DNA from: Pirellulales bacterium
Lineage (GTDB): Bacteria > Planctomycetota > Planctomycetia > Pirellulales > JAEUIK01
Length of the DNA stretch: 64,000 bases
Direction: 5' to 3'
NCBI GenBank assembly: GCA_019694435.1
Contig: JAIBBZ010000016.1
Coordinates: forward strand, 1 to 64,000
The notes beneath the pieces are model-generated. The model did no database searches. It was not told where the DNA came from and saw nothing but the letters and a program-made list of their open reading frames with translations. Both the position numbers and the translations under genes were made by a program. This document shows, piece after piece, positions 1 to 64,000 of the stretch. Position 1 is the first letter of the stretch. The number at the start of each line of letters is the position of its first letter.

Positions 1-2
1 CC

Positions 3-2384
3 GACGCACTCGGGGACTACGACCCGGCTGCGGCCTGGATCGGCCGGCTGAGCGATGGGGCGGCCGACGTCCGGGCTCAAGCCGCGCGGGCCCTGGCCCT
101 GCGGCACGCGAAGGGAGCCGCGGTGGCCGCGCTGGCCGTGGCTGTGAAAGACCCCGATCCCACGGTTCGCCGACAGGCGGCGCTGGCCCTGGGCCGTAGC
201 GGCGAGCCGCGGGCTGCCGACGCCTTGTGGCCGGTATTGGGCGACGACGATCGCTTCGTTCAGTTCACGGCCATGCAGGCCCTGCGGGCACTCAATCGAT
301 GGGACCGCGCCGCCGAAATGGCCGATACCGATCACGACGCGGCTCGCCGCGCTGCGATCGTAGCGCTGACGGGAATCTACGATGACGGCGCGGTGGCCGC
401 GCTGCTCAAGACGATCGGCGAGGCGCAGCATGTCGATGCCCGGGCCGCGGCCGTGGCGGCCGTCGCCGAGGTGCATCGCCGCGCCGATCCGTACACCGGC
501 GGCTGGTGGGGAACGCAGCCGGCTCGAGGCAAGCCCGCGCGCGCCAAGCAGCACGAGTGGTCGGCGACGCACGCCGTAATCGATGGTCTGCGCGCGGCGC
601 TTGCACAGCCGGCTCCCGAGGTGCGGCAGGCCGCGATTGCGGCCGTGGCTGCGATCGACGACCGCGGCTCGGCCGACGGTTTGCGTCGAGTGGCGGCGAA
701 CGACGACGACGACGCGACCCGCATCGCGGCGCTCGACGTGCTCGCGCAATGGCAAGACGCGGAGGTGGTCGGGGTGCTGCGCCAGTTGGCCGTCGCCCCG
801 GTGACGACGGCGTCGCTCCGCCAGGCATCGGTCGCCGCGCTGGCCCGCATCGGCACGCCGCAAGCCGTCGAGCTGTTGGTGGCGCTGGCCGTGGACCAAG
901 GATCGCCGGCCGAGTTGCTGGTACTGTGCCTGCCAGCACTGGCCGAGTTAAAGCCCGCGGGGGCCGAGGCCGCCGTCACTGCACATCTCAAGCATCCTGC
1001 GCCGGAAGTCCGCGCTGCGGCCGCTGGCGCCTTGGCTCGACTGGCGGGCGAGCGGGCCGTCCCGCGGCTGATCGAATTGTTGGGCGATGCGGACATCGCG
1101 GTGCGGCGCAGCGCGCTGGCGAGCCTGGCCGAGTTGCGCTCGCGCGAGGCAGTGCCGGCCTTGATGGCGGTCGCCAACGATCCGGAAACTGAATTCGAGG
1201 CCCTCACCGCCTTGGCAGCTTTGCCCGACGAGCGTGCGCTGGCGGCCTATTTGCGGGCCCTGGCGAGCAAGAACCAGACGCTACGCGACGCCGCGCGTAC
1301 GGCGCTCGTACAGATTCGCGCTCGCGTGGCCGACCAGGTGTTGGCGCTCGACGCCCGTCACGAATTGACGTCTGCCGTACTGGCTGAATTGGACCGGGTC
1401 TATTCTTCGCCGGTGCCGGTCGTCGATTGGCAGGTGCTGGGTGCCTGGTCGAAGGAGTCGCAATTCGAAATCGAGCACACCGCAGCGCCTGATCTGAAAG
1501 CGCAGTTCACCGTCGACCAGCAGCCCCTTGCCTGGCATTCGATTCAGACGAATGACGAGCACGGCCGCGTGTCGTTGCACCGTTTCTTGCGACCGCGCGA
1601 AAACTGTTGGGCCTGGGCCTACGCCGAGCTACGGTCGCCTGTGGCCGGGCCCACGCAAATGCTCATCGGCAGCGACGATCAGGTCGAGGTCTGGCTCAAC
1701 GGCGAACGCGTCCACACGTTCAACGACAACCGCGGCTGGAGTCCCGACCAGGATCGGTTGGAGGTCGCGCTGCGCGAGGGGGCCAACCACCTGTGGGTCA
1801 AGATCGGCAATTCGGGCGGTCCCTGGGAGTTCAGTGTGCAGATCGGGCAGCGCGATCCGCGCTTCGCCGAACTGGCACGCCGCGCGCAGCAGGGCATCGA
1901 CCCGAGCGTCTATCGCGACTTTGCCCTGACGCAGCCGGGCGATGCGCAGCGCGGCGCGGCCTTGTTTGCCGACACCAAGGGACTGGCGTGCGTCAAGTGT
2001 CACGCCGTCGGCGGCGGCGCGAAGGCGGGCCCCGACCTCGCCGGGGTGGGGGCCAAATATGCCCGGGAAGAGCTGATTCGCTCGGTACTCGAGCCTTCGA
2101 ACCGGATCCTTTCCGGCTACGAGTCGTCGACCGTGGCGACGACGTCGGGCCAGATCGTGCAGGGCGTGATCAAACAACAAACCGACGAGCTGGTCGAACT
2201 GATCGACGCCGAGGGACGCGTCGTGCGCATCGCCGCCGACGAGGTCGACCAGATCGAACGCGGTACGTTGTCGCTGATGCCGGCCGGGCTGAAGGATGGG
2301 TTGACGCCGGCCGATTTCGCCGACCTGATCGCCTACCTCGTCAGCCTGAAAGATCAGCCGCCCGCCGCGGCAAAAACGCCGTAA
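3..2384 (+). CDS. HEAT-repeat protein with PVC-type heme-binding C-terminus (5' partial)
   Basis: The reading frame is open from the left edge of the window, so the true start lies upstream; the first GTG at 123 is internal to a continuing HEAT-like repeat. The first roughly 450 visible residues are Ala/Leu-rich HEAT (PBS-lyase-like) repeats. A beta-rich PA14-like or carbohydrate-binding-like segment follows (about bases 1430-1850). The C-terminus is a cytochrome c-like domain with CVKCH at bases 1989-2003 and the LSLMPAGL and DLIAYLVSLK signatures of the Planctomycetes/Verrucomicrobia putative heme-binding domain. Such proteins are usually exported, and a role in periplasmic electron transfer or sugar oxidation is inferred only from the family. 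The N-terminal part, perhaps a glucose-dehydrogenase-like propeller, cannot be seen. Confidence 0.9.
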   Translation, partial: DALGDYDPAAAWIGRLSDGAADVRAQAARALALRHAKGAAVAALAVAVKDPDPTVRRQAALALGRSGEPRAADALWPVLGDDDRFVQFTAMQALRALNRWDRAAEMADTDHDAARRAAIVALTGIYDDGAVAALLKTIGEAQHVDARAAAVAAVAEVHRRADPYTGGWWGTQPARGKPARAKQHEWSATHAVIDGLRAALAQPAPEVRQAAIAAVAAIDDRGSADGLRRVAANDDDDATRIAALDVLAQWQDAEVVGVLRQLAVAPVTTASLRQASVAALARIGTPQAVELLVALAVDQGSPAELLVLCLPALAELKPAGAEAAVTAHLKHPAPEVRAAAAGALARLAGERAVPRLIELLGDADIAVRRSALASLAELRSREAVPALMAVANDPETEFEALTALAALPDERALAAYLRALASKNQTLRDAARTALVQIRARVADQVLALDARHELTSAVLAELDRVYSSPVPVVDWQVLGAWSKESQFEIEHTAAPDLKAQFTVDQQPLAWHSIQTNDEHGRVSLHRFLRPRENCWAWAYAELRSPVAGPTQMLIGSDDQVEVWLNGERVHTFNDNRGWSPDQDRLEVALREGANHLWVKIGNSGGPWEFSVQIGQRDPRFAELARRAQQGIDPSVYRDFALTQPGDAQRGAALFADTKGLACVKCHAVGGGAKAGPDLAGVGAKYAREELIRSVLEPSNRILSGYESSTVATTSGQIVQGVIKQQTDELVELIDAEGRVVRIAADEVDQIERGTLSLMPAGLKDGLTPADFADLIAYLVSLKDQPPAAAKTP

Positions 2385-2472
2385 ATGGCCCGCCTCGACG
2401 GCTGCGAACCCTCGGTCGCCCAACTAAAATCGATCTACGCATCCGTTCGTCATTGCCTGGAGTTGTTGCCCG

Positions 2473-5400
2473 ATGTTGCACTCCCGCCAGATCTTCCTGT
2501 CCGCCGCTTTAATCCTTGCCGCGGGCTCGCCGGCAACCGCCGTGGCACAGCTTGCCTATCTCGAAGGCCATAGCGAACCCGTCTATGCGGTCGCCTACAC
2601 GCCCGACGGACGCTACCTGGTCACGGGTAGCTTCGACAAAACGGTCAAGGTTTGGGACCGCTCGACCGGACAAGTCGTGCAGACCTTGGCCGATCATTCG
2701 AACCTCGTGCTGACCGTGGCCGTGTCGAAAGACAGTCGGCAACTGGCCTCGGCCGGCATGGATCAACAGATTCTGGTTTATGACCTGCCCGGTGCGACCT
2801 CGGGACCGGCGGCCACGTTGGCACCCGGCGGCGAAGTCACGTCGATTGCCCTGTCGCCGGATGGCAAGCTGCTGGCCTCAGGCGACCGTTCGGAGGTCGT
2901 GCGGTTGTGGGACGCGGCCACCGGTCAGCCGGTACGCGACCTGGCCGGCGCGACCAGCGACGTCCTGTCGGTGGCGTTCAGCCGCGACGGTGCGTTGCTC
3001 TTGGGTGCCTCGAGCGATGGCACGGTGCGCGGGTGGAACGTGGCCGACGGTGCGCTGGTTGGGACGATCGCCGCCGCGGCACGTGTCGAGTCGGCCGTTT
3101 TCCGGCCAGACAACCAGGCCGTGGCGCTGGGGGCCGAGGACGGTTCGTTGCGGCTCTATCGCTGGCCGCCACCGGCGCCGACCTCGATTGCGGTCGGCCA
3201 GCCGCAGCGAGCGCTGGTCGTCGCGCCGGGAGGCGAATGGTTCGCCGCGGCGGGCGACGACGGGCAACTTCGCATCTATCAGACTTCCGACGGCGCGCTA
3301 CAGCGGACCGTCGACCTCGGCCGCCCGGTACGCGTGGCGGTTCGCTCGGTCGACGGTGCCCGAGTGGCCGCCGTCGGCAACGACGGCCGCGTGCTGGTGG
3401 TGAATCCGGCCGCGGGAACGGTGGACGGGCAGTTCACGCCACATCCCGGGGCCGTGCATGACGTCGCCCTGCAGCCTGCCGGGACGCAACTGGCCACGGC
3501 CGGCGACGATGGCGCCCTGCGGCTTTGGACCTGGCCGCCGGTCGCCATGCGCGACACGCCGATCGCTGGCGGTCCGTTGCGAGCGCTCGCCACCAGCGCC
3601 GATCGCGCGCTGGTCGCCACCGGTGCCGACGATGGCACGATCAAGATCAACACGGCCGCCGATGGAGCCGAGGTGAAGGCCCTGAACGCGGGCGCAGCGG
3701 TTGCGGCGCTGGCGTTTATGCCGGCCGGCGATCGGATCGTTTCCGCTGGCGGCGACGGGCGCGTTCGCATCCACACCTTGGCCAGCGGCGGGACGCTGGC
3801 GATCGAAGGGCAGGGGGCGCCCCTGTGCAGCGTGGCCATCGCACCCGGCGGCGCCGCGATCGCCGCGGGCGACAATGCTGCCAAGATCAAGCTTTGGAAT
3901 CCGGCGGACGGGTCGCTCGTACGCGAGCTGGCTGGCCATGGCGGACCGGTCGTGAGCCTGGCCTATTCGGCCGACGGCGCAATGCTCGTCTCGGGCGGCG
4001 ACAACTCGGTCAAGCTTTGGAACCCGGCCGATGGGGCGCTGGTGCGCAATATCGACACCGGGGTCGGCGTGAACGGCGTGGCGTTGGCGCCGTCGGGCAC
4101 GCTGCTGGCCGTCGCCTCGGCCGACAATCGCATCCGCCTGTTCCAGGTGGGCGACGGCGCCATCCTGGCAACGATCGACGCGCACGGCGCACCGACGGCC
4201 TCGATCGGGTTCTCGCCCGACGGCTCGCGGCTGGTCAGCGTTTCGGCCGATCGCTGGGTCAAGATTTGGGACGTCGCCGCGCGCCGCGCCGTTCAACACG
4301 ATCTGCTGCCGGCCGCCCCGCTGGGCGTGCTCGCGGCCGCCGATGGTCAGACGTCGCTCGTGGCCTGCGAAGACGGCCATCTGCGCGCCGTGCCGCCGCA
4401 AGCCGCGACGACGCTTGCCGGCCATAACGGTGCCGTGACGGCCGTGGCCTATGCGAACGACGGGGCGCAACTCATCAGCGGCGGCTCGGATCGCACGGTG
4501 CGCCTGTGGGACGCGGCCAGCGGGCAGCCGCTGCGCAGCCTGGCGGGGGCGCTCGACGCGGTCACCGACGTGGCGCTGAGCGCCGACGGTGCGTGGGCCG
4601 CCGCCGCGAGCAGCGACGGATATGCCCGCATCTGGAAGACGGCCAACGGCCTGCTCTGGGCGACGTTGCGCTGCGGCGCCCCGGTCCGGCAGGTGAGCTT
4701 CTCGGCCGATTCTCGCCGCTTGATCGCCGCGGGTGACGACCAGCGTGCCCGGGTGTACGACGTCGCCGAGGCACGCGAGATCGAGCAGAGCGTTGGCCAC
4801 ACGGGCGCCGTGGGCGGGGCAGGCTTTCTGCCGGATGCCGCCCGCTGGGTCACGGCTTCGGCCGACGGCACCGTGCGAATTTGGACTTCGCCCTTGATGG
4901 CCAGCGTCAAGGCGCACCGCGGCAACGTGAATGCGGTCGTCTACGCGCCCGGCGGTGATGCGATCTTCACCGGCGGCGACGATCGGGTGCTGGCCCAATG
5001 GAATCCGGCCGACCTCGCCCAGGTGCGCACGTTTGCCGGGCCGACGGCCGGGGTGAAGTCGATTGCCCTGGCGGCCGAGGCCGGGCGGATCGCCGCTGGC
5101 GGCGACGATGGCGTGGTGCGCGTGTGGCAATTGTCCGACGGCGCGTCGCTTCTGGCGGCCGCGACGCCGTATGCCGTCACGGCCGTGGGCCTGTCGGCCG
5201 ACGGGACGCGCGTGTACTACGGCGCCGGCGACAACGCGGTCCGCGGCTTCAACGTCGCCGACTCGGCCGCGATCGCCGATTGGCCCGTGCATCGCGCGGC
5301 GGTGACGCAGGTGGTCGTCGCGCCGGACGGGCGGAGCGTGTTCAGCGCCAGCCTGGACCACAACATCAACCGCTTCGCCACGGCCAGCAGCGGCCCGCGG

Positions 5401-6033
5401 CAGCGGCTCGTCGGCCATACGGCCCATGTCTATGCCTTGGCCTTCTCGCCCGACGGCGCGCGCCTGGCCTCGGCCAGCGCCGACAAGACCGTGCGGCTCT
5501 GGAATGCCGGCGACGGCGCGAACTACGCGACCTGCCAGGGGCACACCGCGCCGGTCTACGCCGTGCAGTTCAACCCGGCGGCCGACCAACTGGCGAGCTG
5601 CTCGGCCGACAAGACGATCCGGCTGTGGAACCCGGCCGATGGCACGCTGCTCAAGGAGATCAAGCAGGGGATCGCCGACGGGCTCTATAGTCTCGAGTTC
5701 AAGCCCGACGGATCGCGGCTGGCCGTGGCCGGCTTGTCGAAGACCTGGCAGATCTTCAATCCGGCCGAAGACGCGCCGCTGAAGACCGTCAGCGGCCACA
5801 GCGATCCGATTTACCGCGTCGCCTATCGGGCCGACGGCCTGCGCCTGGCCACGCTGGGATACGCCGGGTCGCTGATGATCTGGGACCCCGAAAAGGATGC
5901 TGCCCTGCACAGCGAGACTTTGCCGGTCAAGGCCGCGTTCTCGGTGGCCTGGTCGCCCGACGGCACGCAACTGGCCATCGCCGCGGCCGACAAACGCGTG
6001 CTGTTGTTCACCGTGCCCGAAGCGGCGCGGTAA
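2473..6033 (+). CDS. Exported giant WD40-repeat protein
   Basis: This 1186-residue protein starts with a signal peptide (hydrophobic segment about residues 7-25, likely cut after AVA). Almost all the rest is WD40 repeats with recurrent S-x-D-G-x-x-L/V, AS-x-D-x-TV and R-L/V-W-D/N signatures. At about 41 residues per repeat the length fits roughly 28 blades, about four seven-bladed propellers. There is no catalytic motif, so a protein-binding scaffold in the periplasm or cell envelope is inferred. A weak GGAG lies about 11 bases before the ATG. The gene follows the heme-binding protein by 88 bases on the same strand and may be cotranscribed. The 952-residue ORF on the opposite strand is a codon-bias shadow. 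Confidence 0.93.
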   Translation: MLHSRQIFLSAALILAAGSPATAVAQLAYLEGHSEPVYAVAYTPDGRYLVTGSFDKTVKVWDRSTGQVVQTLADHSNLVLTVAVSKDSRQLASAGMDQQILVYDLPGATSGPAATLAPGGEVTSIALSPDGKLLASGDRSEVVRLWDAATGQPVRDLAGATSDVLSVAFSRDGALLLGASSDGTVRGWNVADGALVGTIAAAARVESAVFRPDNQAVALGAEDGSLRLYRWPPPAPTSIAVGQPQRALVVAPGGEWFAAAGDDGQLRIYQTSDGALQRTVDLGRPVRVAVRSVDGARVAAVGNDGRVLVVNPAAGTVDGQFTPHPGAVHDVALQPAGTQLATAGDDGALRLWTWPPVAMRDTPIAGGPLRALATSADRALVATGADDGTIKINTAADGAEVKALNAGAAVAALAFMPAGDRIVSAGGDGRVRIHTLASGGTLAIEGQGAPLCSVAIAPGGAAIAAGDNAAKIKLWNPADGSLVRELAGHGGPVVSLAYSADGAMLVSGGDNSVKLWNPADGALVRNIDTGVGVNGVALAPSGTLLAVASADNRIRLFQVGDGAILATIDAHGAPTASIGFSPDGSRLVSVSADRWVKIWDVAARRAVQHDLLPAAPLGVLAAADGQTSLVACEDGHLRAVPPQAATTLAGHNGAVTAVAYANDGAQLISGGSDRTVRLWDAASGQPLRSLAGALDAVTDVALSADGAWAAAASSDGYARIWKTANGLLWATLRCGAPVRQVSFSADSRRLIAAGDDQRARVYDVAEAREIEQSVGHTGAVGGAGFLPDAARWVTASADGTVRIWTSPLMASVKAHRGNVNAVVYAPGGDAIFTGGDDRVLAQWNPADLAQVRTFAGPTAGVKSIALAAEAGRIAAGGDDGVVRVWQLSDGASLLAAATPYAVTAVGLSADGTRVYYGAGDNAVRGFNVADSAAIADWPVHRAAVTQVVVAPDGRSVFSASLDHNINRFATASSGPRQRLVGHTAHVYALAFSPDGARLASASADKTVRLWNAGDGANYATCQGHTAPVYAVQFNPAADQLASCSADKTIRLWNPADGTLLKEIKQGIADGLYSLEFKPDGSRLAVAGLSKTWQIFNPAEDAPLKTVSGHSDPIYRVAYRADGLRLATLGYAGSLMIWDPEKDAALHSETLPVKAAFSVAWSPDGTQLAIAAADKRVLLFTVPEAAR

Positions 6034-6310
6034 TTGCGACCCATCTGCGCAAAAAAGAAACGGGGGCGATTCGCTTGGCGAATCGCCCCCGTGGTCGTTC
6101 CTCGTGAACCGCGCGGCGTCAGGGCCGCGCGGTCGTCCGTCCGATCCTAGCAGCACGTTGATTTAATCAGCGGGCTGCGCGACCGCATGGCTGCGGTCTC
6201 AAAACGACGACGCAAGTCGTAGTTTTGCGAGCCGTGCGGAGCTCGGCTCCGCACCTGGCGAGGTTGAAATAGGCCACGAAGGCCTATTTCAACGGGCAAC
6301 TCGCTCGACG
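6034..6310. repeat. Cluster of seven consecutive stem-loops
   Basis: Seven inverted repeats lie nearly end to end in this gap between convergent genes. They are 6060-6092 (15-bp perfect stem, 3-nt loop), 6108-6133 (10 bp), 6150-6178 (imperfect, centred on TGATTTAATCA), 6181-6198 (7 bp), 6201-6226 (two 5-bp stems separated by a mismatch, GCAA loop), 6234-6254 (9 bp) and 6263-6293 (13-bp perfect stem starting GTTGAAATAGGCC). Read on the minus strand, the 15-bp hairpin is followed by TTTCTTTTTT and looks like an intrinsic terminator for the cysteine-rich gene at 6311-6910. The other six are more than a terminator needs. They could be REP/BIME-like intergenic palindromes or a structured 3' RNA. 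Confidence 0.75.
6051..6092 (-). terminator. Rho-independent terminator of the cysteine-rich gene(s)
   Basis: On the minus strand a 15-bp perfect GC-rich stem with a 3-nt loop runs directly into TTTCTTTTTT. It is the last of the stem-loops downstream of the gene ending at 6311, so transcription from that gene would cross all the other hairpins first. On the plus strand no T-run follows, so it is unlikely to terminate the WD40 gene. Confidence 0.6.
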
Positions 6311-6910
6311 CTACTTCTTCTCGGTGGCGAATTGCGGCAGCTTGGCCGTGTACTTCGCCGGATCGGCCTTGAAGCCGGCCGGGCAGCCCGGGCAGCAGAA
6401 GTAGACCTTCTTGCCTTCGTGTTCGACGAAGATGTCGGTCTTCACCGGCTTGCCCGACAACGGGCACTCGGTCTGCAGCGTGTAGCCCTTGCTGATGTCT
6501 TCGCAGCACATCGCGAGCTTCTCTTCGTCCGAGGCCTTCTGGAACTTGCCCATGCAGTTCTTGCAGCAGAAGCCGACCTTGGCATTGCCCAGATCGCACA
6601 TCGTGTCGGGATTCACCGGCTTGCCCGACAAGGGGCAGCCGACTTGCAGCATCTGGGCCGTTTCGAGCCATTGCAGATGGACCTTGGCCGTGGCCTTGGG
6701 GTCCTTGTCGAAGCTGGACTGGCAGTTCCCGCAGCAGAAGTAGACCTTCTTGCCGCTGAGCTCCGAGCAGCAGTCTTCCTTGGCCGGTTTACCCGACATC
6801 GGGCAAGTGGCCTTGAATTCCTTCTTGTCTTCAGCCGTGGTGTTGCCCGAAAAGACCATGCCGGCGGCAACCACCAGCGCCAGGCATAGCAGCGAAAGTT
6901 TGGTTTTCAT
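6311..6910 (-). CDS. Exported protein with three CPxSGKP / FCCxxC repeats
   Basis: The 199-residue protein starts at ATG 6910, preceded by AAGGA at good spacing. The frame is open further upstream, but this start gives a clean signal peptide (MKTKLSLLCLALVVAAG). The mature part has three repeats of about 55 residues, each with C-P-[ML]-S-G-K-P followed about 20 residues later by FCC-x-x-C; repeat two is followed by an extra CC. Paired cysteines in short YHS/TRASH-like modules suggest metal or heme binding or thiol redox in the periplasm; this is inference. The cysteine-rich gene at 7033-7542 lies 122 bases upstream on the same strand, so a shared transcript and job are plausible. No precise family is recognised. 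Confidence 0.85.
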   Translation of the reverse strand: MKTKLSLLCLALVVAAGMVFSGNTTAEDKKEFKATCPMSGKPAKEDCCSELSGKKVYFCCGNCQSSFDKDPKATAKVHLQWLETAQMLQVGCPLSGKPVNPDTMCDLGNAKVGFCCKNCMGKFQKASDEEKLAMCCEDISKGYTLQTECPLSGKPVKTDIFVEHEGKKVYFCCPGCPAGFKADPAKYTAKLPQFATEKK

Positions 6911-7032
6911 CGATTCAGATCCTTGTTCGTAAGAGACGTGCGAGATCCATTCGCGTGCGTGCACCGGCAACGTGCCGTACACGCAAAAAAGGAGGACACA
7001 CAAGCTTGGGCCAGGAGATTGCCCGCTCGGAA

Positions 7033-7542
7033 TCAAATCCGCCAGCAGCAAAGCTCGGCGCGCACCGCTAGCGCAGAGCGCGCTCCGCAGATGTTGTCGC
7101 GGGGACTCCACCGCGCTGGGCCGCTCGCTGGCGGCAAGAGAGCCACGACGATGCCTTCGTCCGACAACGATCGTGGGGAGGATTCAGTCGCGATGCTGCC
7201 GGCCGGCAGGCTCGGATTCGAATGGCCCGCGCCGCACAAACAGATGGAACGCGAAGCGTCCTGGGCCAGCTGCTCGCGGGCCGGCTTGGATTTGTGGCCG
7301 CAGCAACTGTGCCGGGGCGCGGCGCCTGTGGGGCGCTTCGCGGAGCGCTGACAGCACGACTTGGCTCCCTGCGCGTGGCCGCAGCACGAGCGTTGGCCTG
7401 GTTCGTCGCTCTTGGCCCGGCTGCGACAGCAAGGGCAAGCGCCGCCGCATTGCGGCGGTGGCTTCACGGCGCCCGTGGCGGTGGCCAACAGGCACACCAC
7501 CAGCAGGTTCGCGATCAGGCGTTGTCGCCGAGAGCTAGACAT
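7033..7542 (-). CDS. Small exported cysteine-rich protein (CCGH motifs)
   Basis: With the ATG at 7542 the product has 169 residues, an N-terminal basic/hydrophobic segment (RRQRLIANLLVVCLLATATG) and a cysteine cluster: CGGACPCC, SCCGH, SCCQ and SCCGH. The spacing suggests thiolate/histidine binding of a soft metal. A possible promoter at 7592-7619 puts the transcription start near 7585, which supports 7542 over more upstream in-frame ATGs. It lies upstream of the CPxSGKP repeat protein on the same strand. The C-terminal half is low in recognisable features, and I do not recognise a named family. The gene is probably real because signal, cysteine pattern and promoter agree, but the exact start is uncertain. 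Confidence 0.65.
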   Translation of the reverse strand: MSSSRRQRLIANLLVVCLLATATGAVKPPPQCGGACPCCRSRAKSDEPGQRSCCGHAQGAKSCCQRSAKRPTGAAPRHSCCGHKSKPAREQLAQDASRSICLCGAGHSNPSLPAGSIATESSPRSLSDEGIVVALLPPASGPARWSPRDNICGARSALAVRAELCCWRI

Positions 7543-7591
7543 AGCGCGCCATAGGGAGGCGGTATCAGGGTGCGACATCCTGTCCGGCGCC

Positions 7592-7619
7592 ATTCTTGAC
7601 GAAGGCGCCGCAGTGTCAA
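7592..7619 (-). promoter_or_regulatory. Possible sigma-70 promoter of the cysteine-rich gene pair
   Basis: On the minus strand TTGACA (7619-7614) and AAGAAT (7597-7592) are separated by 16 bases. The -35 is a perfect match and the -10 matches at 4 of 6 positions. Initiation near 7585 would give a leader of about 43 nt before ATG 7542. Confidence 0.4.
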
Positions 7620-7752
7620 CCAATTTTCGGCATCCCGGCCAGCTTACTTGACCGATTCGACCGGCATGCTCGAGACCTTCGATGCTGGCTGCTGGCGGGC
7701 GGTTACGACCGGTTCGCGAACACCTCGGTCGCGCGACCTAAACCGGCCAGGC

Positions 7753-9120
7753 TCAAGGCGTTCCCGACTGCGGCACCGACTGGAATCCGACCGCGGCGTC
7801 GCCCTGGAACTTGTCGAGCATGATGTACAGGTTTTGTAGGGCCCGGTTCATCATTTGTTCGCCGGCTCCCAGTTCGACCGGCGAGACGGTCGGATCGGCG
7901 CCGTAGCCGCCTTCGCTGGCGGCCTCGATCGTGGGGAAGTACAGGTTGTGGCCGTTGCAGTAGCCGCAGAACAGGGTGTGTTCGACGTACGCCCGTTCTT
8001 TCAACCGGTTCGAGTGATTGCAGAAGAACTCGCCCGACCCGCCGACCAGGGCGATTTGGTCGTTGATCAGCACGGTGTCGAGCTCGGCGGTGATGCCGTT
8101 GGCCCATTCCTCGGCGATGTTGCGCGTCAGCTCGGGAAAGAACGCGCGGGCAAACACGGCCTGGATCCAGGGGTTCGAAAACTTCACCCGGGTGGCGAAC
8201 TTCCAGTGATCGACGCGCCCTTCGATCGACGGTTTGGCCGGCGCGGCCGTCGAGATCGACTTGGCGATCTCGACCACTTGCCCGCCCAGGTGCCGGCCGA
8301 ATTGCTGCGGCCCACTCACGCCCGAGGGCGAGTTGGGGCTCATGTCGCCCGCCGCGCCTTGCATGAACACGCTGGTCGTTTGCAGGGCCTCTTCCACGGC
8401 GGCGTGCATCGCCCCCACGTAGTCGGCCGAGTACCGCAGATCGCTCTCCTCGGTCATCACCGGGTGCGCGGCGAAGTTCGTCAGCACGGCCAGCGGCTGC
8501 CCTTCGAGCGAGTCGAAGCGAATGACAGCCAACATTGGATCGGTGACGCGCGGCTCGCGCTTGGTGTGGCGATTGCGGTTGAGCGTGACGTTACGCTTGC
8601 CGACGCCGACCTTGGCCGGCTGCAGGTTCTTGTTCGCCTCGAGAATCACCGCCACGAGCTGCTCGGGCAATTGCTGGGCATACTTGACGGCCACGTCGAA
8701 GCGTCCCTTGCCGTAGCCCTCGCGGTCCGTGAGTTCGATCACAGGGCCGTGGTGCGAATGGCTACCGGTGATCAGCACATGCTCGATTCCCACTTCGTGC
8801 AATTGCTGGCGAATCTGCTGCATCATCTGCACGGTCGGTCCGCGCCCCAAGTCGGTACCCACCAGGGCCACGCGATCCTTGCCGGCGGCGATCACGATGC
8901 ATTTTGCCCACAGCGGGTCCATTACCCCAACCGACAGTGCGTCGTGGCGCGCGCCATAGCCCCACATCGGCATGCCGATCGGTGGGGTGATGTCGCGTTT
9001 GGCCACGCCGACGAGGAACTGGGGGCTCGCTTCCGAGGCGTCGCCCGCGGCGGCTGTCTCGATCGCCAGCGACAGCAATACCAACGACAACCAGGCACCA
9101 AGGACTTGCGGACGAATCAT
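7753..9120 (-). CDS. Neutral/alkaline ceramidase-like exported hydrolase
   Basis: The 455-residue protein has a signal peptide (cut near AAAG) followed by the family's N-terminal motif VGVAKRDITPPIG. The zinc-site region shows TGSHSHHGP, and GAAGDMSPNSP carries the GDxSP serine motif used as nucleophile region in neutral ceramidases. The fold and residues fit a zinc-dependent amidase of the neutral ceramidase superfamily. In planctomycetes the natural substrate is unknown, so ceramide should not be assumed. It is the first listed of a minus-strand series (thioesterase, VOC protein, xylose isomerase lie upstream). A second member of the family lies at 35089-36468 but lacks the serine motif. 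Confidence 0.88.
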   Translation of the reverse strand: MIRPQVLGAWLSLVLLSLAIETAAAGDASEASPQFLVGVAKRDITPPIGMPMWGYGARHDALSVGVMDPLWAKCIVIAAGKDRVALVGTDLGRGPTVQMMQQIRQQLHEVGIEHVLITGSHSHHGPVIELTDREGYGKGRFDVAVKYAQQLPEQLVAVILEANKNLQPAKVGVGKRNVTLNRNRHTKREPRVTDPMLAVIRFDSLEGQPLAVLTNFAAHPVMTEESDLRYSADYVGAMHAAVEEALQTTSVFMQGAAGDMSPNSPSGVSGPQQFGRHLGGQVVEIAKSISTAAPAKPSIEGRVDHWKFATRVKFSNPWIQAVFARAFFPELTRNIAEEWANGITAELDTVLINDQIALVGGSGEFFCNHSNRLKERAYVEHTLFCGYCNGHNLYFPTIEAASEGGYGADPTVSPVELGAGEQMMNRALQNLYIMLDKFQGDAAVGFQSVPQSGTP

Positions 9121-9168
9121 GGTTCTCTCGCGGGGAACACGGCGGGAAGGGTGGGGGCAGCGTACCGG

Positions 9169-9984
9169 TCAACTCGGCCGCTGTGCCAGGGGCAGCGTGA
9201 CGACCGAAGTGCCCAGCATACCGCGCCGATCGCACAGGGCGCAGCGAGTCTGGCCGATCCCATGGTCGAGCCAGACGCTTTCCGGTGCCATCCGCACCCA
9301 AGGCTCTTCCGGGGCCCGGGCCAGGTGGAGCGTCAGGTCGGCGTTCATGAACAGGTACTGCGGGCTCTCCAGCCCGATGGGCGCCCCGAAGGCGTTGCCG
9401 CAGTCGGCCGCTGCGGCGACCGCCGCGGTGTGCGAGAGGGGGCGGCCCGGCAGCAGCTCGGCAAACACGCGAATCCAGGCCGCCGACGGTGTGGGCTTGT
9501 ACATGGCGCCGGGCACCTGGGTACGGATTTCCGAGGCTTCGTCGACAAACGGCGCCAGGCGCGGCTGGCGACCGTCGAAGTTCAGCGGGGCAAAATTCTC
9601 GGGCCGATCCGGCGGTGGCTGGAGTTCGACGCCGGTTCCTTCCAGGGGTGGCAGCGTGAAGTCCTGCTGGCGGGTGCGCTGCACAAAAGCCGACGCCGTG
9701 AATTTGTTCTCCTGCGACAAGGTGATTTCGAGCAGCGTGACGCGCCGGCCCGCCTTGACGATCCGTGAGCCCACCTCAAGCGGCTGCGTGGTCACGGGAC
9801 GCAGCAAGTCCATGGTCAACCGCGTGGTCACCCAATCGTCGCCGGGCACGAGTTCCTCGCCCAAGGTGACGCACAGCGCAGCGACCGGCCCGGCATGCAG
9901 GCTCTCGCTCGACCACGGACCTACGGCCGCGCGCTGTGGAAACCAGCGGTTCTGTTCGCGCTCGAAGAAGACAGGATGAGACAT
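9169..9984 (-). CDS. Acyl-CoA thioesterase-like double-hotdog protein
   Basis: The 271-residue protein resembles the thioesterase-like superfamily with two hotdog folds (TesB/4HBT_3 type). The first half contains the strand pattern LLRPVTTQPLEV, RIVKAGRRV, EITLSQ; the second half repeats it with ADLTLHLAR and VWLDHGIGQTRC. No signal peptide is present, so it is cytoplasmic. Hydrolysis of an acyl-CoA is the family activity; the chain length cannot be told. The ATG is 12 bases from the stop of the upstream VOC gene, which indicates one transcript. Confidence 0.75.
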   Translation of the reverse strand: MSHPVFFEREQNRWFPQRAAVGPWSSESLHAGPVAALCVTLGEELVPGDDWVTTRLTMDLLRPVTTQPLEVGSRIVKAGRRVTLLEITLSQENKFTASAFVQRTRQQDFTLPPLEGTGVELQPPPDRPENFAPLNFDGRQPRLAPFVDEASEIRTQVPGAMYKPTPSAAWIRVFAELLPGRPLSHTAAVAAAADCGNAFGAPIGLESPQYLFMNADLTLHLARAPEEPWVRMAPESVWLDHGIGQTRCALCDRRGMLGTSVVTLPLAQRPS

Positions 9985-9996
9985 TTGCCGCTGCGC

Positions 9997-10926
9997 TTAG
10001 TCTTGCCAGAGGCCTTCGGGGATCGGCTTCGACTCGACCACCTCGATGAGCACTTGATCGGGGCCTTGCACGAAGAAACTCTTGAGCTTGTGCGGTTCGC
10101 GCACGGCGATCGGTTCCACGATCGTCGCGCCCTCGCGCTGCATCCGCTCGAACACCGGCTCGATCTGCCGGTAGGAAAATGCAAGATGGTCGATCGGCCG
10201 CCCCCGGGTGGGCTGGATCTCCTTGAGCGGTGGATCGGGCCACCAATAGGGTGCAGGGTCCCAGTCGGGCTTGCCGAAAAAGATCATCAGCACGTTGTCG
10301 CACTGGATCGTATTGATCCAGATGTCGGACAGCGCCTTCGGATCGCCGGGCTTACGCGGTTCGGTCGGTGCGGGCGGCTTGGGCACCTGCGGCGCGCGCG
10401 GCTTCAGGCCCAGATGCTTCGCATACCAGGCACAGGCCGCATTCACGTCGTCCGCAAAGAAATGCACGTGGGCAAACCGGTGGTGGCCCATCGTGTTGAT
10501 CTCGATCAGCTCCTTGTCGGGCCCGCTGATGTACATGTAGTAGTTGTTCGGGCCCGGTAGCGGCGAAAGCGGCGTGTGGATGTCGACGTCGTGGTTTTTC
10601 CACCATTCGTACTCGTTCTTGACGTCGACGCCGCCCCAGCCGATGTGCCAGATGCCCGTGTTGAGCGCGGCCTCGGGCGGTTCTGCGACCTGGTTGAACA
10701 GGATGAACGAGCGCTCGGTGAACAGCGCCTCGACCGCGTCGTTGAACTGCACCGGCACGGCCCCGAACACCCGGCGGTAGAACTGCACGGAGCGTTTGGG
10801 GTTGGTGACATTCAGACGCACGTGGTGAAATCGCGCCGGCATAGGATCTTCGGCCCGTGCGGCGGGCGCGACCAGCGCCAGGCTGACCAAGACCAGCCAG
10901 CGAAGCGACGATCGTCGGGTTTGCAT
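9997..10926 (-). CDS. Exported VOC-family (glyoxalase/dioxygenase fold) protein
   Basis: The chosen ATG at 10926 has GGGAGA about 7 bases upstream and gives a signal peptide (LRWLVLVSLALVAPAARA), for a product of 309 residues. The frame is open for 77 more codons upstream, but that stretch has no protein-like content. Two vicinal-oxygen-chelate modules are visible: RFHHVRLNVTNPKRSVQFYR with GPDKELIEIN, and FAHVHFFADDVNAACAWYAK with LAFSYRQIEP and DQVLIEVVE. Metal-ligand His and Glu candidates are present (HHVRLN, ELIEIN). Export is unusual for glyoxalases but common among planctomycete VOC proteins. The substrate is unknown. Confidence 0.8.
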   Translation of the reverse strand: MQTRRSSLRWLVLVSLALVAPAARAEDPMPARFHHVRLNVTNPKRSVQFYRRVFGAVPVQFNDAVEALFTERSFILFNQVAEPPEAALNTGIWHIGWGGVDVKNEYEWWKNHDVDIHTPLSPLPGPNNYYMYISGPDKELIEINTMGHHRFAHVHFFADDVNAACAWYAKHLGLKPRAPQVPKPPAPTEPRKPGDPKALSDIWINTIQCDNVLMIFFGKPDWDPAPYWWPDPPLKEIQPTRGRPIDHLAFSYRQIEPVFERMQREGATIVEPIAVREPHKLKSFFVQGPDQVLIEVVESKPIPEGLWQD

Positions 10927-10999
10927 GCGTGGGTCTCCCGTGCGGAAGGGATCGGGCGGCGGGCGGCGAACACCGTCGTCGCCCGACCAAGCGACGTCG

Positions 11000-12313
11000 T
11001 CAGCCGATAAAGCGATTGACGAGGTTTTCAAGCATTTCCTGGCGGCCGCTACGGTTCGGGGCGATCTCGCCTTTGCTGAGCATATATTGCTCGAGCGAGG
11101 CGAAAGTGGCCCGGCCCGATTCGATCTCCACGCCGATACCGGCGTCCCACGAGGCATAGCGCTCGCGCAGCAACCGGTCCAACTGTCCGTCGGCGCGAAT
11201 CGCGGCGGCGATCTTCAACCCCTGCGCGAACGTGTCCATGCCGCCGATGTGGGCATAGAACAAGTCGATCGGCTCGAAGCTTTCGCGGCGGACCTTGGCG
11301 TCGAAATTCACGCCGCCGGGCGCGAGCCCGCCGTACTTGAGCAGCGTAAGCATGATCTCGGTCGTCAGGTACACGTTCGTCGGAAACTGGTCGGTGTCCC
11401 AGCCCAGGAGCAGATCGCCCGTGTTGGCGTCGATCGAGCCCAGGCTGCCCTGCATCGCGGCATATTCGAGCTCGTGTTGCATGGTGTGCCCGGCCAGCGT
11501 GGCGTGGTTGGTCTCGAGGTTCAGCTTGACGTGCTCGGTCAAGCCGTAGCTGCGCAGGAAATTGAGACACGCCGCCGCATCGAAGTCGTACTGATGCTTG
11601 GTCGGCTCCTTCGGCTTGGGCTCGAACAAGAACTGACCGTGGAAGCCGATCGACTTGGCATGTTCGACGGCCAGGTGCATGAACCGGGCCAAGTGGTCCA
11701 GCTCGCGCTTCATGTCGGTGTTCAACAGCGACTGGTAGCCCTCGCGCCCGCCCCAGAACACGTAATTCTCCCCCCCCAGCTCGTGCGTGACCTCGATGGC
11801 CTTCTTGACCTGTGCCGCGGCATAGGCAAAAGCGTCGGCATTGGGGCTCGTCGCGGCGCCGTGCATATAGCGGGGGTTGCTGAACAGGTTCGCCGTCCCC
11901 CAGAGCAGGCGAATGCCGCTGCGTTTCTGCTCCTCTTTGAGCGTCTTCACGACGGCATCGAGGTTGCGGTTCGATTCGGCCAGCGTGCTGCCCTCGGGCG
12001 CGACGTCGCGATCGTGAAAGCAGTAAAAGGGCGCGCCGAGCTTTTCCATGAACTCGAACGCGACCCGGACGCGCGCTTGAGCGTTTTCAACCGAGTCGGT
12101 CGCGGCTTCCCAGGGGCGGGCCATCGTGGCCGATCCGAAAGGGTCGCTCCCCGTGCCGCGAAACGTGTGCCAGTAGGCCACGCTGAAGCGCAAGTGCTCG
12201 GCCATCGTGCGGCCTTCGACCACTTCGGTCGCGTGGTAATGACGAAACGCCAGCGGGTTGGTCGACTTCGGACCTTCGTAGGCAACCTTCTTGATCTCGG
12301 GAAAAGCGGACAT
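11000..12313 (-). CDS. xylA: Xylose isomerase
   Basis: This 437-residue protein interconverts D-xylose and D-xylulose (and D-glucose/D-fructose) in the cytoplasm using two divalent metals. Its length and N-terminal extension fit class II xylose isomerases. Catalytic His100 and Asp103 lie in [12 protein letters not shown]. The metal site is seen in [26 protein letters not shown] and [23 protein letters not shown] lies about 10 bases before the ATG. No xylulokinase or xylose regulator is nearby; the gene sits among a sulfatase and exported proteins, so a role in breakdown of sulfated plant or algal polysaccharide is a reasonable inference. Confidence 0.97.
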
Positions 12314-12414
12314 CAGCTCGTTGACCTCTCATGGGCTCGGATGGTGCAGGGGTCCCCAATCGTGCCAGAGCCGATCGACCCAGGCAAGCAACCGCGAGAA
12401 TTGCCCGGCCGCAT

Positions 12415-13782
12415 TCAATAAACCGGCTCGGGCGCCTGCAACTGGGCACGATGCGCCTCGACGCGGCGGTTGATCTCGGCCACGACCTCGGGATGCTCGG
12501 CGGCGATGTTGCGCGACTCGCTGGGGTCCTCGTCCAACTGGAACAAGAGCGGCGGATCGTGCACCTCGGGCTTGGCCTGGCCATAGCCGGCCTGCGTCAG
12601 GTAGTGCAGCTTCCAGGCGCCCCAGCGCGCGGCGAACAAGTCGGGACCCCGATAGTAGAAGAATTCGTCGCGGGCGGACTTGCCATCGCCGAACAGCACC
12701 GGCCCCAGATCGACGCCGTCGATCGGGCGATCGTCGGTCAACCCGACGCCGGCCGCTTTCAGGCAAGTGGTAAACACGTCCATCGTCGTGGCCATGGCCA
12801 ACTCGGTGCGGCCGGGTGCGATCCGGCCCGGCCACCAGAAGATGCCTGGCACGCGCATCCCGCCTTCCCAGGTGCTGCCCTTGCCGCCGCGCAGCAGCCC
12901 GGCGGTGCCCCCTTTGAGCCCTTGCGACAGCCAGGGACCATTGTCGCTCGAGAAGAACACCAGCGTGTTTTCGTGCAGCCCCAACTCGCGCAGCCGCGCG
13001 ATGATCTGTCCGGTGCTCCAATCGATCGTCTCGACGACGTCGCCGTACAGCCCGCGCGGACTGCGGCCGGCGAACTTGTCGCTCGCGGCCAGCGGTACGT
13101 GCGGCATGGTGTGGGCCAGGTAGAGCAAGAACGGACGCTTGGCGGCCGCGGCGGCGTCGATAAACGCCAGCGACTCTTGCGTGTAGCGCTCGGTCAGCGG
13201 GCCCTGGTCGGGTTCGGTTTCGATCGTCTCCAGATCGCGGATCAGGGGCAAAGGCGGCCAGCCCTTGGGTTTGGCGGCCGCACTGCCCAGGCCCATGTCG
13301 TTGCTATACGGGATCCCGAAATAGTGCTCGAAGCCGTGGTGCTTGGGCAGATCGGCCGGTTTGTGGCCGAGGTGCCATTTGCCGATGCAGGCCGTGCGAT
13401 AGCCGGCCGCCTGGAGCAATTCGCCCAGCGTCTGCTCGTCGCCCGGCAAGCCGCGCTCGGAGTGCGGGAACAACACGCGTTCCTTGACGCCGGCCATGCC
13501 GCTGCGAAGCGGGTAGCGCCCCGTAAGCAACGCAGCGCGGCTAGGCGTGCAAACCGGCGCGGCCGAATAGAACTGCGTAAACCGTGCGCCTTCGGCCGCC
13601 ATGCGGTCCAAGGCAGGCGTACGAATTGTCGGATGCCCGTAGCACCCTAGATCGCCGTAGCCGAGATCGTCGGCGTACACGATGACGATGTTCAGCGGCG
13701 AGGCCATCGCGGTTCGGGGCACGCTGCATGCCGACAGCACCAGCGCGACGATTGCCAGCCAACGTCCGCACGGCAGGAACAT
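12415..13782 (-). CDS. Formylglycine-dependent sulfatase, predicted lipoprotein
   Basis: GGAGGAG lies directly upstream of ATG 13782, fixing a 455-residue product. The signal peptide ends in LSAC (Cys19), a good lipobox, so the enzyme may be membrane-anchored. Sulfatase hallmarks are YADDLGYGD (Asp38, Asp39), C-T-P-S-R at residues 78-82 (Cys78 to be converted to formylglycine), IGKWHLG and FSSDNGPW. The enzyme releases sulfate from an ester; the size and motifs match the arylsulfatase A-like group typical of planctomycetes degrading sulfated polysaccharides. The activating formylglycine-generating enzyme is not in the window. It lies 101 bases upstream of xylA on the same strand. Confidence 0.95.
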   Translation of the reverse strand: MFLPCGRWLAIVALVLSACSVPRTAMASPLNIVIVYADDLGYGDLGCYGHPTIRTPALDRMAAEGARFTQFYSAAPVCTPSRAALLTGRYPLRSGMAGVKERVLFPHSERGLPGDEQTLGELLQAAGYRTACIGKWHLGHKPADLPKHHGFEHYFGIPYSNDMGLGSAAAKPKGWPPLPLIRDLETIETEPDQGPLTERYTQESLAFIDAAAAAKRPFLLYLAHTMPHVPLAASDKFAGRSPRGLYGDVVETIDWSTGQIIARLRELGLHENTLVFFSSDNGPWLSQGLKGGTAGLLRGGKGSTWEGGMRVPGIFWWPGRIAPGRTELAMATTMDVFTTCLKAAGVGLTDDRPIDGVDLGPVLFGDGKSARDEFFYYRGPDLFAARWGAWKLHYLTQAGYGQAKPEVHDPPLLFQLDEDPSESRNIAAEHPEVVAEINRRVEAHRAQLQAPEPVY

Positions 13783-13878
13783 GGCAGTTTCTCCTCCACA
13801 GGGTCCCCCAACGGACCAACCTTGCAACAGGTTGGCTGCGCGTCGAGGCGGTTGCAAGCGACCCCCGGTGAGAAACGG

Positions 13879-14892
13879 CTACCGACGCAGCCGCGAGATG
13901 TCGACGTATTGATGGCGGCCGCCGTTCTGCTCGGCCAGCTCGGCGAGGAAGTTGCGGCCGCCGAAGGCCGGCCCGAACCCGAACTCGATCGTGTGGATGA
14001 TCGAGCCGTGGTGGTTGGCCCGGTGGATTTCGGCCAGTTGCGTCGGCGTGAGCACCGGCTGATCGGCGTCGGTCAAGAAGAAGATGATGTCCGGGTCGAG
14101 CGCCAACGCCGCCCGCAAAGCCGGTTCGTGGCGTGTCGCCCCGTCGGGGTTGATCTGGGCGATGAACCGCGCGGCTTGCTGTTTGTGTTGCGGGCTCGCC
14201 GCGCCCAGTTCACGACCTCGATCGGCAAACGGCACGAGCGTGGGCGATTCGTTGTAGAAGATGATTTGGAACTCGTGTTCCGCTCCCAGGTGCTCCAGGC
14301 TGGCCGACAACTCGCTCTTGGCCGCGTCGAGGGCCGTGCGGCCGGAGCCGCCCATGCTGCCCGAGCGATCGAAGACATAGATGAACTTGAACCCCCGTCC
14401 CGCGACGCCAAATACGCCGGTCGTCGCTGCACCGGCGCCGCCTGCCCCGGGACGCGAAGCGGGAGGCCCGTCGCCCCCGGCGCGCGGCGCACTCGGGGCC
14501 TCGGCGTCTGCCTTGGGCAGTTTGCTCGGCGCAGCCGCCGCGGGCGGAGCCGCCGGCGCCTCGGTCGGAGCATCGATGGCCGAAGGTGGCGGGGGCGGGC
14601 CGCCCACGCGCACCACCGGCGGGGAGGCATCGGCCGGGCGATCGACCATGGTCAGATGACGCCCGCTGCCCGCGCCGGGGGACGCAGTCCGTGATTGCAG
14701 CAGCCAGTTCGCAGACCAGACCAGGAGCGTGGCGTGGAGCAGCAGCGAAACCACCCAGGCCGAGCCCCCGATCAACGGGCGCCGCGCAGGAGCCGTGCCG
14801 ACTGCCGCGCGCGCAGCCGACGAATCTGTCGCGGCGGTGCGAGCGCGCCAGCCGGTCAAGCTGGGTTCGATCGTCGAGAGCGATTCGCGCAT
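13879..14892 (-). CDS. Membrane-anchored von Willebrand factor A domain protein
   Basis: The product has one membrane segment (WVVSLLLHATLLVWSANWLL, about residues 45-65), a long Pro/Ala/Gly-rich linker of about 100 residues and a C-terminal VWA domain. The metal-ion-dependent adhesion site is intact: DRSGSM, a Thr in GATRHEP and Asp in FLTDAD. The linker resembles those of TonB-like and planctomycete VWA proteins, which place the VWA domain in the periplasm. ATG 14892 gives 337 residues; a TTG at 14946 would add 18. It lies 96 bases upstream of the sulfatase. The partner is unknown. Confidence 0.85.
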   Translation of the reverse strand: MRESLSTIEPSLTGWRARTAATDSSAARAAVGTAPARRPLIGGSAWVVSLLLHATLLVWSANWLLQSRTASPGAGSGRHLTMVDRPADASPPVVRVGGPPPPPSAIDAPTEAPAAPPAAAAPSKLPKADAEAPSAPRAGGDGPPASRPGAGGAGAATTGVFGVAGRGFKFIYVFDRSGSMGGSGRTALDAAKSELSASLEHLGAEHEFQIIFYNESPTLVPFADRGRELGAASPQHKQQAARFIAQINPDGATRHEPALRAALALDPDIIFFLTDADQPVLTPTQLAEIHRANHHGSIIHTIEFGFGPAFGGRNFLAELAEQNGGRHQYVDISRLRR

Positions 14893-15019
14893 CGTGCTCT
14901 GAGCGGCGTTGGAAGGCAGGCCCCGCTCGATTCTAGAAGTCGGCAATTTCTCGGGTCAACGCAAGCACGCTCGCCTGCGGCAGGCCGGATTGCCTCCTCG
15001 CCGGTTCGCCGAGCGCCGA

Positions 15020-15025
15020 TATAAT
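15020..15025 (+). promoter_or_regulatory. Consensus -10 box before def
   Basis: A perfect TATAAT lies 35 bases before the def ATG. No convincing -35 is found at 16-18 bases, so this rests on the -10 alone. Transcription would begin near 15032 and give a short leader for def and fmt. Confidence 0.4.
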
Positions 15026-15059
15026 GCGGGTTTATCCCACCGATCGCAGACCCGGTGCC

Positions 15060-15641
15060 ATGCGGATCATTCACTATCCCCATCCCACGCTCCGCCATCG
15101 CTCGAAGCCGCTCAAGCGGGTCGACGCCGAGTTGCAGCACATGGTACGGCAGATGTTCGACCTGATGTACGAGGCCAAGGGCATCGGCCTGGCCGCCAAC
15201 CAGGTCGATTTGCCCTACCGGCTGTTCATCCTCAACCTGGAGAGCGATCCGGAGAAGCCCGAGCTCGAGCAGGTGTTCATCAATCCGGTGATCAGCGGAC
15301 GCAAGGGCACGGCCACGGCCGAAGAAGGGTGCCTGAGCCTGCCGGGGCTGTACGCCGACGTCACCCGGCCCGAGCGGGTAACGATCAATGCCTACAACCT
15401 CCGGGGTGAGGAGATCGACCAGGAGATCGAGGGGCTGTTTGCCCGGGCCGTGCAGCACGAGGTCGATCATCTCGACGGCGTGTTGTTCATCGATCGGTTG
15501 AATGAGACCAGCCAGATCGAGGTTCGCGACGTGCTGGGCGAATTCGAGACCAACTTCGAGTCGCGGCGTCGCAGCGGCGAAATTGGCGACGACACCCAGA
15601 TCGCGGCCCGGATTGCGGAGCTGGAACGCCTCCGCACCTGA
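15060..15641 (+). CDS. def: Peptide deformylase
   Basis: This 193-residue enzyme removes the formyl group from the N-terminal methionine of new proteins. All three family motifs are present: GIGLAANQ (41-48), EEGCLSLPG (88-96, Cys91 a metal ligand) and QHEVDHLDG (His133, Glu134, His137). The in-frame ATG at 15024 would add 12 residues before MRIIHYPHP, which is where other deformylases begin, so 15060 is preferred. It is followed after 33 bases by fmt, the enzyme that adds the formyl group, a classic pairing. Confidence 0.97.
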   Translation: MRIIHYPHPTLRHRSKPLKRVDAELQHMVRQMFDLMYEAKGIGLAANQVDLPYRLFILNLESDPEKPELEQVFINPVISGRKGTATAEEGCLSLPGLYADVTRPERVTINAYNLRGEEIDQEIEGLFARAVQHEVDHLDGVLFIDRLNETSQIEVRDVLGEFETNFESRRRSGEIGDDTQIAARIAELERLRT

Positions 15642-15674
15642 TGCGTTCGCCGGCCAGGCCCCAGAGACCGCGCC

Positions 15675-16640
15675 ATGCGCTTGATCATGATGGGCACCGG
15701 GCCGTTTGCACGGCCGACGTTCGAAGCGCTCTATGCCACCCGGCACGAGATCGTGGCGCTGGTGACGCAGCCGCTACGGCCGGCCAAGGGTAAATCCGTC
15801 CCCGAGCCGAGCCCCCTGCGGGCCGTGGCCGAACGGCACGGAACGCCGATCTTCGACCCCGAGCCGCTCAACACCGACGCGGCCCGCGACACGCTGCGCG
15901 CGTGGAACGCCGACTTGTTCGTCGTGGCCGACTACGGCCAGATTCTGGCGGCCGAGACGCTGGCCACGGCGCGGCTGGGGGGCGTCAACCTGCACGGCTC
16001 GCTGCTGCCCCGTTACCGCGGCGCGGCGCCGATCAATTGGGCCATCTATCACGGCGAGACCGCAGCCGGCGTGTCGGTCATTCATATGACGCCTCGGATC
16101 GACGCGGGCCCGGTCCTGGCGCAGGCCTCGCTCGAGATCGGCCCCGACGAGACGGCCGTCGAGTTGGAGCAGCGCCTGGCAGCGCTGGGGGCCCCGTTGA
16201 TCTGCGAGGTGATCGACCGGCTCGACGCCGGCCACGTCGAGCCGGTCCCGCAAGACCCGGCGCAGGCCACGCGTGCACCCCGGCTCAAGAAGACCGACGG
16301 GGCGATCGACTGGTCGCGCACGGCCCAGCAGATCAAGAACCAAGTTCGCGCGCTGGAGCCCTGGCCCAAGACGTACACCACCTGGCACAAGGCCGACGGC
16401 TCGACGGTCCGGCTGATCCTGGGGCGTTGCGAAACGGTCGCCGACGCGCCCTCGGCGGCGCCGGGCACGGTCGTCGCCGCCGCCGGCGATGGCCTGGTCG
16501 TCGCCACGGGGCAGGGGGGCCTGCGGCTCGTCGAGCTGCAGCCCTCGGGCAAGCGCCTGCTCCCGGCGGCCGAGTTTCTGCGCGGCTACCGCGTCGCCCC
16601 CGGCGAACGCTTCGGACCAGAAACCGCTAGCGGCTCCTGA
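15675..16640 (+). CDS. fmt: Methionyl-tRNA formyltransferase
   Basis: The 321-residue enzyme transfers formyl from 10-formyltetrahydrofolate to Met-tRNA for initiation. It starts with MRLIMMGTGPFARP, has the folate-binding and catalytic region HGSLLPRYRGAAPINWAI with the conserved Asn/His/Asp set (NLHGSLLP, DAGPVL), and a C-terminal tRNA-binding domain beginning near residue 205. Length is normal for the family. It is expressed with def just upstream. Confidence 0.97.
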   Translation: MRLIMMGTGPFARPTFEALYATRHEIVALVTQPLRPAKGKSVPEPSPLRAVAERHGTPIFDPEPLNTDAARDTLRAWNADLFVVADYGQILAAETLATARLGGVNLHGSLLPRYRGAAPINWAIYHGETAAGVSVIHMTPRIDAGPVLAQASLEIGPDETAVELEQRLAALGAPLICEVIDRLDAGHVEPVPQDPAQATRAPRLKKTDGAIDWSRTAQQIKNQVRALEPWPKTYTTWHKADGSTVRLILGRCETVADAPSAAPGTVVAAAGDGLVVATGQGGLRLVELQPSGKRLLPAAEFLRGYRVAPGERFGPETASGS

Positions 16641-16698
16641 CCCTCCAGCACGCGCGACTTCGGATCGCGTTCCCTGGTCGGCGGCTGTGGGGGTGGGT

Positions 16699-16704
16699 TA
16701 GACT
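16699..16704 (+). promoter_or_regulatory. TAGACT -10-like element before small membrane protein
   Basis: TTAGACTAG occurs 58 bases before ATG 16763. Similar TAGACT/TAGAAT elements precede glnE (18476) and the redoxin gene (46676), which suggests a recurrent -10 type in this genome. No clear -35 accompanies it. Confidence 0.3.
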
Positions 16705-16762
16705 AGTGTTTCTGCCGTCGCAGGCGGGCGGCTGCCGTGTGGTTCAGACCAGGAGCCTCGAC

Positions 16763-16948
16763 ATGGAAGTCCGGGACATCGTGATTTGGGCCGTCGCGGC
16801 CCTGATTGCCGCCTCGGCCCTGGTCCGGCTGATGCTGGTGCGGCACAACCGGCTGCTGGCCGAGGCCCGCGACCAGGTCGAGCAAGAACAGCGCCGCCGT
16901 GCCGCCGAAGCCCGGGCCGCGGCCGCCGCCGCCAAACGGGCCTCGTAG
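16763..16948 (+). CDS. Small membrane protein with C-terminal coiled coil
   Basis: This 61-residue protein has one transmembrane helix (DIVIWAVAALIAASALVRLM, residues 4-23) followed by a charged, Ala/Arg/Glu/Gln-rich helix likely to form a coiled coil. AGGAG lies 7 bases before the ATG and decides the start; the longer in-frame ATG at 16706 has no site. It sits between fmt and miaB on the same strand. I do not recognise a family; it is probably a cytoplasmic-facing membrane anchor. Confidence 0.65.
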   Translation: MEVRDIVIWAVAALIAASALVRLMLVRHNRLLAEARDQVEQEQRRRAAEARAAAAAAKRAS

Positions 16949-17025
16949 CGGCCAAGTGTGTTTGACTCCAGCGAGTGAATCCCCACCGGGTCGCCCCCCA
17001 CGGCCCGAAAGCCCCCGTCCGACGC

Positions 17026-18483
17026 ATGAGCAAGCGGTTGTATATCGAGACGGTCGGCTGCCAGATGAACCTGCTCGACAGCGAGCTGGTCGTCGCGAGC
17101 CTGAGGGCCCAGGGCTATACGCTGGTCGCCACGCCGCGCGAGGCCGACACGATCCTGTTCAACACCTGCAGCGTGCGGCAGCATGCCGAAGACAAGATCT
17201 ACAGCGCCCTGGGGCGATTGAAGCACGCCAAAGAGCGCGATCCCGGCAAGATCATCGGCGTGCTGGGCTGCATGGCGCAAAAAGACCAGCAGTTGATCTT
17301 TCGCCGGGCGCCGTTTGTCGACCTGGTGGTCGGTCCCGGCCAGTTGCACCAGGTGCCCGAGCTGTTGGCCGACATCGCCGCGCGGGGCGAGCGGCGGATG
17401 GAAGTGAGCCTGGGACGCAAAGACGGCAGCCGGGCCGAGATCGAGCGGAGCTTCGAGAGCTACGACCCGCTGCGCGATCCGCAGATGCGCCCGACGCCCT
17501 ATCAGGCGTTCGTGCGGATCATGATCGGCTGTGACAAATTCTGCACGTATTGCATCGTCCCCTCGGTGCGCGGGCCCGAGCAAAGCCGCCCGGCCGAGCA
17601 CATCGTCGCCGAGGTCCGTCAGTTGGCCGGCGAGGGCTGTCGCGAAGTGACCTTGTTGGGGCAAACGGTCAACAGTTACCAGGACCAGGGGGCCGGGGCC
17701 AAGGTCCGCCTGCCCGAGTTGCTGGCGCGGATTCACGACATCGAGGGGATCGACCGCATTCGCTTCGTCACGAACTACCCCCGCGATATGTCGCAGGAGC
17801 TGCTCGAGGCGGTCCGCGATCTGCCCAAGGTCTGTCCGTACCTGCACGTGCCGGCGCAAAGCGGCTCGAACGAGATGCTCAAGCGGATGAAACGAGGCTA
17901 CACGGTCGAAGAATACCGCGAGATGCTGGCCCGGATTCGCGCGACGGTGCCCGAGGCGGCCGTGACCAGCGATTTCATCGTCGGTTTTTGCGGCGAGACG
18001 GAAGACGACTTCCAGGCGACGGTCGAGCTGGTCCGCGAGGCGCGGTTCAAGAACTGCTATATCTTCAAGTACAGTGCCCGTCCCGGCACGAAGGCCGACG
18101 AGCTGATGCGGGACGACGTGCCGGAAGACGTCAAGCGGCGCCGCAACAACGAGTTGCTGGCAATTCAGAACGAAATCTGCGATGCCGACAACCAGCCCTT
18201 TGTCGGCCGCGACGTCGAAATCCTGGTCGAAGGGCCCAGCAAGCTGGCCCGCAAGCAGCACGCGGGCGACGAGCAGCCCCACGGCGACCGGTTGCAGCTC
18301 ACGGGCCGCACGCCCTGCGATCGGATCGTGGTCTTTGAGGGCCGGCCGCGGCTGGTGGGCCAACTGCTCACGCTCCGGGTGGTCGCCGCCGACGCGTTCA
18401 CGCTGTTCGGCGAGATTGTGCCCGAGCACGTGGGGCCCGAGGTGTATCAACTGTCCGCAACCGGCGGCGGGCGATTAGACTAG
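17026..18483 (+). CDS. miaB: tRNA-2-methylthio-N6-dimethylallyladenosine synthase
   Basis: MiaB methylthiolates N6-isopentenyl-adenosine 37 of tRNAs using two 4Fe-4S clusters. Of 485 residues, Cys12, Cys48 and Cys82 (GCQMN, NTCSV, GCMAQ) form the auxiliary cluster site and Cys169, Cys173 and Cys176 (CDKFCTYC) the radical-SAM site. The IVPSVRGPEQSR continuation and C-terminal TRAM domain fit MiaB rather than RimO or MtaB. The start MSKRLYIETVGCQMN matches the family; the upstream in-frame ATG at 16975 adds only low-complexity residues. The gene's end overlaps a -10-like element for glnE. Confidence 0.96.
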   Translation: MSKRLYIETVGCQMNLLDSELVVASLRAQGYTLVATPREADTILFNTCSVRQHAEDKIYSALGRLKHAKERDPGKIIGVLGCMAQKDQQLIFRRAPFVDLVVGPGQLHQVPELLADIAARGERRMEVSLGRKDGSRAEIERSFESYDPLRDPQMRPTPYQAFVRIMIGCDKFCTYCIVPSVRGPEQSRPAEHIVAEVRQLAGEGCREVTLLGQTVNSYQDQGAGAKVRLPELLARIHDIEGIDRIRFVTNYPRDMSQELLEAVRDLPKVCPYLHVPAQSGSNEMLKRMKRGYTVEEYREMLARIRATVPEAAVTSDFIVGFCGETEDDFQATVELVREARFKNCYIFKYSARPGTKADELMRDDVPEDVKRRRNNELLAIQNEICDADNQPFVGRDVEILVEGPSKLARKQHAGDEQPHGDRLQLTGRTPCDRIVVFEGRPRLVGQLLTLRVVAADAFTLFGEIVPEHVGPEVYQLSATGGGRLD

Positions 18484-18490
18484 ATAGCAC
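18473..18490 (+). promoter_or_regulatory. Possible glnE promoter element (TAGACTAGATAGC)
   Basis: TAGACT at 18476-18481 overlaps the miaB stop codon and is followed by AGATAGCACG. The same arrangement, TAGAATAGATAGCTCG, precedes the redoxin gene at 46676. This suggests a shared promoter or operator sequence, but no -35 is evident. Confidence 0.3.
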
Positions 18491-18572
18491 GCATCAACGA
18501 GATTCGAGACGGTCGGTGCGCGTGGCGGCGCGACATCGGCGCCCCTGAGTGCCAGTCGGAAGCGACGCCTTC

Positions 18573-21500
18573 ATGCAGATCGAAACGCTTCGCCGCCTGT
18601 TAGACGATCCCGCGGCGGCCTCTTCTTGGTTGCAAGGTCTGGGGTTGGTCAACCCGGCCCGGGGTCAGCAGAGCCTGGTCCGCCTGGCCACCGGCGGGCT
18701 GACGCTCGACCTGTTGGCCGACTTGGCCGACCAGTTGGCAGAGCACCTGCCCGGGACGAGCGACCCGGACATGGCGCTGAACAATCTCGACCGCTTCTTC
18801 GCGGCGGCGCGCAATCCCTTGTCGCTAGGCACGCTGTTCGAGCGCGACCGCGAGGCGCTGCCGATCTTGCTGCAGTTGTTCTCGACCAGCCAGTACCTGA
18901 GCGACCTGCTGATCACCGATGCCGAGAGCTACGACCTGGTCCGGATGACGGCCGGGCAGCCGGTGTCGCGCGAGGTGCTGGTCGACGAGATCACCAGCGA
19001 AGTCGCCAGCCTGAGCGACGAGCGGCTGGTGATGGCCGCGCTGCGCCGCTTCAAGCGGCGCGAAACCTTGCGGATCAGCTACGGCGACATCATCCGCGAA
19101 CAGCCGCTGGCCACGGTGAGCGCGCAGATCTCGTACCTGGCCGACGCCCTGATCGAAGGCGCACTGGTCGCCGCGCGACGCAAGCTGGGCGAACGTCGTG
19201 GTACGCCCCGCCGGGCCGACCGGCAGCCGGCCCAGTTCGTCGTCCTGGCGCTGGGCAAGCTCGGCGGCGTCGAGCTCAACTATTCGAGCGACATCGACCT
19301 GGTGTTCCTCTACGACGAAGACGGCATGACCGATGGCCGGCAGCCGCAAACCAACCTGGAATACTTCGACCGGTTGATCCGCGCGCTGGTCAAGCTGCTC
19401 GCCGAAGTCACCGAGCTGGGCTACGTCTACCGAGTCGATCTGCGGCTGCGCCCGTTGGGCGAACGTGGGCCGACGGTTCAGAGCCTGGAAGCAGCCTGGC
19501 AGTATTACGACGTCCTGGGACGCACTTGGGAACGGCAGGCCTATGTCAAAGCCCGGCCGGTGGCTGGCGACCTGGAATTGGGCCAGCGGTTCTTGCGCCG
19601 GCTCGAGCCTTGGATTTATCGCCGTTACCTGGGGCTGGCCGACATCACGGGCATCAAGGCCCTCAAGCGGCGCATCGAGCGCCGTACCCTGCTCGAAGGC
19701 GTCGACGACCGCAACGTGAAGACGGGCCACGGTGGCATTCGCGATATCGAGTTCGTGATCCAATTTCTCCAGCTGCTCAACGGCGGCGACCTCGAGAATC
19801 TGCGCACCGGCAACACCTTGCTGGCGATCGCCGAGTTGGAAAAGGCCGGCTGCCTCACGCACCAGGAACGCTCGCTGTTGGAAAGCAATTACAGCTTTCT
19901 CCGCAAGATCGAGCACCGGCAGCAGATCATGTTCGATCTGCAGACGCATTTGTTGCCCGAGCAGCCCGAGGAGCTGCGCAAAGTGGCGATCCGCATGGGG
20001 TATGCCGATACGCCCGAGCGGACGGCGCTGGCGGCCTTCCTGGCCGACTTGCGCACCAAGACCGACGTCAATCGGCGGATGCTCGATCACCTGTTGCACC
20101 AGGCGTTTCCGGACGACGCGGCCACCGAGCCGGAGGTCGACCTGGTGCTCGACCCCGCGCCGCCGCTGGAGCGCATCGCCGAAGTGCTGGCGCGGCATCG
20201 CTTCCGCAACGTGCAGCAGGCCTACGACAACTTGATGGCCCTGAGCGAAGAGAAGGTGCGGTTCCTGTCGACGCGCCGCTGCCGGCATTTTCTGGCCGCC
20301 ATTGCGCCGGCCCTGCTCAAGGCGATCGCCGCCACGCCCGACCCCGACTCGACGCTCGTGAACCTGGTCCAGGTGTCCGACTCGCTGGGCGGCAAGGGCG
20401 TGCTTTGGGAGCTGTTCAGCTTCAACGAGCCCTCGCTGCGCTTGTATGTCGAGCTGTGCGCCTCGAGCCCGTACTTGTCGAGCATTCTCACCAGCAACCC
20501 GGGCATGATCGACGACCTGATGGACAGCCTGGTGCTGAACAAGCTGCCCGAACTGGCCGATCTGCGCGAGCTGCTCGATGAACTGTGCCGCGGGGCGGAG
20601 GATATCGAGCCGATCCTGCACAGCTTCAAGAATGCGCAGGTGCTGGCGGTGGGCGTGCGCGACATCCTGGGCAAGGAAGACATCAAGGCGACCAACGCCG
20701 CGCTGTCCGATATCGCCGAGGCCTGCCTCGAGCGGATCGCGCTCGACGAGTATCGCAAGCTGGTGGAAAAGCTGGGCGAACCGCTAGTGGGGTCGGGCGA
20801 AAGGGCGGGCATGCCCTGCGAGTTGATGATCGTGGCCCTCGGCAAGTTTGGCGGCCGCGAGATGACCTATCGCAGCGATCTGGACATCGTCTTCCTGTAC
20901 CAGGCCGACGGCCAGACGCACGCCTTGTCGCGCAGTCGCCGCAGCGAGACGACGACGAACAATCACTTTTTCAGCGAATTGGGCCAGCGGATCATCAAGG
21001 TCTCGAGCCAACTGGGCCCCTTTGGGCGGCTGTTCGAAGTCGACCCCCGGCTGCGGCCGACCGGTCGCAGTGGAGTGCTCGCCACGTCGCTGGCCGAATT
21101 CGAACGGTATTACGCCAACGGCGAGGCTCAGCTTTGGGAACGACAGGCGCTCTGCAAGGCACGCGTCGTCTTCGGCTCGCCGCACGCCGCCGCAGCAGCC
21201 TGGGCAGCGATCGGCCGCGCCGCCTACGAACATCCGTGGCAACATGAATGGGCCGCCGCCATTCGTGACATGCGCCGCCGCATCGAGCTCAACGCCAGCC
21301 GCACCAACCTCAAGCGCGGGCCGGGCGGACTGGTCGACGTCGAGTTCCTGGTGCAGATGCTGCAATTGCGCTACGGCGCCGACGAGCCGGCGATCCGCCA
21401 GCCGAACACGCTCGACGCCTTGGCCGCGCTGCACGCCGCGGGCCATATCGACCAGGCCGATCTGGAGTACCTGGCCGGTAGTTATCGCTTCTTGCGCACG

Positions 21501-21695
21501 CTCGAGGCGCGCTTGCGGCTGATGAATAGCGCCGCGCACCACGACGTGCCCGACGACCCGATCGAATTGGACAAGCTGGCCCGACCGTTGGGCTACTCGG
21601 CGGGGCAGGAGCTGCTGGCCGATTTCTGGAAGTACACCGAGCAAAACCGCCAGCGGTTCGAGCGGCTGCTGCTGTTGGCCGAAGCGGCCGTGTGA
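18573..21695 (+). CDS. glnE: Glutamine synthetase adenylyltransferase / adenylyl-removing enzyme
   Basis: GlnE adenylylates and deadenylylates glutamine synthetase according to nitrogen status, under P-II control. The protein (about 1040 residues) has two nucleotidyltransferase-fold halves, each with the catalytic signature: GKLGGVELNYSSDIDLVF near residue 240 and GKFGGREMTYRSDLDIVF near residue 760. Both Asp pairs are intact, so both activities are likely. ATG 18573 has GGAAG about 10 bases upstream; a GTG at 18549 would add 8 residues. A P-II gene lies 2.2 kb downstream on the other strand; glnA is not in the window. Confidence 0.95.
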   Translation: MQIETLRRLLDDPAAASSWLQGLGLVNPARGQQSLVRLATGGLTLDLLADLADQLAEHLPGTSDPDMALNNLDRFFAAARNPLSLGTLFERDREALPILLQLFSTSQYLSDLLITDAESYDLVRMTAGQPVSREVLVDEITSEVASLSDERLVMAALRRFKRRETLRISYGDIIREQPLATVSAQISYLADALIEGALVAARRKLGERRGTPRRADRQPAQFVVLALGKLGGVELNYSSDIDLVFLYDEDGMTDGRQPQTNLEYFDRLIRALVKLLAEVTELGYVYRVDLRLRPLGERGPTVQSLEAAWQYYDVLGRTWERQAYVKARPVAGDLELGQRFLRRLEPWIYRRYLGLADITGIKALKRRIERRTLLEGVDDRNVKTGHGGIRDIEFVIQFLQLLNGGDLENLRTGNTLLAIAELEKAGCLTHQERSLLESNYSFLRKIEHRQQIMFDLQTHLLPEQPEELRKVAIRMGYADTPERTALAAFLADLRTKTDVNRRMLDHLLHQAFPDDAATEPEVDLVLDPAPPLERIAEVLARHRFRNVQQAYDNLMALSEEKVRFLSTRRCRHFLAAIAPALLKAIAATPDPDSTLVNLVQVSDSLGGKGVLWELFSFNEPSLRLYVELCASSPYLSSILTSNPGMIDDLMDSLVLNKLPELADLRELLDELCRGAEDIEPILHSFKNAQVLAVGVRDILGKEDIKATNAALSDIAEACLERIALDEYRKLVEKLGEPLVGSGERAGMPCELMIVALGKFGGREMTYRSDLDIVFLYQADGQTHALSRSRRSETTTNNHFFSELGQRIIKVSSQLGPFGRLFEVDPRLRPTGRSGVLATSLAEFERYYANGEAQLWERQALCKARVVFGSPHAAAAAWAAIGRAAYEHPWQHEWAAAIRDMRRRIELNASRTNLKRGPGGLVDVEFLVQMLQLRYGADEPAIRQPNTLDALAALHAAGHIDQADLEYLAGSYRFLRTLEARLRLMNSAAHHDVPDDPIELDKLARPLGYSAGQELLADFWKYTEQNRQRFERLLLLAEAAV

Positions 21696-21728
21696 CCGGC
21701 CGCAGGCGCCTGGCGTGGCACGAAGAGC

Positions 21729-22814
21729 TTAATTCTTTTCGGGCGCGGCTTCCTTGTCGCCGGACGATTCTGTGCCGGGCGCCGCGGGGGCGTCGCCGGC
21801 GGGTTTCGACTCGCTTTCCGACTGCGTCTCGCCGGTGGCATCGGCCGGCTCGAACCTGGATTTCGTCTCGACGTTGATCTCCTGCTCGAACGCCTGGCCC
21901 ATGGTCTCTAAATCCATGTCGATGTGCTGGGTCAGCTCCGAGTGATCGATCCGCCCGGCCTGGCGGTCAAAGTAGATATAGCCCTTTTGCTCCTGTTCCG
22001 AGATCTTGACCTTGATCGGGAGTTTGGCCTGATCGTCCGGGTCGTAATCCATGGTGATCTCCACGGCCACCTTTTCGAGCTGGTGGCCGTCGATCTCGAC
22101 GGGCCCTTCGTAGCGAAACGTCGAAATCTCCGTTTGCCTGCCGAGGATGGGGTTGGCGATGGTACCTTCCTGTTTCCAGGTGTCGCCGACGGCGGGCATC
22201 GTTTCAGGCCAGATGAGCCAGCCGTTGCCGCTCATCTGCTTGAAGCCTTGGGCAAACGTCTCTTCGTTCAGCAGGTCGTTGAACTGCCCGCCACCGGGTA
22301 TGCTCCCCAACTGGCTGGCCAGGTTCTTGGCGGCGTCTTTCGGCAACTCGACGTCGAGGATGTTGCCGCGTGGATCGATGGTCAGGGTGTACTTCAACTC
22401 GGTGAAGGGGCGCAGCACCTTGGCCATCAACTGGGCCTGAGGATTTTCGGGCTCCTCCTTGTTGGCCGTGTCGAACTCCAGCGTCGCGATCGGGGCTACG
22501 AGCTTGAGCTGCATCCGAGTGATGCCCATTTCGCAACGCGCTGCCCCGTTGTCGAGCAGTTCTTTCACGTTGAACTGCAACTGCATGCTCATGGTGCCGT
22601 TGCTCTTGGACGAATTGTCGCCCACGATCGTCGCCGCCTCGAACTGCTGATCGACCTGCAGCATGAACTGTTCGCCGGCCGAAAACCGCCAGCGTATGGG
22701 CTCGTCGTCTGCCCGGGCGACCAGAGGCAGTCCCGCACATGACAGCAGCAATACGACGGCCTTCAGCAACGCAGTTGGTTGCCATGGCGTGAAGAATCGA
22801 GTGCGCCGATACAC
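21729..22814 (-). CDS. Exported DUF6263-like protein, paralogue A
   Basis: This 361-residue protein has a signal peptide (cut near VARAD) and the motif WRFSAGEQFMLQVDQQ, then a beta-rich body with DPRGNILDVELP, TFAQGFKQMSGNGWLIWPE and GYIYFDRQAGRID, and an acidic low-complexity tail of about 40 residues. The pattern resembles the planctomycete DUF6263 group; the assignment is from memory. The next gene upstream on the same strand is a clear paralogue with the same blocks. Function is unknown; an outer-envelope or periplasmic lipid- or ligand-binding beta structure is possible. Confidence 0.82.
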   Translation of the reverse strand: MYRRTRFFTPWQPTALLKAVVLLLSCAGLPLVARADDEPIRWRFSAGEQFMLQVDQQFEAATIVGDNSSKSNGTMSMQLQFNVKELLDNGAARCEMGITRMQLKLVAPIATLEFDTANKEEPENPQAQLMAKVLRPFTELKYTLTIDPRGNILDVELPKDAAKNLASQLGSIPGGGQFNDLLNEETFAQGFKQMSGNGWLIWPETMPAVGDTWKQEGTIANPILGRQTEISTFRYEGPVEIDGHQLEKVAVEITMDYDPDDQAKLPIKVKISEQEQKGYIYFDRQAGRIDHSELTQHIDMDLETMGQAFEQEINVETKSRFEPADATGETQSESESKPAGDAPAAPGTESSGDKEAAPEKN

Positions 22815-22906
22815 GGGAAGGTCTCCCTGGAAAATAGCCGGAAAATCACTGTCGCCAGTTTAGAGATTTTCCCACTGGCCGATAGGCTGCGGTCGCTGGC
22901 GGGGAA

Positions 22907-23854
22907 TTAAGGATTGCCCGGAGGGGCTGCCGGGCCGGCAGGTTTTGCCGGACGCACGATGAGCGCATTCTTTGTCGTCGCATCGAGTTGCTGCTTGACC
23001 GGACCGGCGGGGGACATCAGTTCCAGATCGAGGCTTTGACGCTGTTGGGCGCCGATCAGTCTGCCAGCCGTAAGGTCGAACGTGGCTTCGCCCTGGTGTT
23101 CTTGGCGCGTGACGCTTACGCCCGAGCTTTCGTTGAACGAGGTGCTGCCGGTGAACTTGATCCGCGCGATGCGTGCATCTTTCTGCATTTCGATGCCGGC
23201 CACCTCGTAGCGCGTCGTGAGCCGCTGCAGCAGACCGGTTTGCGCCTTGGCGACCAGCTTGTGTTCCCAGACCGAGTGGGCGCCGGGCGGATTCTCGGGA
23301 AACATCACCCAGCCGGGGCCGGAGAGCTGTTGGAAGCCGTCGGCAAACGTCTCGGGACGCAAGAGGCCGATCAACCGCTCGCGCCCGGGGACGTTCATCG
23401 CCACTTCGACCGTGTGCTCGGGCACGCGGATGTCGACGAAATTGCCGGCCGGTGTGATGCGGACGTTGATCACGACCGTGAAGAAGGGGGCATACAGCCG
23501 CGCCGCATTGCGGGCAGCAACGTTCTCTTCCGGTTTGCGCGAGTCGAAGGCCACGCGCCGTTGCGGGTTGGAGATTTCCAGGGCCAGGTATTCAAAACGC
23601 ATCTGCGCCGCCGCCACGCCCGAAGCGTCCACCTCGCGCACGTCGAAACAGATGCCGATCTCGCTGTGGTTGACCGTCTCGTAGCGCACCTTGTTTTTGT
23701 ACGAGGCGTTGCGCAATTCCTGATCGGTCGACCACAGCAGCGACTCGCCGGGCTGGAACCGCCACGCCAAGGTGTCGTCATCACCCGCGGCCCGCGGCGG
23801 CAGCAGCGCGCAAGCCAGTAGCAAACTCAGCGCGGACAGCCCGAATCGCTTCAC
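22907..23854 (-). CDS. Exported DUF6263-like protein, paralogue B
   Basis: The 315-residue protein has a signal peptide (LSLLLACALLPPRAAG) and the same ordered blocks as its neighbour: WRFQPGESLLWSTDQ, TPAGNFVDIRVP, TFADGFQQLSGPGWVMFPE and TFDLTAGRLIGA. It lacks the long acidic tail. The two genes are 92 bases apart in tandem, so an old duplication followed by divergence is likely. The P-II gene begins just upstream, with its stop 13 bases away, which points to one transcript. Confidence 0.82.
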   Translation of the reverse strand: MKRFGLSALSLLLACALLPPRAAGDDDTLAWRFQPGESLLWSTDQELRNASYKNKVRYETVNHSEIGICFDVREVDASGVAAAQMRFEYLALEISNPQRRVAFDSRKPEENVAARNAARLYAPFFTVVINVRITPAGNFVDIRVPEHTVEVAMNVPGRERLIGLLRPETFADGFQQLSGPGWVMFPENPPGAHSVWEHKLVAKAQTGLLQRLTTRYEVAGIEMQKDARIARIKFTGSTSFNESSGVSVTRQEHQGEATFDLTAGRLIGAQQRQSLDLELMSPAGPVKQQLDATTKNALIVRPAKPAGPAAPPGNP

Positions 23855-23867
23855 GGCACCGACCCCT

Positions 23868-24212
23868 TCATTTGGCCGGCCCCGAAGCGGCCTCGCTCAA
23901 GTCGATGGTCCGGGTACCGGCGGCGGTCGGCAGCACGAAGATCTTGCCGTCGCCCATGCGCCCGGTGCGGGCCACTTCGACGATGCGCCGGACGATCTCC
24001 TCGGTGCGGGCGTCGTCGACCCAGAGCGTGATTTCGACCTTGGGCAGGTAGGCCAGGGCATATTCGCTGCCCCGATACTGGTCGAGATAGTTCTTCTGCC
24101 GGCCGTAGCCCTTCACTTCGCGGACGCTGCAGGCCTCCAGGGGCGCACGGCGCAGCGCTTCGAGCACTTTCTCGACCAGGTACGGCTTAACGATCGCGAC
24201 GACTTGTTTCAA
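23868..24212 (-). CDS. glnB: P-II family nitrogen regulatory protein
   Basis: This 114-residue signalling protein senses 2-oxoglutarate and ATP/ADP and controls targets such as GlnE. The T-loop GYGRQKNYLDQYRGSEYALAYL carries Tyr51, the uridylylation site, at exactly the family position, and the B-loop TGRMGDGKIFV is intact. The C-terminal end (RTIDLSEAASGPAK) differs from the usual RIRTGE. The start is a TTG codon giving MKQVVAIVKPY, the expected N-terminus. No amtB is adjacent, so GlnB versus GlnK cannot be decided from context; glnE lies 2.2 kb away. Confidence 0.93.
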   Translation of the reverse strand: MKQVVAIVKPYLVEKVLEALRRAPLEACSVREVKGYGRQKNYLDQYRGSEYALAYLPKVEITLWVDDARTEEIVRRIVEVARTGRMGDGKIFVLPTAAGTRTIDLSEAASGPAK

Positions 24213-24402
24213 AGATCGCTATCCCTCGTGCGGGCGGCTGACAACCGCCGCGGCCCAGAACCCCGCGCCGGTGGTGGCTCCTACAATTGACACCGGCAGC
24301 CTGCACCGCACAAACTGCCCGCTGAACGGTCACGACCACCGCACCGGCAGCGGTTGATCCTGTCGCGGGCCGACGCTTGAGCATTCTTCGGGCCTACCGA
24401 TT

Positions 24403-24696
24403 ATGTCGAACACTCGATTATCTGCCAGCCGCACCCGTGTCGCAACCTGTGCAAACATCGGGCGGCTCTTGTTGTTGGCCGCGGTAACGCTCGTCGCAGG
24501 CTGCGGAAAAGCCGAATATGAGGAGAGGCTCAAGGCCACGGAAAATAAGCTGCGCGGGATTGCGCCTGCCGGTGGCGAACAGCCTGCCGGCGCCGCGCCG
24601 GCCGAAGGCGGCCAGCCTGCCGCGGCGGCCCCCGGTGCACCGGCACCGGCGACACCAGCGCCGGGGCAGCCCGCAGCCGCCCCGTCCCAGCCTTGA
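24403..24696 (+). CDS. Small Pro/Ala-rich lipoprotein
   Basis: This 97-residue protein has a lipobox LVAGC (Cys34), a short charged stretch (KAEYEERLKATENKLRG) and a tail almost wholly of Ala, Pro, Gly and Gln. It is probably anchored in a membrane by the lipid with a flexible arm. It is divergent from the P-II gene across a 190-base gap, in which TTGACA occurs near 24285 without a good -10. No family is recognised. Confidence 0.7.
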   Translation: MSNTRLSASRTRVATCANIGRLLLLAAVTLVAGCGKAEYEERLKATENKLRGIAPAGGEQPAGAAPAEGGQPAAAAPGAPAPATPAPGQPAAAPSQP

Positions 24697-24739
24697 TGCC
24701 GCGACGTTGACGACGACCGCCCGAGGAACCGGAACTGCC

Positions 24740-25006
24740 ATGGCCGAGTATTCGAAGCATCAACAGCAGATCGTCCGCAACTACTACAACAACCAAGAGA
24801 CCATTTCGCTCCAGAGGTTGGGCGAGCTGGTAACCGATCTGTACCTGGCCGAAGGCAAGCAGGCCGAACGCCTGTGGAAGAACGTCAACGCGACCTTGGG
24901 CAAGTTGAAGGTGCCGGCGACGCGGGTCGAGCACATCGAAAAGAAGCGCGACATTCAAATGCTAGCTCGCTTGCTGGAAGAGTTGCTCGCCAAGAAAGCC
25001 GGCTGA
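24740..25006 (+). CDS. Small conserved hypothetical protein (88 aa)
   Basis: The protein is helical and charged with no signal or membrane segment. It starts MAEYSKHQQQIVRNYYNN and ends in a Leu-rich helix (IQMLARLLEELLAKK). The in-frame upstream extension is Pro/Arg-rich shadow sequence, so ATG 24740 is chosen. Comparable small proteins are, from memory, widespread in planctomycetes without assigned function. It lies 43 bases after the lipoprotein and 195 bases before the ABC operon. Confidence 0.75.
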   Translation: MAEYSKHQQQIVRNYYNNQETISLQRLGELVTDLYLAEGKQAERLWKNVNATLGKLKVPATRVEHIEKKRDIQMLARLLEELLAKKAG

Positions 25007-25121
25007 GACAGCGAGTTCCCCCCCGGCCACTTGCCGCCCGGGAGCGAAAAACTCGCCGGTACGGCTCGAATTTCCGCCGTTTGATCCTGCCCGCAGGGTG
25101 CCCGACCACGCGCCAGAGTGA

Positions 25122-25127
25122 TAGAAT
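25122..25127 (+). promoter_or_regulatory. Extended -10 element before ABC operon
   Basis: TGATAGAAT (extended -10 TGn followed by TAGAAT) lies 75 bases before the ATG of the first ABC ATPase. TTGATC at 25081 is too distant to be its -35, so this would be an extended -10 promoter. Confidence 0.35.
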
Positions 25128-25201
25128 CGAGCGCTTGGTCGGCGGCCTTGCTCGTGTCTGCCCGCCGGATGCTAGTTCGCAGGATCCCGCGGTCAGCCGT
25201 C

Positions 25202-26218
25202 ATGCCGTTGGTCGACATTCGCAACGTCAGCCGCAGCTATGGCCACGTACATGCGTTGCGGGAACTCGACTTGTCGCTCGAGCCGGGCACGATCGGCCTG
25301 GTCGGCAACAACGGCGCCGGCAAATCAACGCTGCTGAAGATTCTCTTGGGTCTGCTCGAGCCCGACACCGGTTCCGGCACCATCCTGGGCTGCGATCTGC
25401 GCACCGGTTCGACCGACTTGCGGGCCCGAGTGGGTTACATGCCCGAGGCCGCGGCCACGGTGCCCGTGTTGCGCGGCGTGGAGTTTGTCACCCTGGCGGG
25501 CGACCTGTACGGCATGCCGCACCGCGATGCGCGGCGCCGGGCCCACGAAGTGCTCAATTACGTCGGCCTGGGCGAGCTGCGCTATCGCCAGTTGGAAGAA
25601 TACTCGACCGGCAATTTGCAGCGGCTCAAGCTGGCCGCAGCGCTGGTCCACGACCCGCAGTTACTGCTGCTCGACGAACCGACGAACGGCCTCGACCCGG
25701 CCGGGCGCGTGGCCATGCTGCGGCTGATCGAAGACCTGATCGCCGAGACGGGAAAGAGCGTGATCCTTTGCACGCACCTCCTGGGCGACGTCGAACGGCT
25801 GTGCCAGCAGATCGTCGTGTTGCACCAGGGGCGCGTCGTACGGGCCGGCACGATGGACGAGCTGCGCCAAGCGACCGGCAACCGTTACCACATTACCTGG
25901 GACGGCGGCGCCGGCGAGGCGTTTCTCGCGGCGTTGGCCGAGACCGGGCTCGAGGTCGCGCCCCCGTCGTCGGCGAACAAGGTCATGGTCACGATTCCGG
26001 CGGGGTTTTCCACGGCCGGCTTTTTCGACCTGGCCCGCCGGGCCGGCATCGTGATCGTCGAAATGGCGCAGGAAGAGGAAGATCTCGAGCAATTGTTCTA
26101 CCGCGTGACCGATCAAGACGCGCATGCCGCCGAGGTGGCCGCCGAGCACGGCGCCCTGACGCGGCCGGCCGCCGTCGAAAAGCATCCGGCCGTCGAGGAC
26201 CTGACGCATGGGGCTTGA
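25202..26218 (+). CDS. ABC transporter ATP-binding protein (ABC-2 type), first pair
   Basis: This 338-residue cytoplasmic ATPase drives the adjacent permease. Walker A is GNNGAGKST, the signature region is YSTGNLQRLKLAAAL (a variant of LSGGQ), Walker B is LLLLDEPTNGLDP and the H-loop His is in CTHLLGDVE. After the ATPase domain (about residue 230) comes a C-terminal domain of about 100 residues often seen in CcmA-type exporters. The start MPLVDIRNVSRSYG fits the family; an upstream ATG at 25118 does not. It overlaps the permease gene by 11 bases. Confidence 0.93.
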   Translation: MPLVDIRNVSRSYGHVHALRELDLSLEPGTIGLVGNNGAGKSTLLKILLGLLEPDTGSGTILGCDLRTGSTDLRARVGYMPEAAATVPVLRGVEFVTLAGDLYGMPHRDARRRAHEVLNYVGLGELRYRQLEEYSTGNLQRLKLAAALVHDPQLLLLDEPTNGLDPAGRVAMLRLIEDLIAETGKSVILCTHLLGDVERLCQQIVVLHQGRVVRAGTMDELRQATGNRYHITWDGGAGEAFLAALAETGLEVAPPSSANKVMVTIPAGFSTAGFFDLARRAGIVIVEMAQEEEDLEQLFYRVTDQDAHAAEVAAEHGALTRPAAVEKHPAVEDLTHGA

Positions 26219-27107
26219 CGTCGCGCATTATCACGGCTGGCACGGCAAGCTGCATTCGCCCTGGTGGAGCTGCCTGGCGATCATGCGCGTGGGCCTGTTG
26301 CAGGTCTTCCGTCGCAAGTCGTACTGGGTCGTGCTCGGGCTGGGGCTGCTGAATTTCATCCTCTACTGGGCCATTATCTACGCCGTCACGCAGTTCGAGA
26401 TCCCGCGCGATGCACAGGAAACGCTGCTGCGCGGCTTCGGCTTCAGTTCGCAGCCCAGCGGCGACGAGGAAAGCGGCTACATCCAGTTCATGCAGCGGCA
26501 AAGCATCGTGGTGATGATCTTGCTGGCGTTTTCCGGCAGCCTGCTGGTGGGCTCCGATTTTCGCCTGCGATCGCTGCCTTTCTACCTGTCGCGCCGGATC
26601 GATCGCCGGCACTACATCGTCGGCAAGCTGCTGGCCGTGAGTGCCATCGTGATGATCCTCACCGTGCTGCCGGCGCTGGTCCTGTTCGTCGAATACGGGT
26701 TGTTCACCTCGTCGACCAAGTACTGGATCGACAACTGGCGGATCCCCGTCTCGGTGGTCGTGTATGGCCTGGTGCTGTGCGTCGTGTTGAGCATTCTGAT
26801 CACGACGCTGTCGGCCTATCTGCAGCGCGTGGCCCCGATCGCGATCACCTGGTCGAGCGTGTTCGTGCTGTTCGGCAGCATCTCGCAGATGCTCGAGAAG
26901 GCCAGCGACCCGGAATACGCGCAATACTGGCGGCTGCTCGATCCGTGGCGCGACATGCGCGCCGTGGGCCGGCTGTGTTTCGGTTCGTTCAATGAGCAGA
27001 TCGACGTCAATTTCGCCTATTCGGCGCTGATCATCCTGACGGTGGTCTGCTCGATTTCGCTGTTGTTGCTCGTCCAACGGGTGCGGGCCGTGGATATCGT
27101 CGAATAA
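26208..27107 (+). CDS. ABC-2 type permease, first pair
   Basis: The 299-residue protein has about six membrane helices (near residues 38-60, 98-118, 140-163, 180-206, 212-230 and 265-290), typical of an ABC-2 permease. A motif after the second helix, GSDFRLRSLPFYLSRRIDR, matches the cytoplasmic loop common in these proteins. Its start overlaps the ATPase gene, implying translational coupling. The exported substrate is unknown. Confidence 0.85.
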   Translation: MGLDVAHYHGWHGKLHSPWWSCLAIMRVGLLQVFRRKSYWVVLGLGLLNFILYWAIIYAVTQFEIPRDAQETLLRGFGFSSQPSGDEESGYIQFMQRQSIVVMILLAFSGSLLVGSDFRLRSLPFYLSRRIDRRHYIVGKLLAVSAIVMILTVLPALVLFVEYGLFTSSTKYWIDNWRIPVSVVVYGLVLCVVLSILITTLSAYLQRVAPIAITWSSVFVLFGSISQMLEKASDPEYAQYWRLLDPWRDMRAVGRLCFGSFNEQIDVNFAYSALIILTVVCSISLLLLVQRVRAVDIVE

Positions 27108-27116
27108 CCCGCGCGG

Positions 27117-28046
27117 ATGTTGGGTGCGATGCTGCTGACCTTTGACCACGTCACGAAATTCTACGGCCCGGTGATCGGCGTCAACGACGTGTCGTGCCGG
27201 ATCGGGCCCGGCATCACGGGGCTGTTCGGCGCCAACGGCGCGGGCAAGTCGACGATGATGAAGCTGGCCAGCGGCCAGTTGCGCCCCACGCAGGGCCAGG
27301 TGCTGATCGGCGATCATCGCGCCTGGAGCGCGGCGGCCAAGTATGCCTTCGGTTTCAGCCCGGACATCAACAATTTCTACGAGGAGATGACCGGGCGCGA
27401 TTTCGTCTACACGATGACCCGGCTCTACGGCTATTCGCGCCGCGAGGCCCGCGAGCGGACCGAACGCTCGCTGGCCGAGGTGGGCATGACCGATCGCGCG
27501 AATCGGCGCATCGCCGGCTGCAGCCACGGCATGCGGCAACGCATCAAGCTCGCGCAGACCCTGGTGCACGATCCCGAGGTGCTGCTACTCGACGAACCGA
27601 TGAACGGCATCGATCCGGGCGGGCGGCGCGACTTTGGCCGGCTGCTCGTCAAGCAGGCCGAACTCGGCAAGACGATTCTGCTGTCGAGCCACATTCTCGT
27701 CGAGGTCGAGAGCCTGGCCGATTCGATCCTGATGTTGGCCCGGGGCCGGGTCATCGCCTCGGGCACCTTGGCCGAAGTGCGCAACCTGATCGACGATCAG
27801 CCGTTCACCGTGCAGATCGTCGCCGAGCCGCCGCGCAAGCTGGCGGCGCTGCTGGTGGGCGATCTCGAGGTGCGTTCGGTCGAAGTTCGCGGCGACGCCG
27901 TCACCGTGCGCACGCGCAACCCCCTGCAGTTCTTTGCCCGCCTGACCGACCTGGTGATCGAGCATCGGCTCGAAGTCCGCAAACTCCAGACGCTCGACAC
28001 CGGCGCCGATGCCGTGTTCGGCTACCTGGAACAGGGGGTGCAATGA
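27117..28046 (+). CDS. ABC transporter ATP-binding protein, second pair
   Basis: The 309-residue ATPase has Walker A GANGAGKST, signature region CSHGMRQRIKLAQTL, Walker B VLLLDEPMNGIDP and H-loop SSHILVEVE. It is related to the first ATPase but shorter at the C-terminus. Translation may start at ATG 27117 or at ATG 27129, four codons later, which gives the more typical MLLTFDHVTKFYG. It begins 9 bases after the first permease gene and overlaps the next by 4 bases (ATGA), so all four genes form one operon. Confidence 0.92.
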   Translation: MLGAMLLTFDHVTKFYGPVIGVNDVSCRIGPGITGLFGANGAGKSTMMKLASGQLRPTQGQVLIGDHRAWSAAAKYAFGFSPDINNFYEEMTGRDFVYTMTRLYGYSRREARERTERSLAEVGMTDRANRRIAGCSHGMRQRIKLAQTLVHDPEVLLLDEPMNGIDPGGRRDFGRLLVKQAELGKTILLSSHILVEVESLADSILMLARGRVIASGTLAEVRNLIDDQPFTVQIVAEPPRKLAALLVGDLEVRSVEVRGDAVTVRTRNPLQFFARLTDLVIEHRLEVRKLQTLDTGADAVFGYLEQGVQ

Positions 28047-28828
28047 AGCTCCTGCGGGCCTGGGCGACCCTGATCTTCCTCTCGTTCTCGCGGCTGCTCT
28101 GGTCGGCGAGCACGTTGATGGTGGCGTTTCCGCTCTTGGGTTGCGCGCTGTTTCTCGTGCGCCGGCACTACACGTTTGGCGCCGCGGGCGATGACTTTCT
28201 CACGCGCGAATCGGCCTTCGCGGCGTTCAGCGAGGAGTTCGTCATCTACCTGTTTGCGTCGTTCATCGTGCCGGTGTGCGCGTTGGCCTATGGCACGATG
28301 AGCATCGGCGGCGATCGCGAAGATCGGACGCTGTTGTTCCTGCTCATCCGGCCGGTGCCGCGGGGCATGATCCTGCTGGCCAAGCTGCTGGCCACGTTGC
28401 CGCTCGTCGTGGGGCTCGTGGTGGTAAGCTTCTGGAGCTACTGCAAGCTGGCGGGCGAGGTGGGCGAGATGGCGCTGCGCCTGTACTTGCCGATGGTGCT
28501 GTTTACGACCATCGCCTATGTGGCCGTGTTCCACCTGTTCGCCGTCACGTTTCGGCACTCGACGATCATCGCCCTGGTCTACTCGCTGTTCATGGAGCTG
28601 CTGATCGGCAACATGCCGGGCATCATCAAGCGCGTGGCCGTGAACTATTACGGCAAGGCGATGGTTTACGATCTCGGATCGGCTTTCGGCACGCGCGTGC
28701 CCGACCCGGAGTTGTTCGTGCCAATCTCCGCCTACTCCGCGAGCCTGGCCCTGTTGGGCATCACGCTGGGCGGCATTCTGTTGACGATGCTCATCTTCCA
28801 GGCCCGCGAATATCGCGATTTGACCTGA
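28043..28828 (+). CDS. ABC-2 type permease, second pair
   Basis: The 261-residue protein has about six hydrophobic helices, with the loop GTMSIGGDREDRTLLFLLIRPVPRG between them, a motif typical of ABC-2 permeases (bacitracin, Cu-processing and gliding types). The start overlaps the stop of the ATPase gene in ATGA. The two pairs in one operon may form a single larger exporter or two related ones; the substrate is unknown. Confidence 0.87.
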   Translation: MKLLRAWATLIFLSFSRLLWSASTLMVAFPLLGCALFLVRRHYTFGAAGDDFLTRESAFAAFSEEFVIYLFASFIVPVCALAYGTMSIGGDREDRTLLFLLIRPVPRGMILLAKLLATLPLVVGLVVVSFWSYCKLAGEVGEMALRLYLPMVLFTTIAYVAVFHLFAVTFRHSTIIALVYSLFMELLIGNMPGIIKRVAVNYYGKAMVYDLGSAFGTRVPDPELFVPISAYSASLALLGITLGGILLTMLIFQAREYRDLT

Positions 28829-28976
28829 TCTGAGCCCTGCCACTACGGGCCTCCCGGGCGACGATAGTCCTCGCGTCGACGTGCGTTTTGGGTCGTCCGT
28901 GTAACGTTTCCGCGCGGACGCCGCTTACAGGGCAGTGCCTGGTACGCAAGAACACTCGACGCACGTGGAGGCGGAC

Positions 28977-29879
28977 ATGTTCACAATCCTGTCCAGAATG
29001 TTGGGGCGCAAGCCGGCGACGCGCCGGACGGCAAGCCGTTGCCGGGTCGGGAGCCGTTTTTCGGCGATCGAGGCCCTCGAATCGCGCCGCGTGATGTCGG
29101 TCAACGCGTTCGTCAACTCTTACTCCGGAGAGCTGGCCATCTACGGTGACCAGTACACGCGATCCGACGTGAGCGTAGCCTCGGAGAGTTACGGCGGCAC
29201 CGCGTATTACCGGGTCAGCGCCTACTCGTCGGACGTTGGTTCTCAAACCTGGTATTTCGCCGCGTCGGCCGTCTGGTCGCGCAAAGTGAACTTTTACGGC
29301 GGCCCCGGCGACGACTACTTCAATAACACCTCCGATCTTCGCACGGCTGCGTACGGGAACAACGGCAGCGACGTCCTCGTTGGCTCCTACGCGGCCGATA
29401 CGCTCGATGGCGGCAACGGCCGCGACTACCTGTACGGCAACGGCGGTGACGACCTGTTGTACGCCGGTTGGGATTACAGCGGCGACGTCCTGTACGGCGG
29501 CAGCGGTGCCGACGCCCTCGTCGGCAGCTATGGCAACGATACGCTGTGGGGCGGCGCCGGCAACGATCGCATGTATGGCTACGACGGCCACGATTTCCTC
29601 TACGGGGAAAGCGGCACCGACTACATGTTCGGACACAGCGGCAACGACTACCTCGACGGCGGCTTGGACTACGACGAGCTGGATGGCGGCAGCGACAGCG
29701 ACTCGCTCAACGGCGGTGACGACGGAGTCGCGGACAAACTCGTCGGTGGCACAGGCTTCGACTACTTCCAGCAAGATTGGGGCTGGCGCCGCAATGCCTA
29801 CTACGGCTACTACTACCAGTACAATCTCGACTCGCCCTTCGACTACGAACCTGGCGAGGGCTTTTACAACTTCACCTGA
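28977..29879 (+). CDS. RTX (hemolysin-type calcium-binding) repeat protein with planctomycete N-terminal motif
   Basis: ATG 28977 has GTGGAGG a few bases upstream and gives 300 residues. The N-terminal 40 residues are basic and end in IEALESRRVMS, the LExR-type motif seen at the start of many planctomycete extracellular proteins. From about residue 100 there are many glycine/aspartate nonapeptides (GGNGRDYL, YGNGGDDLL, GGAGNDRM, YGESGTDYM, LDGGSDSDSL) that bind calcium in a parallel beta roll. The tail is Tyr-rich. No type I secretion genes are adjacent. It is probably a surface or secreted protein. Confidence 0.88.
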   Translation: MFTILSRMLGRKPATRRTASRCRVGSRFSAIEALESRRVMSVNAFVNSYSGELAIYGDQYTRSDVSVASESYGGTAYYRVSAYSSDVGSQTWYFAASAVWSRKVNFYGGPGDDYFNNTSDLRTAAYGNNGSDVLVGSYAADTLDGGNGRDYLYGNGGDDLLYAGWDYSGDVLYGGSGADALVGSYGNDTLWGGAGNDRMYGYDGHDFLYGESGTDYMFGHSGNDYLDGGLDYDELDGGSDSDSLNGGDDGVADKLVGGTGFDYFQQDWGWRRNAYYGYYYQYNLDSPFDYEPGEGFYNFT

Positions 29880-30001
29880 GCGGGGAACGACCGCTCGCGG
29901 TCGCCTCGGAATCAGGTTGCCTTGCGAGCATGTTCTGCGCGGTGCGGTAACGCGCGGACCCAGAAACCTGACCGGCGCGCATCGCGTGCGGCGTTCGCCG
30001 C

Positions 30002-30826
30002 TCAGCCCGTCACCTGCTCGAGGCAGGCTTGCAGGTGCTCGATGCTTTCACGGGCCAGGCGCTCGACGCCCGGCGAATAGTCGAACACCTCGACGGAGAC
30101 CCAACCCTGGTAGTCGATCTGGCCCAGAGCCTCGACGATCGGCACGAAATCGACGTCGCCCATGCCGGGGCCGAGCTTGTTGGCGTCGTTGGCGTGAAAG
30201 TGAACCAGCCACGGGGCGTGCCGGCGGATGTTGTCGGCGATCGGTTCCGGTTCGCTCGACATGGCCTTGCAGTCGAGATGTAGCCGGCAATGCGGCGAGC
30301 CGATCCGCTCGATCAGGCGCACGGCGTCGTCGGTCCGATTGAGAAAATCGCCCTCGGCCGGGCCGAGCGGCTCGACGGCGACGATCGTATCGGTCTGTTC
30401 GAGCACGGGGAGCACGGCCGTCAGGCAGTCGGCCGCGTAGTCGAGGGCCTGCTCGTGCGTCACGCCGGGCAGCAGGTTGCGCTGCAGCGGCGAGCCGAGC
30501 ACCAGGAGCCGTCCGCCCAGGTCCTGGCACAACCGGGCCAGGTCGCCGAGATACGCGCTCGTGGCCCGGCGCACGGCAGCGTCGGGCGTGGTGAGATAGA
30601 AGCCCTCGGTCTTGGCCAGCAGCCAATGCAGGCCGATGACTTGCAAATCGGCCTCAGTCGCCAGCCGGCAGACTTCTGCACGTTGCGCGGCGCTGATTCT
30701 ACGGGCGTCGTAGTCGAGCGTGAACGGGGCGATTTCGATGCCCGTGTAGCCACACTCGCGGGCAAAGGCGAAAGCGCGATCCAGGGGCCAATCGAGGAAC
30801 GTCTCGTTACAGATGGCAAATTTCAT
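30002..30826 (-). CDS. Sugar phosphate isomerase/epimerase-family TIM barrel
   Basis: The 274-residue protein fits the xylose-isomerase-like/AP-endonuclease-2 TIM barrel group. Visible features are GYTGIEIAP, the metal-ligand Glu in VAVEPLG, HLDCKAM, LVHFHANDANK and WVSVEVFDYSPG. These give the usual Glu/Asp/His/Glu metal site for isomerising or epimerising a sugar or inositol derivative; the substrate cannot be told. It follows the DNA methyltransferase by 18 bases on the same strand and is likely cotranscribed. Confidence 0.87.
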   Translation of the reverse strand: MKFAICNETFLDWPLDRAFAFARECGYTGIEIAPFTLDYDARRISAAQRAEVCRLATEADLQVIGLHWLLAKTEGFYLTTPDAAVRRATSAYLGDLARLCQDLGGRLLVLGSPLQRNLLPGVTHEQALDYAADCLTAVLPVLEQTDTIVAVEPLGPAEGDFLNRTDDAVRLIERIGSPHCRLHLDCKAMSSEPEPIADNIRRHAPWLVHFHANDANKLGPGMGDVDFVPIVEALGQIDYQGWVSVEVFDYSPGVERLARESIEHLQACLEQVTG

Positions 30827-30844
30827 GATGGTACAGCGTGCGGC

Positions 30845-31882
30845 TCAGGCCTTGGCACGGCGGCGGGAGGTCTTGTCGACGAATTTGATTTCCTGTTGCC
30901 GGCCGGCCGCGGCCGGCTTGCGGCGGCGCGGCGGCGCGGTGCTGTGTTTGTCTTCCAACCGGCGGCCGGCCGCCGTGCTCGGGGCGCTCTTCGTGGGCTG
31001 CTCGGCGCCGTCGAGGGGATCGCCCGGCGCGATCGCGGCCAAGCGCGCTTCGATCCGCGCGGCATACTCGGGCGACAGCTCGAAGCCCAGGTAGCGGCGC
31101 TTGAGTTTCTTGGCGACGGCCAGCGTCGTACCGCTGCCGCCGAACGGATCGAGCACCAGGTCGCCCTCGCGGCTGCATGCGCGCACGATGCGCCCCAGGA
31201 GCTGCTCGGGCATCTGGCAACCGTGCCAGCCGGCGCGTTCCTTGAACGTGCCGCAGACGCGCGGGAAATACCACGTGTCCTCCTCCGGCGAAAAACACTC
31301 GGGCACGTCTTGTGGCCGCAAGATCCAGGTGTCGTCGGGGAGCCGGCCCTTGGCATGCGCGCGGCGATCGCCGTAGACCATCTGCCGCGCCGAAGGCACG
31401 CGAATCGTCTCGGTGTCGAAATAGAAATCGCGGGCGTCTTTGACGAAATGAAACAGGTGGGCGTGCGACCGGCTGAACTTCTGCTTGCAGTTGACCCCGA
31501 AGGTGTAATACCAGACGACCCAACTGCGGCAGGTGAGGCCCAATTCGCGCGTCAGCATCACCTTCAGCTCGGCGGCATACTCGTCGCCGATCGCCAGCCA
31601 GAACGTGCCGTTGGGCTTGAGCGCACGGATCACGGACTGCGTCCATGTACGGCACCAGTCGAGGTACTGGTCGCATTGCAGCCGGTCATCGTAAACGTCG
31701 TAGTCGTAACCGATGTTGAACGGCGGATCGGCAAAAGCCAGGTCGACGCTGCCTTCGGCAAGGCGGCCCAGACCGGCCACGCAATCGCCGTGGATGAGCT
31801 GGTCGGCAGGCGGCAAGCGACGTCGCGCCAAGAGACTTCCTCCTTGAAGGAAATGACACACGTTTTCGAGCAGTCGCCCCAT
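30845..31882 (-). CDS. Site-specific DNA methyltransferase (beta class, N6-adenine or N4-cytosine)
   Basis: The 345-residue enzyme has the catalytic motif DPPFNIGY at about residues 52-59 and the AdoMet-binding DPFGGSGTT near residue 245. The order catalytic motif, recognition region, AdoMet motif defines the beta class. The C-terminal 70 residues are basic and low in complexity. ATG 31882 gives a sensible N-terminus; the frame is open for 50 more codons upstream without protein-like content. No restriction endonuclease is adjacent, so it looks like an orphan or regulatory methyltransferase. The gene is divergent from the large heme protein gene. Confidence 0.92.
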
Positions 31883-32000
31883 GGTATCGCATCGCCGGCG
31901 CGCTGGAAATGACCGGCACGGCGATGCGCTTTGCGGCCCAGAAACTGCCGCCACAAGTTGAGGGGCGCCGGCCATCGGGCTACGATCGGCTGCGATGGCC

Positions 32001-32030
32001 GACCTGGATACGATCGACCTGGATACGAAC
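32001..32030 (+). repeat. 15-bp tandem duplication before the heme-protein start
   Basis: GACCTGGATACGATC is followed directly by GACCTGGATACGAAC, ending 4 bases before ATG 32035. It lies where a ribosome binding site would be, and no clear Shine-Dalgarno is present. A change in copy number could alter translation, which is inference. Confidence 0.6.
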
Positions 32031-32034
32031 AAGC

Positions 32035-35000
32035 ATGAATCTGCGAGCCAAGGTCCCCGGACTGTGTGGACTATTCCTGGCGGCCGTCTGTGGGGCCTGC
32101 CTGATGCTGCAGGCGGCCGACCCGGTGGCCGACTCGGTCGATAAAGACTATTCGGCCGAGCTGCCGCGCATCGAGCCGCTCGAGCCGGAGCAGGCGCTGG
32201 CCAGCATGCGCACAGTGCCGGGCTTTCGCGTCGAGTTGGTGGCCGCCGAACCGCTCGTGTCCGATCCCGTCGCCGCGGCGTTCGACGAAGACGGCCGGCT
32301 GTACGTCGTCGAAATGCGCGGCTACTCGGAGAATCGCGACGAGGGCTTGAGCCGGGTGCACCGGTTGGAAGATACCGACGGCGACGGGCGATTCGACCGC
32401 GGCACGGTGTTTCTCGACGGGTTGCTGTGGCCGACGGCCGTGGCCTGTTACGCCGGCGGCGTGTTCGTGGCCGATGCCCCCAGGCTCGACTACTGCAAGG
32501 ACACCGACGGCGACGGCCGCGCCGATCTGCGCCGCACGGTGTACGAGGGCTTCAGCACCAGCAACGTCCAGGGACTGGTGAATTCGCTCCAATGGGGCCT
32601 CGATAATCGCATTTACGGCTCGGCCAGCAGCACGGGCGGCGAGATTACCACGGTCGCTACTCCGCAGGAGCTTTGGGGTGGCGATGCGGCGTCCGGCGAT
32701 GCGTCGCCGGCCGGCCCGGTGTCGTTGCGCGGCCGGGATTTTGCCTTCGACCCGCGCACGCTCGCGTTCGAGACCACGAGCGGCGGTGCCCAGCACGGTC
32801 TGTCATTCGACGATTGGGGCGTGCGATATGTTTGCTCGAACAGCGATCACCTCCAGCAGATCATGTACGAAGAAGCCGACCTGGCGCGCAACCCGTTCTT
32901 GGTTGCGCCCGGGGCGCGCCAATCGATCGCGGCCGATGGTCCGCAGGCCGAGGTATTTCGCATCAGTCCGGTCGAGCCCTGGCGCCTGGTCCGTACGCGG
33001 CTGCGGGTCTCCGGCGTGGTGCCCGGCATCGTCGAGGGGGGCGGACGCGCAGCAGGCTATTTCACCAGCGCCACCGGCACGACGATCTATCGCGGCGATG
33101 CCTGGGACGAAAAGCTGCGCGGCGTGGCGATCATCGGCGACGTCGGCAGCAACATCGTGCATCGCAAGCGGATCGATCGCCGCGGCATCCAGCACGTGGC
33201 CGAGCGCATCGATCAGGGCGTCGAGCTGTTGGCGTCGACCGACGTCTGGTTCCGGCCGTGCCAGTTCATCAACGCGCCCGACGGTACGTTGCATATCCTC
33301 GACGTCTACCGGGAAGTGATCGAACACCCGGCGAGCCTGCCGCCGGTGATCAAGAAGCATCTCGACTTGACGAATGGCCGCGACCGCGGGCGCATCTACC
33401 GGCTGGTGCCCGAGGGGTATCGCCATCGTCCTGCGCCGAAATTGTCGCAAGCCACGACGGCCGAGCTGGTGGGCCTGTTGGAACACGCCAACGGCTGGCA
33501 CGTCGACACGGCGGCGCGGCTGATCTACGAGCGGCGTGATCCCGAGGCGCAGCGATTGCTCGCCGACCGTGTGCAACGCTCGCCCAGCGCCATCGGGCGC
33601 ATGCGGGCACTCTATGCCTTGAACAGCCTGGCGGCGCTCGAGCCAGCCACGCTCTTGCGGGCCATGGCCGATGCCGACCCCGGAGTTCGAAGGCACGCGG
33701 TGCGAATTGCCCGACATCGCGCAGGTGCATGGGGCGACGTGCGCGCCCGGCTGGTCGCGATGGCCGGCGACGACGACTTGCACGTGCGCTACGAGGTGGC
33801 GTTCGCCTTGGGCGATCTGCCCACGGCGGAGCGGATCGCGCCCTTGGTCGAGTTGGCGCGGCGCGATGCGGCCGATCGCTGGATGCGCGTCGCGATCCAG
33901 AGCTCGCTCGCCGAGAGCGGCGAGCAGGTTCTGGCACAATTGCTGGCTGATGGGCCGTTTTGCGGCGATGTGGCGCGGCGCCCGCTGCTCGTGGCTTTGG
34001 CCGAACAGGCGGCTGGCCGGGGCGCGAAGGCCGACATGGCGGTCGTGCTGCCGGCGCTGGAGCATTTGCCGCCCGAGCTGGCCGCCACGCGTTTTGCCTG
34101 CGTCCTGGCATATCGCAACGCGTTGGCGCGTCGCGGGCAAGCCCTGGCCGACGCGATTCCCGAACCCCGTTTGCTGGCCTCGGCCCAAGCGCTCGTCGAA
34201 CGACTGGTCGACGAAGCGCGGTCGCTCGTCGACGACCAGCGCCAATCACCCGCGACGCGGGCCGAAGCGGTACCGGCGCTGGCCTTGCGGCCGTTCGTCG
34301 AAACGCGCGAAGTTTTCGCCCGGTTGCTCGCCTCGCAACAACCGCAAGTCGTGCAAGTGGCCGCCGTCAAGGCGCTGGCGCGCTATGACGACGCGGCCGT
34401 GGCCGAGGTGCTACTCGAGGCCTGGCCCGGATTGGGCCCACGGCTGCGCGTCGAGGCGGCCGAACTGCTGTTCGGACGCAAGCCCTGGTCGTTGGCCCTG
34501 CTCGCTGCGATCGAGGCACAAAGCGTGCGCCCCGGCGACTTCGAGCCGGCGCGGCTGCGGCAGCTCAAAGAGCATTCCGACTCCGAGATTCGCAGCCGGG
34601 CCGAGGCCGTGCTGGCCGACGTGCAATTGGCGCGGCGGCAAGAGGTGGTCGATGCCTATCGCGAGTGCCTGGAGCTGAAGGGCGACGCCGCCCGGGGACG
34701 CGAAGTCTTCAAGAAGATCTGCGCCGCGTGCCACAAGGCCGAGGGCGCCGGCCACGAGCTGGGGCCCAGCCTGGCCACGGTCCAGAATCGCGGGGCCGAA
34801 GCGATCTTGCTGAACGTGCTCGACCCCAATCGCGAGGTCAATCCACAGTTCGTCAACTACACGCTGGTCACCAGCGACGGCCGCGCCATGACGGGCATGC
34901 TCACCACCGAGTCGGCCACGAGTGTCACGCTCACCCGGGCCGAGGCGGCCAGCGACACGATTCTCAGGACCGAGATCGAAGAACTGCGCAGCACGGGGCT

Positions 35001-35085
35001 GTCGCTGATGCCCGAGGGTTTGGAACAACAGATCGACCGTCAGGCGATGGCCGACCTGATCGCGTACCTGCTTAGCCTGCGGTGA
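32035..35085 (+). CDS. Exported dehydrogenase-like/HEAT/heme-binding protein (PVC type)
   Basis: The 1016-residue protein has a signal peptide ([19 protein letters not shown]). An N-terminal propeller-like domain follows with [32 protein letters not shown] and two DTDGDGR calcium-like motifs, the planctomycete putative membrane-bound dehydrogenase type. HEAT repeats run over about residues 480-870, and the C-terminal heme domain has CAACH (896-900), [22 protein letters not shown] and [11 protein letters not shown]. It probably oxidises a sugar or other periplasmic compound and passes electrons to its heme. It is cotranscribed with the ceramidase-like gene 3 bases downstream. The visible end of the first gene in the window has the same architecture. 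Confidence 0.93.
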
Positions 35086-35088
35086 AAC

Positions 35089-36468
35089 ATGACACGATGT
35101 TCGATCTGGATGGGTGTGCTGGCCGGCTGCCTGCTCGGTCTTCCAACTGGCGCTCTAGCAGCGGACGAACTCTGGCAGGCTGGCGCAGCCAAGGTGAACA
35201 TCACGCCGGCCGAGTTCATGTGGATGTCGGGCTACGCCTCGCGCGACAAGCCGGCCGACGGCAAGCTGACCGACCTGTGGGCCAAGGCGCTGGTGCTGGT
35301 CGATGCGCAACAGCGGCGGATGTGCCTGATCACGCTCGACCTGGTGGGAATCGACCGCGTCCTGGCCGAGACCATTTGCGGCCGGCTCGAGGACAGATTC
35401 CAACTGGCCCGCGAGCAGGTGGCCATCTGCGTTTCGCACACGCATAGCGGCCCGGTAGTCGGCCACAACCTGGCCGCGATGTATTTTCTTGACGTGCGGC
35501 AATCGCAGCTCGTGCAGAACTACGTGGAGCGCTTGCAGGACGCGATCGAGCGAGCCGTGGGCGACGCGCTGGCGGCCTTGCAGCCGGCGCAAGTGGCGTA
35601 TGGCATCGGGCGGTCGACGGTTGCCGTGAATCGGCGCAACAACGCCGAGGCCGCGGTGCCCGCGCTGCGCTCGCAGGGCCGGCTGGTCGGCCCGGTCGAC
35701 TACGACGTACCGGTGCTGGCGGTGCGCGACCCGGACGGCAAGTTGCGCGCGGTGGCCTTTGGCTATGCGTGCCACGCCACCGTGCTCAGCGGCAACCAAT
35801 GGTCCGGCGACTATCCGGGCCATGCTCAGATCGCGCTCGAGGCGGCGCACCCCGACTGCGTGGCTTTGTTCTGGGCCGGCTGCGGGGCCGATCAGAATCC
35901 GATCCCGCGCCGCGAAGTGGCGTTGGCCGAAGAGTACGGCCGGCGCCTGGCAGCGGCGGTCGACGAGGCGTTGGCGGGCGTGCTGACGCCCCTGACGCCG
36001 CACGTCGAGGCGAGCCTCGCGCGCGTGGACGTGGCCTTCGACACGTTGCCCACGCGCGACCAGTTGGTCGCCGACAGTCAGGGCAGCGATCGGTATGTAG
36101 CCGCCCGCGCCAAGTCCCTGCTCGCGCGGATCGAGGCCGAGGGGAGCCTCGCGCCGAGTTATCCATATCCGGTGCAAGTCTGGCGATTGGGCCGGCAGCT
36201 CGATTGGATCCTGCTCGGCGGCGAGGTAGTGGTCGACTACGCGTTGCGTTTGAAGCAGGAGTTCGGCCCGACGCGCACCTGGGTGGCCGGCTACACGAAC
36301 GACGTGATGGCCTACATCCCGTCGCGGCGCGTGCTGGTCGAAGGCGGCTACGAAGGCGGCGGCGCGATGGTCTACTACGGCCAGCCGACGCGTTGGGCAC
36401 CCAGCGTCGAGGAGACGATCGTCGGCGAAGTGCATCGGCAAATCGAGGCCCTCGCCGCAGTACGCTGA
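35089..36468 (+). CDS. Neutral-ceramidase-like exported protein lacking the GDxSP serine motif
   Basis: The 459-residue protein has a signal peptide (CLLGLPTGALAADE) and the family start WQAGAAKVNITPAEFMWMSG. Zinc-site-like residues appear in SHTHSGP and in GYACHATVLSG. Where the other paralogue in this window (7753-9120) has GAAGDMSPN, this one has GCGADQNPIPR, so the usual nucleophile serine is absent. It may use another mechanism or be a non-ceramidase hydrolase of the same fold. It starts 3 bases after the heme protein stop and must share its transcript. Confidence 0.87.
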   Translation: MTRCSIWMGVLAGCLLGLPTGALAADELWQAGAAKVNITPAEFMWMSGYASRDKPADGKLTDLWAKALVLVDAQQRRMCLITLDLVGIDRVLAETICGRLEDRFQLAREQVAICVSHTHSGPVVGHNLAAMYFLDVRQSQLVQNYVERLQDAIERAVGDALAALQPAQVAYGIGRSTVAVNRRNNAEAAVPALRSQGRLVGPVDYDVPVLAVRDPDGKLRAVAFGYACHATVLSGNQWSGDYPGHAQIALEAAHPDCVALFWAGCGADQNPIPRREVALAEEYGRRLAAAVDEALAGVLTPLTPHVEASLARVDVAFDTLPTRDQLVADSQGSDRYVAARAKSLLARIEAEGSLAPSYPYPVQVWRLGRQLDWILLGGEVVVDYALRLKQEFGPTRTWVAGYTNDVMAYIPSRRVLVEGGYEGGGAMVYYGQPTRWAPSVEETIVGEVHRQIEALAAVR

Positions 36469-36517
36469 ACAAGCGCTCCGCCGCGAGCGCGGCGCGTGAG
36501 ATGCGAGCCTGTACGAC

Positions 36518-37162
36518 ATGGATCAGCTCGCGGCCATCGTGTTGTGCGGCGGCGAAAGCCGCCGGATGGGCCGGCCCAAGGCCTGGCTTCCGTTGGGCGA
36601 CGAGACGCTCCTCGGGCGGGTCGTGCGCCTCGCCGGCGAGGCGGCCCGTGAGGTGATCGTCGTGGCGGCCACGGGGCAAGATCTGCCGGAACTGCCCCCG
36701 CAGACCAAGATCGTCCGCGACCTGGTCGCACAAAGTGGGCCGTTGGAAGGATTGCGGTCGGGCCTGCGCGCCGTCGATCCGCAGCTTCGTGCCGCGTTCG
36801 TGACGGGCGTCGACTACCCGTTCATCGACCCTCGGGTGATCGCCTTGCTCGCCGCGCGGCTGGCCGAGCACGACGTCGCGCTGCCGAGCGTCGGCGGGCG
36901 GCTGCAACCGCTCGTGGCCGTGTATGCGAGGGCCTTGCTGCCGCGAATCGAATCGTTGCTGGCCCAAGGTGAGCGTCGATTGCTCGCTTTGGCCGAGGCC
37001 GCGACTGTCGCAATCGTCGCAGAAGACGACTTGCGCCGCGTCGATCCTGAGCTGGCCTGTGTCGTGAATGTCAACAACCCGGCGGCCTACGAGTCGGCAC
37101 GGCAGCGCCTGTCACAGTGGCCGCCGTCGGGGGACAACGCGGACGGAGAACTCGCCCACTGA
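36518..37162 (+). CDS. mobA: Molybdenum cofactor guanylyltransferase
   Basis: MobA attaches GMP to molybdopterin to form the bis-MGD cofactor. The 214-residue protein has the nucleotide-binding signature LCGGESRRMGRPK (9-21), the central SGPLEGLRSGLR and GVDYPFIDPR blocks, and the late motif NVNNPAAYE. Size and motifs fit MobA rather than the larger cofactor cytidylyltransferases. No molybdoenzyme or other moa/moe genes are in view. It lies 49 bases after the ceramidase-like gene on the same strand. Confidence 0.9.
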   Translation: MDQLAAIVLCGGESRRMGRPKAWLPLGDETLLGRVVRLAGEAAREVIVVAATGQDLPELPPQTKIVRDLVAQSGPLEGLRSGLRAVDPQLRAAFVTGVDYPFIDPRVIALLAARLAEHDVALPSVGGRLQPLVAVYARALLPRIESLLAQGERRLLALAEAATVAIVAEDDLRRVDPELACVVNVNNPAAYESARQRLSQWPPSGDNADGELAH

Positions 37163-37255
37163 CGACAATTTGCTTGATTGGCTCGACACGGATACGGAAT
37201 ATTGGGTCATTGAGCTTGAGTTCGCGGCGCGTCGTTCATCGCAGGGCAGGCAAGC

Positions 37256-39475
37256 ATGGACGCAGGGCAAAGGACCGGATCGGTTGTCTCCCAGGACACC
37301 CCGAGCGAAGAACCTCCGGCGCTGACTCCGGCCGACATCGCGGCGGCGCTGGCGGAGCCGATTGCGCCGATCCCCAAGTCGCGCTTGTATCGGCTGGGAC
37401 TGGCCGTGGTGGCCATCATGATGGTCTTGCTGCCGGGACTGTATTTGCTGTTGCTCGCCACGATTGCCTACGCGATGTACTGGTACGCGAGCGTAGGCGT
37501 AGCTCAGGCGATGGGACATCGCCCCGGTGCTTATCGCGCCGTTTTCGCCGTGGCACCGCTGTTCGCCGGCGTCACGGTGCTGGTGTTTATGATCAAACCC
37601 ATCTTGGCACGGCGGCAGCAGCGGTTTGCCCCTCATTCGATCGCCTTGGATGACCAGCCGTTGCTGCGGGCGGTACTCGAAGCGCTGTGCCAGCGGCTCG
37701 GCGCGCCGTTTCCGCAGCGGGTCGACCTCGATTGCAACGTCAATGCGTCGGCCGGCTTTCGGCGGGGATTGCGCAGCACATTCAGCAAGGACCTGGTGTT
37801 GACGATCGGGTTACCCCTGGTCTACGGCCTCAGTCTGCGCGAGTTCACCGGCGTCTTGGCCCATGAACTGGGGCACTTCGCACAGGGCGGGGGCCTGCGC
37901 CTGTCGTATGTGATCCGCGCGCTGAACGATTGGTTTGCACGGCTGGTGTTTGAACGCGATGCCTGGGATCAGCGGCTCGCCAGCGCCAGCCAGTTGGGCG
38001 TACCGTATATCTTGCTGCTGGTGGCGATGTGTCGATTCGCGGTTTTTCTGTCGCGGTGCGTGCTCTGGGTGTTCATGGTCGCAGGGCACGCGATCAGCGC
38101 CTTCTTGATGCGGCAGATGGAGTATGACGCCGATCGCTACGAGGCTCAGGTCTGCGGGGTCGAGTCGTTTCGCGCCACCATGGAGCAGCTGCCTCGGCTG
38201 AGCACGGGTCAGCGGCTGGCCTACGATTGGCTGCAAGTGACCTATGCCGAAGGGCGGCTGGCCGCCAACCTGCCGCAGCTCATGTGTGCCGCGAGCAATC
38301 ATCCGGCTGCCGAGATTCTGAGCAAAACGGCGCACCATGACGCGAAACCACGAACAAAGTGGTTGGAGACTCATCCGGCCGACGAGCAGCGAATTGCCGC
38401 CGCCGAGCGTACGGCCGCACCAGGGATCTGCAATTTGCCCGGGCCGGCCACGGCACTCTTTGCGCACCTGGACTCCACGGCCGAACAAGTGACCCGCGAA
38501 CATTATCAGGTCAATCTAGCCGTACCTTGGCGCGCTGAGATGCTGACTTCGACGCCAGAGTTGCTCGCGATTCTGGAGCGTGCCGAGGCTCAGCGCACGG
38601 CTGCAAGCCGGCTGTTTCCCGTGGGCATCAGCACGCTCAGGCCCGTTCCCATGCCGGCCGCCGCGAGCGACGAGCCGGATGGGTGGCGTAAACAATTGCG
38701 CGACGGTGCCGGACAAATGGCCACGCACTTCGACGCCTATCGACAAGCGATGGAGGATTACCACGCGGCCTTCAAGGGGCTATTCAATCTGCAGCAGGCC
38801 GGCGAGTTGTTGCGAGCGCGCGTCCCGGTCAATGCCGCATCCGTTGGCTTGCGCCGTGTGAACGACGCCACGCTGCGCCAACGGCGGGAGACGTACGAGC
38901 AACAGTTGAACGAAGCGATCTCCCGGATGGAGCCTTATGAACAGGCGGCCGGAGATCGGCTCCGAAGTGGCTTGAAATTGGCCTGTGACGGAGGCTCGGG
39001 CACCCACGTCGAAGAGGCCCGCCGCCGCGGGGAGCTTACCCTCTTGTTGCCGACTCTCGAGGCGTTTGCTCGAGCGCGCGAGAGGCTGTTCGCGCTGCAC
39101 CAGGCGCGGGCCTCGCTCCTCGTGCTGGTGATCAATCACGAAAAGTTCAAGCGCAAACGGCGTTTTCGCGAGCAGCAGGAGACGGCCGTCGCCGGCCTGC
39201 TGAGCACGCTTGCCGAGAATTATCGCTCTTGGTGCGAGGTCGCTTATCCATTCGCGGACTTGCCCTCTGGGACATCGATTGCACAGGCGGTGTTCAAGCA
39301 ACCACCCGGCGACGATGCCGCAGCCGTTTCTCAGGCCGCGGAGCAGGTGTTGTCAAAGCTCGAAGTTCTCTACGGGCGACTATTGCAGCACAGCGCATTG
39401 ATCGTGCTCGACGTTGAGCAATCAACTGGCTTGAACGCGGCCGTTTCCGGCAGCCCGGGCGCCACGCACCACTAG
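37256..39475 (+). CDS. Membrane M48-family metallopeptidase with long C-terminal domain
   Basis: The 739-residue protein has two N-terminal membrane helices (about residues 45-80 and 93-115), the zinc motif HELGH (203-207) with the third ligand Glu289 in MEYDADRYE, and two hydrophobic helices between them (about 250-290). This is the layout of HtpX/Ste24-type M48 proteases, but the C-terminal 400 residues, rich in helices and charged residues, greatly exceed HtpX. That part may recruit substrates. The gene's last 4 bases overlap the convergent phosphoesterase gene. Confidence 0.88.
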   Translation: MDAGQRTGSVVSQDTPSEEPPALTPADIAAALAEPIAPIPKSRLYRLGLAVVAIMMVLLPGLYLLLLATIAYAMYWYASVGVAQAMGHRPGAYRAVFAVAPLFAGVTVLVFMIKPILARRQQRFAPHSIALDDQPLLRAVLEALCQRLGAPFPQRVDLDCNVNASAGFRRGLRSTFSKDLVLTIGLPLVYGLSLREFTGVLAHELGHFAQGGGLRLSYVIRALNDWFARLVFERDAWDQRLASASQLGVPYILLLVAMCRFAVFLSRCVLWVFMVAGHAISAFLMRQMEYDADRYEAQVCGVESFRATMEQLPRLSTGQRLAYDWLQVTYAEGRLAANLPQLMCAASNHPAAEILSKTAHHDAKPRTKWLETHPADEQRIAAAERTAAPGICNLPGPATALFAHLDSTAEQVTREHYQVNLAVPWRAEMLTSTPELLAILERAEAQRTAASRLFPVGISTLRPVPMPAAASDEPDGWRKQLRDGAGQMATHFDAYRQAMEDYHAAFKGLFNLQQAGELLRARVPVNAASVGLRRVNDATLRQRRETYEQQLNEAISRMEPYEQAAGDRLRSGLKLACDGGSGTHVEEARRRGELTLLLPTLEAFARARERLFALHQARASLLVLVINHEKFKRKRRFREQQETAVAGLLSTLAENYRSWCEVAYPFADLPSGTSIAQAVFKQPPGDDAAAVSQAAEQVLSKLEVLYGRLLQHSALIVLDVEQSTGLNAAVSGSPGATHH

Positions 39476-40275
39476 CTGGCGAACTCGAATGTGCGTTCGA
39501 TCTGCGGGCGACCATACTCGGCGCCGCCGGTCAGAACCAATACGTTTTCGGCCGCCTGGTAGCGGCCGGCACTGTGCGTGTGTCCGCACAACACGGTGAG
39601 CTGGGTGCGGCGGTGTTGCCGCATCACCTCGAGGATCGCCTGGCCCAGTGCCTGACAGGTGAAATGCGGGAGCCAATGCCGGTCCGAGATCTGCCCCTGG
39701 TACCAGCACGCGCCCTCGAAGGGCGGTACGTGGGTCAGCAACAACACTTCGGGGAACCGCGCGGCCGCCTCGGGCAAGACCCGTCGAACGTGGGCGGCCG
39801 CCTGGTCGCCCAGCGCCTTGAGCACCGGCCAGCGCGACTGCTTGTCGAGCCCGGCAAATTCGCCGATCAGCCGGTGGTCGTTCATCTCGACGAGCGAGCG
39901 CTCGTAGTCGCCCAACCGCGCGTCGCCCCAACCGTCGTGGCCGACCAGACCCACGCTCGGCGCCAGTTCGATCGCGCCGGAATGTGACAACCAGACCAGC
40001 CCGGGCGCGGCCTGCACCAACCGCAGCACCGTCTCGCGGACCGCCGCGATCGAGCTGAAATAGAAGTCGTGATTGCCGAGCACGAAGTAGACCGGCACGC
40101 GCACAGCGGCGGCGAGTTCACGGAGGTGCGCGGCGACCTCGTGACCTTCGGAAATGTCGCCGCCGACCAGCAGGGCAGAGAATTTCCGGCCAGCCAGGTC
40201 GTGCAGAAATGCCGCGACGTCTTCCGCCGAGAGAAAGTTCAGGTGTAGATCGGTCAGCCAGGCGACGCGAACCAT
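39472..40275 (-). CDS. Calcineurin-like metallophosphoesterase
   Basis: All metal-binding motifs are present in 267 residues: DLHLN (Asp9, His11), GGDIS (Asp40), GNHD (67-70), LLTHVPPF and GHTH near the C-terminus. The enzyme hydrolyses a phosphoester; the specific substrate (cyclic nucleotide, nucleotide or protein) cannot be judged. A GAAGG site precedes the ATG. Its stop overlaps the M48 gene's stop, tail to tail. Confidence 0.9.
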   Translation of the reverse strand: MVRVAWLTDLHLNFLSAEDVAAFLHDLAGRKFSALLVGGDISEGHEVAAHLRELAAAVRVPVYFVLGNHDFYFSSIAAVRETVLRLVQAAPGLVWLSHSGAIELAPSVGLVGHDGWGDARLGDYERSLVEMNDHRLIGEFAGLDKQSRWPVLKALGDQAAAHVRRVLPEAAARFPEVLLLTHVPPFEGACWYQGQISDRHWLPHFTCQALGQAILEVMRQHRRTQLTVLCGHTHSAGRYQAAENVLVLTGGAEYGRPQIERTFEFAS

Positions 40276-40321
40276 CGTGTTGCCTTCGCCCGGCGCGAAA
40301 GGGAGAGGCTTGCAGCAGTCT

Positions 40322-41713
40322 TCAAATCAGCTTATTCAGCCCGTTGAGGGCCGCAACCTTGTAGCATTCGGCCAACGTCGGATAGTTGAACACCGTATCG
40401 CGGAAGTATTCGACCTTTCCGTGATGTGCCATGACGGCCTGCCCGACGTGGATCAACTCGCTGGCGCCTTCGCCGATCCCATGGACACCGAGCAGCTCGT
40501 GCGTCTCGGTATGGAACAGCAGTTTCAAGAGTCCGGTCTGGTCGCCCAGAATCTGGCCACGACTGATCTCGCGATAATGGGCCACGCCCGACTCGAACGG
40601 AACGCAAGCGGCGGTCAACTCGTGCTCGGTGCGGCCGACCATCGAGATCTCGGGCACCGAGTAGATCGCGTACGGGTACAAGCCCGGCATCGACTTTCCG
40701 GGTTGCCCGCAGGCATGCAGCGCGGCGAGGCGGCCCTGTTCCATGGCCGTGCTGGCCAGCGCCGGAAACCCGATCACATCGCCGGCGGCATAGATGTGTG
40801 GTACGGAGGTCTGGTAGTGCTCGTTCACCTTGAGCCGGCCGCGATCGTCGGCCGTGAGTCCGGCGGCCGGCAGATTGAGCTGCTCGGTGCGGCCTTGCCG
40901 GCCGGTGGAGAACAGCAGCGTGTCGTTGGCGATGCGCTTGCCGCTGGCCAGAAACGCCACCGGCTTGCCCTCGATCATCTCGACGTAGACGACTTCCTCG
41001 CCAAGGCGGAAGGTGACGCCGTGCGAGCGGAGATGGTACGTCAGGGCGTCGACGATCTCGGTGTCGACGAACTCGAGAATTCGCTGGCGGCCGTCGACCA
41101 GCGTGACCTTCGTCCCCAGCGTGGCGAACATGCTGGCGTACTCGAGCCCGATGATCCCGCCGCCGAGCACGGTCATCGTCCGCGGGATGTTCTGCATGGC
41201 CAGGACGCCGTCGCTGTCGAGGATCGCCTCGCCCGTCAGATGTACGTTCTCAGGTCGGGCCGGTTCGGTGCCGGGGGCGAGCACGAACTTTTCCGACGTC
41301 ACGCGGATGGTGCCGCGCTCGTAGTCCTGGACGAGGATCGTGTGCGGTTCTTCGAAGCGGGCTTCGCCGGTCAGCACGCGCACGCCGTTGCGCGTCATTT
41401 GTGCGTGGATGATTTGGATCTCGTTGCGGACCACGTAGTTGATCCGGACCGTCAGATCGGCCATGCCGATCGACTCTTTCACGCGGTAGTCCTGGCCATA
41501 GACGCTCTTGAGCCGGTAGCCCGAGAGATAGAGGATCGCTTCGCGCAGCGTTTTCGAGGGGATCGTGCCGGTGTTGACGCAAACGCCGCCGACCGATTGG
41601 CGGCGATCGACGATCGCCACGCGACGGCCAAGCTTGGCCGCCGCGATGGCGGCGCGCTGACCGGCAGGACCGGTGCCGACAACCAGCAGGTCGCAATCGT
41701 ACGGAGAGCTCAT
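40322..41713 (-). CDS. sthA: Soluble pyridine nucleotide transhydrogenase-like flavoprotein
   Basis: The 463-residue protein belongs to the pyridine nucleotide-disulfide oxidoreductase family. FAD binding is GTGPAGQ (13-19), NAD(P) binding is LGGGIIGLEYASM, and the second FAD motif is YAAGDVIGFPAL. In the redox-active position it has CVNTGTIPSK: Cys45 is present but the second cysteine is Thr50, as in SthA, where GTIPSK is typical. It therefore cannot form the lipoamide-dehydrogenase disulfide and likely transfers hydride between NADPH and NAD+. The ATG at 41713 follows a plausible promoter. The frame is open upstream but not protein-like. Confidence 0.88.
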   Translation of the reverse strand: MSSPYDCDLLVVGTGPAGQRAAIAAAKLGRRVAIVDRRQSVGGVCVNTGTIPSKTLREAILYLSGYRLKSVYGQDYRVKESIGMADLTVRINYVVRNEIQIIHAQMTRNGVRVLTGEARFEEPHTILVQDYERGTIRVTSEKFVLAPGTEPARPENVHLTGEAILDSDGVLAMQNIPRTMTVLGGGIIGLEYASMFATLGTKVTLVDGRQRILEFVDTEIVDALTYHLRSHGVTFRLGEEVVYVEMIEGKPVAFLASGKRIANDTLLFSTGRQGRTEQLNLPAAGLTADDRGRLKVNEHYQTSVPHIYAAGDVIGFPALASTAMEQGRLAALHACGQPGKSMPGLYPYAIYSVPEISMVGRTEHELTAACVPFESGVAHYREISRGQILGDQTGLLKLLFHTETHELLGVHGIGEGASELIHVGQAVMAHHGKVEYFRDTVFNYPTLAECYKVAALNGLNKLI

Positions 41714-41760
41714 AGCGGCGTCCTTGCGCGAGTTGGTGCGGCCGAACCCGGCAGCGAGGA

Positions 41761-41790
41761 AATATACCCGGGCCGGCCGTCCTCTCCCAA
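41761..41790 (-). promoter_or_regulatory. Possible promoter of the transhydrogenase gene
   Basis: On the minus strand TTGGGA (41790-41785) and TATATT (41766-41761) are 18 bases apart. Initiation near 41754 would give a leader of about 41 nt and supports the ATG at 41713. Confidence 0.4.
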
Positions 41791-41873
41791 GTGCGCAGGG
41801 GAGCGGTACGATGACGCAGGCCCGGTCGTGCGGGGCGCCGCGGTCGAACCGCGGTCGCAATGGTTGGCGCGGC

Positions 41874-42632
41874 TCAGGCTTCGACTCCCACCCAGCGCAG
41901 CGCGACACCGACCAGGTAAGCGACCAGGGCTGCCCCGCCGCCGACGAGCAGGGTTTCGCCCGCGGCCCGCCAACGGTTCTGCTGGAGCACGTAGCCTTTG
42001 AGCATGCCGGTGATCGCGAATACCAGCGCCGTGGCAATTGCGCTCAAGGTGAACAGCCACGCGCGGTCGTGCGCCGAAAACACGGCAAACGGCACCAGCG
42101 GCACGGCGCCGGCCAGGCAGAATGCCGCAAAGGTCGCCACTGCCGCGCGGATCGGCGAAGGCGAGTCGAGCCGTAGCCCTAGTTCGTCCGTGAGCATCGT
42201 GTCGATCCATTGCCGCTCGTTTTTCGTGATCACGTCGACGATCCGTTCGAGCACGTCGCCCGAGAAGCCCTTGGCGGCGAAAATCTGCCGTACTTCCTCG
42301 CGCTCTCCCTCGGGAATCAACTCGATGTGCCGGCGCTCGACGTCGCGGGCATGTTGAACAACCTCGTGGTCGGTCTTGGTGCTCAGATAGTTGCCCATGG
42401 CCATGCTGAAGCCGTCGCCCAACAGGTTGGCCAGCCCCAGGATGACGGCGACGCCGCTGGAGAGTTGGGCACCGGCCACGCCGCACACGACGGCAAACGT
42501 CGTGACGCCGCCGTCGATGGCCCCGAACACGAAATCGCGCAGGTAGCTGTGGCTGGTGGCCGCCGCGAGGCGCGCCCCGATCGCGTCGGGCGTATGTTCG
42601 GCCGACAGGTCAGTGGGCATCGGGGTTTGCAT
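41874..42632 (-). CDS. VIT1/CCC1-family iron/manganese transporter
   Basis: The 252-residue protein has the family's opening DFVFGAIDGGVTTFAVVCGVAGA with the conserved Asp in the first helix, then GLANLLGDGFSMAMGNYLSTK in helix two. A cytoplasmic helical loop rich in Glu and His follows (about residues 90-150), where related proteins bind metal, and then three hydrophobic helices. It probably moves Fe(II) or Mn(II) across a membrane. It lies between the transhydrogenase and a universal stress protein on the same strand. Confidence 0.88.
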   Translation of the reverse strand: MQTPMPTDLSAEHTPDAIGARLAAATSHSYLRDFVFGAIDGGVTTFAVVCGVAGAQLSSGVAVILGLANLLGDGFSMAMGNYLSTKTDHEVVQHARDVERRHIELIPEGEREEVRQIFAAKGFSGDVLERIVDVITKNERQWIDTMLTDELGLRLDSPSPIRAAVATFAAFCLAGAVPLVPFAVFSAHDRAWLFTLSAIATALVFAITGMLKGYVLQQNRWRAAGETLLVGGGAALVAYLVGVALRWVGVEA

Positions 42633-42671
42633 ACGTCGACTCTCGCCGTTGGCCCGCAGCGGGCGGCGCCC

Positions 42672-43592
42672 CTAGGGGTGATGGTGCCGCACGATCAACA
42701 CCGAGCAGGGCGAATGGTTCAAGACGCGTTCGGAGGTGCTGCCCAGCAGAATGCGGCCCAACATGCCGACACCCCGCGCGCCGAGCACCAGCAACCCGGC
42801 CGATTCGGCGGCCGCCGCGGCCAGAATCTGCTCGGCGGCGTGCCCTTCGGCGACGATCGGTGTTTGATTGGCGAAGGGCGCCGGCAAACTCGTGCACAGC
42901 TTGACCAGTTCCTCCTGGCGATGCTGTTTTTCGGCCTCGTGCTCGCGAACCCAGACTTGCGCCATGGCTTCGGCATCGGCACTCCGGGCGCGCTGTTCGA
43001 GCCAGGTCGGCAGCTCGCCGGCAAACATCGATTCGATGACGCCAATCACCTTGCCGACCGTCTGGGCCGGCCAGGTGAAGCGATGCAACATGGTGGCCGC
43101 TTCGCTGCTGGTGCCTTGACCGTCGCACGCCAGCAAGATGCGCAAGGGTACGCTTTCGGGTACGTGCTCGGCCTCGCGATGGACGAGCACCGGAAGATGC
43201 GCGGCATGTACCACGGCGCGCGCGACGGCGCCCATCAGACCTTTGCGTCCGGTGCCGGTTCCGTGGGCTCCGATCACGATCAAATCGGCTCGAATTTCGT
43301 CGGCAGCGGCCAAAAGCCCCGGACCGGGGCTGCGTTCGCCGACGATCGTCTGGGCCGTCGATTGCAGCCCCTCGGGCAGGTAGCTTTTGGCCTCGGCGAA
43401 CACGACCTCGGCCAAGGCCTTCCGAGCCCGGGAGTGCATTTCGTTGGCCCGATCAGCCGGGGCGTTGAAATGCACCTCGGGCACGGCGTAGTAAATCGCG
43501 AGTTGATCGTTGGCAGGCGAAAGCCAGCCGGCAACGCGTTTGACCGCGGCAAAACTGCTGGTCGATCCGTCGACACCGAAGAGGACTTTCAT
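42672..43592 (-). CDS. Tandem universal stress protein (two UspA domains)
   Basis: The 306-residue protein has two Usp folds. The first begins MKVLFGVDGSTSS and ends with GAHGTGTGRKGLMGAV; the second begins ILLACDGQGTSSEA and ends with GARGVGMLGRILLGST. The second matches the ATP-binding G-x2-G-x9-G-S/T motif; the first has Ala in place of the last Ser/Thr. A promoter-like pair lies about 80 bases upstream. It is probably involved in stress or stationary-phase physiology. Confidence 0.9.
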   Translation of the reverse strand: MKVLFGVDGSTSSFAAVKRVAGWLSPANDQLAIYYAVPEVHFNAPADRANEMHSRARKALAEVVFAEAKSYLPEGLQSTAQTIVGERSPGPGLLAAADEIRADLIVIGAHGTGTGRKGLMGAVARAVVHAAHLPVLVHREAEHVPESVPLRILLACDGQGTSSEAATMLHRFTWPAQTVGKVIGVIESMFAGELPTWLEQRARSADAEAMAQVWVREHEAEKQHRQEELVKLCTSLPAPFANQTPIVAEGHAAEQILAAAAAESAGLLVLGARGVGMLGRILLGSTSERVLNHSPCSVLIVRHHHP

Positions 43593-43669
43593 GGCAGGGC
43601 TTCCTCATGCTTGCCGCGCTTTGCCAGATACCCGGCGGAAGGACACCGTCGGCCAGCGCTGCGCCTGGC

Positions 43670-43698
43670 AAGATACGGTTGAGCAAGCAGAATGCCAA
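43670..43698 (-). promoter_or_regulatory. Possible promoter of the universal stress protein gene
   Basis: On the minus strand TTGGCA (43698-43693) and TATCTT (43675-43670) are 17 bases apart. The -35 matches at 5 of 6 positions and the -10 at 4 of 6. The leader would be about 70 nt. Confidence 0.35.
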
Positions 43699-43835
43699 GT
43701 GCGTCGCGCGCAGCACATGGCGTCTTGGCAGCAAGAGTTAGGGCGATCTCCGATGCGAAAAACCCGCTGGTAACCGTGCTTAGAGAGCGCAGCTCCGAGC
43801 CTTGCCGTGCGTCTTCGCACTCTGCAAAGGGAGGC

Positions 43836-44870
43836 TCAGGCCAGGGCCAATTTGTACTCGGCCCCTGCGCGTTCTTCGACGTATTGAGGGACCGCATAGC
43901 CCGGCAGGCGCTCGCGCAGACCGGCCACCAGTAGGCGCCCCTCTTCGATGGGCACGGCGAAGTGTGCGGCGCCGGCCACACGATCCAAATGGTGCAGGTA
44001 ATACGGCACGACGCGCAAGGCCGTGAGCCGTTCGCACAGTTCGACCAGTGCTCTGAGTTCGTCGTTTACTCCCCGCAGCAGGACGGCCTGGTTGAGCACC
44101 GGAATTCCCGCGTCGACCAGGCGCGCGAGAGCGGCTGCCACGGCGTCGTCGAGTTCGCGCGGATGGTTGGCGTGGACCACGACCCAAGGCGTCAGCCGCG
44201 TCGACCGCAACCAGGCAATCAATTCGCCGGTGACTCGCTGCGGCAGGACGATTGGCAGCCGGGTGTGCACGCGCAGCCGTTGCACCTGGGGGATCAACGC
44301 GATCCGCTCGGCCAGTGCGGCCAGAGTCGAGTCGACCAGCGTCAACGGGTCGCCGCCGCTGAGAATCACCTCGCGACAAGCGGGGTCTGCCTCGATGGCG
44401 GCCAGCGCCCGATCCCAGGCCGCCAGACCGCGGGGAGCTGTCTCGTAGGGGAAATGTCGGCGAAAGCAGTACCGGCAATGCACGGCGCAGGCCCCCGTGG
44501 TGACCAGCAGTGCTCGGCCGTGATATTTGCGCAGCACGCCGGGTGAAAGCAGTGCGGCGCCGTCGCCGACCGGGTCTTGCAGGTCGCCGGGAACTGCGAT
44601 GAGCTCGTCCGACACGGGCAAGACCTGTCGCAACAACGGGTCGTGCCCGTCGCCGCGGCGCACGCGAGCCAGGTATTCCCGGGTCACGAAGAGCGGAAAG
44701 CCGTCGGCCGCCTTGCGGATTTCGGCCGCCTGCGCCGACGGCAACTGCAACAAGCGGCAAAGTTCATCGGCATCGCGCACGGCGTTGCGCAGGGCCTCGG
44801 GCCAGGGCGGCGGCTGGCTTGCCGGAACGTGGGGGCGGACAGATTGAGCTTGGTTCGCTAGAATGCTCAC
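43836..44870 (-). CDS. epmB: EF-P (R)-beta-lysylation protein, lysine 2,3-aminomutase family
   Basis: EpmB converts (S)-alpha-lysine to (R)-beta-lysine, the group later attached to elongation factor P. The 344-residue radical-SAM protein has the cluster motif CAVHCRYC (Cys128, Cys132, Cys135) and SGGDPL. PLP lysine-binding is expected near the C-terminus. Its length is that of EpmB, lacking the longer C-terminus of clostridial aminomutases. The start is GTG at 44870. It is divergent from efp and close to epmA, the ligase, which makes the assignment strong. Confidence 0.93.
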   Translation of the reverse strand: MSILANQAQSVRPHVPASQPPPWPEALRNAVRDADELCRLLQLPSAQAAEIRKAADGFPLFVTREYLARVRRGDGHDPLLRQVLPVSDELIAVPGDLQDPVGDGAALLSPGVLRKYHGRALLVTTGACAVHCRYCFRRHFPYETAPRGLAAWDRALAAIEADPACREVILSGGDPLTLVDSTLAALAERIALIPQVQRLRVHTRLPIVLPQRVTGELIAWLRSTRLTPWVVVHANHPRELDDAVAAALARLVDAGIPVLNQAVLLRGVNDELRALVELCERLTALRVVPYYLHHLDRVAGAAHFAVPIEEGRLLVAGLRERLPGYAVPQYVEERAGAEYKLALA

Positions 44871-44936
44871 TTCACCTGCCTTTGGCCCCGGCTCTTCGGG
44901 GCGGGCGCAGCACCTCGGTCAGCCGCTCGAATGCCC

Positions 44937-44942
44937 TATAAG
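44937..44942 (+). promoter_or_regulatory. Possible -10 for efp
   Basis: TATAAG lies 84 bases before the efp start in the divergent epmB/efp gap of 155 bases. No matching -35 is clear. Confidence 0.3.
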
Positions 44943-45025
44943 TGGGGTGGCGCGGGCGGGTCCTGGACGGTGTCTGCCCAGCCTAACAGAACCCTGGTAA
45001 GTGCGATACGACGTAGGAACAGCAA

Positions 45026-45595
45026 GTGCCCAGCTACAACACGAGTGAATTTCGCAAGGGTCTCAAGGTCCAGATGGACGGCGACCCGTATCACATGATC
45101 GAGTGCAACTTCGTCAAGCCAGGCAAGGGCCAGGCGTTGTACAAGTGCAAGCTCAAGAACCTGCTGCGCGGCACGGTGCTCGACAAGACCTACAAGAGCG
45201 GCGACACGATCGAGGCGGCCGACATTACGGAAATCGAGGCCCAGTTCCTCTATCGCCAGACCGACAAGTTCGTGTTCATGGACAACACGTCCTTCGAGCA
45301 GTACGAACTGAACGAGTCGCAGGTCGACGAGGCCTGGAAGTACCTCAAGGAGGGCATGGTTTGCAGCATGATGCTGTTCAACAACAATCCGATCAGCGTC
45401 ACGCCGCCCAACCATGTGGTGCTGAAGATCGAGTACTGCGAGCCCGCGGTTCGCGGTAACACGGCCACGAACCTGACCAAGCCGGTCAAGACCGAAACGG
45501 GGGCCGAGTTTATCTGCCCGGCGTTCCTGGAGATGGGCGACTCGATTCGCGTCGACACGCGGACCGGCGAGTACATCGAGCGCGTGCGCGAATAG
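45026..45595 (+). CDS. efp: Translation elongation factor P
   Basis: EF-P relieves ribosome stalling at polyproline stretches. The 189-residue protein starts at a GTG codon with TAGGAAC upstream. Lys34 in FVKPGKGQALYK is the residue modified by EpmA/EpmB in other bacteria and is conserved. The three beta-barrel domains are full length, ending TGEYIERVRE. The modifying enzymes lie on both sides (epmB divergent, epmA 48 bases downstream). The proline-rich VWA and lipoprotein linkers in this window are obvious clients. Confidence 0.97.
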   Translation: MPSYNTSEFRKGLKVQMDGDPYHMIECNFVKPGKGQALYKCKLKNLLRGTVLDKTYKSGDTIEAADITEIEAQFLYRQTDKFVFMDNTSFEQYELNESQVDEAWKYLKEGMVCSMMLFNNNPISVTPPNHVVLKIEYCEPAVRGNTATNLTKPVKTETGAEFICPAFLEMGDSIRVDTRTGEYIERVRE

Positions 45596-45643
45596 ACGCC
45601 GCGCGTCGCCGCGTGCCTCGCCGGCGCGGCCCGGTCGAACTTT

Positions 45644-46651
45644 ATGGCCTCGCATTCCTCGCGCGCATCGACCGATTGGCGGCCGACGGCCTCTTGGGCC
45701 ACGTTGCGTCGGCGAGCCGAACTGCTGGCCGAGCTGCGCGGATTTTTTGCCGAACGCGGGTTTCTCGAGGTGGAAACGCCGCTGGCCTCGGCCGACACGG
45801 TCGTCGACCGCCACCTCGACCCGCTCGGCCTGACTCTGCCCGACGATCCGCGCCGGCCCGATGTTGGCCAGCGGCTGTGGCTGCAAACCTCGCCGGAGTT
45901 CGCGATGAAGCGTCTCGTGGCGGCCGGGGCAGGGCCCATCTATCAGGTGGCGAAGGCCTTTCGCGCCGCCGAGCGAGGGCGCTGGCACAACCCCGAGTTC
46001 ACGCTTGTCGAATGGTATCGCCCGGGCGACGATCTGGCCGCCGGGGTGAGCTTGTTGAGCGAACTGGGCGAACGATTGCTGGGCCGCGGCCCGGCCGAAA
46101 TGCTGACCTATGCCGACGCCTTCCGTCGCCATGCGAATGTCGACCCGCTCGCCGCGCCCGTCGCTGAATTGGCGGACGCACTGCGCTGCGCGGGCCAATC
46201 CTGGCCCGACGGCTTGCCGGTCGACGAGCCGCACCGCGATGCCTGGCTCGACCTGGTGCTCGATGCCTTGGTCGCTCCGCGGCTTGGGCTGACGCGCCCG
46301 GCGATCGTGACCCACTACCCAGCCAGCCAGGCGGCGTTGGCGCGCGTGGCGACGGACGATCCGCGCGTGGCCGAGCGGTTCGAGCTGTTCGCCGCGGGCC
46401 TGGAATTGGCCAACGGCTACCACGAGCTGCTCGATGCCGACGTGCTGTCCGAGCGGATCGCCCGGGCCAATGCCGCGCGGCAAGCGGATGGCAAGCCGAC
46501 GTTGCCCGTCGAGAGTCGGCTGCTGGGCGCCATGCGCACCGGCCTGCCGGCATGTGCCGGATGTGCCTTGGGCTTCGATCGGCTGGTGGCCGTGGCCGTG
46601 GGGGCTTCGTCGCTCGACGAAGTGCTCGCCTTTCCGATCGAACGGGCCTGA
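45644..46651 (+). CDS. epmA: EF-P beta-lysine ligase (GenX/PoxA/YjeA)
   Basis: EpmA attaches (R)-beta-lysine to Lys34 of EF-P. It is a truncated lysyl-tRNA synthetase paralogue of 335 residues without the N-terminal anticodon-binding domain. Class II motif 2 is FRAAERGRWHNPEFTLVEWYR and motif 3 is GCALGFDRLVAVAVGA. It directly follows efp on the same strand and complements epmB. EpmC, the hydroxylase found in enterobacteria, is not in the window. Confidence 0.94.
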   Translation: MASHSSRASTDWRPTASWATLRRRAELLAELRGFFAERGFLEVETPLASADTVVDRHLDPLGLTLPDDPRRPDVGQRLWLQTSPEFAMKRLVAAGAGPIYQVAKAFRAAERGRWHNPEFTLVEWYRPGDDLAAGVSLLSELGERLLGRGPAEMLTYADAFRRHANVDPLAAPVAELADALRCAGQSWPDGLPVDEPHRDAWLDLVLDALVAPRLGLTRPAIVTHYPASQAALARVATDDPRVAERFELFAAGLELANGYHELLDADVLSERIARANAARQADGKPTLPVESRLLGAMRTGLPACAGCALGFDRLVAVAVGASSLDEVLAFPIERA

Positions 46652-46672
46652 AACACAGGGCAACCGGGAGCG

Positions 46673-46690
46673 AGATAGAATAGATAGCTC
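46673..46690 (+). promoter_or_regulatory. Possible promoter element before the redoxin gene (TAGAATAGATAGC)
   Basis: TAGAAT at 46676-46681 followed by AGATAGCTCG lies 37 bases before the ATG. It matches the element before glnE (TAGACTAGATAGCACG) at most positions. No -35 is evident. Confidence 0.35.
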
Positions 46691-46712
46691 GTCTCGCCCC
46701 GCGCTGCAGCCC

Positions 46713-48662
46713 ATGCGACACCCGATCTGCCAACTCGCTTGCGCCTTCCTGGTGGGGTATTGCGCATCGACGGACGGAGCGGTCGTGCGCGCGGCAGAAG
46801 GTCTGCCTGCGCCGCTCGGACAGTCGATCTCCGACTTCGAGCTGCGCGACGTCTACGGCGAGCCGCGGCGGTTGACGGCCTTGGCGGGCGAACGAGCAAC
46901 CGTGGTCGTTCTGCTGGGGACCGACTGTCCCCTGGCGCAGCTTTACGCGCGCCAGCTCGTCACCTTGGCCCGGCAGTTCGCCGATCATGGTGTGGCCTTC
47001 GTGGCGATCGATCCGAACAGCCAGGACTCGCTCGAGGACATGCTGGCCTTTGCCCGGCGGTTTGAATGGACGATGCCCTGGCTCAAGGATCCGCAGGCGA
47101 CGATGGTCGACGTGTTGGCGGCCCGCCGCGTGCCCGAGGCCTTTGTGCTCGACGCGGAACGTCGCGTGCGCTACCGCGGCCGGATCGACGATCAGCACCA
47201 GCGGCAAAGCGGCCTGAACGTCGATCGCGCGCAAGCGCGGCGCGAGGACCTGAAGCTGGCGATCGAGCAGCTTTTGGCCGGGCAAGCCATCGAAATGCCC
47301 GTGACCGAGGCCACCGGCTGCCTGATCGGCCGGCCTTTGCCGGTGGCCGAGGATCCTTCGGTGACCTGGTCGCAGGACATCGCGCCCTTGTTTGCGCGGC
47401 GCTGCATGTCGTGCCATCAGCCGGGCGCGATCGGCCCGTTTTCGTTTGTGCACTACGACGATGTTGTCGGCTGGGGACCGATGATCGCCGAGGTGGTCGG
47501 CCAGGGGCGCATGCCGCCTTGGGCGGCGAGCCCTGCGCATGGGCAATTCGCCAACGAAAACCGGCTCAGCCCTGCCGAACGAGACCTGATCGAACGCTGG
47601 GTGGCCGAGGGTACTCCGCAGGGCGACCCGCAGGCGCCCGCGCCGAAAGCACCGGCTTTGGCAAGCGAATGGGAAATCCCACCGCCGGACCAGGTGGTCT
47701 ACATGGCCGAGCAGCCCTTTGCCGTGCCGGCGCAGGGCACGATCGAGTACCAGTACTACGTGGTCGATCCCGGCTGGCAGACCGACAAGTGGATCCGCGC
47801 GGCGCAATGCAAACCCGGCGAACCGGCCGTCGTGCATCACATCAACGTGTTCACCATTCCGCCGGAGATGCACCGGACGTGGACGCGCGACAACCTGACG
47901 AACAACCTGCTGCAAGGCTACGCGCCGGGCTTTCGCGCGACGCCTCTGCCCGAGGGCTCGGCCTTTCTCGCCCCGGCCGGAACGTGGCTGCTATTCCAAA
48001 TGCACTACACGGCCGCGGGCACGCCGCTCGCCGACCGCAGCTCGCTGGGGCTCGTGTTCGCGGCGCCCGAGCACGTGCGGCAGCGCGTCGATTGGCTGTT
48101 GGTGTTCGACGACCAGATCGAGATTCCGCCGGGAGCGCCCGATTACCAGGCGTCGGCGCAATGGGAGTTTGCCGAGGACGTCGAACTGCTGGCGCTGAAT
48201 CCCCACATGCACCTGCGGGGGCGGTCATTCCGGCACGAGATGTATTATCCAGACAGTACGCGCGAGGTGCTGCTCGAGATTCCGCGGTTCGATTTCAACT
48301 GGCAGAACCTGTACGAGCTGGTAGCGGCAAAACACCTGCCGGCCGGATCGATCGCGCGCTGCGAAGCGGTGTTCGACAACTCGACCGACAATCCGCTGAA
48401 TCCTGACCCGGCGGCCACGGTCCGCTGGGGCGATCAGACGACCGACGAGATGTTTATCGGCTACATGCTGATCGGCCGGCCGCGCGACGCGGGGCCGATC
48501 CGCGCGAAGTATGCCACTCCGCCGCCGCCGGTCGGCGATTCGTTGGCTACACTGTGGCCGCTTGCCGTCGGTGGCATGGCGCTCGTCGGCGGCTGGATCT
48601 GGCTAGTGCGGCGCCGCGCGGCGCCGCCAAGACATCCGTCTTCCTTGGTGAACCGATCATGA
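46713..48662 (+). CDS. Exported redoxin / cytochrome c / copper monooxygenase-like fusion with C-terminal membrane helix
   Basis: The 649-residue protein has four parts. The signal peptide is followed by a thioredoxin/AhpC-like domain (about residues 35-185, LGTDCPLAQLYARQL with one Cys in the redox position), then a cytochrome c motif CMSCH (231-235). A domain resembling the copper type II ascorbate-dependent monooxygenases follows, with histidine pairs VVHHINVF (375-376) and HMHLRG (498 and 500). A single C-terminal membrane helix (LWPLAVGGMALVGGWIWLV) anchors it. The mixture suggests an oxidase or monooxygenase fed by its own heme in the periplasm. The start is chosen by the signal peptide; the frame is open upstream through epmA. 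Confidence 0.88.
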   Translation: MRHPICQLACAFLVGYCASTDGAVVRAAEGLPAPLGQSISDFELRDVYGEPRRLTALAGERATVVVLLGTDCPLAQLYARQLVTLARQFADHGVAFVAIDPNSQDSLEDMLAFARRFEWTMPWLKDPQATMVDVLAARRVPEAFVLDAERRVRYRGRIDDQHQRQSGLNVDRAQARREDLKLAIEQLLAGQAIEMPVTEATGCLIGRPLPVAEDPSVTWSQDIAPLFARRCMSCHQPGAIGPFSFVHYDDVVGWGPMIAEVVGQGRMPPWAASPAHGQFANENRLSPAERDLIERWVAEGTPQGDPQAPAPKAPALASEWEIPPPDQVVYMAEQPFAVPAQGTIEYQYYVVDPGWQTDKWIRAAQCKPGEPAVVHHINVFTIPPEMHRTWTRDNLTNNLLQGYAPGFRATPLPEGSAFLAPAGTWLLFQMHYTAAGTPLADRSSLGLVFAAPEHVRQRVDWLLVFDDQIEIPPGAPDYQASAQWEFAEDVELLALNPHMHLRGRSFRHEMYYPDSTREVLLEIPRFDFNWQNLYELVAAKHLPAGSIARCEAVFDNSTDNPLNPDPAATVRWGDQTTDEMFIGYMLIGRPRDAGPIRAKYATPPPPVGDSLATLWPLAVGGMALVGGWIWLVRRRAAPPRHPSSLVNRS

Positions 48663-49210
48663 AACGGACCACCGACACGCGACCGACGCAGTTCCTGCCC
48701 ATGCCGCGCCCTGTCGGGTGGCTGGTCACAGCCGTGATGGTCGCCGCGGCCTTGTACGCGGCCCAGGTGCTGTTCGCCGAACAGAACGGCGCGATCTTGT
48801 TTGTGGTGTTCACCTTGATCGCGGCACTGTTCGTCCGGCCACGGTTCGAATATCTGTGTCAGCAACTGCTCGTCGGCTGGGCTGCATGGATACTGATTTG
48901 TACGGATCGGTCCTGGGAGGCCTGGCAATATCCCATGCACCAGGCGCTCATCATTCTGCCGATGGCCGTGCTGGCCCTGCGGTGGCGCTCGTTGACGCGG
49001 CGCCGCTGGGTTGGGGCCTTGGGCGGTTTGGCCGTGTGCATCGGGCTGCTCTTTCTCATGGCACCCTATCCGCGCTTCGGCGGCGTGACAGCCATCGCCT
49101 TTGTGGCAATTTTCTGTTTGGTTTATGGCGCGTTCTTTATCGAGGTCGATGCCCGCGAACAACATGCGACCGAACGGCCCTCGCAGGATTCGAACCAGGC
49201 CGCCAGCTAG
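48659..49210 (+). CDS. Integral membrane protein with about six helices
   Basis: The 183-residue protein has hydrophobic segments near residues 18-38, 43-60, 66-82, 92-107, 113-133 and 138-158, and a hydrophilic C-terminus. Its start overlaps the fusion protein stop by 4 bases (ATGA), so the two are translated together and may be partners. No motif is recognised. Confidence 0.75.
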   Translation: MKRTTDTRPTQFLPMPRPVGWLVTAVMVAAALYAAQVLFAEQNGAILFVVFTLIAALFVRPRFEYLCQQLLVGWAAWILICTDRSWEAWQYPMHQALIILPMAVLALRWRSLTRRRWVGALGGLAVCIGLLFLMAPYPRFGGVTAIAFVAIFCLVYGAFFIEVDAREQHATERPSQDSNQAAS

Positions 49211-49391
49211 CAAGTCCTATGTGCAGCGGCACCGCGGCGCTCTGGGCAAGGTTTGCCGCGAACTCCCGATTCGAGACCCCGCGTGCCACGCGCCGAGCCG
49301 ATATACACCCTTGGGTGTGCAGACAGGGGGGGCCGTGCCGCGGATAGGCGGCTGCCGTGCGGTCCCTCCGGTTTTTTTCTTGTGACCTCGA
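49211..49391. other. Gap between convergent genes with T-run
   Basis: The 181 bases hold ACACCC/GGGTGT inverted around TT (49305-49318) and a run of seven T at about 49371-49378 after an imperfect GC-rich stem. This could terminate the plus-strand genes; the stem is weak. Nothing coding is seen. Confidence 0.35.
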
Positions 49392-50195
49392 TCAGGTCAT
49401 CCGGCGCACCAGCCAATCGCCCCACCGGGCGCTCACCGCGGCGAGCGTGAACAGCAGCCGGGCCTTGGCCGGGACGACGATCTCGGGCTCATGCCGTTCG
49501 CAACCGCGCACGATGCGCGCGGCCAGCCAGTCCGGATCGATGGCCTTGGTTTTTACTCCACCGCCGGGCCGCGCGGCGCTGGCCGGCAGGTCGGCCAGCT
49601 TGTCGGCACCGGTTTGCCGCGCGTCGTGGCGCGCGATCGGTCCGGGACACACGAGCATCGCGTGGATGCCCTGTTCGCCCAGCTCCAGCCGTAGCTGCTG
49701 CGTGTAAGCGGCCAAGGCGAACTTCGTGGCCGGATAGGCACCGAGGTACCGGGCCGCGGCCTTCGCAGCGAGCGAGCCGATGTTGACGATGTGACCCGAG
49801 GTTTGCGCCAGATGCGGTGCCGCGGCGCGAACGCCATGCACGACGCCGAGCAGGTTGACGCGCCAGAGATTGTCGAAATCGGCCGGCGTCGTGTCGAGCA
49901 CCTTGCCACGCGCCGAGCGGCCGGCGTTGTTGACCAGCACGTCGAGACGTCCCCAACGCGCCAGCGTCTCGGCCACGAGCGCCTGCATGTCGGCTTCGCG
50001 CGTGACGTCGGCCGGCTGTCCCCAGACGGTGTGTCCGGCCGCGCAGAGCTCGGCCACGGCCGTCTCGAGCGCTGCGGCGCCGCGAGCGGTGATCACCACT
50101 CGGGCGCCGCGCTCGGCGAACGCCTTGGCGATCGCTTGTCCCAGCCCTGCCGAACCCCCGGTAACGACGACGACCTTGTCGCGCCAGTCGGGCAT
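49392..50195 (-). CDS. Short-chain dehydrogenase/reductase
   Basis: The classical SDR of 267 residues has the NAD(P)-binding TGGSAGLG (12-19), NNAG (89-92), and the catalytic Ser141, Tyr154 and Lys158 (YPATK). The Arg in ITARGAAALE after the second strand hints at NADPH preference. The C-terminal segment is longer than needed and hydrophobic (LLFTLAAVSARWGDWLV), so it may associate with membranes. It lies 3 bases after the Gfo/Idh/MocA stop and is part of that operon. Confidence 0.9.
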   Translation of the reverse strand: MPDWRDKVVVVTGGSAGLGQAIAKAFAERGARVVITARGAAALETAVAELCAAGHTVWGQPADVTREADMQALVAETLARWGRLDVLVNNAGRSARGKVLDTTPADFDNLWRVNLLGVVHGVRAAAPHLAQTSGHIVNIGSLAAKAAARYLGAYPATKFALAAYTQQLRLELGEQGIHAMLVCPGPIARHDARQTGADKLADLPASAARPGGGVKTKAIDPDWLAARIVRGCERHEPEIVVPAKARLLFTLAAVSARWGDWLVRRMT

Positions 50196-50198
50196 GGT

Positions 50199-51509
50199 TC
50201 AGGAGACCGTATAAGGCTCGCGCTGGGCGCGGCTGAGCATGCCGTCGGCCTCGCTGTCGCCGACGAATTTCTCGGCCTTGGCGTCCCATTGCAACTTGCG
50301 GCCCAAGCGCATCGAGATGTTCGCCAGGTGGCAGGCGCTGATCGTGCGGTGATGACTCCAGACGTCCGAGATCGGCTTATTGCGGCTCTTCACGCAGTCG
50401 AAGAAATTGCCCATGTGATTGTTGCTGCGCGGCAGCTTGATGGTCGCGCCGGGCAACTCCGCGTCGTGCAGTTCCTCGACGTCCTTCTTACCCAGTTCGG
50501 CGGCCAGGTCTTCGACTGGCTTGCCAGAGATCTTGCCGCGGTTGACGAACAGTCGGCCCTTGTCGCCTTCGAACAACACGCCGTTGTCGCCGATCTCGAC
50601 GTGCACCAGAACGTCGTTCGGATACAGCATGTCGATCGTGAAGAATTTCGGCGTGTTGTAGCCGCCGGGGATGTTGGGCAGCGTCGCGTGGCCGTCGATC
50701 GACAGCGGCCCCGAATCGTCCATGCCCAGGCCCCAATGGCAGATGTCCATGTGATGTGCGCCCCAGTCGGTCATCACGCCGCCGGAGTACTCGTACCACC
50801 AGCGGAACGTGTAATGGCAGCGCTCGGGCACGTAATCGACCAGCGGCGCCTGGCCGAGCCACATCTCCCAGTTCAGATATTCGGGCACGGGCTTCGCGGG
50901 GAAGGGGCCGCCGGCTTCGGTCGATTCGGGCAGGATCACGGTGACTTTCTGGATCTTGCCGAGGCGGCCGTTGCGCACCATCTCAGCCGCGAGGTGGAAC
51001 CGCCAATCGCTGCGCTGCTGGGTGCCGACCTGGAACACGCGGCCCGTTTCTTTGACCGTCTTGGAGAGCAGTTGGCCTTCGGCGATGGTCAGCGTCAGCG
51101 GTTTTTCGCAGTAGACGTCTTTGCCGGCACGCAGGGCCGCCAGCGCGATCGCCGTGTGCCAATGGTCGGGTGTTCCGATCGTCACGATCTCGATGTCTTT
51201 GCGATCGAGCAGTTGACGATAGTCGCCGTAAATCTCCGGCTTGCCGCCGAATTTTTCCCGGCCCTTCTCGGCGCGCTGCCGATCGACGTCGCACACGGCC
51301 ACGATGTCGCCGAAGTGGCTCGCGGCCTCGGCGATGTGCGTACCCTGGCCGCCCATGCCGATCGAGCCGACGATGGGACGATCGTTCTTCGAGCCCTGGT
51401 CCTCGGCCCGAGCCGAGCGCGTGAGGATCGTGGGCAGGGCCAGCGTGCCGGCAGCGGCGGTGGCCGATTGCTGCAAGAAGCGCCGACGGTCGAGCGAGAC
51501 GGGATGCAT
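50199..51509 (-). CDS. Tat-exported Gfo/Idh/MocA-family oxidoreductase
   Basis: The 436-residue protein has a twin-arginine signal (DRRRFLQQS at residues 7-15, then an Ala-rich hydrophobic core) and a Rossmann fold with GMGGQG, followed by CDVD. The family EKP motif is in YCEKPL, and TDWGAHHMDICHW holds the catalytic region. Such proteins use tightly bound NAD(P) and are abundant in planctomycetes for sugar or inositol oxidation. AGAGGA lies about 8 bases before the ATG. The sugar is unknown. Confidence 0.92.
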   Translation of the reverse strand: MHPVSLDRRRFLQQSATAAAGTLALPTILTRSARAEDQGSKNDRPIVGSIGMGGQGTHIAEAASHFGDIVAVCDVDRQRAEKGREKFGGKPEIYGDYRQLLDRKDIEIVTIGTPDHWHTAIALAALRAGKDVYCEKPLTLTIAEGQLLSKTVKETGRVFQVGTQQRSDWRFHLAAEMVRNGRLGKIQKVTVILPESTEAGGPFPAKPVPEYLNWEMWLGQAPLVDYVPERCHYTFRWWYEYSGGVMTDWGAHHMDICHWGLGMDDSGPLSIDGHATLPNIPGGYNTPKFFTIDMLYPNDVLVHVEIGDNGVLFEGDKGRLFVNRGKISGKPVEDLAAELGKKDVEELHDAELPGATIKLPRSNNHMGNFFDCVKSRNKPISDVWSHHRTISACHLANISMRLGRKLQWDAKAEKFVGDSEADGMLSRAQREPYTVS

Positions 51510-51660
51510 CGGGGAAATCCTCTCAGCGAAGCCAGGAATGCGTGGGTAGGGCGGGGCGGGCCGCTCGCCGGTCGACGGCCTCAGGCGGCCCGAGATGGTT
51601 CAAAGTCTACTCCCCCCCGACGCGCGTTGCCAACTTTGTCGCGCCCGGTGCGGATCCAGC

Positions 51661-52242
51661 TCAGCCGCCCGGCGCAAATCGCAGCACGCGCCAGCCGAAG
51701 GCGGGGCGGTTGTCGCCCAGGTTAGGACGCGCGTAGCCCCGGGGCAGGCCAGTCGCGTCGTCGAACTGCGCCTTCAGAGGCATGTGGTCTCGCGCCAAAC
51801 CGGCCATGCCGGGCGCCGCGGGGACGTTGGGATCGGTGACGATGGCCAGGTCTTCGCGCAGCAGGGCGAACAAGTCCTCGACGCGCGCCAAGGACGCGAT
51901 CGACGTGTTGGCGGCTGCTGCGCCGGAGGCTGCCGCAGGGCGCGGCGTGCCGCGATCGACGGCCAGTTCGAGCTGACCGCCCGTCTCTCCGGTCAGTTCG
52001 AGTTCGAGCACGTAGCTGGCCGGCGCTGCGGCGCGCCATTTCTGTTCAGCCGCGGCGAGCTTGGCGGCCGAGATCGATGCCATCCCCACCGGATAACGCG
52101 GCTGACGCGCGGCAACATAAAGCGCCCCCATCGCCCCAAACACCAGCGCGACCACGGCGATGACGAGCCACAACCCTCGGCCAGAATTTGCCGGATCGTC
52201 GGGCGGCAACGGCTCTTCCGGGGGTGGCGAAGGACGAAGCAT
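51661..52242 (-). CDS. Membrane-anchored hypothetical protein (DUF6174-like)
   Basis: The 193-residue protein starts at ATG 52242 with a Pro-rich N-terminus, a single membrane helix (LWLVIAVVALVFGAMGALYV) and an exported domain. That domain has KWRAAAPASYVLELELTG, VEDLFALLREDL and DDATGLPRGYARP, reminiscent of the DUF6174 pattern (W...Y at the start and a late G-x-P); this is uncertain. It is divergent from pyk. Confidence 0.65.
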   Translation of the reverse strand: MLRPSPPPEEPLPPDDPANSGRGLWLVIAVVALVFGAMGALYVAARQPRYPVGMASISAAKLAAAEQKWRAAAPASYVLELELTGETGGQLELAVDRGTPRPAAASGAAAANTSIASLARVEDLFALLREDLAIVTDPNVPAAPGMAGLARDHMPLKAQFDDATGLPRGYARPNLGDNRPAFGWRVLRFAPGG

Positions 52243-52370
52243 GGCCAGCGAAACGCCTGGGACTGGACTGTACAACCGCGGCGGACGATTCCTAAAGTAC
52301 AGCGTAGCGCGACGTTGCCATCGCCGTCCAGGGCCTCGCAACAGCGAGCGACTCGCAGACGGTCTGGCAA

Positions 52371-52403
52371 GTCTCGCGGGACAGGAACGTCTCGCGAGGC
52401 AGG
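52371..52403 (+). repeat. Imperfect 15-bp direct repeat upstream of pyk
   Basis: GTCTCGCGGGACAGG is repeated as GTCTCGCGAGGCAGG after 3 bases, in the 213-base gap between divergent genes and 53 bases before the pyk start. It could be an operator for pyk; chance in GC-rich DNA is possible. Confidence 0.4.
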
Positions 52404-52455
52404 TGGTCCCACGGGATCGGACAAGGCGGAACCTCGAGCCAAGGCAAGGACGTGC

Positions 52456-53952
52456 ATGTCTCCATTGTTAGGTGCCGCTTTGAATTCCCTGGATGACGTT
52501 CGCAGCCGCCTGGCCAGCCGCAGTGTTTACGCTCGCAGTCGAACCAAGATCGTCGCCACGATCGGACCGGCGTGTGCCCGCGAGGACCAGTTGGCCGAAC
52601 TGGTCGAGGCCGGGGTCGATGTTTTTCGTCTGAACATGGCGCACGGCAGCCAGGCCTCGCACGCCGCCGAGATCGAGGCGATCCGCCGCGTCAGCGATCA
52701 GATCGGCCGGCCCGTCGCGATCCTCGTCGATCTGGCTGGTCCCAAGATGCGCCTGGGCGAGTTGCCCGGCGGCGAGGTCGATTGCGTCGAGGGGGCCGAG
52801 TTTCGCTTCGTGCGCGGCCAGGTTGCCAACGATCCTCACGAGCTGACCACGACCTACGATCGGTTGATCGACGAATTGGCCGTCGACGATCGCATCATGC
52901 TGGCCGACGGCACCGTGAGCTTGACCGTCGTCAGCCGCGATCGCGATTACGCGGTCTGCCGAGTCGTCCAGGCCGGCCGGGTGCGCAGCCGCCAAGGCGT
53001 CAACCTGCCCGGCGTCAAGCTCAGCGTGCCCGCGATGACCAAGGCCGACTACCAGAACGCGCAGTGGGCCGTCGAGCACGAAGTCGATTACATCAGCCTG
53101 AGCTTCGTCCGCACGGCCGACGACGTCTCGGCGCTCAAGGCCCTGGTGCGAGCCAACGAAGGCAACGCCCGGGTGATCGCCAAGATCGAAAAGCCCGAGG
53201 CGCTCGAGCATCTCGAAGAGATCGTGCTGGCCTCGGACGCGATCATGATTGCCCGGGGCGACTTGGGCGTCGAAATCGACATCGCGCGGGTACCGGTCGC
53301 GCAGAAGCGCATCATCGCCATGTGCAACCGGCTGCAAAAACCGGTGATCACCGCGACGCAGATGCTCGACAGCATGCAGCATTCGCGCTACCCCACGCGA
53401 GCCGAAACGACCGACGTGGCCAACGCCATTCTCGACGGCACCGACGCCTGCATGCTCTCGGGCGAGACGGCCATCGGCGATTATCCCAAGGCCGCCGTCG
53501 AAATGATGCAGCGCATCGCCCGCGAGACGGAGCCGTTGTTGCGCGAACGGGGGCCCGTGCCGATGCCGACGGGCGTGGTCGAGGGGCTGCACCGCGTGAC
53601 GCCGGCCGTGATCTTCGGCGCCTCGAAAATGACCGACATGTTGGGGGCCAAGCTGGTGCTCGTGGCGAGCCACAACGGCGGCACCGCGCTGGCCATGTCG
53701 AAACTGCGCAACCAGGTGCCGACGATCGGCATCTCCGACTCGCCGTCCACGTTGCGGCGTCAGTGTTTGTACTGGGGGGTGACGCCGCTGCCCGGCGTGC
53801 CCACGCACGATCCGCGAATGCTGCTGGAATACGTCGAGGATTGGGCCGTTCGCAACGGCACCCTCAAAAAGGGCGACTGCGTGCTGGTCATCACCGGCAC
53901 CAGATTGACCCAGGCCGGCCACAACCTGTTGATGGTCCACGAGATTTCTTAA
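52456..53952 (+). CDS. pyk: Pyruvate kinase
   Basis: Pyruvate kinase converts phosphoenolpyruvate and ADP to pyruvate and ATP. The 498-residue protein has RTKIVATIGPAC, FRLNMAHG, the catalytic Lys motif AKIEKPEALEHL, the metal site IARGDLGVEI, and ITATQMLDSM with RAETTDVANAI. The C-terminal regulatory domain is present. AAGGA lies before the ATG at 52456; the longer in-frame ORF upstream crosses the intergenic gap and is not real. Two terminator-like hairpins follow the gene. Confidence 0.97.
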   Translation: MSPLLGAALNSLDDVRSRLASRSVYARSRTKIVATIGPACAREDQLAELVEAGVDVFRLNMAHGSQASHAAEIEAIRRVSDQIGRPVAILVDLAGPKMRLGELPGGEVDCVEGAEFRFVRGQVANDPHELTTTYDRLIDELAVDDRIMLADGTVSLTVVSRDRDYAVCRVVQAGRVRSRQGVNLPGVKLSVPAMTKADYQNAQWAVEHEVDYISLSFVRTADDVSALKALVRANEGNARVIAKIEKPEALEHLEEIVLASDAIMIARGDLGVEIDIARVPVAQKRIIAMCNRLQKPVITATQMLDSMQHSRYPTRAETTDVANAILDGTDACMLSGETAIGDYPKAAVEMMQRIARETEPLLRERGPVPMPTGVVEGLHRVTPAVIFGASKMTDMLGAKLVLVASHNGGTALAMSKLRNQVPTIGISDSPSTLRRQCLYWGVTPLPGVPTHDPRMLLEYVEDWAVRNGTLKKGDCVLVITGTRLTQAGHNLLMVHEIS

Positions 53953-53960
53953 GCGGTTGC

Positions 53961-54025
53961 CTGGGCGTACAAATCTGCACGCCCAGCTAAGCCCTGCGGT
54001 AACAGATCGCCGCAGGGCTCGTTTG
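53961..54025 (+). terminator. Two consecutive hairpins after pyk
   Basis: The first is CTGGGCGT (53961-53968) with ACGCCCAG (53979-53986), an 8-bp stem. The second is GCCCTGCGG (53991-53999) with CCGCAGGGC (54010-54018), a 9-bp stem followed by TCGTTTGTT. The second is a likely intrinsic terminator. The rest of the 333-base gap to 54285 holds no visible gene. Confidence 0.65.
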
Positions 54026-54242
54026 TTAGCCGGCAAGCACCTGCTTCTTCGTGTCGGCTGCTGCAAATCGATCAGGCGCCTTGGTCGACCGCCCTCGTCG
54101 TGCTGGTGTCCGGCAATACACAAACATCACTCCGCATAATTCCAATTCCTGCGTTTGGCGACCTGGCGACGGAATGTCGGTTCGACGCACACCGCCTCAG
54201 GGCTCTAGTGCCTTGAGTTTTGAGGTGGGTCGCCCGCGCCGA

Positions 54243-54251
54243 TGCTATAGT
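54243..54251 (+). promoter_or_regulatory. Extended -10 promoter candidate
   Basis: TGCTATAGT, an extended -10, lies 35-43 bases before ATG 54286. No -35 at the right distance is clear. The AGGAG of the gene lies downstream of it. Confidence 0.4.
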
Positions 54252-54285
54252 GGCAGCGGTCTGTGACCTGAACAGGAGCTCTGCC

Positions 54286-55275
54286 ATGCGCTATTTCTTA
54301 GCGGTCCTGGGTCTGGTGCTGTTTGCGGTTGATGCTCGTGCCCAAAGCCTTGACGTTGAGGTGCAGGCCGCGATCAACCGCGGCCTCGGCTTTCTGGCCA
54401 AAGACAACGTGGTGTGGCGGGAATCGAAGAAGTGCTTCGAGTGTCATCATGCGCCGTTCACAATCTGGGCCTTGAACGAGGCCAAGCGTCAAGGCTATGC
54501 GGTCGATGAGCAGGTGCTCGCCGATTTGACCTCTTGGGTGACGGGGCAGGACTACCTCGCGCCGCTCCTCGCCGAGCGGCCCGACCAGCAGGAGGTCGTA
54601 TTCAACGAAGCGCCGCTGCTGCTGGCGCTGGGCATCGAGGCGGGCAGCGCCAACGACACGCAAGACGCGCTGAAGCAACTGCTGATCTCCGTCGTGCACG
54701 ATCAGGGCGAAGACGGTTCCTGGAAACGCGCGAACGAGTCACGGCCGATTCTCTCGTCGCCCGACACGCTGACGATGCTGTCGCTCTTGGCGCTATCGGC
54801 TCCGAATGCTCCCGATCTGGGCGAAGAAGGCCAGGCCGCGCGGCAACGAGCGCTCCACTGGCTCGAATCCGCCCAGCCGGACGAAGAGTTACAACCCACG
54901 GTGTTGCGCCTGATCCTGTGGCGACGGCTCGGCCGACCCGCGGCCGAGTGGAGCCCGCTGGTCGATATCTTGCGCAAGGCCCAGAAGGCAGACGGCGGTT
55001 GGAGCCAGATCGAATTGGCTGGCAGCGATGCCTTCGCCACCGGGCAAGCGCTCTATGCCCTGGCCGAGTCGGGCGCGAGCCAGGACGACGCGGCCATTCG
55101 CAGCGCGCAAGCCTTTCTTGCGAAGAGCCAGGGCCCGGACGGAGCCTGGGCGATGACTTCGCGGGCAATCATGGGCAATGGCAAGGTGGCCACCAAGTTT
55201 GAGCCGATCACTCACGCCGGCAGCGCCTGGGCCGTGCTGGGGCTGGTACGTTCCGCGCCGGCGGCGGGGAATTGA
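54286..55275 (+). CDS. Exported CxxCH protein with terpenoid-cyclase-like alpha/alpha-barrel repeats
   Basis: AGGAG lies before the ATG and fixes a 329-residue product with a signal peptide (LAVLGLVLFAVDARAQ). Directly after it comes CFECHH (Cys50, Cys53, His54), a c-type heme-like motif. The rest has repeats typical of the squalene-cyclase/prenyltransferase barrel: DGSWKR, DGGWSQ, DAFATGQALYAL, GPDGAWAMTSR and HAGSAWAVLGL. The catalytic DxDD motif of hopene cyclases is not visible, so it is probably not a cyclase. A periplasmic heme protein with this fold is inferred. Confidence 0.82.
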   Translation: MRYFLAVLGLVLFAVDARAQSLDVEVQAAINRGLGFLAKDNVVWRESKKCFECHHAPFTIWALNEAKRQGYAVDEQVLADLTSWVTGQDYLAPLLAERPDQQEVVFNEAPLLLALGIEAGSANDTQDALKQLLISVVHDQGEDGSWKRANESRPILSSPDTLTMLSLLALSAPNAPDLGEEGQAARQRALHWLESAQPDEELQPTVLRLILWRRLGRPAAEWSPLVDILRKAQKADGGWSQIELAGSDAFATGQALYALAESGASQDDAAIRSAQAFLAKSQGPDGAWAMTSRAIMGNGKVATKFEPITHAGSAWAVLGLVRSAPAAGN

Positions 55276-55513
55276 TCCGCTCGAGCGCTTGCTGACCGAC
55301 GAAACTGGAGCTGGACGGGAGTTTCGACGGAACATGCTCGCCTTGTGTAAAGGTGGCGCCCATTTCACAGGCAGTTGGCAAGCAGTACGCGGTCGGCGAG
55401 GCTGAGCGACGAAGATTCTACTAGTGACAAACGGTCGCCCGCGCGTAGGATCTTGCGATTACCGCCGATGGGAAATGGGCGGAAGCATCGTTTCGCTATC
55501 CGTCAAAGTGGCC

Positions 55514-56107
55514 ATGCACACAGCAGACACAGACCTCTGGCAACTGCCCGCAAGACTACGAACGTTGGTCGAGGCAGAATTAGGCGACGGCGAACAGATT
55601 ACTTGGGTCGGTGTTCCGCGCCCTTGGCTGTTTGCCCTGTACTCCATGCCGATCGTCATTTTTGCCATTCCGTGGACCATCGGCTCCATCTTCTGGGTGG
55701 TGGCCGCGTCGGGATTCGAGATCCCCGACTTCGATCAAGGGTGGGATCTGTTCCCCCTGTGGGGTATCCCGTTCGTGTTGACTGGATTCGGGATGCTTAG
55801 CTCGCCGTATTGGCTCATGCGCAAGGCGAAGAACACGGTGTATGTCTTGACGACTACCCGCGCGATTATTTTTGACGGTGGCCTTTCGACGACCATTCGT
55901 TCGTTTGGTCCCGAGCGTCTCACCGACCTGCGGCGCAAGCAACGGGCCGATGGTTCGGGCGACTTGATTTTCGAACGCAGGCTATCGTACGACAGCGACG
56001 GCGATCGTCGCTCGATGGATCACGGTTTTCTGGCCATTTCGGACGTCAAGGCCGTCGAAGATCGGGTCCACCGACTGGTGGAAACATCGGCGAAGAAACC
56101 GGTATAG
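55514..56107 (+). CDS. Bacterial PH-domain membrane protein
   Basis: The 197-residue protein has GEQITWVGVPRPWLF, two membrane segments (ALYSMPIVIFAIPWTIGSIFWV and LWGIPFVLTGFGMLSS) and a C-terminal bacterial pleckstrin-homology fold (TVYVLTTTRAIIFDGG, SFGPERLTDLRRKQRADGSGDLIFE). The start is unsure: ATG 55475 would add 13 residues. Similar proteins are widespread in planctomycetes and of unknown role. The DNA is less GC-rich than neighbouring genes. Confidence 0.78.
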   Translation: MHTADTDLWQLPARLRTLVEAELGDGEQITWVGVPRPWLFALYSMPIVIFAIPWTIGSIFWVVAASGFEIPDFDQGWDLFPLWGIPFVLTGFGMLSSPYWLMRKAKNTVYVLTTTRAIIFDGGLSTTIRSFGPERLTDLRRKQRADGSGDLIFERRLSYDSDGDRRSMDHGFLAISDVKAVEDRVHRLVETSAKKPV

Positions 56108-56175
56108 CTGCCCGTTGCCAGGCTGGCCTGCTTGTTGGCTGCCAGCGCGATGCGGTATGCGATCGCTCAGAGACC

Positions 56176-56463
56176 ATGCAGAGCAGGAAGCAGATCAAGG
56201 TCAAGGTCGCGGCCGATGGAGACATCGCTGCCGATGGTCAACGCGTCACCGTCGAGCAATTGGCGATCAAGTTTGCCGATCTCAAGGCAACTCGCGGCGA
56301 GGTCTGGTATCACCGAGAAAACCCGGCCGACGAGCCGCATGCAAACGCATTGAAGGTCATGGAACTAGTGGCCGAACATGGCCTCCCGATCAGGCTATCG
56401 GCGATGCCGGATTTCTCCGATACGGTGGACGACAAGGGTGTGTCCGATCGTGGGGTGCCATAG
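56176..56463 (+). CDS. Small hypothetical protein with ExbD-like C-terminal fold
   Basis: The 95-residue protein lacks a membrane segment. Its sequence pattern, V-AADGDIAADGQRVTVEQLA followed by LKATRGEVWYH and NALKVMELVAEHGLPIRLS, resembles the periplasmic domain of ExbD/TolR proteins, but without the anchoring helix. The resemblance is from memory and not tested. It lies 68 bases after the PH protein on the same strand. Confidence 0.6.
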   Translation: MQSRKQIKVKVAADGDIAADGQRVTVEQLAIKFADLKATRGEVWYHRENPADEPHANALKVMELVAEHGLPIRLSAMPDFSDTVDDKGVSDRGVP

Positions 56464-56723
56464 CACCACGGATCATTCGTTGCTGGAGCTTTTTCGGCCT
56501 TCAATAGGCGCGCTTATCGCGTCCCTTGGTTGGCTCTACAGATTCGCCTGCAGCCGGCTTGCGCTCAAGGCATGCCTGTCTGCGCATGCCGGCAGATGAA
56601 TCATTGGCGGCGTCGGTCATGAACACCGATGCAGGCAAACAATTGATGCTCGGCCTAATCTGTCGATGTGACCGAATTAATTCAGTCGGACGTGCCTCAT
56701 TCGCCTTTTGCTTGCGGTGAGAT

Positions 56724-57578
56724 CTATATCGCCGTCCTCAGCTGTTGTAGCAAGGATTCCCAAGCAGCGTCGTATCCAGATTGCGCGTCGACTTCCACAA
56801 CCTCGACGTCGAGCGTTCGGATCGATTTCAATTCCGGCGTAACGGCGGGTTCTGTCCGAATGTTGTAGAATACGGTCCGTCCGACATTAACACCCCGCCG
56901 CTTCAGGCGAGCTTTGTAGTAGAGCATCCACCACAGGTCCAGCTCTGAATAGCTAAGCCCTAGCCCGAGGATGTGGACGTCGTCGCGGAGGAAGACATCG
57001 CACCATGAGTAAAGGCTTTTGCCCGACTCAAATTCTCGTATGCCAGAAGTAAACGGAGATTTTTTTCCGTGGTAGAACCCCTTCAGGAACAGGCGCATTC
57101 GCTGCACCTGCCCCATGTACTGGTCATAACCGAGCACCAAAGAGCGGGGGGTATTGATTTCGCCGTGAATGTGCCAGATCGACATCTTGGCGACGACTCG
57201 TCTGCGGAACAGGCTGTACTTTTTTGCGTGATGCGATATGTCGCGCGGCCGATCGTCTGATGCCTGTTCCAAAGCATAATCGTAGTTGGTTGTCAGGATG
57301 TGGCGCACGTCTAGGTCCAACAGCCGACGATGAAACAGATTCGGCCGCAAATCTCTGAGCTGGGCTGCGATTACCGACTTTACGCACGTGCGATCGTGAG
57401 TGTCGTGGGCCCTCAGCGTGGCGTCGTCGAAGAGCATCGTGAATGGTCGCCCGTCGTCCATGACGAAATCCGGACCAAGCTGCAGTGCTTCGGACATCTT
57501 CCGCAATACGTCGGCCCAACCAACATTCGTTGTCGACAGACGATTGATACTGTTGCCAACTAAGACAGCGGCAGACAT
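56724..57578 (-). CDS. Stand-alone SIR2-family protein (possible NADase, defence-type)
   Basis: The 284-residue protein has the prokaryotic SIR2 pattern: VLVGNSINRL near the N-terminus in place of GAGxS, LTTNYD (Asn98), WHIHGE (His138, the expected catalytic His) and LGLGLSYSELD (about 204-214). These sites occur in SIR2 domains that hydrolyse NAD+ during phage infection, for example in Thoeris-type systems. No zinc-binding Cys set is present, so protein deacetylation is unlikely. A TTG start at 57656 is possible but coincides with a -35-like box, so ATG 57578 is preferred. No associated TIR, Argonaute or helicase gene is adjacent. GC content is visibly lower than neighbours. Confidence 0.85.
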   Translation of the reverse strand: MSAAVLVGNSINRLSTTNVGWADVLRKMSEALQLGPDFVMDDGRPFTMLFDDATLRAHDTHDRTCVKSVIAAQLRDLRPNLFHRRLLDLDVRHILTTNYDYALEQASDDRPRDISHHAKKYSLFRRRVVAKMSIWHIHGEINTPRSLVLGYDQYMGQVQRMRLFLKGFYHGKKSPFTSGIREFESGKSLYSWCDVFLRDDVHILGLGLSYSELDLWWMLYYKARLKRRGVNVGRTVFYNIRTEPAVTPELKSIRTLDVEVVEVDAQSGYDAAWESLLQQLRTAI

Positions 57579-57988
57579 CTGAGCGATCGCACCCCTTTCA
57601 GACGACCAGTGTTCTCCGGGCACTGCCAATATGGCGATCGACGTTGTATCAATCAAGATTTTGCATATGCACCGGGCCGACGCCTCGACGCCGGTTGTTT
57701 ATCCTATCCAATTTGCTTCGGTGAAATCGACCGAGGCGACAGATGGTTCGATAGCGCCGGCCAGCGCGCACATGTCGAACGGACCCGGCGCGCTAGCGGA
57801 CGAGTGGACAACCGGCTTCGATCGCATTGGACGAAGGCGTACGCAGCTGAGCGGGCGCCTTTGCGGCCAGCCGCGCGAAGTGTGCCAGCGGTGATCTGCC
57901 GAGTGGAGGCCGGGATTATTGAGCTCGGCGAGCGTGGCGGTTCGTTCGTCGTGCGTCGCAGGTCTGACGCCATCGACGCCCCGCCGGT
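57579..57988. other. Intergenic region upstream of the SIR2 gene
   Basis: The 410 bases hold the promoter candidate for the SIR2 gene at 57628-57656. ORFs of 87-143 codons here on either strand lack protein-like composition or family resemblance. Nothing else is seen. Confidence 0.5.
57628..57656 (-). promoter_or_regulatory. Possible promoter of the SIR2 gene
   Basis: On the minus strand TTGATT (57656-57651) and CATATT (57633-57628) are 17 bases apart, each matching consensus at 4 of 6. A leader of about 43 nt would precede ATG 57578. Confidence 0.35.
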
Positions 57989-60046
57989 TCAGTCCGGAAA
58001 CTCCGCCGGATTGACGAAGTACGGCTGTTTGCGCTGGTAGTAGTCGAGCCGGCGGCGGATGGCCTTCACCTGGCGGTCCCACTCGGCGACTCCGCCCGGC
58101 GAGTTGGCCAGCTCGCGCGCGCGGCGTTCGCGGAGCGCACGTTCGTAGGCCTGTTGCGCCTCTTCCGTGGCGCGCTGGAAATCGCCGTTGGCCGCGTAGG
58201 CCGCGCCCCAGGTGTCGTGGGCCGATACGAACAGCGATGAGACCGTCGGCACGCGCGGTACGATCCGGCTGCAGATCTCCAGGGCGCGCGCCGGATCGCG
58301 GTGGCTCGATTCGTGGTGCGTGGCCAGGACCCAGGCCAACATTAGTTGGGCCTGACGATTGTTCGGGGCGGCCTTGATCAGTTGCTCGAAGGTCCGCACC
58401 GCTTCGGCCGTGCGGTTCAGGCGGTTCAGCATCGTGGCCAGCGCCAGATACGTTGCATGTCGCGGATCGTGCTCGAGCGACTGCTGGTAGTAGAAGGCGG
58501 CCTCGTTCAGGCGCCCCAGCTTCTCGGCGCATTGGCCCAGGTTGTACAGCGTGTTCGGGTCGTCGGGGGACAGTACGTTGCACGCCAGCAGGGCCTGAAA
58601 CGCCTCGCCATAGCGCGACAGCCGCATCAACGTGCTCGACTTGTTGAACAACGCCGCGGGATAGTTCGCATACAGCTCCAGCGTCCGGTCGTAATGGACC
58701 AGCGCCTCGTCGAAGCGACGCTGGCTGGCCAGGGCATTCGCCAGGTTGTAATGGGCCAGGTGGTTGTTTTCCGTGACCTCCGTGGCGTGGGTAAACAAGG
58801 TCTCGGCGTCGCGCCAGTAGCCGACCTGCCGCAGGCAGAGCACCGAGAGGGGTAGCAGCACGGCGGCGGCCAACGCGCCGCCCACGTATCTCCGGGCCCG
58901 CGGCGCGAGCCGCCGTTCGAGCAGTCCGGCAATCGACCAGACGCCCAACAAGAACAGCCCGATGAACGGTAAGTAGGTGTAGCGATCGCAGCGGGCCGTA
59001 CCGCCGATTTGCACCAGCCCAATCACCGGCACCAGCATGCCGACGAACCAGAACCAGCCCACTGGAACGAAGGCCCAGCGCCGGGCCGTGAGCAAGGCCG
59101 CGAGCGTACCGCCGGCGAGCACGGCGGCGCTGGCCAGCGTGGCCGAAGTCACCTGAATGTCGAGCGGCAGGGGGTACATCAAGCACAAGCGCGTCGGCCA
59201 GATCGCGCTATGCAGGTAGGCCCCATAGGCGTTCGTGGCGGTGATCAGCCGCTCGCCGGGCGATTGGAATTCGAGCGAGACGACAAAGCCCTGCTTTTGC
59301 TGCACGTGAAACGTGATCCAGCTCGACACGGCCACGAGCATCAGCCAGGGCAGTTTTTCGGCGACGAGCAGGCCCGCCCCCAGGGGATCGAAGCGGCCCG
59401 CCGTGCGCAGCGCCGATCGGCGCAGCGGCCACACGTCGAGCAACAGCAACAACAGCGGCACCGTGACCAGCATGGCCTTGCTCATCAGCCCGCAGGCCAG
59501 GCAGACGGCCACGACCAGATGCCGCCCCAGCGAGGGCCGCCGGACGTAGGCTCCATACGCGGCCAGCGTGAGCATGAAGAAGAAGCCGGAGAGTACGTCT
59601 TTGCGTTCGGCGATCCAGGCGACGCTTTCGACCCGAGTAGGGTGGATGGCAAACAGCGCGGCCACCAGGGCACTGCAATACAGCCGGCCCGTCCAGCGCG
59701 TCAGCGTGAAAAACAGCACGGCCACGCTCGCCGCGTGTAGCAGCAGGCTGGTCAGGTGAAAGCCGCCGGGCCAGGGCGCAGAACGCGCTCCGGAACCTCG
59801 GCTCCACAGGCTCACGTCGGCAAGCAGGCTCAGCATGGTGAGCGGATGCCAGTTGCCCTGAACCTCCGAAGTCCAAGCCCACCGGAACGTGTCCCAGTTG
59901 AGCCCCTGGAGCACGACCGGGTTGGCGAAGACATAGACGTCGTCGTCGTAATAGATGAAGGGGTGCGCGAGGATCGGCGCAAAGACGGCCAACGTCACGG
60001 CGACCAGCAGGCAGGCCAGCAGAAGCTCGAGCGCGCGGCGGGACAT
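57989..60046 (-). CDS. Membrane glycosyltransferase-like protein with C-terminal TPR repeats (TMTC-like), paralogue A
   Basis: The product (about 685 residues) has about ten or eleven membrane helices in its first 410 residues, then TPR repeats (NLANALASQRRFDEALVHYDR, NLGQCAEKLGRLNEAAFYYQQ). YDDDVYVFANP after the first helix supplies the acidic motif of GT-C glycosyltransferases, and HPTRVESVAWIAERKDVLSG and DRYTYLPFIG are signature blocks shared with its neighbour. The architecture resembles eukaryotic TMTC O-mannosyltransferases and their bacterial relatives. A TTG at 60067, overlapping the upstream gene's stop, would add 7 residues. Confidence 0.85.
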   Translation of the reverse strand: MSRRALELLLACLLVAVTLAVFAPILAHPFIYYDDDVYVFANPVVLQGLNWDTFRWAWTSEVQGNWHPLTMLSLLADVSLWSRGSGARSAPWPGGFHLTSLLLHAASVAVLFFTLTRWTGRLYCSALVAALFAIHPTRVESVAWIAERKDVLSGFFFMLTLAAYGAYVRRPSLGRHLVVAVCLACGLMSKAMLVTVPLLLLLLDVWPLRRSALRTAGRFDPLGAGLLVAEKLPWLMLVAVSSWITFHVQQKQGFVVSLEFQSPGERLITATNAYGAYLHSAIWPTRLCLMYPLPLDIQVTSATLASAAVLAGGTLAALLTARRWAFVPVGWFWFVGMLVPVIGLVQIGGTARCDRYTYLPFIGLFLLGVWSIAGLLERRLAPRARRYVGGALAAAVLLPLSVLCLRQVGYWRDAETLFTHATEVTENNHLAHYNLANALASQRRFDEALVHYDRTLELYANYPAALFNKSSTLMRLSRYGEAFQALLACNVLSPDDPNTLYNLGQCAEKLGRLNEAAFYYQQSLEHDPRHATYLALATMLNRLNRTAEAVRTFEQLIKAAPNNRQAQLMLAWVLATHHESSHRDPARALEICSRIVPRVPTVSSLFVSAHDTWGAAYAANGDFQRATEEAQQAYERALRERRARELANSPGGVAEWDRQVKAIRRRLDYYQRKQPYFVNPAEFPD

Positions 60047-60063
60047 GCGTCGTGAGGGCTTCC

Positions 60064-62157
60064 TCAAAAACGTCCGCGGGCCGGATCGTGGCGATACGAC
60101 TTCAGGTCGAGATACAGCTCACGGCGCTCGCGCATCCGCTCGGTCAGCAGGCGAACGTCGGGGCGGATGTCGAACGCCGGATCGAGCCATTCGCGGTCGT
60201 AATAGGTATGCGACTTCTTGTCGAGTTCGCCCAGGGCGATGCCGTTGTACTCGATTGCCTTTTCGACCTTTTCAACCGCCTCGGAGTACTTGTGGATGCC
60301 CGACAGCGCCGCGGCCAGGGCATCGAGCGAACGTACTTCGTGCTGAAACGTCAGGCTGCAAGCCTGGCGAGCGATTTCGACCGCCTGGCGCGGGTCATAG
60401 ATCTGGATGTCCTGCGTGGTGCCGAGCAGCCAGGCCAGCTCGGTGAGCATGAGGGCGTCCTTGGGGTATTTGCGCACGCGCTCGACGAGCACGTCCTTGG
60501 CCGCGGCGGTGTCGCCCGCCCAGCACATGGCCTGCACCAGGTAAGGGAATGCGTCGGGCCAATCTTCGCCGCGCTGCCGACGCTTGTCGATCGCCGTGCG
60601 GAAGGCCTTGACGGCCGCCTGGGGGCGGCTGCGTTTCAGTTCGATCAGGCCGAGCTTGAAATAGTCTTCCGGGTGGATCGACTGCTTGATGCCCTTGCGC
60701 ATCGAAGTCTCGGCCTCGTCGTAGCGGCCCAGGCAGTACAACGCCCACCCCCGGTTGCACGCCGAGGGCCAGTCGCCCGGCTCGTAGCTCAGCGCCAGCT
60801 CGAAATGCTCGATGGCCTCCTCATGATTGCCCTCGCGGGCCAAGGCGTTGCCCACGCCGCGGTGCGCGAGAAAGTTGCGCGGGACCACCTCCGCGGCGTG
60901 CTGGAACAGTGTCTTGGTGTTGCGCCAGTAACCGACCTGGACCCACGTGACGGCCGCCAGCGCAGCCAGCCAGATGATCGATGCCGCGACTAACAGGCGC
61001 TGTCGGGCTCGGTTCGATTGGGCCCACCAGAGTACGGTCCAGACGGTCATGATCGTGATGCCGATCATCGGAATATAGGTGTATCGGTCGGCGCGAGACT
61101 GACCGCCGACCTGGACGATGCCCACGGCCGGCACCAAGGTGCCCAGGTACCAGAGCCAGCCGGAAAGGAGCCACGGGAGGTTCTTGCGCAACGTCCAGGC
61201 GACGAGAGTGACGACCACCAACGCCAGGATGGCGCGGCCGATCATGAACCAGGTCATCCGGTACGACAGATGGGGATAAAACACGGCCATGTTCGTCGGC
61301 CAGACGAATTGCACGACATATTCGCCGTAGGCCACGATCGCGTTGAACACCCGCGTCATCGGCGGGACCGCCTTGAGCGATTGCACGGCCCCCTGCGACT
61401 GCACGACGAACGTAATCCCGCTGCTGACCGCGATCAGCGCGAACCAGGGAAGCTTTTCGACCACGAGTGCGCCGAACTGCCGCAGGTTTTCCCGAAGGGA
61501 CTTGTCGGCCGCGCCGAATCGGGCCAGCGGCCAATAGTCCAGCACCAGCATCAATGCCGGCGCCGTGACGATCATCGGCTTGCTCATCAATCCGAGCGCG
61601 AGCAGCACGGTGATCGTCAGGTAGCCGCCGCGCGAGGGAGCGCGGACATACACGGCATAGGCCCAGAGCGACGCCAGCCAGAAGCAGCCGCAGAGCACGT
61701 CTTTGCGCTCGGAGAGCCAGGCCACGCTCTCGACGCGCAAGGGATGCAGGGCAAACAGGGCAGCAACCAGGGCCGAGGGCCAGAATCTCCCCGTCATGGC
61801 CGCCAGCGCCAATAACAGCAGCACCGCGTTGGCGGCGTGCAAAGCGATGTTGGTCAGATGATGGCCACCCACCCAACGTTGACCGTAGATTTGCGAATCG
61901 ATCATGTGGGTAATCACCGTCAACGGGTGCCAGTTGGCGCCCACCGACGCGGTCCACACCCAGACCAGGTTCTCGGGCCGTAAACCCGTATTGATGTGCG
62001 GGTTGTTGGCTACGTATTCGAAATCGTCAAAGTTGACGAAGTCGTAGCGAAGCGTCCGCGAATAGAGCAACAGGCAGGCCGCCGCGAGAGCGATGCAGAC
62101 GGCGGCGCGTATCCCGGCGCGGGGGGGCGGCGCACTAACGGCAGGATCGGTCGTCAT
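60064..62157 (-). CDS. Membrane glycosyltransferase-like protein with C-terminal TPR repeats (TMTC-like), paralogue B
   Basis: The 697-residue protein shows the same blocks as its neighbour: FDDFEYVANNPHIN after the first helix, WHPLTVITHMID, HPLRVESVAWLSERKDVLCG, KPMIVTAPALML and DRYTYIPMIG, then TPR-like repeats to the C-terminus. ATG 62157 is chosen because the frame upstream of it is not protein-like. The two genes are adjacent on the same strand and surely arose by duplication. A lipid-linked sugar donor and a periplasmic protein acceptor would be expected for a GT-C enzyme. Confidence 0.87.
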   Translation of the reverse strand: MTTDPAVSAPPPRAGIRAAVCIALAAACLLLYSRTLRYDFVNFDDFEYVANNPHINTGLRPENLVWVWTASVGANWHPLTVITHMIDSQIYGQRWVGGHHLTNIALHAANAVLLLLALAAMTGRFWPSALVAALFALHPLRVESVAWLSERKDVLCGCFWLASLWAYAVYVRAPSRGGYLTITVLLALGLMSKPMIVTAPALMLVLDYWPLARFGAADKSLRENLRQFGALVVEKLPWFALIAVSSGITFVVQSQGAVQSLKAVPPMTRVFNAIVAYGEYVVQFVWPTNMAVFYPHLSYRMTWFMIGRAILALVVVTLVAWTLRKNLPWLLSGWLWYLGTLVPAVGIVQVGGQSRADRYTYIPMIGITIMTVWTVLWWAQSNRARQRLLVAASIIWLAALAAVTWVQVGYWRNTKTLFQHAAEVVPRNFLAHRGVGNALAREGNHEEAIEHFELALSYEPGDWPSACNRGWALYCLGRYDEAETSMRKGIKQSIHPEDYFKLGLIELKRSRPQAAVKAFRTAIDKRRQRGEDWPDAFPYLVQAMCWAGDTAAAKDVLVERVRKYPKDALMLTELAWLLGTTQDIQIYDPRQAVEIARQACSLTFQHEVRSLDALAAALSGIHKYSEAVEKVEKAIEYNGIALGELDKKSHTYYDREWLDPAFDIRPDVRLLTERMRERRELYLDLKSYRHDPARGRF

Positions 62158-62630
62158 AGGGTGCGGGATCGGCGAGGACCGAGCGGTCCGAGACGGGTGT
62201 AGAGCACTCTTGGGGCAACGGTGTGCATCGTAGCCCGATTCGAAACGCAATCACAAATCGGTAGGGGGCCCGTTTGATCAACCCCCTGGAGGACACGGCG
62301 GAGTTGGCCGGTGGTCGGTTCTTCGTAACTCATGTTTTGACAAGCACTTACGTCTTTTCAAGTACTGTCACAAGCCGTTGATCCGAAAAACTCATCAAAA
62401 ACCGAAAATCGCCAACTTTTTGTTTGACACGCATCACCGCGCCTCGTAATCTATGGACCATACGCCCGAAAGCGGGCGCAATGCGCGTGTTGCATTGGCT
62501 CAGGCCTCTAGTAGGCAACGGGCCATTGAATGCGTGGGCTCACAACGACGACGGGCGGCGGAGCTCGAGCTGGTTCGGCCGCACAAAAACTGAAGACGAC
62601 GGATTCTCAGGACCAATCGGAGAGACGCTA
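62158..62630 (+). other. Long leader region of the PEP-CTERM gene
   Basis: The 473 bases between divergent genes contain an AT-rich tract (about 62325-62425), an almost consensus promoter (62424-62452), and two adjacent hairpins in the transcribed leader: CGCCCG/CGGGCG (62463-62478) and CAATGC/GCATTG (62479-62497). A leader of about 170 nt follows. No gene is seen in it. Confidence 0.5.
62424..62452 (+). promoter_or_regulatory. Near-consensus sigma-70 promoter
   Basis: TTGACA (62424-62429) and TAATCT (62447-62452) are exactly 17 bases apart, after an AT-rich stretch that could act as an UP element. Transcription would start near 62459 and read the PEP-CTERM gene. Confidence 0.7.
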
Positions 62631-63497
62631 ATGAAGAAGACCATCTCGTGTGTTGCCTTAGCCGCCTTGGCGGGACTTTGCGCATCCAGTGCCCATGCGG
62701 CACCCGTATCCGTGTCGCTGACTCTTCAGCCTAGCTCGATCTTGAGCTTGACGGTGAATGCCCTCGGTGGCATCACTGCCTCGACCACGACCGTTCTGTC
62801 GGGGAACCAGAATGTGACGATTGACAACGGCGATATGCGCGTTGCCGTCGGCAACATCACCGTGCCTGACCTGGCGGACACCATTTCGCTGGACGGCGGC
62901 CTGATCAACATCTCCGATGCGAGCCTGAACCTGAATTTGGGTCCGCTCGGTACCGTGCTCGCCGGTTTCCAGAATGCGAAGCTCACCGGTTTGACCAGCA
63001 CGGGCAACCTGCCGCTGAACTATATCGGCGGCTTTGCCACGTACAATTTCGACCCGGGCGATCCGTTCGGTGGCAACGTCACCTCGACGTCGATCAACAA
63101 CGGTGTGCTGACCTACAGCGGTAGCGGCGCCGTCGCCCTGCTGCTGGGCTCGGGCACGCTCGATTTCGCGACCGATCCTGTTGGCTTCGATCTGCCGGAG
63201 CTCGGCGACGTCGCCACGCTGAATCAGTCAGAGACGTTCTTGGGCGCGAGCACGATGGGGTCGATGATCTGCTCGACCTACAACGTGGATGTGCTCCTTT
63301 CGGCTCCGCTCTCGGTCAGCCAGAACATTTTGACCGACCCGATCGACGTCCTCGCGATCCTGCAAGGGCAGATCGTCGCGAGTGGCTCGTATCTCTACAC
63401 GGTCTGCGTACCGATTCCCGAGCCGTCGAGCATCGTGCTCCTGGGCATCGCGAGCATCGGCATGCTTCCGCTGGTTCGTCGTCTGCGGAAGAAGTAA
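62631..63497 (+). CDS. PEP-CTERM sorting domain protein
   Basis: The 288-residue protein has a signal peptide (cut after AHA, residue 24) and a Ser/Thr/Gly/Asn-rich beta-structured body of low charge. The C-terminus is the sorting tag IPEPSS, then a hydrophobic helix (IVLLGIASIGMLPLV) and RRLRKK, which exosortase recognises for export to the surface matrix. GGAGAG precedes the ATG. The tag is complete, and no exosortase gene is in the window. Its function beyond being a secreted or matrix protein is unknown. Confidence 0.9.
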   Translation: MKKTISCVALAALAGLCASSAHAAPVSVSLTLQPSSILSLTVNALGGITASTTTVLSGNQNVTIDNGDMRVAVGNITVPDLADTISLDGGLINISDASLNLNLGPLGTVLAGFQNAKLTGLTSTGNLPLNYIGGFATYNFDPGDPFGGNVTSTSINNGVLTYSGSGAVALLLGSGTLDFATDPVGFDLPELGDVATLNQSETFLGASTMGSMICSTYNVDVLLSAPLSVSQNILTDPIDVLAILQGQIVASGSYLYTVCVPIPEPSSIVLLGIASIGMLPLVRRLRKK

Positions 63498-63543
63498 CGC
63501 GGCCCTGAGCCCCGAGGAGTTGGGGTTCGACTGATTGGTCCTC

Positions 63544-63586
63544 AAAGCCGAGGCCGACACGAAAGCGTGCGGCCTCGGCTTTTTTT
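63544..63586 (+). terminator. Strong rho-independent terminator of the PEP-CTERM gene
   Basis: AAAGCCGAGGCCG pairs with CGGCCTCGGCTTT around an inner 4-bp stem with an AAAG loop, followed by seven or more T. One unpaired A separates the two stems. Confidence 0.85.
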
Positions 63587-64000
63587 GATTTCCCGCAAGA
63601 ATTCTTCGCTGGGACCTGGGCCGGCGACAGAACCGTGTGATGGCTGCTTGCCCGGACGGCGCCGCTTGCAATTCCGGGTCGTCGGTCTTCCGCCCTTTTC
63701 TCTGGCGATGGCGCAGTTGACGACCTGTGCGATCTGCAGATTGCCGGTGCCGTGGGGGCTGGCTCCTGAATGCGCATGCGCGGTGACGGCTCCGACTTTA
63801 TTGGCAAAAATATCAAGAAAAGGGTTGCCGCCGTGCTCCCGCGGTTTTTGGCTTGGTTGCGAAAGAAGTCGCCGCGGATTGCCCGCAAGAGCCAGATGGC
63901 CGCCCGTCGGCGCGCATTCTGGGAGCAGGCCTTCTAATCGGCTAGCGCGCGCGACTTTGAACGCCCCTCACTAGAAGTAGTTTTGGTCGAATTGTCTTAA
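63587..64000 (+). other. Window end without a clear gene
   Basis: After the terminator the remaining sequence holds no recognised gene. ORFs of 135 and 190 codons on the two strands overlap each other and have no family-like content. A 55-codon ORF is listed separately. Confidence 0.5.
63770..63937 (+). CDS. Possible small basic protein (55 aa)
   Basis: The ORF from ATG 63770 to TAA 63937 encodes a very basic helical peptide (MRMRGDGSDFIGKNIKKRV at the start and MAARRRAFWEQAF at the end). No good Shine-Dalgarno is seen and a stop codon directly precedes the ATG. The amino acid composition is more natural than in the longer overlapping ORFs, so it may be real. Function unknown. Confidence 0.3.
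   Translation: MRMRGDGSDFIGKNIKKRVAAVLPRFLAWLRKKSPRIARKSQMAARRRAFWEQAF

Follow-up and report, generated by a model that had tools for sequence, protein, structure and literature searches.

A short gene on the minus strand of the Pirellulales contig analysed here encodes a SIR2-family protein with little around it, and the question it raises is whether so small a protein could be an antiphage NADase, as the initial annotation proposed for this stretch of 64,000 nucleotides (the window). Most of the known antiphage SIR2 enzymes have a sensor domain or a partner. We think it rather probable that the gene encodes a single-domain, antiphage-type SIR2 NAD+ glycohydrolase, most likely acquired horizontally, that acts as a stand-alone or loosely partnered effector of abortive infection.

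Reading frame, start codon and catalytic residues

The minus-strand frame between positions 56724 and 57656 is open and intact and carries all of the motifs attributed to it (VLVGNSINRL, LTTNYD and WHIHGE). The frame thus stands, but its start does not: translation most likely begins at the ATG at 57578 rather than the TTG at 57656, because homologues begin 3-5 residues ahead of their VL(V/I)GN motif, and a purine-rich stretch, GAAAGGGG, lies upstream of this ATG. The most likely gene spans 56724..57578 on the minus strand, stop codon included, and encodes a bare SIR2_2-domain protein of 284 amino acids. The in-frame 5' extension (57579..57656, minus strand) is probably untranslated, and its 26 residues have no counterpart in most relatives.

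Codons 95-106 (57261..57296, minus strand) specify LTTNYDYALEQA, in which Asn98 is the catalytic-type asparagine that aligns with the Asn of TTNYD in ThsA and KomC. Residues 134-140, IWHIHGE (57159..57179, minus strand), include the catalytic-type His138, which aligns with the HG motif of ThsA, KomC and FAM118B; the label "His138" given earlier is correct in the 284-residue numbering. Both residues expected for NAD+ hydrolysis are therefore kept, as had been claimed. The protein has only two cysteines, at positions 65 and 193, and no CxxC pair; a canonical sirtuin zinc site is therefore lacking, in agreement with the first description.

Domain assignment and predicted fold

The protein matches Pfam SIR2_2 (PF13289) with E=1.2e-10 and 42.1 bits, against a curated cut-off of 24.5. 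The best PADLOC model is ThsA (8.4e-12), followed weakly by PDC-S25, LmuA, Dsr1 and Dsr2. No NCBIfam equivalog fits, and NCBIfam Dsr2 scores 14.3 bits against a cut-off of 1400. Among solved chains, those most similar to it in sequence are ThsA, KomC and FAM118B.

An AlphaFold2 model, built from an alignment of 44 family sequences, has a pLDDT of 89.4 and a pTM of 0.90. The initial annotation had suggested structure prediction and comparison with DSR, ThsA and other SIR2 defence families, and the comparison with VIA-align places the model close to them, with Z-scores of 20.0 for ThsA, 19.7 for KomC, about 18 for DSR2, 15.4 for SPARSA, 14.7 for Avs5 and 14.3 for FAM118B; SIR2-HerA (about 12-13) and canonical CobB-type sirtuins (about 11) lie at the lower end. 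The SIR2 domain makes up the entire protein, with the ThsA SIR2 domain (residues 17-280) spanning its 284 amino acids, and leaves no sensor domain over.

A singleton gene in low-GC DNA

The gene lies in DNA of lower GC content, as was noted at the outset: its GC is 0.547, and its GC3 of 0.66 falls below that of the window's large ORFs, whose median is about 0.80. A low-GC segment (about 0.57) at 56100..57990, which contains only the SIR2 gene and a 95-amino acid ExbD-like fragment, is probably an acquired segment. The ExbD-like fragment (56176-56463) adjoins the SIR2 gene and covers the C-terminal part of its profile only. The promoter-like sequence claimed for the gene found no support, as no sigma-70-like promoter occurs in 56100-58000 (shuffled sequences gave 1.0 +/- 0.9); planctomycete promoters may differ, and this null result is therefore an absence of support and nothing more.

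The neighbours of the gene in the window are a TPR protein, the ExbD fragment and a protein that matches no Pfam family. Among the scanned neighbours there is no recognised defence gene, and the window holds no partner, which bears out the first impression. Two tandem TPR proteins occupy 57992-62250 and belong to a family matched about a dozen times in the same genome. No syntenic empty site could be demonstrated, the flanking TPR family being multi-copy and the other flank matching only one sampled relative.

Clear orthology to a housekeeping family, syntenic in all relatives, had been named as a finding that would speak against a defence role, and it does not hold for this genome. The SIR2 gene is absent from all 56 sampled relatives of the source genome, and no family member was found in 391 other sampled planctomycetes with either the single sequence or the family profile; the window thus holds the sole copy in 392. 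Since the gene is a singleton among planctomycetes and low in GC, it was most likely acquired horizontally. The source genome does encode a second SIR2_2 protein (a 751-amino acid frame; L095, G000:C11:105479-105811), which falls outside the family described below.

A family of bare SIR2 proteins

Some 80 members of the family were found, mostly 20-34% identical to the window protein, with 34% the maximum. In annotated collections, relatives on plasmids and on a Salmonella contig are 25-32% identical. Peptide-pattern scans with the window protein alone returned nothing from viral or genome contigs, and a scan of viral contigs with one Chitinophaga protein gave no match; an alignment of relatives was required, and the search based on it added 67 bacterial and 5 viral-contig loci. 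A DNA search with the Salmonella gene as query found a homologue in a single E. coli genome of 5,426.

Asn98 is invariant in all 78 aligned relatives. His138 is present in 42 of the 42 closest relatives (group A), and His136 is also invariant in the nearest ones. The family signature comprises GN.IN, W21, H83, TTNYD, WHIHG, LG..HY.G..Q..R and GL.LD..E.DLWW, to which the window protein conforms apart from variant residues here and there, such as DQY in place of EHY. Two clades make up the family tree. That of the window protein (52 rows, SH-aLRT 100) keeps WHIHG and DLWW with few exceptions, and within it the window protein forms a long, lone branch of unsure exact placement. The 23 rows of the sister clade carry LRWLL and often have Asn or Gln where His138 would stand. 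These replacements (WHINGM, WHLQG), which mostly leave His136 in place, occur in L003, L004, L052-L054 and L056-L059, with further cases in L061, L063, L065, L067 and L069-L072. The KomC variant H146N (9xvc) is a change of the same type, if H146 is the equivalent residue. Given that no relative found exceeds 34% identity to the window protein, its function may have shifted relative to theirs.

Neither PADLOC nor NCBIfam has a model of its own for this family, and no report of it, or of an AlkB-SIR2 operon, was found in the open-access literature. The family appears to be a family-level variant of the antiphage SIR2 proteins and a plausible one-gene, NAD-depleting defence.

Genomic settings of the relatives

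The E. coli ZH177 homologue (L008, 12001-12909) belongs to a P2-like prophage, where it follows a PIN-domain gene in the interval bounded by the tail-fibre-assembly gene and late-control gene D; we take this to be about where P2 carries its Z/fun cargo. P2-like phages are known to carry defence hotspots (PMC9122126, in which another P2 site was analysed). The Salmonella and Citrobacter homologues have downstream neighbours in common and occupy the cargo slot of a PFGI-1-type integrative element (ICE), where the Salmonella gene adjoins a PADLOC PDC-S28 helicase and has dnd genes in its vicinity. In a Lentimicrobiaceae genome (L050, 6410-10244) the SIR2 gene separates hsdS from hsdM in a type I restriction-modification system, with gene ends that overlap or nearly do so. 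Other relatives lie 8 bp after an SNF2/PLD helicase gene, behind an Eco57I-type methylase, near a HerA ATPase or, on an Agrobacterium plasmid, ahead of a TmtA-like gene. Trabulsiella and Pluralibacter carry a single SIR2 gene at one conserved site, and an Opitutales metagenome-assembled genome (L043, 3690-6085) has two different SIR2_2 genes that overlap by 4 bases. Yersinia and viral contigs (L042, L077, L079) share an overlapping HNH_2-SIR2 pair, and in L042 and L077 a KAP-family ATPase gene comes next, possibly making up a three-gene defence operon; the HNH partner recurs, at greater distance, in one Verrucomicrobia locus.

No neighbour family recurs widely among these loci, and most relatives have no conserved neighbour. 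The immediate neighbours (112 proteins) matched 256 PADLOC families and the genes six positions away (81 proteins) matched 95, in a control that is rough in that one protein can match many models and the listed distant matches are mostly of kinase type. Because prophages, mobile elements and restriction operons harbour its relatives, the window protein is probably a small single-domain immune enzyme.

Chitinophaga presents a different setting. A clear orthologue (54-100% identical to L009, locus 9357-10876) is present in 53 of 79 genomes, and there is one weak match besides. In 35 of the 46 Chitinophaga loci analysed (L100-L145), an AlkB-like gene (2OG-FeII_Oxy_2) lies about 15-90 bp upstream on the same strand, in many cases itself preceded by an AlkA-like HhH-GPD gene. 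Of the 35 pairs, 32 show stronger conservation of SIR2 than of AlkB, and all 46 orthologues have TTN[YF] and WHxHG. The pair is also kept in a second genomic setting, such as that of L133, with a TypA/BipA-like neighbour (assigned by eye). Part of the family may be linked to DNA damage, since an orthologue that is near-core and tied to AlkB is atypical of mobile defence cargo. The antiphage reading of the initial annotation is to be qualified accordingly: its core is upheld by the antiphage-type rather than zinc-sirtuin fold, the two catalytic residues and the defence-associated or mobile settings of relatives, while the Chitinophaga orthologues leave room for a role in stress or DNA damage.

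Proposed function and its alternatives

Known SIR2 effectors are activated by a ligand (ThsA, KomB-KomC), by a phage protein (DSR2) or in company with filament formation (ThsA, Avs5, FAM118B). For the window protein we infer NAD+ hydrolysis, activation through a change of oligomeric state, and an antiphage outcome. In uninfected cells the protein would be held inactive. Upon infection a trigger, which might be a directly bound phage component or metabolite or else a partner encoded at another locus, would alter its oligomeric state, as the analogy with ThsA, KomC, Avs5 and DSR2 suggests. Judging by the residues present and the predicted fold, Asn98 and His138 would then cleave NAD+ to nicotinamide and ADP-ribose, and depletion of NAD+ would halt multiplication of the phage.

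Several observations weigh against this reading: no recognised defence gene adjoins the window gene, the closest solved single-domain homologue (KomC) works with its partner KomB, the near-core, AlkB-linked Chitinophaga orthologues are unlike typical defence cargo, the identity to known relatives is low, and the DNA search turned up just one E. coli genome with a homologue. The second of these invites the view that the protein is the NADase half of a multi-gene system, as KomC is, with its sensor (HAM1-like, HerA-like, an AAA ATPase or another) encoded elsewhere in the genome. We consider this unlikely, although no bare SIR2 protein of solved structure comes closer than KomC, some relatives in Yersinia and on viral contigs have tightly linked candidate partners (HNH, KAP ATPase), and contigs C1 and C69 of the source genome each carry a HAM1-like gene. 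The window contains no partner, the candidates vary by subclade and most relatives lack a conserved neighbour, HAM1 proteins occur in 14 of 14 control genomes, and in sequence the protein resembles KomC no more closely than it does ThsA. The two Ham1p_like genes lie at G000:C1:500987-501556 and G000:C69:6127-6690; one of them may be the housekeeping ITPase. With two HAM1-like genes elsewhere and no ThsB_TIR in the genome, a remote partner is conceivable yet none is indicated.

Alkylation damage offers another explanation, in which the ancestral or alternative role of the family is to lower NAD+ as alkylated DNA or nucleotides accumulate. The frequency of the Chitinophaga orthologue, the AlkB-like gene directly before it, the stronger conservation of SIR2 than of AlkB and the full retention of both motifs speak for such a role, but no AlkB or AlkA homologue is found beside the non-Chitinophaga relatives or in the window, and identity between the window protein and the Chitinophaga orthologues is only about 34%; for the window protein we give the explanation a slim chance. 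Slimmer still, and in our judgment very improbable, is that the protein is not a NADase effector at all but a canonical-type sirtuin (a deacylase or ADP-ribosyltransferase), an NAD-binding regulator or a decayed gene. Many sister-clade relatives have Asn or Gln for the catalytic His, and non-catalytic roles may therefore occur nearby in the family; for the window protein, however, the zinc module is absent, the fold score is about 11 for canonical sirtuins against 20 for ThsA, and the frame is intact with full motifs.

The effector reading of the window protein can be extended, speculatively, to the whole family. The bare SIR2 proteins would then confer one-gene NADase immunity in which one domain serves as sensor and executor alike; the Chitinophaga version would have been domesticated as part of a near-core operon with AlkB (and often AlkA), through which NAD+ depletion is coupled to alkylation damage or to phage DNA modification. 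We regard this extension as decidedly doubtful, but the AlkB linkage does provide a testable, non-phage hypothesis. It is also worth emphasizing that a family of bare SIR2 proteins, occurring alone in many settings, would offer a minimal system in which to learn how such NADases are restrained and switched on.

Relation to known SIR2 systems

ThsA of type I Thoeris (8bto, 8btp, 7uxt, 8wc0) is the closest protein in fold and has the best PADLOC model and the same Asn/His pair, but it carries a C-terminal SLOG domain for cyclic ADP-ribose, whereas the 284-residue window protein has no SLOG or macro ligand-binding domain. ThsA also works with ThsB, a TIR partner, and the source genome (assembly 98% complete) has no ThsB_TIR match. 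KomC of the Kongming system (9v0g, 9xvc, 8zsf) is likewise a bare SIR2 protein, of about 270 amino acids, with TTNYD and HG motifs. It differs in working with KomA and KomB, and no KomB-type (HAM1-like) gene lies near the window gene; its sequence match is also slight (phmmer E only 0.003). KomC uses KomB with dITP (PMC12948488, PMC12774641).

DSR2 and DSR1 share the SIR2 NADase domain but are proteins of about 1000-1200 amino acids with a large C-terminal phage sensor, so that the window protein corresponds to their SIR2 part alone. SIR2-HerA (Nezha) has the SIR2_2 fold in a longer SIR2 protein with a HerA partner, and no HerA occurs among the scanned neighbours of the window gene. Canonical zinc sirtuins, with their four-cysteine zinc module, stand farther off than any of these.

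The vertebrate protein FAM118B (SIRal) is a stand-alone SIR2_2 protein whose LTTN(F)D and HIHG motifs align with those of the window protein. In the human enzyme, mutation of the active-site residues N163 (also written N168) and H206 blocks NAD processing with FAM118A (PMC12700824). FAM118B differs in belonging to a vertebrate clade, in its own filament surface and in having FAM118A as a partner (PMC12700824), but the bare SIR2 family resembles the FAM118 proteins in lacking added domains.
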